Shown: positions 1 to 36,221 of the stretch, in pieces
Layout: each line of letters opens with the position of its first letter
Position numbering within the stretch: position 1 is the first letter of the stretch
Assembly: GCA_029006735.1 (NCBI GenBank)
Contig: JAQXGN010000016.1
Location: forward strand, 1 to 36,221
Direction: 5' to 3'
Source of the DNA: Caryophanales bacterium
GTDB taxonomy: Bacteria > Bacillota_I > Bacilli_A > RFN20 > CAG-449
Length of the DNA: 36,221 nucleotides
Made by a program: the position numbers and the translations under genes
Notes under the pieces: generated by a model
The model's input: the letters and a program-made list of their open reading frames with translations, nothing else
Database searches by the model: none
What the model was told of the DNA's origin: nothing

Positions 1-99
1 GTTAAGAAATTCATTCATTATTTTAATAATGAGCGATTAGCTTATGCTTTAAATTATAAAAGCCCAATCCAGTATAGAACTGAATTAGGCTTTAATTAA
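1..99 (+). CDS. C-terminal fragment of IS3-family transposase (OrfB, integrase-type)
   Basis: Frame 1 reads VKKFIHYFNNERLAYALNYKSPIQYRTELGFN*, the typical 'YxNNxRxxxxLxxxSPxxYR' C-terminus of IS3-family OrfB; truncated by the window edge. Confidence 0.85.
   Translation, partial: VKKFIHYFNNERLAYALNYKSPIQYRTELGFN
60..92 (-). terminator. Hairpin at the 3' end of the IS transposase gene, candidate terminator for transcription entering the IS
   Basis: Minus strand AAGCCTAATTCAGT-TCTAT-ACTGGATTGGGCTT followed by TTAT; 14-bp stem including two G.U pairs. Confidence 0.5.
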
Positions 100-232
100 A
101 TCTTTTTTTATAAAGTGTCTACGAATACTTTACAAGTTCAAAAATTTTGCTACCCTTTTATATCGTCTGAAATAATCACTATAGGAATTGTGTCTTATAA
201 TGAAACTTTTTTGAAATAATAATTATGATTTT

Positions 233-781
233 CTATTCACCTTGACAAGTTTTTTCTAGTAATTTAGCCGATTCTTTCCCATGAAAATATTGATGAATCG
301 CAAGTCCAAATGGAATAGAATAATACATTGATTTTGCACTAATAAAATTATCTTGGACAATAACTCCTTGATCTTTTTTATATTCTCCTCCGACAATAAA
401 ACCTTCAAAACCTGGATAAACTGTATATGATTTATTTTGATAGTATCCTCTTCTTCCAACAAGCATTGGTGCAGCACATATTGCTGCGACTAACTTGTTG
501 TTTTTCGCGAAAATATCAATTAATTGATCAACTAAAGGAATATACGCTAAAATTTTAAAACTCCCTGGACCACCTGGAATGATTAATGAATCAAACTCAC
601 TAATATTCACATTCTCAATGATATCATCAACTAGAATTTTATATCCACATTTAGTAATGACTTCTTTACGTTTCATCATTGAAACAAGTTTTACTTCATC
701 ATTACCACGAACTAATATGTCTAATGTTGCAATACATTCTACGTCTTCAAAATAATCACCAACAATCATTAAATGTTTCAT
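233..781 (-). CDS. DJ-1/PfpI family protein
   Basis: N-terminal MIVGDYFEDVE, PGGPGS and nucleophile-elbow-like AAICAAPMLVG motifs. Confidence 0.8.
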   Translation of the reverse strand: MKHLMIVGDYFEDVECIATLDILVRGNDEVKLVSMMKRKEVITKCGYKILVDDIIENVNISEFDSLIIPGGPGSFKILAYIPLVDQLIDIFAKNNKLVAAICAAPMLVGRRGYYQNKSYTVYPGFEGFIVGGEYKKDQGVIVQDNFISAKSMYYSIPFGLAIHQYFHGKESAKLLEKTCQGE

Positions 782-790
782 AGTCTGCCT

Positions 791-2221
791 CTATTTTGAT
801 TTTAAAACTTCTAAAACAAGTTTTGATGTAATTTGTGGATTTACTTTTCCCTTTGTTTTTTTCATAATTTGGCCAACTAAGAAGCCAACTGCACGATCTT
901 TACCGTTTTTATAATCGATAACAGATTGAGGGAATTCATTAACTGTATCTTCAACAATCTTTCTAATTTCATCAATATTTGAATTTTGTTTTAAACCTAA
1001 TTCATCTGCAATTTTATTTGCATCTTTATTATCGACAACCATCTTTTCAAAAACGTTTCTTGCTTGATTAAATGATAACGTACCTTTTTCATACATTTCA
1101 ATTAATGATAATAAATTGCTTGGAGTAACAACAAAATCTTTTATTGATAAATTATTCTTATTTAAATAAGCTAAAACGTCACCATTTAGCCAATTCCAGA
1201 ATGCTTTTGCTTTTGTCGAATTAACTTTTAAACATTCATCAAAATATTCACTAGAGGCTTTATCTTGAAGCATTTGATTTGCTTCATCATCGGATAAACC
1301 TAACGATATATATCTAGTTTTCTTTTCGTGTGCAAGTTCTGGACATGTTCTTATTGCGTTTTCTACAAATTCATCAGATAACTTAATCGGAACTAAGTTT
1401 GGTTCAACAAAATATTTATAATCTACTGCATTAGTCTTTTTTCTCATTAAGACTGTTTCTCTTTTTAATTCATCAAAACGTCTAGTTTCTTGCTCTACTG
1501 GGATACCCGATAATAATAATTTTGTTTGACGTTTTACTTCAAAATCAATTGCTCTTTGAACATTCGCAGTACTATTTAAATTTTTAACTTCAACTTTTGT
1601 ACCAAATTTATCACTACCACATGGACGGATAGAAATATTGACATCACATCTCAATGATCCTTCTTCCATCTTTCCATCTGATACGTCAGAAAAGATTACG
1701 ATTGATTTTATCATTTCTACATATTTCATAGCTTCTTCTCCAGAACGAATCTCTGGTTTAGAAACGATTTCTACTAAAGGAGTACCTGCTCGATTGTAGT
1801 CGAGTAAAGAATAATCTGCCATATGGAGTTGTTTACAAGTATCTTCTTCCATATGTAATCTTTCAATACCAATACGTTTTTTTGTTCCATTAGATAACTC
1901 AATATCTAAATACCCTTCTGATCCAATTGGACGAGCTTGTTGAGTAATTTGGAATCCTTTTGGTAAATCACTATAGAAATAATTTTTTCTATCAAACCAT
2001 AATTCATGATCTATCTTCATGTGTAATGCATTAGAGACTCTAATTGCATTAATAACTGCTTGCTTATTGACAATAGGCATAGTTCCAGGGAATGCCATAT
2101 CTAAAGGACGGACACATGTATTTGCTTCTTCACCAAAAGCAATACGACCACTTGAAAACATTTTTGATTTTGTTTTCATCTCAACGTGGATTTCAATACC
2201 AATAACTGCTTCGAAGTTCAT
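791..2221 (-). CDS. gatB: Aspartyl/glutamyl-tRNA(Asn/Gln) amidotransferase subunit B
   Basis: MNFEAVIGIEIHVEMKTKSKMFS...FYSDLPKGFQITQ...LRCDVNISIRP; lies after gatC and gatA. Confidence 0.97.
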   Translation of the reverse strand: MNFEAVIGIEIHVEMKTKSKMFSSGRIAFGEEANTCVRPLDMAFPGTMPIVNKQAVINAIRVSNALHMKIDHELWFDRKNYFYSDLPKGFQITQQARPIGSEGYLDIELSNGTKKRIGIERLHMEEDTCKQLHMADYSLLDYNRAGTPLVEIVSKPEIRSGEEAMKYVEMIKSIVIFSDVSDGKMEEGSLRCDVNISIRPCGSDKFGTKVEVKNLNSTANVQRAIDFEVKRQTKLLLSGIPVEQETRRFDELKRETVLMRKKTNAVDYKYFVEPNLVPIKLSDEFVENAIRTCPELAHEKKTRYISLGLSDDEANQMLQDKASSEYFDECLKVNSTKAKAFWNWLNGDVLAYLNKNNLSIKDFVVTPSNLLSLIEMYEKGTLSFNQARNVFEKMVVDNKDANKIADELGLKQNSNIDEIRKIVEDTVNEFPQSVIDYKNGKDRAVGFLVGQIMKKTKGKVNPQITSKLVLEVLKSK

Positions 2222-3696
2222 TATTTATTTCCTCCTTTACAATAGATATTTTTTAAGCCAAATTCATTTTCAAGAGCATATGCAACATTAAAACATGTTA
2301 CTTCATCAAATGCTCTTGTCATAATATTCGCATCAAATGGGAAGCCTTCATCAATTCCAACAGGAATAGAAATAGATGGTAATCCAGCAAAATTACCGAT
2401 AGTTAAATGGTTTTCGACAATAACTGTACCTGGATTTAATCTTGCTTCAATTGAATCATTACCAAAATAAGGATTTTTTACACTTCCTGCACATGGAGTT
2501 ACTATTGCATCATAATCATTAAGTATTTCATTAACACGATTAACAATCAAATGACGAATTTTTTGTGCACGTAAGAATAATTCTTCTTGATTCTCTTTGA
2601 ATAATGAGAAAGAACCAATAACGAATCTTCTACGGATATATTCCGAGAAACCTTGTGTTCTTGCTTTCATCATTACTTCTTGGTAGGATGATTCATCTCC
2701 TACTCTTAAACCAAATTTAATACCATCTAAATTAGCATTATTTGATGTTGCTTCTGCACAAGAAATAATCATATAAACTGGATAAATAGATGCTAATAAT
2801 TTCTCATCAAAAGATACTTCTTCTACACTAGCGCCTAGTTTTATTAAACTTTCTTTAACTTTATTCATTGCTTCGACGATTGATTTATCAACAATATGAG
2901 CATTTATTTCTTTAATAAACGCAATCTTCTTTCCTTTAATATTTCCATTAACTAATGAATAATAATTTTCAACTTCTCTAGTAGAACAAGTTGCATCGTG
3001 TTCTATATCTTTTCCAGAAAGAATTTCTAAAGCTGCAGCTGCATCTTTAACTGAACGAGTGAAATAAGCAACGTGATCTAATGAAGGTGCAAATGGAAAT
3101 AAACCAAAACGAGAAATTCTTCCCCAAGTAGGTTTCATACCAACTAATCCACCATAAGAAGCTGGTTTTCTAACTGAATCACCTGTATCAGATCCTAATG
3201 CAAAAGGAATAATACCTTGAGCGACTAAAGATGCAGATCCACAACTAGAACCACCAATTTTATAAGTATGAGTTGGATCATAAGGGTTATATGTTATACC
3301 TTTATGCCCTGTTGTACCAGTTCCTCCCATTGCTAATTCGTCAAGAGTTGATTTAGCAATTAATACTGCCTTTTTATCTTTTAATTTTTTGATTACTGTT
3401 GCATCAAAACAAGGGACATAATCAAATAAAATATCGCTTGAAGCAGTAGTTAATATATCTTTTGTTGCGTAATTATCTTTTGCAACATATGGTATTCCCC
3501 AAAATAAATTATCAACTTCTGGCTCACTAAGCGAACTAGCAAATTCAAGTGCTTCTTTTTCACAAATTGTTTCAAGTGCATTTGTCGTATCTTTTTTCAA
3601 AGCTTCAATAGCTTCTTTTGCTAACTCAAATGGAGTAACTTCTTTATTTACTAATAAAGAATGTAATTCTTCTATTGTTTTTCCTAAATAACTCAT
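2221..3696 (-). CDS. gatA: Aspartyl/glutamyl-tRNA(Asn/Gln) amidotransferase subunit A (amidase)
   Basis: Amidase signature GGSSCGSASLVAQGIIPFALGSDTGDSVRKPAS. The ORF opens at 3738, but ATG at 3696 (MSYLGKTIEEL) follows the gatC stop and is the likelier start. Confidence 0.96.
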   Translation of the reverse strand: MSYLGKTIEELHSLLVNKEVTPFELAKEAIEALKKDTTNALETICEKEALEFASSLSEPEVDNLFWGIPYVAKDNYATKDILTTASSDILFDYVPCFDATVIKKLKDKKAVLIAKSTLDELAMGGTGTTGHKGITYNPYDPTHTYKIGGSSCGSASLVAQGIIPFALGSDTGDSVRKPASYGGLVGMKPTWGRISRFGLFPFAPSLDHVAYFTRSVKDAAAALEILSGKDIEHDATCSTREVENYYSLVNGNIKGKKIAFIKEINAHIVDKSIVEAMNKVKESLIKLGASVEEVSFDEKLLASIYPVYMIISCAEATSNNANLDGIKFGLRVGDESSYQEVMMKARTQGFSEYIRRRFVIGSFSLFKENQEELFLRAQKIRHLIVNRVNEILNDYDAIVTPCAGSVKNPYFGNDSIEARLNPGTVIVENHLTIGNFAGLPSISIPVGIDEGFPFDANIMTRAFDEVTCFNVAYALENEFGLKNIYCKGGNK

Positions 3697-3697
3697 A

Positions 3698-3994
3698 TTA
3701 TCCCACCACCTTTGGAAGTTTAATTTGTCCATCAACAACTTCTTTTGCGTTTCTTAATACTTCCTCTTTAGTAATTGATTCTTCAAAAACATCTTCTCTT
3801 AAATATGTTGTTGTAACATCAAAAGGGAAGGTCATTGGGCTTATTTCATCTAACCCTTGAATATCTGCGAGTACTTCCATTTGCTTTGTCAAAATATCAA
3901 ATTCTCTTAATAAAACTTTGTATTGCTCTTCTGACATATCAAACATCAAATTATTCGCACATACTTTTAATAACTCTAAATCGTATTTAATCAT
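3698..3994 (-). CDS. gatC: Aspartyl/glutamyl-tRNA(Asn/Gln) amidotransferase subunit C
   Basis: 98-aa protein immediately upstream of gatA, with the GatC-like 'EISPMTFPFDVTTTYLREDV' region. Confidence 0.85.
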   Translation of the reverse strand: MIKYDLELLKVCANNLMFDMSEEQYKVLLREFDILTKQMEVLADIQGLDEISPMTFPFDVTTTYLREDVFEESITKEEVLRNAKEVVDGQIKLPKVVG

Positions 3995-4007
3995 AACTAT
4001 ACGCTCC

Positions 4008-6212
4008 TTATATTTTCTTAATTGAAATGTGATTACCTAAGAAAGTCTTCTTTCCTAAACTCGTATCATCAAATTGAATTACTATTAACTTATCAATAAT
4101 CTCTACAACAGTTCCTTTGCCATATTTAGCATGTTCTACTCGATCATTTACTCTCCATTTTTCAACTCCATTTGTTTGTGAAACAGTTACTGGATTCACT
4201 TTCTTTTTTACAAATCCTTGTGCAACATAGCTAGAATGGAATTGTTTTTCACCTCCAAATAATCTATCTCGATAATCTTCAGGCTTATATAAACCCGCTT
4301 CTATCAAAAAACGAGAAGGAGTCAAAGGTTGTTGTAAAACATAAGAATAATCTTGGTTGGATGAAACAAATAATCTCACCTTTGCTCGAGTAAATGCAAC
4401 ATAAGCAAGTCGACGTTCTTCTTCTATTCCTAATCGACTCTCAGAAACTGATTTTATTGAAGGAAAAATACCTTCTCCCATACCATAAACAAATACATAA
4501 TCATATTCTAATCCCTTTGCAGTATGAACTGTCATTAATGAAACAAAATCGCCTCCACTAACTTCATCTTGTGATGATTGTAGAATTGCATTATTTACAA
4601 AATCTTCAAAAGATAAGCTTTCATCTTCACTAAGGAATTGATCAACTGCGACTAATAATTCTTTAATGTTTTCTATTCTTTCTTCTGCGTTGTCATTTTC
4701 ATCTTTCAAGTAGTTAAAATAACCAATATTTTCAACAAAATCTTCTAAACTCTTTGATAAAATTCTTTCCTCGGATGCAATTAATTTTTCTAGGCTATTC
4801 ATCTGAACTATAACATTAAGCCAACTTGCTCTTTGTTTAGCGTTCAATGGACAATTATTGATATTTTCTTTTAAATAAATAAATTCTGGTTGACCCATTT
4901 CATTACATACTTGACGTAATCGATCAATACTAACTTGTCCAATTGATCTTTTTGGAACATTGATAATTCTTTCAAATGATACATCATCATATGGATTAAC
5001 TAATAAACGAAAATATGCGATCAAATCTTTAATCTCTCTTCTTTGATAGAACTTTGTTCCTCCGAAAACTCGATATGGAACTCGATACATACCTAATGCA
5101 GTTTCTATTTCTCGAGATAAATAATTCGCACGATATAAAACCGCGATATCTTTGTAATCTACATTTTGTTTTTTGTGTAAATCAAGAATAGTTGTTACTA
5201 GTTTAATCGCTTCTTCTTTAGTTGTTCTGGCATTAAAGAATTCAACTTTTTCCCCTTGCCCATTAAATGGAATTAAATCTTTTTTTACTCTTTCTTTATT
5301 GTTTTTTATTAAGCTATTGGAAATATCAAGAATTGATTTAGTTGAACGATAATTTTGATTTAACACAATAGTTTCTACTTCTACATTTTTAAAACAATGT
5401 AATAATTCTTCCTTAAAATCTAAAATTAATCGATGATTTGCGCCTCTCCAAGTATAAATAGTTTGGTCTGGATCACCTACAACATATAAGCTAGTATTTT
5501 CATTCAATAATAAAGTAATTAATTTAAATTGAACATCATTAATATCTTGAAATTCATCTATTAAAATGTGTTCTAACCTTCTACTATAATTATTTTTTAT
5601 ATTTGGATTATTTTCTAAAATATCAATTGTCATTAATAATAAATCATCAAAATCAAGACAATATGTTCTCTTTAAATATTCATCATATTCACGGAAATAT
5701 TCTTTAAAATCTCGTAATTTTTGATTTGGATAATCCTCATTCGCGATATCTTTGAATTGTAGTCCATATGTTTTTTTTCTACTAATCCATTCTAAACATT
5801 CCTTTATTTGAGGATCGCTTTTTGTTAATCCATGTTTAGTAGAACATATCTCTTTCATGATGCGTAATTGATCTTCTTCATCTAAGATAGAAAAATTATT
5901 TGGATAGTTAATATATTTTGCTTCAAAACGTAAAAATCTAGCACACCAAGCATGAATCGTTCCTAAAAATACATGACCGACATTATCTCCAACTAAATTT
6001 AAAACACGATTTTTAATTTCTTTTGCCGCTTTATTTGTAAAAGTAACAGCCATAATTGAGGAAGGATAGACTTTTTTTTCCAAAATCAAATGAGCAATAC
6101 GATAAGTCAATACTCTTGTTTTACCAGATCCTGCTCCTGCAATAACACGAATATACTTACTATCACTAATCACTCCTTGATATTGATTTGGATTCAAAGA
6201 TGATAGATTCAT
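4008..6212 (-). CDS. pcrA: UvrD/Rep-family DNA helicase, PcrA-like
   Basis: NPNQYQGV...AGAGSGKTRVLTYRIAHLI (Walker A), DEFQDINDVQ, VVGDPDQTIYTWRGA, LMTVHTAKGLEYDYVF; Tudor-like C-terminus. Likely start is M11 (6212), preceded by AAGGGAG. Confidence 0.95.
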   Translation of the reverse strand: MNLSSLNPNQYQGVISDSKYIRVIAGAGSGKTRVLTYRIAHLILEKKVYPSSIMAVTFTNKAAKEIKNRVLNLVGDNVGHVFLGTIHAWCARFLRFEAKYINYPNNFSILDEEDQLRIMKEICSTKHGLTKSDPQIKECLEWISRKKTYGLQFKDIANEDYPNQKLRDFKEYFREYDEYLKRTYCLDFDDLLLMTIDILENNPNIKNNYSRRLEHILIDEFQDINDVQFKLITLLLNENTSLYVVGDPDQTIYTWRGANHRLILDFKEELLHCFKNVEVETIVLNQNYRSTKSILDISNSLIKNNKERVKKDLIPFNGQGEKVEFFNARTTKEEAIKLVTTILDLHKKQNVDYKDIAVLYRANYLSREIETALGMYRVPYRVFGGTKFYQRREIKDLIAYFRLLVNPYDDVSFERIINVPKRSIGQVSIDRLRQVCNEMGQPEFIYLKENINNCPLNAKQRASWLNVIVQMNSLEKLIASEERILSKSLEDFVENIGYFNYLKDENDNAEERIENIKELLVAVDQFLSEDESLSFEDFVNNAILQSSQDEVSGGDFVSLMTVHTAKGLEYDYVFVYGMGEGIFPSIKSVSESRLGIEEERRLAYVAFTRAKVRLFVSSNQDYSYVLQQPLTPSRFLIEAGLYKPEDYRDRLFGGEKQFHSSYVAQGFVKKKVNPVTVSQTNGVEKWRVNDRVEHAKYGKGTVVEIIDKLIVIQFDDTSLGKKTFLGNHISIKKI

Positions 6213-6238
6213 TGGCAAATACTCCCTTTTAAACAATG

Positions 6239-6697
6239 TCAATTATAGCATATCAATATATTCTCCTCAAAGAAAATATATAAATTTTCTTTTCTAATAT
6301 TATCAAATCCTCTAACTTCTTTTTGTATCGTTGCTTCTGCAATAAAAAATAGAGTTGGAGTAGAATAAATATATACCTCTTCACTCTTACTTTTACCAAT
6401 ATTAGAAAAATAATGTGTAGTATAATTTATTGCATCTTCATTAGTATTAATCCCAAAAATAATGAGGTTTTTCTTGATAATCTGTGCATTAATAATCTTT
6501 AATGTATCACGACAAGCAATACAAGTAGAAGAATATACTAACACTAAATATTTCTTCTCTTTTTGATTAAATAACTCATTAAAAGGTATCGTTCTTTCTT
6601 CAATTAATGTATTATCTTGTGTTTTCTTATTAAAACTAGCATTTATTAACACTAGATTAATAATAATGATTATCGTATATACTAATTTTTTCTTCAT
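6239..6697 (-). CDS. Membrane-anchored thioredoxin-fold protein
   Basis: N-terminal hydrophobic helix; CxxC in SSTCIACRDTL; cis-Pro-like STPTLFFI. Confidence 0.6.
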   Translation of the reverse strand: MKKKLVYTIIIIINLVLINASFNKKTQDNTLIEERTIPFNELFNQKEKKYLVLVYSSTCIACRDTLKIINAQIIKKNLIIFGINTNEDAINYTTHYFSNIGKSKSEEVYIYSTPTLFFIAEATIQKEVRGFDNIRKENLYIFFEENILICYN

Positions 6698-6781
6698 ATT
6701 TTTTCGTTCTTTCTATATATAAATATCGAATATTTTCATCATATTTCTAAATTTATGATAAAATATTTTTTAGAGGTAATT

Positions 6782-7696
6782 ATGAAAAAAATTTTTAAAG
6801 GCATCAAAGCATTAGCGTTTAGTTCATTAATGGTCTGTTTATGTTTAATCCTAATACTAATCACTACTTATGTTTCTGATATTGGATTAATCATCCTTTT
6901 ATTATTACCTTTAGTTTCTTCTTTGGTGACTTTAACTTGTGAAAGAAAGTATGTGTTAATATATTTTGTTGCAAGTATATTAGTATCACTTATCAATTTT
7001 CAAATTGGATTATTTGAAGTGATCCCTTCTTTAATCATTGGAATATTACTTGGAATTATGATTAAAAAATATATTCAAGGCTATTACATTATTTTTATTA
7101 ATTCCATCGTATTAACAATTTTACAAATAATTTCAACTTACTTAATTAACGCAATATATAGTGTTAATTTGATAGATACATTCGCTGTATTATTAAAATT
7201 AACTGATATCCATTTTGAAATCATTTTTTTCTTATTCCTATTCATTATTTCATTAATTCAAATATCAATTACTTATTTAATCGCGACTAACGAGTTTAAA
7301 AAACTAGATTATCAATTCAATGAAAAAATGAATCAATTTATCATTCTATTAATCATTGAAATTTCATCTATTATTTTAAATATTATTATACATTTCTTTT
7401 ACCAACCAATATCTTATTTGTTATTAGGAGTCACCTATTATTTCGCTACAGTATTATCCTATTATATATTTAGTTTTTACCTAAAAAAGCGGATGTTATT
7501 TATTCAATTACCTGCATATGCATCTTGTTTAATAATTATTCCAATTTTTATATCTCTTATAGGAAAAAACTATATTGATTTAATCTTACTAGCGATTCCT
7601 CTTTCTACTTTAATAGGTGCATCTTATATATTATTTTACCAATTAATATATAAAAAACATCATATTACTGAATCTATATTTGATAAAATTGATTAA
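6782..7696 (+). CDS. Polytopic integral membrane protein, unknown function
   Basis: Many hydrophobic segments; start MKKIFKG (6782) preceded by AGAGGTAATT. Confidence 0.65.
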   Translation: MKKIFKGIKALAFSSLMVCLCLILILITTYVSDIGLIILLLLPLVSSLVTLTCERKYVLIYFVASILVSLINFQIGLFEVIPSLIIGILLGIMIKKYIQGYYIIFINSIVLTILQIISTYLINAIYSVNLIDTFAVLLKLTDIHFEIIFFLFLFIISLIQISITYLIATNEFKKLDYQFNEKMNQFIILLIIEISSIILNIIIHFFYQPISYLLLGVTYYFATVLSYYIFSFYLKKRMLFIQLPAYASCLIIIPIFISLIGKNYIDLILLAIPLSTLIGASYILFYQLIYKKHHITESIFDKID

Positions 7697-7725
7697 ACTA
7701 GGTATTATATTAACAAGGAGATACT

Positions 7726-8193
7726 ATGTTAGATTTTTTAAAAACAGTTGGACAAGGCATTCTATATTTAATTCTCTCTCCTTTTATTATCTTAGGAGTT
7801 CTTTTATATAGTGTTTATTGTGTTTTCCTTTTTTTATTCATGTTTTTCAAACGCCTTTATATGTTCTTTAAAGGTGAAGATATGAAAGCAGCGATGCGTT
7901 ATGATAAAGTAGCAAAAATACATCTAGAGCAACAAGATGAAAAGATTGAAAAAGAAAAACAAGAAGCTTCAAATAACGATGGTAATAAAAACGAAACAAC
8001 CCATATTGAAAAAACTACAACTATTGTTCAACCTATTATCATTCAAACAGATGAAGATGGTAAATTAAAGAATATATCTTATATCACTCCAAATAGTACT
8101 ACTTCTTCTCAAGAGAATATAAAAAATACTGAACCTCCACTTGATAATCAAGAAGTTGAACAAGATTCATCTATAGATAAGGAGGAAGAATAA
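7726..8193 (+). CDS. Membrane protein with N-terminal hydrophobic segments and a charged, low-complexity tail
   Basis: Intact ORF with AAGGAG ribosome-binding site; hydrophobic residues ~10-45 followed by a KEKQEAS.. polar tail. Confidence 0.65.
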   Translation: MLDFLKTVGQGILYLILSPFIILGVLLYSVYCVFLFLFMFFKRLYMFFKGEDMKAAMRYDKVAKIHLEQQDEKIEKEKQEASNNDGNKNETTHIEKTTTIVQPIIIQTDEDGKLKNISYITPNSTTSSQENIKNTEPPLDNQEVEQDSSIDKEEE

Positions 8194-8194
8194 T

Positions 8195-8899
8195 ATGAAT
8201 ATTAATATTTTAGTATCCTTATCAGAAAATGATAAACGTGTATTGATTGCTTTACTTCTTGTATTCATTTTAATTCTTTTATTATTTGGATACTTAGTAA
8301 AACTCATCAAATTTATTTGTAACGTACAAGGTGAATTTGTCGATAAATCAATGTATGATATCTTAGATGCAAATCTAATTACTACACGTAAGGAATTTAA
8401 TCGCATTTCATTAGAAAAAAATCGACGCAAGTTCTATTTTGAAGCAAGAATTCCAATGTTAATTCTTATTAGTATGTTTTTTATTGTACTTATCTATCAA
8501 ATCGTAATTAGTAACTTTTCCTGGGAATTTATGGTTTTTTATTTAAAAGAAGCATGCATAAAATTATCTTGGCCTACTCAAAAACTATTTGGTATTCCTT
8601 TTATTAGTGATTGGCCTACTGTAATTAAACCTGCTGTATTTTATTTAAATAAGTTTGATGCATGGCTAACTTATATATTTACTCTAGTAGCTTCTTATGG
8701 AGTTATTCATTTCCTTGTTTGTGTTTGTGCATTATTAAGTAGAAACTACCGAACATTTACTGCAGGAAGAGATTATTTTAAAAAGAATATTAATGATTTA
8801 AAGAAAGCAAAAATCAATTCTGGAAATAATGTTCATTTAGAAAAACCAACTAAAGAAATGCAAGAACTAGTAGAAAAAGACGGAACTAAATCATTATAA
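8195..8899 (+). CDS. Multi-pass membrane protein, unknown function
   Basis: Intact ORF starting 1 nt after the preceding stop, with AAGGAGG upstream; at least three hydrophobic stretches. Confidence 0.65.
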   Translation: MNINILVSLSENDKRVLIALLLVFILILLLFGYLVKLIKFICNVQGEFVDKSMYDILDANLITTRKEFNRISLEKNRRKFYFEARIPMLILISMFFIVLIYQIVISNFSWEFMVFYLKEACIKLSWPTQKLFGIPFISDWPTVIKPAVFYLNKFDAWLTYIFTLVASYGVIHFLVCVCALLSRNYRTFTAGRDYFKKNINDLKKAKINSGNNVHLEKPTKEMQELVEKDGTKSL

Positions 8900-8962
8900 A
8901 AAAGACCTGTATCTGACAATCTAAACTAATTATTAGTCTAGACTATGGGGACAGGTCTTTTA
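8898..8962. terminator. Bidirectional terminator between convergent genes
   Basis: AAAAAGACCTGT...ACAGGTCTTTT outer stem with inner palindrome TAGTCTAGACTA. Confidence 0.7.
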
Positions 8963-8978
8963 TATATTCAAATTCAGA

Positions 8979-9965
8979 TTATTTCATTCCATTAGGATTA
9001 TTTTTATGAAAGTTATATGCAGTTGAGATAATTTCTTCTAATGTTTTTTTGTTTTCCCAACCGAGCTTTTCTTTTGCTTTTTTATTAGATGCGATTAAAG
9101 TATCTGGATCTCCTGGACGACGATCAACATAAACCTTTTTTATTGGTTGGCCAACAACTTTTTCTGCAACATCAATCATTTCATTGACACTTTGTCCATC
9201 TCCTGAACCTAAATTAAAAATTTCTGAATCATGATTAGATAAAAGCCATTCGACTGCTTTAATATGTGCGCTAGCTAAATCTTCTACATGGATATAATCT
9301 CTAATACATGTTCCATCTCTAGTATCATAATCTGTTCCAAATACATTTATTGCTTCTCTTTTTCCTAATGGAACTTGTAAAATAAGTGGAATTAAATGAG
9401 TTTCTGGACTATGATCTTCGCCTAAAGTTCCATCTTCAATTGCACCTGCTGCATTAAAATATCTTAATGAAACGTATTTCATACCAATACATTTATCACA
9501 CCAACGCATAATAGTTTCCATCATCAATTTTGTTTCACCATAAACTGAAGTTGGATTGGTTGGGCTTTCTTCCACTAATGGCATTTCTTTTTGATTACCA
9601 TACGTAGCTGCACTACTTGAGAATACAATCTTATTAACACCTGTTTTTTGCATTGCTTGAAGTAAAGCAATCATTCCATAAACATTATTATCAAAATATT
9701 CAAGAGGTTCTTTCATTGATACGCCAACTAAAGATAACGCAGCAAAATGAACAACTGCATCAACCTTTTCTTTATTTAATATTTCAATCATCTTTTCTTT
9801 ATTTCTTATATCTTCTTTATAAAATGTTGCTCTTTTATCAATTGCTTTAATATGACCAGTATTTAAATTATCTACTACAACCACATCAAATCCATGATCT
9901 AAAAATAATCTAACATTGTGTGATCCAATGTAACCTGCTCCCCCAACAATTAAAATTTTTGCCAT
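8979..9965 (-). CDS. galE: UDP-glucose 4-epimerase
   Basis: ILIVGGAGYIGSHNVRLFLD (Rossmann), YGETKLMMETIM (YxxxK), SLRYFNAAGA. Confidence 0.95.
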   Translation of the reverse strand: MAKILIVGGAGYIGSHNVRLFLDHGFDVVVVDNLNTGHIKAIDKRATFYKEDIRNKEKMIEILNKEKVDAVVHFAALSLVGVSMKEPLEYFDNNVYGMIALLQAMQKTGVNKIVFSSSAATYGNQKEMPLVEESPTNPTSVYGETKLMMETIMRWCDKCIGMKYVSLRYFNAAGAIEDGTLGEDHSPETHLIPLILQVPLGKREAINVFGTDYDTRDGTCIRDYIHVEDLASAHIKAVEWLLSNHDSEIFNLGSGDGQSVNEMIDVAEKVVGQPIKKVYVDRRPGDPDTLIASNKKAKEKLGWENKKTLEEIISTAYNFHKNNPNGMK

Positions 9966-9976
9966 ATATATTCCTC

Positions 9977-11092
9977 CTAGAAACCAAATACACTCATGAT
10001 ATTATCAAATGATGCATCAATACCAACATTAATTGCAAATTTACCAATATGACTATCCTTATAATTATTTTTAATTAATAATGATGCCTTAGAAACTTCA
10101 TCATTTCCACTAACACCATATCCTGCATTAAACACATAACCACCTAATTCACGAATGAAGTTATCTTTATCTAACCCATTATATGCTCCACCTTCAATAA
10201 GTGAAGAATGATTATCTCCTTTAGTCACATAATTACTTGTTGTAATAGAACTACCATCAACTAAATTAATCGCATAACTTGCATTAGCTTTATAAGCTTC
10301 AACTAATGATGTTGTTTCAAATACACTATATTTTGCTTTTAAAGATGATAACCAAACGCTATTTAATCCATTTTCATTTAATACAACAAAATCATATGTA
10401 TTTGAAGGAAGAACAGAAATCTTTCTTACACTAATAACTAATGCAGGTGAAGAAGAAACTGCTTTAATAGTAATTTCTTTTCTTTGTTCTTGTGAATCTT
10501 TTGCCTTAACTGAATATAATACTTCGCTAAAATACTTATTATTTGTATAATGATATACTTTTCTTTTTTCTGGTGTAGAATAATCAAAATCATTAAATAA
10601 GATATATTCGCCTTCATCAAAAGAGTATAAATCTATTTGTTCATCGATTTTTTCCCCATAATTAATTGCATCTTTATTGGAGAACATTAAAGAAGGATTC
10701 TCGACTAATTTAATTGGACGAACTAGACTATCTGCTTTTGATACATGTAAAGAATCATAACTAATATGACATTCAGAAGTTAATAAATATCTTCCGTAAG
10801 TTGCAATATCTGCTACTTCAAGATTATTATTTTTAGATTCTTCGTTCTTTGTAATATATTTATCATAAAGTAATAAAGAATTCTTTTCATTTTTTCCTAA
10901 TACAGTAATAACTGTTTTACTATCAACTACATTATGTAATTTCACAGCATCATAAATACTTTGAACTGTTAAAAAACCAACATATGCCAAAAGAAGTGCA
11001 TTAATAGTTATCAATACTCCTCTAATTCTTCTTTTTTGACGGAATTTTTTGTTCAATTCATCTTCTTTTTTTAATTCATCTAGTTCCTGCAT
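9977..11092 (-). CDS. Single-pass membrane-anchored extracytoplasmic protein, unknown function
   Basis: Intact 371-aa ORF; cytosolic K/R-rich N-terminus and one hydrophobic helix (GVLITINALLLAYVGFLTVQ). Confidence 0.65.
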   Translation of the reverse strand: MQELDELKKEDELNKKFRQKRRIRGVLITINALLLAYVGFLTVQSIYDAVKLHNVVDSKTVITVLGKNEKNSLLLYDKYITKNEESKNNNLEVADIATYGRYLLTSECHISYDSLHVSKADSLVRPIKLVENPSLMFSNKDAINYGEKIDEQIDLYSFDEGEYILFNDFDYSTPEKRKVYHYTNNKYFSEVLYSVKAKDSQEQRKEITIKAVSSSPALVISVRKISVLPSNTYDFVVLNENGLNSVWLSSLKAKYSVFETTSLVEAYKANASYAINLVDGSSITTSNYVTKGDNHSSLIEGGAYNGLDKDNFIRELGGYVFNAGYGVSGNDEVSKASLLIKNNYKDSHIGKFAINVGIDASFDNIMSVFGF

Positions 11093-11106
11093 GAAAATCC
11101 TCCGTA

Positions 11107-12492
11107 TTAATAATCCATATTACCATATGTTCTTGGGAATGGCTCAACATCACGGATATTATTAATACCACTTAAATACATCATAAATCTTTCAAATCCA
11201 ATACCAAAACCAGCATGTTTACAACCACCATATCTTCTCAAATCTAAATACCATTGATATTTTTCCATTGATAAATTGGATTCTTCCATCTTTCTTTTTA
11301 AGATATCATATCTTTCTTCTCTTTGTGATCCACCTACTAATTCTCCAACTCCAGGAACTAATAAATCACATGCTGCGACAGTTTTCCCATCATCATTTTC
11401 ACGCATATAAAATGATTTAATTTCCTTTGGATAATTAATAATGAATAATGGTCCTTTTGCAACAACTTCTGTCAAATATCTTTCATGTTCAGATTGTAAA
11501 TCCATACCCCATTCAATTCTTGATTCATCAAACTTATGACCATTCTTTACAGCTTCTTTTAAAATTTCAATTGCTTCAGTATATTCCATTTTCTTAAATG
11601 GAGTGTTGATCACATGATTTAATCTATCCATCAAAGTAGTATCAATTCTCTCATTGAAGAATTTCATTTCTTCAGGAGCATTTTCTAAACAATAATTAAT
11701 ACAATAAACAACACAATCTTCAATTAAAGCCATATCATCATCTAAATCAGCAAAAGCAATTTCTGGTTCAATCATCCAGAATTCTGAAGCATGAGTTCTA
11801 GTTGAAGATTTTTCACTTCTAAATGTTGGTCCAAAAGTATAAACATCACGGAAAGCCATTGCAAATGCTTCAACATGAATTTGTCCTGATCCAGATAATA
11901 ATGTAGGTTTTCCAAAATAACTATTTGGATTTTTAAAATCAGTCGCGACATGGAACATATCATCACCTTCACAAGTAATACCTGTCAATAATGGAGTATG
12001 AACATAAACGAATCCTTGATCTTGGAAGAATTCATGAATTGCCATTGATAAAACACTTCTTAATCTAAATACTGCATTAAATGTATTTGTTCTAGGTCTT
12101 AAATGGCCAATCTCTCTTAAATATTCAAAAGAATGTCTTTTCTTTTGTAATGGATAAGATGGATCTACCGCTCCTTCTAATTCAATTGATTTTACTTGAA
12201 TTTCAAATGGTTGTTTGCCATTTGGAGTAAGAACAAATTTGCCTTTTACATCAATCGCAGTTCCTGTTAAATAGTGAGATACTTCATCATGATTATCTAA
12301 TTCACTAGTATAGACAAGTTGAACATTCTTAAAATAAGTTCCATCGTTTAATTCAATAAACCCAATAGAACCATTATCTCTATTCGTTTTTATCCAACCT
12401 TCTAATTCAACTTCGTCGATGAGATCAATTTGCATAACATCTCCAAAGTTTACTGCTTCGTATAATTCTCTTACTGTTTTAAATTCTTCCAT
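11107..12492 (-). CDS. asnS: Asparaginyl-tRNA synthetase
   Basis: Class II aaRS motifs: ...RSEKSSTRTHASEFWMIEPEIAF...GGSQREERYDIL...GFGIGFERFMMYLSGINNIRDVEPFPRTYGN. Confidence 0.95.
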   Translation of the reverse strand: MEEFKTVRELYEAVNFGDVMQIDLIDEVELEGWIKTNRDNGSIGFIELNDGTYFKNVQLVYTSELDNHDEVSHYLTGTAIDVKGKFVLTPNGKQPFEIQVKSIELEGAVDPSYPLQKKRHSFEYLREIGHLRPRTNTFNAVFRLRSVLSMAIHEFFQDQGFVYVHTPLLTGITCEGDDMFHVATDFKNPNSYFGKPTLLSGSGQIHVEAFAMAFRDVYTFGPTFRSEKSSTRTHASEFWMIEPEIAFADLDDDMALIEDCVVYCINYCLENAPEEMKFFNERIDTTLMDRLNHVINTPFKKMEYTEAIEILKEAVKNGHKFDESRIEWGMDLQSEHERYLTEVVAKGPLFIINYPKEIKSFYMRENDDGKTVAACDLLVPGVGELVGGSQREERYDILKRKMEESNLSMEKYQWYLDLRRYGGCKHAGFGIGFERFMMYLSGINNIRDVEPFPRTYGNMDY

Positions 12493-12730
12493 AAAACACC
12501 TCCAAATAAGTTAGAAATATTTGCCTGTAATTTATTATACAATTAATAAATTATTATTAATAGTCATTTTTACATTTTACTCTTTTACTTTAATAAATTC
12601 ATTAAAAAGTACCAAAATTTTATTTATATCATTATTGTTCAATTTAATCAAAATTAATTATTTTAATAATGTTTAGACATTTTTTAAATAATCAACGAAT
12701 TATACATATGAAGGAAAAAAGGAGGATTTT

Positions 12731-14488
12731 ATGAAAAAGTTATTATTATGTTTTCTTTCAACATGTACAGTTTTCTCTTTTCTACAAGTAAATAAAAGTC
12801 CAATTAAATCATTACTCGCAGAAGAAGTTAGTGTCGATTATACGAATAAAGCACATCAAATGTGGCAAGTACAAGATACAGCCAAAAATCTATTAATGGG
12901 AAATTCTATTTATAATTATTACACTGCTGAAGCTAGATTATTTCAATCAATAAGATTAAAAAAAGCAAAATCAAATTATTTCACATTATGTATTGAGTTT
13001 AGTGAAGATATAGCTGAGCACACATTCGAACAAGGTGAATTACATTTTAACATTGTTGATGATGATGGAGGAGTATTCCTTTCGGTAAATACACGCTTAT
13101 CAACTCTTGAAGAAATCAATCAAGACATTATGTCTAATAAACTTTATTTTAAAGCAATCGGAAATAAAGCGTTTTTTCAAATAAATACTACGACTGCGCC
13201 TGAATATATTATTTTTAGAGGAGGAGAATATGGTATCGCTAATTCCTTCAATTTTAAAATGGATACCAATGACTTAGAAGGAAAAGTAGTCAGATCAATG
13301 TTATATGATGGGAAAATAGAAGATTATTCTTATGAACCTTCACAATATGGAATTGGAAAATATTCAACTCAAATCTACAATAATGGCAGTTCTTTTTCTT
13401 ATGTAATTGATTATGATAACTTATTAACTTTAGATGATATATTATCAAATATTACCGCATTTGATTATTATGGCAAAAAGGAATTAGAAAAAGTAGTAGA
13501 AGAAGATACCTATACAAATGCGATTCACGAAAATAAATTAGGCGAGTTTTCAGCGAAAATCTCTGCTACAAGCGATGATAATATAAAATCATATTTAAAC
13601 TTGAATCTTCAAATAGTAGATACTACCGCCCCAGTTATCACTGGTGAAACAAATATTGTTATTTCCTATCTGGATATGCCATCAAATGGGGCAATCAATC
13701 TCAACGATTATATATTTGGTTTAGATAATCATGATGGAAAATTATCATTAGACGAAAGCTGTACTACTTATTATCCTACTTTATTTACGAAAAATGTTGT
13801 TAATATAAGTTCAACAGATTCATCAGGAAATAAAGCAGAAACAAAAGTAAATATCACTATCGTCGATGATGTTTATCCTACAATTGAAGGGCCAGATACT
13901 ATTGAGGTATATCAATATGAATATAATTCTGCACAGGATTTACTAAAAAATTATACTATTTCAGATGGAGATGGCTCAGGCATTAAAAGGCAAACAGTTA
14001 AGAATGATAATTATACATACAATAAAGATAAACCTGGCTCATATACTGTTACTTTAGTCGCAATTGATAATTCTGGAAATGAAACAACAAAAGATATTAC
14101 AGTGATTGTCAAAAACACAATAGGACCAGTATTCTTTATTAATGCTAATTCACTAGAAATAACAAATTCTTCTTTATTGTCCGCTGAACAAGTCATAAAT
14201 AAATTAATGTTAAATTGTTCAATCGCAGAAAAGAAATATCAAAACGTAGAATACATCACGAAAAATTATATAGAAAACTATAATAAGATAGGACAATATG
14301 AAACAGAAATTGTATGTTATGATTATCAAGGAAATCGTGATTATTATTTAGTTACCTTAAAAGTAACAAAAGATAAAGAAAGTAACTTCTTTTCTAAAAC
14401 ATGGAAATCTATTAAAAATTTCTTTATAAACATTGGTTTGTTCTTCAAAGATTTATGGAATAATTTCAAATCATTATTTTCTAAATAA
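12731..14488 (+). CDS. Secreted Ig-like-domain surface protein with an amphipathic C-terminal tail
   Basis: Signal peptide; 'DTTAPVITG...SSTDSSGNKAETKVNITIVDD' and 'PGSYTVTLVAIDNSGNETTKDITVIVK' resemble DUF5011/bacterial Ig-like repeats; C-terminus FFSKTWKSIKNFFINIGLFFKDLWNNFKSLFSK. Confidence 0.7.
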   Translation: MKKLLLCFLSTCTVFSFLQVNKSPIKSLLAEEVSVDYTNKAHQMWQVQDTAKNLLMGNSIYNYYTAEARLFQSIRLKKAKSNYFTLCIEFSEDIAEHTFEQGELHFNIVDDDGGVFLSVNTRLSTLEEINQDIMSNKLYFKAIGNKAFFQINTTTAPEYIIFRGGEYGIANSFNFKMDTNDLEGKVVRSMLYDGKIEDYSYEPSQYGIGKYSTQIYNNGSSFSYVIDYDNLLTLDDILSNITAFDYYGKKELEKVVEEDTYTNAIHENKLGEFSAKISATSDDNIKSYLNLNLQIVDTTAPVITGETNIVISYLDMPSNGAINLNDYIFGLDNHDGKLSLDESCTTYYPTLFTKNVVNISSTDSSGNKAETKVNITIVDDVYPTIEGPDTIEVYQYEYNSAQDLLKNYTISDGDGSGIKRQTVKNDNYTYNKDKPGSYTVTLVAIDNSGNETTKDITVIVKNTIGPVFFINANSLEITNSSLLSAEQVINKLMLNCSIAEKKYQNVEYITKNYIENYNKIGQYETEIVCYDYQGNRDYYLVTLKVTKDKESNFFSKTWKSIKNFFINIGLFFKDLWNNFKSLFSK

Positions 14489-14532
14489 TGTAAATTTTTT
14501 TCACTTCCCTTATAATAAGTGTGGTGATAAAA

Positions 14533-15363
14533 ATGTCAATACTTAAATGCCCAGTATGTAATCAATTACTATTTCGAATCAATAATGCATATAAATGTTC
14601 AATGAATCATTCATATGATATCGCAAAAAAGAATTATGTTAATCTAACTTTAGCGAATCAAGGTCATCATCTAAATGAAGGTGACTCCAAAGATATGATT
14701 ATCGCTCGTAAAAGATTTCTCGAAAGTGAAAAATATGGATGTTTAAAAAATAATTTAATTAGTATTATATCTAAACTAAGTAACCATAATTCTATCTTTA
14801 CCGACATTGCTTGTGGAAATGGGTATTATACAAATAGCATTCATCAATCAATAAATAAAGATAATGATTTTTATACATTAGGAATTGATATATCAAAGCA
14901 TGCTATTATCCAATCTTCGTCTAGTAGAAATCTTTTATCTTTATCAAATATTGATTATGTTATTGGTAATATGGATTATTTACCTATTATGAGTGATAGT
15001 GTTGATATTTTATTAAATTGTTTCGCACCAATAAACGAAAAAGAGTTCTATCGAGTTTTAAAATCTAATGGATATTTTATTAGAGTATTACCTGGAGTAT
15101 ATCATTTATATGAGTTAAAAGATTTCTTATATGAAAATGTTCATCTTAATATTCCTAAGGAAGAGAATATCAACGGATTTAATAAGATCGATGAAATTAA
15201 TTTAGAAGATATGATTGAACTTAATAATGAACAGATAAATGACTTATTTACAATGACTCCTTATTATTACAAAACAAGTAAAGAAGCATATAATAGACTA
15301 AAATCTTTAAACTATTTAAAAACCAGAATATCTTTTACAATTCGCATATATCAAAAAATCTAA
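14533..15363 (+). CDS. rlmA: 23S rRNA (guanine) methyltransferase, RlmA family
   Basis: Zinc ribbon CPVCNQLLFRINNAYKCSMNHSYDIAKKNYVNL plus SAM-binding IACGNGYYT. Start ATG 14533 preferred over the GTG at 14521. Confidence 0.8.
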   Translation: MSILKCPVCNQLLFRINNAYKCSMNHSYDIAKKNYVNLTLANQGHHLNEGDSKDMIIARKRFLESEKYGCLKNNLISIISKLSNHNSIFTDIACGNGYYTNSIHQSINKDNDFYTLGIDISKHAIIQSSSSRNLLSLSNIDYVIGNMDYLPIMSDSVDILLNCFAPINEKEFYRVLKSNGYFIRVLPGVYHLYELKDFLYENVHLNIPKEENINGFNKIDEINLEDMIELNNEQINDLFTMTPYYYKTSKEAYNRLKSLNYLKTRISFTIRIYQKI

Positions 15364-15367
15364 TGAT

Positions 15368-15391
15368 AATGATTTAGTCATTCTCTTTTTT
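15368..15391 (+). terminator. Intrinsic terminator after the rlmA-like gene
   Basis: AATGA-TTTAG-TCATT followed by CTCTTTTTTT. Confidence 0.5.
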
Positions 15392-15434
15392 TAAAAAAGC
15401 CTCTTAGAATAATCAATCTAAGAGGTTTTATTTT
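15392..15434. terminator. Bidirectional terminator
   Basis: AAAAAAGCCTCTTAGA...TCTAAGAGGTTTTATTTT. Confidence 0.75.
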
Positions 15435-16113
15435 ATTTTTTGTTTTTCTTCTTTAATTCAAAATAGAATAATTTTTTTACATCTTCCCCATCAAGGAAAG
15501 GATAAAGTTTATCTATATCAAGATTTGAAAATTTCCCATTAATATATTCATCAACTAAAATAGATAAACAATCTTCCGATACAAAATTTGCCATCTCAAT
15601 ATTTATTTCACCTTCTTTTTTCATTTGATATAAGAATAATTGATCACAATCATCATCATCTAGAAAAGGCATAATCGCGACCGGGTCAAGATCTTTAAAA
15701 TCTTCATCTCCAGAACAAATTTTTCCAACCATTTCATGAATATCTTCTTCATCCATAAATGGTAATATTTTTACTAATTTTTTTGTTAATTCACTAGATG
15801 TTTCTTTGTTATACCATTTTTTAGTTGAATTAACTCCTTTAATAACTTCATCTTTAATACTATTTGCTAATTTTTGAATTTCAGATTCAAAGTTATCAAG
15901 TGTTTTTTTAAATTTACTTTGTTTATTTAAATTATCTCTTTCTTTTTGACGATAAGAAGCTCTTTCTTGTTTTCTTTTTTCATACATTTCTTTGTATATG
16001 TTATCTTCTTCAAAAGTAACTTCTTCATCTATTTCTACATCATCTTGGTTATTTACTTCAACATCAATAACATCCTGATTTGCTTTATTTTTTTTGAATA
16101 AATGCCAATTCAT
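15433..16113 (-). CDS. Acidic protein with repeated 'PF(L/M)DxxD' modules, unknown function
   Basis: LPFMDEEDI, MPFLDDDDC and YPFLDGEDV modules; overlaps the upstream XRE gene by 29 nt. Confidence 0.65.
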   Translation of the reverse strand: MNWHLFKKNKANQDVIDVEVNNQDDVEIDEEVTFEEDNIYKEMYEKRKQERASYRQKERDNLNKQSKFKKTLDNFESEIQKLANSIKDEVIKGVNSTKKWYNKETSSELTKKLVKILPFMDEEDIHEMVGKICSGDEDFKDLDPVAIMPFLDDDDCDQLFLYQMKKEGEINIEMANFVSEDCLSILVDEYINGKFSNLDIDKLYPFLDGEDVKKLFYFELKKKNKK

Positions 16114-16567
16114 ATAGTTGCCCTCCTAATAAAAATCTTTGTTCGCTCGGTGTTAACTTAAATACTAATTCTTGCAAGTCACATTTAATTTTTTCTTCTT
16201 TGATTGCTTTTAAAATTGTTAATCTTTCTACAGGTGACATCTGATAAAAAACATCACTTAGGTTTACTATTAATTCATTTTTTATAATCTGATTTATTAT
16301 AAATTCTCGATTATAACCTTTGAAAATATCATTTGGATCCACTTCGATTTTTTCATTGTCATTCAAACATAATAAATCCTCAAAAGAAACATTAAAAAAA
16401 TTGCATAATTCAAGTAACGTATCCGTGCTAGGAGCAGAAGTACCATTTTCCCATTTCGACAATGCTTGTCTTGTGACAAATAATCTATCTGCAAGTTCTT
16501 CTTGAGATAAATTTATTTGTTTACGATATTTACTTATTTTTTTACCGACTTTTGTAAAATCTATCAT
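16085..16567 (-). CDS. XRE-family HTH transcriptional regulator
   Basis: VGKKISKYRKQINLSQEELADRLFVTRQALSKWENGTSAPSTDTLLELCNFFNVSFEDLL; RBS GGAAAGGAGG. Confidence 0.9.
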   Translation of the reverse strand: MIDFTKVGKKISKYRKQINLSQEELADRLFVTRQALSKWENGTSAPSTDTLLELCNFFNVSFEDLLCLNDNEKIEVDPNDIFKGYNREFIINQIIKNELIVNLSDVFYQMSPVERLTILKAIKEEKIKCDLQELVFKLTPSEQRFLLGGQLYELAFIQKK

Positions 16568-16622
16568 AATGGTTACCTCCTTTCCTAATTCTAATTGTAT
16601 AGATAATTAAGCCATAAATCAC

Positions 16623-16637
16623 GCAACAGGTAGTTGC
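16623..16637. promoter_or_regulatory. Inverted repeat GCAAC-AGGTA-GTTGC upstream of the XRE gene, possible operator
   Basis: Perfect 5-bp arms with 5-bp spacer, about 55 bp upstream of the XRE start codon. Confidence 0.35.
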
Positions 16638-16654
16638 AAATAATACGAACTAAA

Positions 16655-17635
16655 TTACACTTCTTTTTTAATAAAACTATAATCAATAAAACGAATGTAT
16701 TCTTCATTTGCTTTTAATATATCTAAAGAAAGATTACAATCTTCTGGTTCTAAAGCAATTCCGCGATATACTTTTTTATTTGTACTAATAAAAGCAAAAT
16801 CATCACCATAATTATCAGTATATATTTGTATTCCCGAAAAATTAGTTTGTATTCTTAATTCATAATTATCTGTTGATAAAATTACTTTATCTTTAATATC
16901 ATCTAAACAAAATATGTAATGATAATCATATCCTAATGCGTTTTTTGCAATAGTTGAAGCTTTAAGTAAATCATTTTTTATCTGTTTTGCCTTATAAAAA
17001 CTAATAAAATCAGGAGTTAATTCTATTTTATTTGGAACTAGATTATCTAATGGGTGAACATACTCTTTTGCATCAATATATAAGGTCATATTATTAATAT
17101 CTTCTTCATTTAAGCAAAGAAATAAATGATTTGTGAAATTAACTTTTGTATCTTTATCTGATTTTGCTTTAATTTCCAATAATAATTTATTATTCTCTCT
17201 ATATAATGTATAAATAATATTAATATCTAAATTACCTGGAAATCCCCCTTCTAAATCGGCAGAAAAATAATGGAAAATCACTTTAATGTCTTCATCTGAT
17301 TCTTCAATATGATAATCAAATTTTTTAAATCCAAAACAAGCATGTCCACTATGAAGACAATTACCTAATTCATTTTTTTCTAATTGATATCTTTCATTTC
17401 CAATAGTTAAAATACCATCTTTAATACGATTAGTAATTCTTCCCATTATCTTTCCATGATTTTGACCAAATGCAAAAAAATCATCATAGTTTTTATGAGT
17501 TAGAGTCATTATCTTATCATCAAAATATATAGAATATATCGATGCACCAAAAGAAGATAATGTAACTTTTAAGTTTGCATCATTCTTTATTGTAATAAAA
17601 GCATAATTTTTATATTTTTCTTCTCTATATTCCAT
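16655..17635 (-). CDS. Aldose 1-epimerase family protein (GalM-like)
   Basis: FGASIYSIYFDDK, GRITNRIKDGILTIGNERYQLEKNELGNCLHSG, ALEPEDCN; likely start MEYREEKY (17635). Confidence 0.85.
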   Translation of the reverse strand: MEYREEKYKNYAFITIKNDANLKVTLSSFGASIYSIYFDDKIMTLTHKNYDDFFAFGQNHGKIMGRITNRIKDGILTIGNERYQLEKNELGNCLHSGHACFGFKKFDYHIEESDEDIKVIFHYFSADLEGGFPGNLDINIIYTLYRENNKLLLEIKAKSDKDTKVNFTNHLFLCLNEEDINNMTLYIDAKEYVHPLDNLVPNKIELTPDFISFYKAKQIKNDLLKASTIAKNALGYDYHYIFCLDDIKDKVILSTDNYELRIQTNFSGIQIYTDNYGDDFAFISTNKKVYRGIALEPEDCNLSLDILKANEEYIRFIDYSFIKKEV

Positions 17636-17672
17636 AAAATAATCTCCGCAAGTAAATAATATCATCTTTATA

Positions 17673-17711
17673 TAAAAAAATGATGTGAAAAATTTATTTC
17701 TTCACATCATT
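17673..17711 (-). terminator. Intrinsic terminator after the phosphohexomutase gene
   Basis: Minus strand AATGATGTGAA...TTCACATCATTTTTTT. Confidence 0.75.
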
Positions 17712-17721
17712 CGTATCATAA

Positions 17722-19422
17722 TTAAAGACCTAATTGTTTTAAAATGTCATTATGCATTGCATCTGGTTTTGCATCAACTTCTGCTTGTGATTTACCAATA
17801 ACTCCATAATAGAATTTACATTTTGGTTCTGTTCCAGAAGGTCTAATTGCAATATTTGATCCATCTTGGAAATAGATTTTAACTAAATCTGTTGATGGTA
17901 AATCAATTGTTTTAATTAAATTACCATTTCCATCAACAACTTTAGAAGATTTATAATCCTCTGTATATGCAACTTTCATACCTAATACTTCTTTTAATGG
18001 TGAAGTTCTTAAGCCAAGCATAATTGAATCCATCTTTGCTTGTCCATTTTGTCCTTCAAAATAGATTGAGAATAATTTATCTTTATGGTAACCGAACTTT
18101 TGTTGTAATTCTTCATAAACAACATCAAGAGTCTTACCTTGTAAACGATAATAATTAACCATTTCTGCCATCATCATACAAGCTTGTAGTGAATCTTTAT
18201 CTCTAACAAATGGAGCTAAAACATAGCCATATGATTCTTCATACCCAAATTCAAATACTTTTTCTTTAGTAATCTCATAATGTTTCATTTTATCGCCAAT
18301 CCATTTGAAACCAGTTAATACTGATTCAGTAGATAAACCATATGATCTAGCAATATCTGCACCAAAGGAAGAAGTAACAACAGAATCAAATACAACGCCA
18401 TTTTCATGTAATAAACCATGTCTTTTTCTTTCTTGCATTACATAATTAATTAATAAAGCACCTGTTTGATTTCCTGTATATAATACATATTCTCCATCTT
18501 TATTTTTGATGACAATACCACATCTATCCGCATCAGGATCTGTACACATAATTACATCAGCATCGATTCTTTTTGCATATTCAATAGCTAAATCATATGC
18601 ACAAGGAATTTCTGGGTTTGGTGATTTTGTTCCACCAAATAATGGATCATGATTACATTGTTCTTTTACATATGTAACTGTATATCCTAATTCTTTAAAT
18701 AAACGTTCTGCAACTTCTAAAGAAGCACCATGTTGTGGAGTAAATACAATTTTAAAATCTTTTTTATCTAAATCTGGATTTAATAAAATGGATTTAACAT
18801 GAGCAATGAAGTCATCATCAACTTCTTTTCCTAATGTAACGATTTCTCCTTTAGGAGTAAAATCACCAAATTCTGTATCAAGTTCACTACCCATTTCATT
18901 AATCAAATCAATGTATGGTTGAATCTTTTCAGGAGTTAATTGACATCCTTCTTCATCATATACTTTATAGCCATTATATTCTTTTGGGTTATGAGAAGCA
19001 GTAATCATAATACCTCCTGCTGCATGCATTTTTCTAACTGCAAATGATAATTCCGGTGTTGCTCTTAAATCATCAAAGATATATACTTTAATACCAAAAC
19101 TTGCTAACATTTTAGCAGCTTCTAATGTAAATTCACGAGAGTATAAACGATTATCATGAGAAATACAAACACCTTTTTCTCTATTAGCTGGATCATTATT
19201 AATTAAAAATCTAGCGAAAGCATTTGAAACTTTACGAATAATATAAACATTTAATCTGTTACTTCCTGGTCCAAGAACGCCTCTAATACCCGCTGTACCA
19301 AATTCTAAATCACGATAAAATGCATCATTAATTTCTTCTTCATTATAAGAAAGAAGTTGCTTTCTTAAATCATCATTTAAATCTGCTTTTAACCATTTTT
19401 CATATTTTTCTTTTACTGTCAT
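17722..19422 (-). CDS. Phosphoglucomutase/phosphomannomutase (alpha-D-phosphohexomutase)
   Basis: FGTAGIRGVLGPG, GIMITASHNPKEYNGYKVY, DPDADRCGIV, RPSGTEPKCKFY. Confidence 0.95.
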   Translation of the reverse strand: MTVKEKYEKWLKADLNDDLRKQLLSYNEEEINDAFYRDLEFGTAGIRGVLGPGSNRLNVYIIRKVSNAFARFLINNDPANREKGVCISHDNRLYSREFTLEAAKMLASFGIKVYIFDDLRATPELSFAVRKMHAAGGIMITASHNPKEYNGYKVYDEEGCQLTPEKIQPYIDLINEMGSELDTEFGDFTPKGEIVTLGKEVDDDFIAHVKSILLNPDLDKKDFKIVFTPQHGASLEVAERLFKELGYTVTYVKEQCNHDPLFGGTKSPNPEIPCAYDLAIEYAKRIDADVIMCTDPDADRCGIVIKNKDGEYVLYTGNQTGALLINYVMQERKRHGLLHENGVVFDSVVTSSFGADIARSYGLSTESVLTGFKWIGDKMKHYEITKEKVFEFGYEESYGYVLAPFVRDKDSLQACMMMAEMVNYYRLQGKTLDVVYEELQQKFGYHKDKLFSIYFEGQNGQAKMDSIMLGLRTSPLKEVLGMKVAYTEDYKSSKVVDGNGNLIKTIDLPSTDLVKIYFQDGSNIAIRPSGTEPKCKFYYGVIGKSQAEVDAKPDAMHNDILKQLGL

Positions 19423-20120
19423 TATAGTTTAACCTCCATGCTTTCAATCGTCTCAATAAGAGATTGATATTTTAACACTTTCTGACCATATCCTTTTACT
19501 TCTAACCATGCATAAACATATTGGTTATTATCTAGATTAGAAGCAAAGTTAATTATATGATAATTGCTTATCATATCTTTGAAGAATTCCTCAACATCAT
19601 CATAAGGCTTCTTCATATATATAATTGTATCACATTCTGCTAATAAAAATCCAAGTAGAAAGTATGCTTTGTTTTCGTTTTCTTTAAACATAATTTCTAA
19701 TTCTAATACCCTTTGATAAACATTTGGTTTTTGTTCATTTAATCCTTGATCAACCATATATTTACTTAATAAATGAAATTTCAAAAAATCCTTTAAATAA
19801 ATGTCTACTGTTGGTCCATAAGATAAAATTTTATCACCCAATTCTTTTAAACTTTTAAAGGAATAACCATGATGTTTTAATTCCATATGAGGGCAAAAAA
19901 CATATTGAGCATGAAACAAGAATGCATTAATATCTCTAACCTCATGATTAATTTTAATTAATTGATCGAATTTTTTACGATCAATTTTTGATAGAAGTTT
20001 TAAAAATTTATTCGAAACAATTAAACTTTCACATGCTTCTGGATACAAATACATATTACGTCCAAATTCAATTAAGGAAGTAAAAACTTGATCTTGAATC
20101 ACAATTTTGTAATTAATCAT
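19422..20120 (-). CDS. Conserved-looking protein of unknown function
   Basis: Intact ORF, 4-nt overlap with the upstream gene and TAATG coupling to the downstream mutase gene. Confidence 0.6.
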   Translation of the reverse strand: MINYKIVIQDQVFTSLIEFGRNMYLYPEACESLIVSNKFLKLLSKIDRKKFDQLIKINHEVRDINAFLFHAQYVFCPHMELKHHGYSFKSLKELGDKILSYGPTVDIYLKDFLKFHLLSKYMVDQGLNEQKPNVYQRVLELEIMFKENENKAYFLLGFLLAECDTIIYMKKPYDDVEEFFKDMISNYHIINFASNLDNNQYVYAWLEVKGYGQKVLKYQSLIETIESMEVKL

Positions 20121-21172
20121 AAATTACCTCCTATTTTCATAATAATCATAACAATAAAAACTATTACAACTAAAAATTGAAGTAATAAAAATGTCTTCTC
20201 TACAATTGAAATAGTATCTTTTTTTATTGATGTCTTTTTTGCTAATCGATTTTGGAAATATTCAATTGTACTATAATATTTACTGATAGAATTAAAACTA
20301 GTTAATTTCTCATCTAACGATTCCATATTTGCTACTTTACTATGTAAATATGAATTTAATTCCATAAAAACTTTTATTGAATGAGGTCTAATCTTTTGAA
20401 ACACTATTTTTCTTTGCTTTATATAAAACATATATTCCTTTCCTTTTATAAAGAATATAGAAAACACAACCAAATCCAAAAGTAATGTAAATGAAAAAAC
20501 TAATGAATATGTAAGATTAATTACAATGTTTGAATTTCCATAGTGAGTAATACCCATCAAAAAATCTGATTTAGCAAAATACATAGAACAAATAATAATT
20601 GTGAATAATAAACAATATATTAGTTCAAAAATACGAAATGGTGTGAAAATATGTCGAATAGGAATATATTGTTTTCTTGTTTCGATTTCATTTACTGGAT
20701 TAAGTACTTGCAAGTGTAATTCATATTCCCATTTTTCTAAAACTCTTCTTAACGCCTCTTCCTTTAATTCCAAGGAAAAACCTTTTAATTTTGATAATTC
20801 ATTTAAAGTAATTAGTTTATTATCAAACTCGACTTTTAAATCTCCTATTGTCATATTTTTATCTTCTATATAAGCAATCAAAAGTGGATTAGTATAACAT
20901 TGTGGATCAGAAATCCTCAATAGATAATTAATTTTGCCATAAACAATCATCCCATCTTGTATAGATGATACTTTTTCAATATTGATACGTTTAAAATAAC
21001 TATATATTCTTCTAGCACTGCGTGAACTCTTATATTGTAATTTCTTTTTTCTTTCTTCAAAGAGTTGATATTGTGGAGTTAGTTTAATCCACTCAATAAA
21101 AGGACCAATATGGGAATCCGTATTGGCAGAAAACATTTCTGCAAGTAAAAGTCCTTTTTCAATATTTCTCAT
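20117..21172 (-). CDS. Membrane protein of unknown function (about three hydrophobic segments)
   Basis: Intact ORF 4 nt after the pseudouridine synthase gene; hydrophobic stretches around residues 180-200, 215-245 and the C-terminus. Confidence 0.6.
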   Translation of the reverse strand: MRNIEKGLLLAEMFSANTDSHIGPFIEWIKLTPQYQLFEERKKKLQYKSSRSARRIYSYFKRINIEKVSSIQDGMIVYGKINYLLRISDPQCYTNPLLIAYIEDKNMTIGDLKVEFDNKLITLNELSKLKGFSLELKEEALRRVLEKWEYELHLQVLNPVNEIETRKQYIPIRHIFTPFRIFELIYCLLFTIIICSMYFAKSDFLMGITHYGNSNIVINLTYSLVFSFTLLLDLVVFSIFFIKGKEYMFYIKQRKIVFQKIRPHSIKVFMELNSYLHSKVANMESLDEKLTSFNSISKYYSTIEYFQNRLAKKTSIKKDTISIVEKTFLLLQFLVVIVFIVMIIMKIGGNL

Positions 21173-21176
21173 ATAA

Positions 21177-22148
21177 TCAATCTTTCTTTAAATCTTGAAT
21201 AATATTTTTTTCTTTTTCTCCTAGTGGAGCAAAAAAAACTTTATTAGATAAATATGATAAAAAACCATCGATTTTTTTGAATCTAAATTCATGTGCATGT
21301 AAGAATTGTCCTTCATAATTGAATCTTTGTTTAAATTCTTTATTCTTTTGAAAATCGCCATACTTAGAATCACCAACTAATGGATGATTAATAGAAGCAA
21401 AATGTACTCTTATTTGATGAGTTCTTCCTGTTATCAATTCTGCTTTTACCAATGTGGTATCTTTAAATATTTCTTCAATTGAATACTTTGTAATCGCGGT
21501 TTTTCCGCCTTTTTCTAAACTTCTTATATATACTTTACCTTGTTTTTCATCCTTACAAAGTGGTTTATTTATCGTTCCTTCTTCAGTTAGTCTTCCACAC
21601 ACTAAAGCTAAATAATGTTTTTCAATATTATCTCTTTCTTTAAATAATTCTTCTAAACTTTGTAATGCTTTTATATTTTTTCCAAAAATAACTAGACCAC
21701 TAGTATTTCTATCAATTCTATGAGCAGGGCCAGGAATAAATCCTTCATTCATTGCTGGATCAAATTCATTTTTTTCATAAAGATAACTATTCACAATATT
21801 AGTTAATGTGATTCTTTTTTCTTTTTCATCGCCATGTACTAATAACCCACTTGGTTTATTACAAATCAAAATATTTTCATCTTCGTAGATTATCGCTGGT
21901 TTATTCTTCATTTTTTCTATCTGTCTAGGCTTATTAAATTCTTCGAGTTGAGCATCAGTTACATATAGTTGAACCACATCTTGATCAAAGATGACATAAT
22001 TTTTATTAACTCTTACTCCGTTTACCTTAACATCTTTAATACGAAAAAGTTTCTCAATAAAAGAAATCGGAGCATCTTTAAGATACTTCTTAACAAATTT
22101 ATATATTGTTTGTCCTTCTTGGTTTTTATTAATAGTAACTTGTTTCAT
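21177..22148 (-). CDS. RluC/RluD-family 23S rRNA pseudouridine synthase with S4 domain
   Basis: S4-like N-terminus; HRIDRNTSGLVIFGKN, GRTHQIRVHFASINHPLVGDSKYG. Confidence 0.93.
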   Translation of the reverse strand: MKQVTINKNQEGQTIYKFVKKYLKDAPISFIEKLFRIKDVKVNGVRVNKNYVIFDQDVVQLYVTDAQLEEFNKPRQIEKMKNKPAIIYEDENILICNKPSGLLVHGDEKEKRITLTNIVNSYLYEKNEFDPAMNEGFIPGPAHRIDRNTSGLVIFGKNIKALQSLEELFKERDNIEKHYLALVCGRLTEEGTINKPLCKDEKQGKVYIRSLEKGGKTAITKYSIEEIFKDTTLVKAELITGRTHQIRVHFASINHPLVGDSKYGDFQKNKEFKQRFNYEGQFLHAHEFRFKKIDGFLSYLSNKVFFAPLGEKEKNIIQDLKKD

Positions 22149-22255
22149 ATTAGTAACACCTAAATATGATTATATCATATAACACAAAGCGAAATAATAA
22201 AATAGTTAAAAACTAATGACATTTAAAATATTATATAGTATTATATTTTAGCGAT

Positions 22256-22346
22256 GGAGAAATACCCAAGAGGCTGAAGGGGCGGGCTTGGAAAGCTCGT
22301 AGGCTGGTAACTCGGCGCAAGGGTTCAAATCCCTTTTTCTCCGCCA
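22256..22346 (+). tRNA. tRNA-Ser(GGA)
   Basis: GGAGAAA/TTTCTCC acceptor, long variable arm, loop TTGGAAA, T-loop TTCAAAT, encoded CCA. Confidence 0.92.
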
Positions 22347-22361
22347 TTAAATAATTTAGAT

Positions 22362-22387
22362 AAAGTCGGTTTCCCCCGGCTTTTTTT
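22362..22387 (+). terminator. Intrinsic terminator after tRNA-Ser
   Basis: AAAGTCGGTTTCCCCCGGCTTTTTTT. Confidence 0.7.
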
Positions 22388-22523
22388 ATATATTTATCCG
22401 CCAAATAACGCCAGGTGGAATTCGACTCTACTTTAGTTTTATAGATATTTTTTGGGATTAATAAAAATGATTTCTAGAAAAATGATAATATTATTAATGA
22501 TTTTTTTATTTAATATTGTTATA

Positions 22524-22561
22524 TAAAAAAACTAAGAAGTATTTAAGTTACCTCTTAGTTT
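22524..22561 (-). terminator. Intrinsic terminator after tRNA-Gly
   Basis: Minus strand AAACTAAGA...TCTTAGTTTTTT. Confidence 0.7.
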
Positions 22562-22612
22562 CTCTTTCTTAACTAATATCAATGCTTATAATTTCGCATT
22601 AAATAATATATA

Positions 22613-22686
22613 TGGAGCATCTAGCGGAAATCGAATCCGTACCCAAAGCTTGGGAAGCTTTTATTCTACCATTAAACTATAGATGC
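22613..22686 (-). tRNA. tRNA-Gly(CCC)
   Basis: GCATCTA/TAGATGC acceptor, anticodon stem AAAGC/GCTTT with loop TTCCCAA, T-loop TTCGATT, encoded CCA. Confidence 0.88.
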
Positions 22687-22729
22687 ATTTACAATTAATA
22701 GTATGCTATTATTCTATATAATTGTCAAT

Positions 22730-23194
22730 CTAATCACATATATCAATAAATTTTGCATCCACATATTCTTTTAATACTGCTGGATTTATTTTTAATTGAT
22801 AACCCACTTTTCCTGCAGAAACAAAGATTTCATCAAATAGAATTGCTGTTTCATCAATAACTGTCACAAATTTCTTTTTCATTCCAATAGGTGAACATCC
22901 ACCATGAATATATCCAGTTAAAGGTAACAACTCTTTTTGTTTAATCATTTCTATTGATTTTACATTTACTGCTTTTGCTGCTTTTTTAAGATTTAATGAA
23001 CAGTTAACAGGAACGCAAAAAACAAAATGCTCTTTTGTATTACTAACAGTAACTAAAGTTTTAAAAACTTGTTCTTTATTTTCTCCTATTGATTGAGCAA
23101 CTAAACATCCATCCGTAATAGATGAATCATAAGTTATTATTTCATATTTTATATTACTTGCATCAAGTAATCTTCCAACATTAGTTTTTTCCAT
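22730..23194 (-). CDS. YbaK/EbsC-family aminoacyl-tRNA deacylase (Cys-tRNA(Pro) deacylase-like)
   Basis: EQVFKTLV, VPVNCSLNLKKAAKA, GYIHGGCSPIGMKKKFVTVIDE. Confidence 0.88.
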   Translation of the reverse strand: MEKTNVGRLLDASNIKYEIITYDSSITDGCLVAQSIGENKEQVFKTLVTVSNTKEHFVFCVPVNCSLNLKKAAKAVNVKSIEMIKQKELLPLTGYIHGGCSPIGMKKKFVTVIDETAILFDEIFVSAGKVGYQLKINPAVLKEYVDAKFIDICD

Positions 23195-23201
23195 ACTACA
23201 T

Positions 23202-24110
23202 CTAATCTTTCTTATTATAAAAACATCCTTGCTTATAATTATTCTCTCTCATTTTTTGTTCTAATTTAATCAATACTCTTTTTTTATGATTTGCCCATTC
23301 TGGACATACCAATACATCTTTAGGCGGATCTCCAGTTAATCGATGAATTATTATATCATCTTTAATATGTGTCAAAATATAGATTAATTCTTTAACATAT
23401 TCCTCTAATGTAATAGGTTGATATTTATTAGAATTAAGTAAATATTCTAAATATGTATTTTTAATGACGTATGTAGAATGTATTTTTATTCCTTGATAAT
23501 TGATTTTCCGTAAAAAGTCGACTGTTTTAATAATATCTTCATGATTTTCATTTGGCAATCCAACCATTATATGAACAACAACATCAATATGATGTTTATT
23601 CAATAAGTTTACTGCATTAATGAAATCTTCATTATTAATTTTTTGATTAATGAACTCATGAGTATATTCATTAGAAGTCTGTAACCCTAATTCTACATAA
23701 ACAAAATACTTCTTTTGATATTCATTTAACAATTCACACACATCTTCATTTATGCAATCAGGACGAGTATCAATACTTAATGCAACAATTCTATCATCAA
23801 TCAATGCTTCATCATATTTTCTTTTTAATTCATCAATAGTTCCATATGTATTTGTAAAATTTTGAAAATATGCAATAAAAGCATTTGCTCTTTTACTCCT
23901 ATAAGAAGAAAAATATCTCTCAACTTGTTCTTTGATCGATATTCTATTTGTGTTCTCTCCTGATCCTCTTTCTCCACAAAAAATGCATCCTCCAAATGAT
24001 TTACTTCCATCTCTATTAGGGCAAGTAAATCCACCATCAATACAAATTTTTAATACTCTTTGATTAAACTTTCCCTTTAAAAATTCATTAAATCGATTAT
24101 AATAAATCAT
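23202..24110 (-). CDS. Radical SAM protein, TIGR01212/YtqA-like
   Basis: CIDGGFTCPNRDGSKSFGGCIFCGERGSG cluster motif; IDTRPDCI, YVELGLQT, VHIMVGLPNE. Confidence 0.9.
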   Translation of the reverse strand: MIYYNRFNEFLKGKFNQRVLKICIDGGFTCPNRDGSKSFGGCIFCGERGSGENTNRISIKEQVERYFSSYRSKRANAFIAYFQNFTNTYGTIDELKRKYDEALIDDRIVALSIDTRPDCINEDVCELLNEYQKKYFVYVELGLQTSNEYTHEFINQKINNEDFINAVNLLNKHHIDVVVHIMVGLPNENHEDIIKTVDFLRKINYQGIKIHSTYVIKNTYLEYLLNSNKYQPITLEEYVKELIYILTHIKDDIIIHRLTGDPPKDVLVCPEWANHKKRVLIKLEQKMRENNYKQGCFYNKKD

Positions 24111-24193
24111 TTTAAGTAATCACCTTTCTATAAATGCAATTATAACATAGTTTTGGTTGTAATTTATGTTTTTTTTTGATATAAATTTTATGT

Positions 24194-25309
24194 ATGAAAA
24201 TTAATCTAAACAAAATCGAAATGCAAAAAATAATAGCTCTACTTAGTGTAAGAGAAACAAACATGAACGTATCAACTATGTACATGTATTATTTAATGAA
24301 CGAATCATGTTCAATTAATAAAAATATGATTGATTTCTATATGAAACGCAAACACACATTAGAAATGGCTTTTTATCATTGTTTTGTAGACGTATTAGAA
24401 TTAGATTATGATGATTACGAATTAAAACAAATTGAAAAGTTAAATCATATTAATGAAATAAAAAGATTAGATACAAAAAAATATATCAATAACCCTTATT
24501 ATAAGAATATTAAAGTCCCTCAAATAAAAGAAGGTAAGTGGTATTTTAAATATGACTCATTCCTTCCATATGAAGGATTTATTTATAAAGATGTTATTGT
24601 CGATGAGAATAATAACTTTGCCGAATATACTTCATTAGGATTCTTTAATGAGCCATTTAAATATTTAACTTTAACTCAAGATAATGAAATATGGATGAGT
24701 ATTACTCCTCATGAAATTGAAACGATGGAACAATCAATTAAAGAAGCAAGTGGTAAAGTTGTAGTTTTTGGATTAGGTCTAGGGTATTATCCATACATGA
24801 TTTCATTAAAAGAAAACGTAGAAAAAATTACTATCGTAGAAATTAATAATGATGCGATTAAACTATTTAAGCAATACATATTACCTCAATTTGAACACAA
24901 AAAAAAGATTGAAATAATATCATCAGATGCATTTGTTTTTGCGGAAAAAATGGCACAAAATCATTTTGATTATGCTTTTGTTGATCTGTGGCATAATGTT
25001 GAGGATGGACTTGAATTATATCTAAAAATGAAAGCAATTGAAAAGAATTTTTCTCATACTAAATTCTCTTATTGGATTGAAGATGCTTTACTAGTCATGT
25101 TAAGACGTTGCTTATTGACTTTAATTGACGAAGAGGCAGATGGAGCAACTGATGAGCATTATCAAATCGAAGAAAACTATGATGATCATGTTATTAATAG
25201 ATTACATTTTATTTTAAAAGATAAAGAAATTAATACATATTCTTCTTTAGAAAATATGTTAAAAAAAGAGTATTTAACTACTTTAGCTAAAAAAATCGAA
25301 AGCAAATAG
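24194..25309 (+). CDS. SAM-dependent methyltransferase / spermidine-synthase-like protein
   Basis: KVVVFGLGLGYYPYMISL, ITIVEINNDAIKLFK, FDYAFVDLWHNVEDG. Confidence 0.6.
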   Translation: MKINLNKIEMQKIIALLSVRETNMNVSTMYMYYLMNESCSINKNMIDFYMKRKHTLEMAFYHCFVDVLELDYDDYELKQIEKLNHINEIKRLDTKKYINNPYYKNIKVPQIKEGKWYFKYDSFLPYEGFIYKDVIVDENNNFAEYTSLGFFNEPFKYLTLTQDNEIWMSITPHEIETMEQSIKEASGKVVVFGLGLGYYPYMISLKENVEKITIVEINNDAIKLFKQYILPQFEHKKKIEIISSDAFVFAEKMAQNHFDYAFVDLWHNVEDGLELYLKMKAIEKNFSHTKFSYWIEDALLVMLRRCLLTLIDEEADGATDEHYQIEENYDDHVINRLHFILKDKEINTYSSLENMLKKEYLTTLAKKIESK

Positions 25310-25310
25310 A

Positions 25311-25343
25311 AAAGGAGCATTCATAAATGCTCCTTATTTTTTT
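25311..25343. terminator. Bidirectional terminator between convergent genes
   Basis: AAAGGAGCAT-TCATAA-ATGCTCCTTATTTTTTT. Confidence 0.8.
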
Positions 25344-25351
25344 ACTGAATT

Positions 25352-28318
25352 TTATTCAGTTACTTTTTTCTTTTTTGGGAGAAATACAAATACACCCCAA
25401 GCAGCTAATGCTAAACAGATGACACCATCACCGACAAATAAGCCGACTTCCCATTTTGGCATATGAGTAATGAATTCACCTCTAATTGCATTTGAATTAG
25501 CAACAACATATAAAATATTTTTTGAACATTGTTGTAATACATTTACATCTGCTGCAGATGATGCATCTGCTTTCCAAACTCTAAATCCTGCAGATTCAAG
25601 GTTCAAATCTCCACCTGCATAAACCATATCTTTATTAACCATATGTGAACAAGTATTGAAATCGCAAATGACAAATCCTTCAAATCCCCATTCGTCACGA
25701 AGAATAGTAGTTAATAAACGATAATCTCCACCAGTCCATCTTTCACCAATTCTATTGAATGAAGACATTACTGATACTGGTTTTGTTTCTGCGTAATCAC
25801 CAAAGTAAGCTTTGTTATTTTCATTTGTGAAATCAGAAGTACCACCTTTAATTGCAATTTCAAATCCTTTTAAGTATACTTCTCTTAAAGTTTGTTCATC
25901 AAGCCATGTAACTAATCCATTGATTGATCTATGTGTTTCAGTTTCATTTACTGCAAAGTGTTTTAATGAAGTATAAACACCTTTTGAAGCAGTTCCTTTA
26001 GAAATTGCTGCAGACATTTGTCCAGAAAGGAATGGATCTTCAGAATAATATTCAAAGTTTCTTCCACCAAATGGAGAACGATGTAAATTTAATCCTGGAG
26101 CATACCAACCAGTATATGGTCTATTTCTTTCTGTTTCAGTTGAACCGATTAAACCTTCAATACCGACTGCAACACCCATATCGAATAAACGTTGAATGTT
26201 CCAAGTTGAAGCGGCAACAACTTCATTACAATATGAACATGTACCATTGAAAGTTGCTTTATCCATAAAGTTAACCCAACCGACTGGGCCATCTGTATTA
26301 TCTGTAGGTGGGACATTATAACGACTAATTTCAATTGTTTGGAAAGCACCTTTATTTACTAAATCATTCATTTCTTTAACTGTTAATTGTTCAATAAAAT
26401 CTTTCCATAATGGGTCATTATAATCTTTTCCAACTAAATCAGTAATCATAATATCTTTATTGTTATTTACAGTTGGCATTGTAGATAAATCATTTGGATT
26501 ATTTGGATTTGCTTCTTCACTCTTAATAGAACTAATCCATTCGTTAGTGATATTCCAGCCTTCTTTAATTTCTGAACCAACCATTTTTTCTTCATTAGTT
26601 CTTGTTTTAGGCCATGTGCCTTCAATATTTGAACGAGATAAAATACTTCCTAATTGTGAATCTGAATTTAATGACTTATCTTCATTATCAGAGAAAAGGT
26701 TTTTAACATCACAGTTTGTTACTGGATCTTTTTCATAACGAATATCTTCTTTTACACTTGCAGTGATAACTGCATCATTCATATCTTTTGCATGATGTGA
26801 GTCAGTTGATAATGTGAATTTATAATCATCTCCAGCCTCAACAACATAGCCTTTTTTACCACTAATTCCCTTATAATCATATGAAGCATATGTATATGGG
26901 CTATCAACAGTAATAATAACTGTATCTTCTTCTCCTGGTTGTAATTCTTTAGTTTTTGCGAAACCAACTAAGACTTTTGCACTCTTTTCTATGCCACCAT
27001 CATTGTAATGTGGAGTAACATATAATTCAACAACATCTCTTCCTGGATATGTACCAGTATTTTTTACCTTAACGCGATATTGCATTTCAGTATTCTTTTC
27101 AAGAGTTGTTGGAATACTTGCTTTATTAACTAATTCCCAAGAGAAAGTTGTATATGATTCACCATATCCAAATGGATAGACAACTGCTTCATCATAATTA
27201 ATGTGATTCTCTGCTGCAGCCGTTTCATAATAACGATATCCATAATAGATACCTTCCTCATAGTCAGCAAAATATACTTGAGTATCTACTGTACCACGAC
27301 CAACTTTTTCATAATATGCATCACCGCTAATTTTACCTACTGTGCCTAAAGCTCCACCAAAGTTATTCCATGTTGGATCTTTTGTAAAGTCAGCAGGATA
27401 AATATCAACTGTTTTTCCTGATGGAGAAATTAAAGAACCATCTAATCTTTTTCCTTTTAAGATTTCTCCAAGAGCAGACATACCTTCTGTACCATCAAAT
27501 CCAATCCAAAGAATTGAATCGACACCAGCATCTTCTTGTACATCTTTTAATTCCATTGCAGAAGCAGTATTCAATAATAAAACGACTTTTTCAAATCCTT
27601 TTCCTTTTACAGCATTAATTAAATCTTTTTCTGCTGGACGTAATTTTAGAATATGATCATCTGCAGATCTTGGTAAATCAGCACCTTCTCCACCGATACG
27701 AGTGATAACAATTAATGCTGCATCTTTATAGCCATCTGTAGTATTCCATACATCATCAGAATACTTATCAATTGGTGTTTCACCAACGAATGATTCAGAA
27801 ATTGCAACTGTGTTACCATTATCTAAATCAGAGTTATTTGCATCTCTACCTTTACCTGATCTATTTGGATCTTCGTAAAACTCTTTTAATCCTTTTGAAT
27901 ATTGGAAACCAGATTCTTCTAAAGATGTAAAAATATCTTTAATCTCTGAAGTATCAGCAGCGCCTGATCCTGATCCACCATATGCAATATTAACAGAGTT
28001 TTTACCAAAAACTGATACTTTAGCACCTTCTTTTAATGGAAGTGCTTTATCTTTATTTTTTAATAATGTAAATCCTTCTTCACAGATTTCTCTTGTGACT
28101 TTCTTACCATATTCTTTTGCATCTTTCTTAGTTTTGATATTTTCTGGAATTTCAAATCTAGATTTTTCTGTTCCTACAATTTCCATTGTTCCTCTATCAG
28201 AGAGAACAGTACAAATAATATCGTAAAAGGATTGTGTTGCAAGGACATTAACAACTACTCCGATAGATAATACGGCAGTAGTTGTAATAATCCAAGGAAT
28301 TAATTTTTTATTTTTCAT
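25352..28318 (-). CDS. GH3-family glycoside hydrolase, reversed domain order, hydrophobic segment at each terminus
   Basis: GH3_C-like part first (GFTLLKNKDKALPL..VFGKNSVNIAYGGSGSG), then Fn3-like, then the TIM-barrel motifs GRNFEYYSEDP, KHFAVNETETHR, GFVICDFNT; N-terminal and C-terminal transmembrane helices. Confidence 0.92.
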   Translation of the reverse strand: MKNKKLIPWIITTTAVLSIGVVVNVLATQSFYDIICTVLSDRGTMEIVGTEKSRFEIPENIKTKKDAKEYGKKVTREICEEGFTLLKNKDKALPLKEGAKVSVFGKNSVNIAYGGSGSGAADTSEIKDIFTSLEESGFQYSKGLKEFYEDPNRSGKGRDANNSDLDNGNTVAISESFVGETPIDKYSDDVWNTTDGYKDAALIVITRIGGEGADLPRSADDHILKLRPAEKDLINAVKGKGFEKVVLLLNTASAMELKDVQEDAGVDSILWIGFDGTEGMSALGEILKGKRLDGSLISPSGKTVDIYPADFTKDPTWNNFGGALGTVGKISGDAYYEKVGRGTVDTQVYFADYEEGIYYGYRYYETAAAENHINYDEAVVYPFGYGESYTTFSWELVNKASIPTTLEKNTEMQYRVKVKNTGTYPGRDVVELYVTPHYNDGGIEKSAKVLVGFAKTKELQPGEEDTVIITVDSPYTYASYDYKGISGKKGYVVEAGDDYKFTLSTDSHHAKDMNDAVITASVKEDIRYEKDPVTNCDVKNLFSDNEDKSLNSDSQLGSILSRSNIEGTWPKTRTNEEKMVGSEIKEGWNITNEWISSIKSEEANPNNPNDLSTMPTVNNNKDIMITDLVGKDYNDPLWKDFIEQLTVKEMNDLVNKGAFQTIEISRYNVPPTDNTDGPVGWVNFMDKATFNGTCSYCNEVVAASTWNIQRLFDMGVAVGIEGLIGSTETERNRPYTGWYAPGLNLHRSPFGGRNFEYYSEDPFLSGQMSAAISKGTASKGVYTSLKHFAVNETETHRSINGLVTWLDEQTLREVYLKGFEIAIKGGTSDFTNENNKAYFGDYAETKPVSVMSSFNRIGERWTGGDYRLLTTILRDEWGFEGFVICDFNTCSHMVNKDMVYAGGDLNLESAGFRVWKADASSAADVNVLQQCSKNILYVVANSNAIRGEFITHMPKWEVGLFVGDGVICLALAAWGVFVFLPKKKKVTE

Positions 28319-28331
28319 ATTTTTTCCTCAA

Positions 28332-29318
28332 TTATTTAATATAAATTGGAGCTTTGTTATATCCAGGAATGTTCTTATTTACATCAACAAAGCCTAATTG
28401 TGCTGTTGTTGTAATTTGAATGTTATCAATAACTGGAGCAACAGCAGCCATTGTTCCTAATGGAGCATCCGAATTATCTGTAATAAATGATATTGAAGTG
28501 ACTCCTTTATATAAAGTTAAAGAAGTTGTGATTGCAAATGTGTCCCAACCTACAGCACCCATTGAACCTTCTGCATTAATATCGATTGTTTTACAAATCC
28601 ATTCATCAATATAATAGCCTTTAAATTCTCCTTCTCCTGCTGGAGAATAATAATTTAAGAAGAATTCATCCCAGTTACCTAAAGCACCACCATCTTGATA
28701 AGAACGTAAGTCTTCATCATTTACTGGATCAACACGAATTGCATAGTTTTCTGGAGATAAACGAAGATTAAAGAATTCACCAGCACATCTTAAATCTAAT
28801 TTTGCATCCTTAACTTCTCTATCTGAGAAAATTAAGAAATTAACTGAGTTACCACTTCTATATAAATATGATACATAACCAACTGATTCATCATCTGTTA
28901 AAGCAGCCATTCCATTTTCACCTGCAGCACCTGAATAACCTGGACCTTGTTTATTTGATAAATTAGTGCACTCTGCTTCAAAAACATATGTTACTTGACC
29001 TGGTGCATGTGGAATAAAGTGTTCTGGTGCACCTATAACTTCTCCTCCACCAACATCACTTGTTGGCTTTTCCGATGTTGCTACATTACTTGTTGGTTTT
29101 TCCGATGTTGCTACATTACTTGTTGGTTTTTCTGATGTAGCTACATTACTTGTTGGTTTTTCCGATGTTGCTACATTACTTGTTGGCTTTTCTGTTGTTA
29201 CTTCGTTTGTATCTTGAGAGTTATTTGAACTAACATCACTAGTAACTGGTTTATCACAACCGAATAAAACAGTTGATAATAAAGCTACTCCTAATAGCAT
29301 TTTTGTTCCTTTTTTCAT
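28332..29318 (-). CDS. Lipoprotein with repetitive Thr/Ser/Pro linker and CBM6/35-like domain
   Basis: Lipobox-like LSTVLFGC; TSEKPTSNVA repeats; YVFEAECTNLSNKQGPGYSGAAGENG...VGYVSYLYRSGNSVNFLIFSD resembles CBM6/35 beta-sandwich modules. Confidence 0.7.
   Translation of the reverse strand: MKKGTKMLLGVALLSTVLFGCDKPVTSDVSSNNSQDTNEVTTEKPTSNVATSEKPTSNVATSEKPTSNVATSEKPTSNVATSEKPTSDVGGGEVIGAPEHFIPHAPGQVTYVFEAECTNLSNKQGPGYSGAAGENGMAALTDDESVGYVSYLYRSGNSVNFLIFSDREVKDAKLDLRCAGEFFNLRLSPENYAIRVDPVNDEDLRSYQDGGALGNWDEFFLNYYSPAGEGEFKGYYIDEWICKTIDINAEGSMGAVGWDTFAITTSLTLYKGVTSISFITDNSDAPLGTMAAVAPVIDNIQITTTAQLGFVDVNKNIPGYNKAPIYIK
29055..29207 (-). repeat. About five tandem copies of a 30-bp unit encoding TSEKPTSNVA
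   Basis: TTEKPTSNVA-(TSEKPTSNVA)x3-TSEKPTSDVG; nucleotide copies differ by a few mostly synonymous changes. Confidence 0.9.
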
Positions 29319-29349
29319 AAATTCCTCCTTATGTAATAAAAGTGCATTT

Positions 29350-29375
29350 GGCCCCCAAGTTTACACCTGAGAGCC
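29350..29375 (-). promoter_or_regulatory. Intercistronic RNA hairpin between the GH3 and lipoprotein genes
   Basis: Minus strand GGCTCTCAGG-TGTAAA-CTTGGGGGCC: 10-bp stem with three G.U pairs, no following U tract. Confidence 0.5.
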
Positions 29376-29408
29376 ATTTGCAATTATAAGATTTTTATAA
29401 TATTTAAA

Positions 29409-32400
29409 TTATTTTTCTTCTTTTTTCTTCTTTAAAGCGATAGCTGCTGCACCGAGAGCTAATGAGCCAAGAACTGTTGTTGTTGCTACGATAGAACCTG
29501 CGCATCCTTTTCCATCAACGCCATCTTTTCCATCTGTACCATCTTTACCGTCAGCTCCTGCAGGACCTTGTGGACCTGTTGCACCTGTGTCACCTTTGTC
29601 ACCTTTATCACCTTTTGGACCTGTTGCACCTGTATCACCTTTGTCACCTTTTGCACCATCTTGTCCATCTTGTCCAACGACTACACCAAGGTTAACAACT
29701 GTACCATCTTCGTATTCGATGACTAATTCGCCTGATTCGTTAATTGTTGTAGAAACAATACCACCATGTGATTCTGGTACTTGTACTTCTGGTAATTGAG
29801 CATAAACTGTAACTGTAGAAGTAAGATTGATATTACCTTGTCTCGATCCGTTTTGATAAGTACCTGTTTGTTTTACAGTGATTTTAGCATCTTCATTACC
29901 AACTTCAACAGTGATATTACCTGTTTCTGGATCATAAACGACACCTTCACCTGTGACTGTAACTTCATTTGTTAAGACTGGTCTTGAAGCGTTTCCGTTA
30001 TATGGATCACCGACTTTATAAATATTGACACCTATATCATTAATATTAACTGTAATTGTTGAGCCTGCTGCTGCTTTTAAGTTTTCAACAACTAAATCAA
30101 TTGTTGCTGTTCTTGCAAGCCAGTTATCAATAATAGCTTTAACTGTAATCTTACCTTTGAATTCTTCTTTAATAGAACCAGTGATTGCACCTGTTTTTTC
30201 ATCGACAACAATACCTTCTGGTAAGTTAACACCTTCGTATCTTACTGGTAATCCTTTTGTGACTTCTTCAGAAATAGCTGCTGATCCTTTAATTGCAGCA
30301 TTTGGAAGTGTTTTGATTGATGTTGTATCAGCAACATATGTTTCAATATTCTTACCATCTGCAGTAATTGTATCTAAGCCATTTTGCATGTTGTTTGAAT
30401 TTGCTGATGAATATAATACGTTCATAGCAGCATTTCTAATTGTAAAGTATTGTGTTGGAGATTCTGTACCAACTGCTGGATCACCTACTAAGTTACCAGC
30501 GAGAACGCCACCTTTACCTTCTCTTAATGAAGCATCCCAAACACCATCGATACTTTGTCTTGATTGTGAACCTTGTTGTGTTTCACTATATGAGATCTTT
30601 GTATTTAATAATAATTCACAACCACCACGTTGAATGTAGTTAGCATATGCCATACCACCCATGTAGTAGTCAGTAACACCTGCACCTTTGAAGCCCCATT
30701 CTTCTCTTAAGATTTCAACGTTCATCATGTAGTTACCAAATGATGGAACTGCACCTGTTGAGTTGAATGCTGTCATAACACCTGTTGCGTTACCATATTT
30801 TGTTGCATATTCGAAGTTCTTTAATTGATTTTCACGGAATGATTGTTCTGTACCGAATACTGCAATACCTTCTGTACGGTTTGTTTCTTGATCATTTAAT
30901 GAATAGTGTTTTAAGTAAACAACACAGCCTTTTTCTTGTGCGCCTCTTACAACTTCAGCTGCGATATATCCACCATGGACACCATCTTGTGAATAATATT
31001 CAAAGTTACGTCCTGCGAATGGAGAACGGTGTGTATTCATAGCTGGACCATACCAACCTGTAACACCAATCATTAATGATTCGTTACCAACAACTTTACC
31101 TTGTTTGTAAGCTAAATCTTTGTTAAATGTTGAAGCAACGTTTGTTTCACATACCCAAGCTAAACCAGATTTACCTTTTGCAACTGTACCCATAACACTA
31201 TTACTTGTTTTTAATTGTCCTGGACCATCTTGGTCAACTTGTAATTTCTTACCTACTGAAGCTAATGCTGGAGTACTATAACCACCATTTGCTAATAATG
31301 CTGCTAATTCATCATATGTTAATTGGTTCATGAACATTGTCCATGCTTCTCTACCTGTTTTTCCATTGAATACATGACCTGCTTGAGTAGTAACTACTTC
31401 GTCAGATTGTGGATCAATACCTGCCATTTCGAATAATTGAATAGCTGTTTTTCCATCAACTCTAGCTGTTTTATCAGTTGCTTGTGTCCAATCTGCTGGG
31501 ATATCAGCATTTGTTTTGTACCATGGGTCTGTTTCTCTATCATCTGATGCATTGTAGTAGTTGTTATATCTTAAGTATTCACCATTTGGTTTATCTTTTG
31601 ATTGACCTGATGCACCCATTGATGCACTACGTGTTTGTAAAGCACCAATTCTATTACCATAGTCTCTTTCTGCTTCGACTGGAGCTGTTGGGAATGTACC
31701 TGCAAAATCAGTTCTTGTCATTAGTTTCATTTTTGATTTTGAGTCTTCCTCTTTCATATTTAATAATGTATCGTAATCATCACCTTTTGATAAGACGTTA
31801 TATGATAAATCATTTGAAAGAGCACCAACAATCTTTTCACCTGTTTTATTGAATGCACCTGCATTTAATGTTACATCAACTGAGTCAATTACAGTATGTG
31901 AATCTTTTTGTAATCTTAATTGATATGCACCTGCTTCAAGTTCCCAACCTGCAAAGTTATTGTGGTTTGCATCGTTATAGTCAAATGATGCTAAATCACC
32001 AACTCTAACTTTTACATTAACGATTTGTTGTTCGCCTGGTCTTAATAATTTTGTTTTTCCAAATCCTACGAAGCATACTTCTGATTTTTCAATTTCATTA
32101 GTTGTGTATGGAGCGTGGTTATATAATTGAACTACTTCTTTACCTGCTACAGTACCAGTATTTTTAACTCTAACTGGAACATTAATGAAGTCATCCATTG
32201 ATGAAGCTGCATTTACTAATGTTGCAACTTCTGCACCTGTAATTGCTAAATGTTGTTCAAATTGTGAATAGCTTAAACCATAACCGAATGGGAATACAAC
32301 TTCTTCATCGTAATTGAATGATGAATCGACAGCTGCACGTGTTTCATAATATTTATAACCAAGATAAATACCTTCTTCATTTTCTGTACCATATGTAGTA

Positions 32401-33386
32401 CTTGTTTTTCCTTCTCCTTCAGCTGTTTTTGTATTGATATATTTATTTGAAGATCTAATTTCTTTACCTTCTTCATCAACGCCTAATACTACTTGAGTAT
32501 TATCGCCAAAGTTTTGCCATGTTGGATCTTTTTTGAAATCAGCTGGCCAAATATCTGATGTTCTACCTGATGGGTTAACTGTACCATTTAAGATTCTACC
32601 AACTGATTCGAAACCATTTTGTCCACCTTGGCCAACCCATAAAATAGCATCAACTGATAATTCACCATCATCAGCAACTAATTCACCAAGTTCCATTACA
32701 TTTGCAATGTTTAATAATACGACAACTTTTGAGAAGTGTTGTTTTGCATGTTTAATTAATTCTCTTTCATTGTCATCTAATTGTAAAACGTGATCTGATT
32801 TATCAGCGTGAGTAGCTACATTCTTTGTGAATAAGTCTGAACCTTCACCGCCAGCTCTACCAATTGTAATTACAGCTGCATCGTCATATAAATCATATGA
32901 TGATTCATCAGCAACTTTATCAACAGTATTATCAACAACAACTGCTGAAGCGCCACCAAACATACCTGCAGATACTGTAGCAGTAGCTCTATTTAAAATA
33001 GTGTTTTGCATGACTTTGTTATTGAGGTTAAAACCTGCAGCTAATAAGCCATCGACAATAGAAGAACCACTTGAAACTGAGCCTGATCCTGTACCACCAT
33101 ATACTGGTTCATATGATCTTGCACCAAATAATGTGATGTTATTACCACTAAGTGGTAATGCGTTATTTTTGTTTTTTAATAAAACCATTGATTCATCTGC
33201 GATTTCAATGTTTAAACTTTTAGCGTAGTTTTCTAACTCTTCAAAAGTTGTGAAATCAGGATGAAAACCTAATTGGTTACTAGCAGCATATACTCCATTT
33301 GCTGCACTTACTGTTCCAGCGCCTGCCATTAAGAAAGCTAATGAAGCAACTGCAACTGCTAAGATTTTGTTAGTAGTTTTTTTCAT
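29409..33386 (-). CDS. Secreted GH3-family glycoside hydrolase, reversed domain order, with Ig-like domains, collagen-like stalk and C-terminal anchor
   Basis: Signal peptide MKKTTNKILAVAVASLAFLMAGAGTVSAA (start 33386; the ORF opens at 33425). GH3_C-like VLLKNKNNALPL..GGTGSGSVSSG precedes barrel motifs AGRNFEYYSQDG, LKHYSLNDQETNR, GVTDYY; 19 Gly-X-Y triplets; tail GCAGSIVATTTVLGSLALGAAAIALKKKKEEK. Confidence 0.9.
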   Translation of the reverse strand: MKKTTNKILAVAVASLAFLMAGAGTVSAANGVYAASNQLGFHPDFTTFEELENYAKSLNIEIADESMVLLKNKNNALPLSGNNITLFGARSYEPVYGGTGSGSVSSGSSIVDGLLAAGFNLNNKVMQNTILNRATATVSAGMFGGASAVVVDNTVDKVADESSYDLYDDAAVITIGRAGGEGSDLFTKNVATHADKSDHVLQLDDNERELIKHAKQHFSKVVVLLNIANVMELGELVADDGELSVDAILWVGQGGQNGFESVGRILNGTVNPSGRTSDIWPADFKKDPTWQNFGDNTQVVLGVDEEGKEIRSSNKYINTKTAEGEGKTSTTYGTENEEGIYLGYKYYETRAAVDSSFNYDEEVVFPFGYGLSYSQFEQHLAITGAEVATLVNAASSMDDFINVPVRVKNTGTVAGKEVVQLYNHAPYTTNEIEKSEVCFVGFGKTKLLRPGEQQIVNVKVRVGDLASFDYNDANHNNFAGWELEAGAYQLRLQKDSHTVIDSVDVTLNAGAFNKTGEKIVGALSNDLSYNVLSKGDDYDTLLNMKEEDSKSKMKLMTRTDFAGTFPTAPVEAERDYGNRIGALQTRSASMGASGQSKDKPNGEYLRYNNYYNASDDRETDPWYKTNADIPADWTQATDKTARVDGKTAIQLFEMAGIDPQSDEVVTTQAGHVFNGKTGREAWTMFMNQLTYDELAALLANGGYSTPALASVGKKLQVDQDGPGQLKTSNSVMGTVAKGKSGLAWVCETNVASTFNKDLAYKQGKVVGNESLMIGVTGWYGPAMNTHRSPFAGRNFEYYSQDGVHGGYIAAEVVRGAQEKGCVVYLKHYSLNDQETNRTEGIAVFGTEQSFRENQLKNFEYATKYGNATGVMTAFNSTGAVPSFGNYMMNVEILREEWGFKGAGVTDYYMGGMAYANYIQRGGCELLLNTKISYSETQQGSQSRQSIDGVWDASLREGKGGVLAGNLVGDPAVGTESPTQYFTIRNAAMNVLYSSANSNNMQNGLDTITADGKNIETYVADTTSIKTLPNAAIKGSAAISEEVTKGLPVRYEGVNLPEGIVVDEKTGAITGSIKEEFKGKITVKAIIDNWLARTATIDLVVENLKAAAGSTITVNINDIGVNIYKVGDPYNGNASRPVLTNEVTVTGEGVVYDPETGNITVEVGNEDAKITVKQTGTYQNGSRQGNINLTSTVTVYAQLPEVQVPESHGGIVSTTINESGELVIEYEDGTVVNLGVVVGQDGQDGAKGDKGDTGATGPKGDKGDKGDTGATGPQGPAGADGKDGTDGKDGVDGKGCAGSIVATTTVLGSLALGAAAIALKKKKEEK
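29505..29675 (-). repeat. Collagen-like region, 19 consecutive Gly-X-Y triplets
   Basis: GQDGQDGAKGDKGDTGATGPKGDKGDKGDTGATGPQGPAGADGKDGTDGKDGVDGKG. Confidence 0.95.
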
Positions 33387-33435
33387 ATTTTCTCCTTTTT
33401 GTATTAGCCACGAACGTGTGCCCATACGTAGCTCG

Positions 33436-33441
33436 ATTATA
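33436..33441 (-). promoter_or_regulatory. Candidate -10 element (TATAAT) for the GH3 gene
   Basis: TGTTATAATC on the minus strand, about 50 nt upstream of the proposed start; no convincing -35. Confidence 0.4.
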
Positions 33442-33512
33442 ACATTTAATATTTTTTTAAAATTGTATTAATCGATAACTTGCTCGAAATTAGAGATAAA
33501 TTGTCGAAAAAA

Positions 33513-33526
33513 TATAAGCGCTTTCA
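33513..33526 (-). promoter_or_regulatory. Candidate cre (CcpA-binding) site
   Basis: Minus strand TGAAAGCGCTTATA against consensus TGWAANCGNTNWCA, one mismatch, upstream of a glycosidase gene. Confidence 0.5.
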
Positions 33527-33833
33527 TTTTTCATATATTTAATAATTTTTTTAGTTATTCTAAAATAATGATCATATTTATCTTTCTCCATAAACGATTT
33601 AAAAAAATAATATGAATATGTTTTATCTTAGTTAAAAAGATTAATCTAATCATCAATAAATAATTTCTAAAAAATAGTGATTTCGCTTCATACCTCTATG
33701 TATATTACCAATTATTGTGTTTTGACTATCTAAAAATGCTGATTATTGACACGAAAAAAATAAAAAAACTTCTTTTTCTCTTATAATAAAAATATAAGAG
33801 AATCTATTAATAGTTTTAATAGCAAAAAGATGA

Positions 33834-35123
33834 TTAATCTAATGGGAATAATAAATTGAGAATAAATATATTTCCATCCACTTGATAATCAAATATTCCT
33901 TTATATTTTCCTGTAATATATTGAATACTTTTTAATCCAATACCATGATTTACTTTATCTTGTTTAGAAGTAACAATATTCTTACCGTTTAATAATAATG
34001 ATTCTTTGACAAAACTATTTTCAACATGAATTGTCAACATCTTTCCTTTTGAAGAAATACTAAACTTAATAAACCTCGAATCTTTTTCATCAACGTTTAA
34101 AACTGCTTCAAGAGCATTATTTAATGCATTACCTAATAGAGAGAATAAATCTGCTTTAGAAAATATATCTAATTTAGATTCATCTACCATCACAGAAAAA
34201 TAAACATTCTCTTCTAAGCATCTTAAGTTAGTTTCAATAACAACTGTTTGAAGAACCTCATTATTATATTGGAAAGTGTTATCATAGTTTTGAACTGCAT
34301 TCTTTAATTCCAATAAGAATTCTTTATTCTGTGGATCATTATCATATTTTTCAAAGATGTTTTTAACATCATGCAATTTCATATTAATGATTTTTAAACT
34401 CTCATCGCTTAATTTAGAATTCTTTTGATTAGATTCAATTATTTTTTCTAATGTTTTTTTATCACGAGCTAAAATATCTACATCAAAAATACCATATAGT
34501 GTGAATAAAAGAATAACACAAAGTAAGATTCCATATACCTTTACACTCTTAGTATCTTGTCGTTCTCCAAACATCATGTAACAACTTAATAAATAGACAA
34601 CAGAGAAAGATACAACCATCAAAATAACAAATAAAATATTATTTGTTCTTTCTGTCAATGCGGTCATTCTTTCATTCTTAGTTCTACGAGTAAATAAGAA
34701 ATATGATAGAACTAAGAGAATTATAAATAATGCATAAGCGATAATATTATTAACTACTGTAGGTAGATTAGAATCAAAAAAAGAAAGAATTAAGTAATAT
34801 AATCGATCATATAAATGCTGCATCAAATATCCAGATAGGCCAAAGAAAAATGCATATTTAATCCTTATTCTAAAGCATAAGAATAATCCAAAAAATATTA
34901 ATACAATAAATACTAAGAAATAAAGATTTAGCCACCCTAGTGTCATTGATCTCATTACACCTTTAGTATTCAAAAAAACTACTGCTAGAGCGTATATTAA
35001 AGAAAATGATATACATCTTATCCAAAAATACTTTCTTTTTGGCATATATATCACAAAAATAGATGTAAAAATAAATAATGCGATTGAAAATCGAAATATA
35101 GTAAAAAAGCTTAAAAATGTCAT
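33834..35123 (-). CDS. Sensor histidine kinase, AgrC/GHKL-like, multi-pass N-terminal sensor
   Basis: Multiple N-terminal hydrophobic segments; LHDVKNIFEKY (HDxKN H-box); LLGNALNNALEAV (N-box); HGIGLKSI (G-box). Confidence 0.9.
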   Translation of the reverse strand: MTFLSFFTIFRFSIALFIFTSIFVIYMPKRKYFWIRCISFSLIYALAVVFLNTKGVMRSMTLGWLNLYFLVFIVLIFFGLFLCFRIRIKYAFFFGLSGYLMQHLYDRLYYLILSFFDSNLPTVVNNIIAYALFIILLVLSYFLFTRRTKNERMTALTERTNNILFVILMVVSFSVVYLLSCYMMFGERQDTKSVKVYGILLCVILLFTLYGIFDVDILARDKKTLEKIIESNQKNSKLSDESLKIINMKLHDVKNIFEKYDNDPQNKEFLLELKNAVQNYDNTFQYNNEVLQTVVIETNLRCLEENVYFSVMVDESKLDIFSKADLFSLLGNALNNALEAVLNVDEKDSRFIKFSISSKGKMLTIHVENSFVKESLLLNGKNIVTSKQDKVNHGIGLKSIQYITGKYKGIFDYQVDGNIFILNLLFPLD

Positions 35124-35827
35124 CTTAAATTCCCCAAATATGCATCTAGTTTTTCTAAGAATTCTTTCTTTTTATGACGAGAGAATAATAGATTATCTCC
35201 ATTCACTACGACTTGTGTTTTATCAAATTTTTCTACATAATTCATATTTACTAAATAACAATTATTGCATAAAGCAAAATGCGTATTACCTAGTTCTTCG
35301 GTGATTACATATAAAGGCCCTTTTACTTTAAAAGAATCTTTAATTGTATGAACAGTTAAATAACTACCATTAACTTCAATATAAGTAATGTCCATTATAT
35401 CAACAACAACGAACCCATCTTTTGTTTTTAATTTAATCTTTTTCTTCTTATATTTTTCTGAAACAGCAACAATTCTATCCATTTTCATTTCGAATGTTTT
35501 ATAATCAACTGGCTTAATAATATAATCCATTGCGTTAACTTCATAGCCTTTGATAACAAACTTTTTAAGATTAGATACAAATACAATAGTAACAAATGAA
35601 TCTTTTTCACGAATCAATTTAGCTAACGATAATCCATCTAAATGAGGCATATCAACATCAAGAAAAATAACATCATAATTAGAATCAAAGTCATCTAAAA
35701 AAGCAAGGCTACTATTAAAAACTGAAACGTGGCAAAAAATAGAATGTTCACTCTCGTATTTTTTGATAAAAGACTCTAAACAAGTTGACATTTCTAATTC
35801 ATCATCGACAACTGCTATTTTAATCAC
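35120..35827 (-). CDS. LytTR-family response regulator
   Basis: Receiver IKIAVVDDELEMS...VIFLDVDMPHLDGLSLA...INYIIKP-type region plus LytTR domain (VDIMDITYIEVNGSYLTVHT); GTG start with GGAGG. Confidence 0.92.
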   Translation of the reverse strand: MIKIAVVDDELEMSTCLESFIKKYESEHSIFCHVSVFNSSLAFLDDFDSNYDVIFLDVDMPHLDGLSLAKLIREKDSFVTIVFVSNLKKFVIKGYEVNAMDYIIKPVDYKTFEMKMDRIVAVSEKYKKKKIKLKTKDGFVVVDIMDITYIEVNGSYLTVHTIKDSFKVKGPLYVITEELGNTHFALCNNCYLVNMNYVEKFDKTQVVVNGDNLLFSRHKKKEFLEKLDAYLGNLR

Positions 35828-35900
35828 TTGAGTTCCTCCACAATTTATTTTTATTAAAATATTTAATAATCAATTTCAAAAAATTTTGATATCACTTATA

Positions 35901-35930
35901 AATATACCCCCCCTACCCGAAGAAAATCAA
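35901..35930 (-). promoter_or_regulatory. Candidate promoter of the two-component operon, with a poly-G spacer
   Basis: Minus strand TTGATT-TTCTTCGGGTAGGGGGGG(18 nt)-TATATT. Confidence 0.45.
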
Positions 35931-36081
35931 GGTTTAGAAGCTTATAGACCAAAAATTATATTCTACAATTTAAAAAGTATACAACTGTCATTGATTATGA
36001 ATAAAGAAAAAAATAGAATTATCAACTATACATAAAGATTCATTTTATGGATACAAAAAAAAAAAATAGATGAGCCCATAG

Positions 36082-36221
36082 TGAACTTGTAAAGTATTCG
36101 TAGACACTTTATAAAAAAAGATTTAATTAAAGCCTAATTCAGTTCTATACTGGATTGGGCTTTTATAATTTAAAGCATAAGCTAATCGCTCATTATTAAA
36201 ATAATGAATGAATTTCTTAAC
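36082..36221 (-). mobile_element. 3' end of a second IS3-family copy, inverted relative to the left end
   Basis: Exact reverse complement of 1-140; transposase C-terminus encoded at complement(36123..36221). Confidence 0.8.
36123..36221 (-). CDS. C-terminal fragment of IS3-family transposase
   Basis: Same 32 residues as at the left end (…YFNNERLAYALNYKSPIQYRTELGFN*). Confidence 0.85.
   Translation of the reverse strand, partial: VKKFIHYFNNERLAYALNYKSPIQYRTELGFN

Follow-up and report, generated by a model that had tools for sequence, protein, structure and literature searches.

The closest described relatives of the glycosidase analyzed here are GlyA1 and a Paenibacillus enzyme (PDB 5k6l-o, 5wug, and 5wvp; PMC5104943), which share with it a domain order of sandwich domain first, Fn3-like domain in the middle, and TIM barrel second. 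This permuted topology of GH3 enzymes is described for GlyA1 and linked to gut microbes in PMC5104943. Neither GlyA1 nor the Paenibacillus enzyme is known to have a collagen stalk, a pair of Ig-like domains, or a tail of the GCxGS type, and GlyA1 has a C-terminal domain of another kind than that of the protein studied here. Surface proteins with an uninterrupted Gly-X-Y rod and a match to the Pfam Collagen model are represented by Scl1/Scl2, Lcl, and BclA. In contrast to these, the protein described below carries a glycosidase instead of an adhesin or spore head, has no LPXTG motif, and combines a short rod with a different cap motif. Among enzymes that act on polysaccharides, a collagen-like segment is present in the phage-type hyaluronidase 6x3m, which was matched by our stalk with an E value of 3.7e-6 that largely reflects collagen composition; the catalytic domain of this hyaluronidase is unrelated to GH3, and we know of no GCxGS tail in it.

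Two further systems resemble the C-terminal part of the protein. MYXO-CTERM/myxosortase (PMC11980579) likewise comprises a tripartite C-terminal signal with an invariant Cys, a hydrophobic helix, and a basic end, together with a CPBP-family protease as partner (in our case by association only), but occurs in a different phylum and with a motif different from that of the putative GCxGS sorting tail. In periscope proteins and in the stalks of trimeric autotransporters (PMC9704523), a head is likewise projected from the surface on a rod of variable length. A periscope protein consists of folded domains arrayed along a single chain and is typically sortase-anchored in Gram-positives (PMC9704523), whereas here collagen, a coiled coil, or a linker stands ahead of a sortase-independent tail.

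Domain organization and genomic setting

We analyzed a window, i.e., the whole stretch of 36,221 nucleotides on contig JAQXGN010000016.1 of a Caryophanales bacterium (GCA_029006735.1), in which a GH3 gene with a collagen-like stretch had been pointed out in an earlier note (Table 1). Its mechanically called ORF extends from 29409 to 33425 on the minus strand (1338 aa), but the true start is likely the ATG at 33386, which has an AAGGAG sequence five bases ahead of it. Pfam assigned GH3_C to residues 80 to 386, an Fn3-like domain to residues 430 to 509, and GH3_N to residues 745 to 926, which bears out the proposed GH3 identity and places the two GH3 domains in reversed (permuted, GlyA1-type) order. 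An AlphaFold2 model of residues 53 to 1250 (mean pLDDT, 78; pTM, 0.82) had as its six best PDB fold matches the permuted GH3 entries named above. By alignment only, both catalytic residues appear to be present. The proposed acid/base Glu194 (32844 to 32846) aligned with the Glu of the SGEG motif of TnBgl3B (2x40), known as the catalytic acid/base of that enzyme, and the putative nucleophile Asp919 (30669 to 30671), invariant across the GH3 alignments, aligned with the Asp whose position is occupied by Ala in 2x42. NCBIfam equivalogs all scored far under their cutoffs. The Ig-like region was modeled as beta strands; a Pfam He_PIG domain was detected at this position in relatives, not in the window protein itself.

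Table 1. Positions of the features at the stalked GH3 locus, in coordinates of the window
Feature	Position	Strand	Basis
Two-component pair: GHKL kinase (33834-35123) and LytTR regulator (35120-35827)	33834-35827	minus, upstream	Pfam
Permuted GH3 glycosidase with collagen stalk (probable start at 33386)	29409-33386	minus	ORF, AAGGAG ahead of the ATG, Pfam
Putative signal peptide MKKTTNKILAVAVASLAFLMAGAGTVSA	33303-33386	minus	translation, by eye
GH3 alpha/beta-sandwich domain PF01915, first in order	32268-33188	minus	Pfam; alignment with TnBgl3B (2x40)
Fn3-like domain PF14310	31899-32138	minus	Pfam
GH3 TIM-barrel domain PF00933, second in order	30648-31193	minus	Pfam
Pair of Ig-like regions made of beta strands (relatives: He_PIG-like)	29805-30245	minus	AlphaFold2 strands; He_PIG in relatives
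Beta-meander motif of three strands around INESGELVIEYEDGTVVNLGVV, immediately ahead of the collagen	29682-29759	minus	AlphaFold2; motif pattern
Collagen-like stalk, 19 Gly-X-Y triplets	29505-29675	minus	run count, Pfam
45-bp tandem duplication	29568-29657 (units 29613-29657 and 29568-29612)	minus	unit alignment, TRF
C-terminal GCxGS tail resembling an anchor or sorting signal, composed of KGCAGSI, a hydrophobic segment, and KKKKEEK; Cys1308	29412-29510	minus	tail searches, alignment
Lipoprotein with LFGC lipobox, a linker of TSEKPTSNVA repeats, and a weakly supported CBM35-like domain at the C terminus	28332-29318	minus	conserved order, fold search, repeats
Second permuted GH3, C-terminal hydrophobic segment, no GCxGS tail	25352-28318	minus	Pfam, conserved order

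Near the C terminus, residues 1251 to 1307 form the 19 uninterrupted Gly-X-Y triplets reported earlier, at exactly the positions given for them. When the protein was shuffled 1000 times, runs with Gly at every third residue reached at most 6, and the stretch matched Pfam Collagen (PF01391) with 35.6 bits against a cutoff of 27.2 (E = 7.8e-9), the sole match to this model in the 1.49-Mb host genome. The best NCBIfam matches of the segment were the adhesins SclA (41.8 versus 400 bits required), SclB (34.7 versus 325 bits), and Lcl, all far under their cutoffs. The internal 45-bp duplication is real as well: its adjacent units, GAKGDKGDTGATGPK (29613 to 29657) and GDKGDKGDTGATGPQ (29568 to 29612), are identical at 41 of 45 positions, and TRF returned a period of 45 with 1.9 copies and 95% matches. 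Among homologues, the stalk ranged from 12 to 35 triplets; the other genomes of the host genus lack this gene. The collagen indeed lies, as had been described, between the Ig-like region and a membrane anchor, which is made up of KGCAGSI, a hydrophobic segment, and KKKKEEK. The earlier note mentioned neither the GCxGS tail nor the operon nor the exchangeable nature of the spacer.

In the model, the sequence INESGELVIEYEDGTVVNLGVVV formed the three strands of the beta-meander motif. A pattern of this motif was found ahead of the last collagen run in 18/18 collagen-plus-tail proteins versus 9/152 other collagen runs, a count that is only descriptive since the pattern was built from the same 18-protein set. 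The cassette order common to the GH3-collagen proteins is beta-meander motif, collagen, GCxGS, hydrophobic stretch, and Lys/Arg. Identification of the motif as a beta-propeller blade was dropped, as the matches to PDB "Bagel" designs were sums of weak 1- to 7-bit pieces over identical repeats. A search for phage relatives of the cap-plus-collagen unit, using an approximate query (two residues altered towards the family consensus) with the low-complexity filter on, retrieved none, which is a weak negative given these settings.

The stalked GH3 gene is the first of an operon in which it is followed by the lipoprotein gene and then by the membrane GH3 gene. The three genes stand in this order at L246 (48, 42, and 65% identity), L074, L071, and L072, as well as at another locus of the host genome (L241), where the spacer is of the PDTP type. 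A kinase and a regulator similar to the host pair adjoin the locus in L246, and the kinase only in L071. No Pfam domain was detected in the window copy of the lipoprotein; its model was poor (pLDDT, 48), and the best hit of a fold search was CBM35 (E = 1.3e-3), which we treat only as a lead towards a CBM35-like C-terminal part. The linker of the lipoprotein (29053 to 29199) consists of about five 30-bp repeats (TSEKPTSNVA) with 92% matches, and its length may therefore differ between strains.

Recurrence of the GH3-collagen fusion

Among the 279 genomes analyzed from this order, 112 had a Pfam Collagen match at an E value of ≤0.001. Regions around strong matches were fetched, with long ORFs favored, and 62 collagen ORFs were sorted. 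Forty of these showed a lipobox, then collagen, and then a domain, so that the collagen again adjoins the membrane anchor, whereas 17 (window included) carried collagen near the C terminus followed by a GC.[GSA][SAT] tail; the remaining 5, which were left unassigned, include a GH3-collagen protein cut by a contig end (L113). All 12 C-terminal collagen ORFs scanned with Pfam turned out to be GH3s with collagen. Together with the window protein and five further ones, this yielded 18 GH3-collagen proteins from 13 genomes and three families of the order, which were aligned, and every C-terminally placed collagen stalk that was scanned or aligned sat on a permuted GH3. The fusion is thus a recurrent architecture of the order, not a curiosity. 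Outside the order, two of 80 loci found by GH3 motifs had collagen (L132 and L149, both from Clostridia), and the sequence of another (L205) ended just behind the cap motif. Uniqueness of the fusion was therefore rejected. No further GH3-collagen-tail cassette was found in a phylum sample of 392 genomes, nor was a description of the combination in the open-access papers searched. The earlier note called it unusual for a collagen-like stalk to be fused to a glycoside hydrolase, which holds for the phylum at large, but within the order the fusion recurs.

Several additional observations were made in this survey. One genome (G047) encoded four GH3-collagen proteins (L071 to L074) on three contigs. 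The host genome gave 18 matches to the window GH3 (several per protein) versus 0 to 2 in seven other genomes of its genus (G001 to G007); GH3 genes have been either expanded or gained in the host or lost in its genus relatives. An ORF of 1037 residues (L102; G084:C11) contained ∼145 Gly-X-Y triplets, with neither a lipobox nor a GC.GS tail recognized. At L052 (G166:C4:115940), collagen-like sequence extended over two short overlapping ORFs, possibly by a frameshift.

Spacer exchange and oligomeric state of the stalk

In other proteins, the slot before the GC.GS tail was occupied by PDTP (PDTPDTP) or Ser/Thr-rich linkers or by heptad-like sequences (L249 and L254 to L257); heptad power in the five candidate coiled coils gave P values of 0.010, 0.026, 0.048, 0.085, and 0.158. 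In a quickly built GH3 tree with 49 rows and no bootstraps, the collagen label changed 8 times, 7 of them forced by starred branches. The count may be one too high because L205, whose sequence ends ahead of the stalk, was scored without collagen. L074 (collagen) and L256 (coiled coil) were sisters at 100, and the window protein together with L082 (collagen) was sister to L131 (no collagen), also at 100. These label changes indicate that the spacer was swapped repeatedly while enzyme and anchor were kept. Since collagen interchanges with other spacers on the tree, the slot is a stalk.

Within the collagen of the 18 proteins, Lys/Arg at Y was followed by Asp/Glu at the next X in 108 of 109 cases (permutation mean, 52; maximum, 65), and the pairing was weaker at lag 2 (84/109) and lag 3 (60/104). 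The lipoprotein-class collagens behaved alike, with Asp/Glu after 260 of 271 Lys/Arg residues at Y and lower values at lags 2 and 3. Because collagen triplets grow by duplication, these counts are not independent; if only distinct contexts were considered, the values were 68/69 for the 18 stalks and 136/141 for the lipoprotein class. Lys-Asp/Glu charge pairs are described to stabilize triple helices (PMC8890135). The charge order supports the view that the collagen has been selected for a triple helix, i.e., for a trimer. Trimerization is indirectly supported by the near-obligatory K-G-D/E pairs and by replacement of the collagen with putative coiled coils, and the stalk of the window protein is plausibly, and probably, trimeric. 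Triplet periodicity alone could be explained by repeat growth, and a helix of 19 triplets that lacks hydroxyproline might have no more than marginal stability. Several homologues carry PDTP or Ser/Thr linkers and thus no oligomerizing stalk, so that oligomerization is not essential for the family.

The use of such linkers by paralogues with the same tail would also suit a passive role, in which the collagen is a monomeric, flexible, hydrophilic spacer that gives reach, and Gly-X-Y a by-product of repeat expansion; the 45-bp duplication, which shows slippage-type growth, points in the same direction. However, a plain linker needs neither the long unbroken runs found in all 18 stalks nor their K-G-D/E pairs, and heptad-like sequences occupy the slot as well, which makes a passive spacer unlikely. 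Far less credible is that the collagen acts as a ligand-binding adhesin element of the Scl or Lcl kind, tethering the cell to host or plant material with the GH3 as a passenger. SclA, SclB, and Lcl were the top NCBIfam matches, albeit far under their cutoffs, but the C-terminal collagens examined in the order carry GH3 and adjoin the anchor rather than forming the distal tip, and coiled coils or linkers can replace collagen in this slot.

We favor as likely that the window protein, a GH3 of the GlyA1 type, is an exo-glycosidase that is secreted and kept at the surface by its C-terminal cassette, with the collagen rod as a stalk that most likely forms a homotrimeric triple helix. In this arrangement, the cassette, consisting of the beta-meander cap, the rigid 19-triplet rod, and the GCxGS tail with its hydrophobic segment, would hold the enzyme at the cell, and the rod as a homotrimer would carry three catalytic heads away from the membrane. 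Collagen rises by 0.286 nm per residue, from which a projection of ∼16 nm would be expected. The stalked GH3, the CBM35-like lipoprotein, and the membrane-anchored GH3 might together trim oligosaccharides, their presumed substrate, at the surface.

The GCxGS tail and a candidate CPBP protease

Gly, Cys, Gly, and Ser of the GC.GS motif were invariant in 20 aligned tails, which thus represent a tripartite tail with an invariant Cys. GCxGS-type tails were detected in 85 of the 279 genomes of the order (at an E value of 0.01), a few assignments being weak (e.g., G039, E = 0.002). They were also found on unrelated large proteins, such as a 2357-residue BspA-like repeat protein (labeled by eye). Anchoring via LPXTG and sortase was rejected, since the window tail contains no LPXTG and no PF04203 sortase was found in the host genome; across the order, 4/279 genomes had a sortase, none of them among the 85 tail-bearing ones. 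For five tails searched against NCBIfam, no Cys-CTERM model (MYXO, JDVT, and similar) was listed, and the generic LPXTG_anchor model reached its cutoff for one, itself without LPXTG.

The host genome encodes two CPBP proteases. One of them (L292) was discarded as a specific partner, as its homologues occurred in 244/279 genomes. The other (L293:1354-2094, equivalent to positions 3703 to 4443 of host contig 33) had homologues at an E value of ≤1e-15 in 23 genomes, all 23 of which belong to the 85 tail-bearing genomes. The probability of this co-occurrence by random draw was 1.3e-13, or ∼6e-9 with stratification by genus, for which five genera were large enough, with the sizes of two of them taken from list numbering. 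EExxxR was kept in 21/21 aligned members of the L293 subfamily; HxxxN was present in most of them, whereas three had Asp in place of the Asn. In G080 and G089, protease and tail gene lie within ∼7 kb of each other. Since the test was made after the tails had been seen, some tail calls are weak, kinship within genera remains in the statistic, and 62 tail genomes had no match to the subfamily at an E value of 1e-15, we regard this as association only. Together with the analogy to myxosortase (PMC11980579), the co-occurrence makes the L293 subfamily a candidate for the processing enzyme of the GCxGS tail.

Alternatively, the tail might be an ordinary transmembrane anchor without sorting function, its GCxGS motif being incidental. 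It ends in a hydrophobic segment and positive charges like any C-terminal anchor, and in the GH3 encoded downstream, the C-terminal hydrophobic segment is not accompanied by the motif. Against this speak the invariance of GC.GS in the 20 aligned tails, the presence of such tails on GH3s, the BspA-like protein, and others in 85 of the 279 genomes, and the detection of one CPBP subfamily in tail-bearing genomes only, so that an ordinary anchor is a serious possibility that falls somewhat short of probable. With similar reserve, we tentatively propose that sortase-less gut bacteria of the order use an unnamed GCxGS-type sorting signal and a dedicated CPBP-family intramembrane protease, with the Cys probably lipidated, for displaying large surface enzymes on exchangeable oligomerizing stalks, either collagen triple helices or coiled coils. 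In the window protein, the tail would then be handled by a CPBP protease.

The stalked GH3 provides a recurrent natural case in which a short bacterial collagen rod carries a glycosidase, and comparison with homologues that have a coiled coil or a linker in place of the rod allows asking what a triple helix adds. Moreover, the GCxGS tail and its candidate CPBP partner point to an anchoring route in a large bacterial group that is nearly without sortase.
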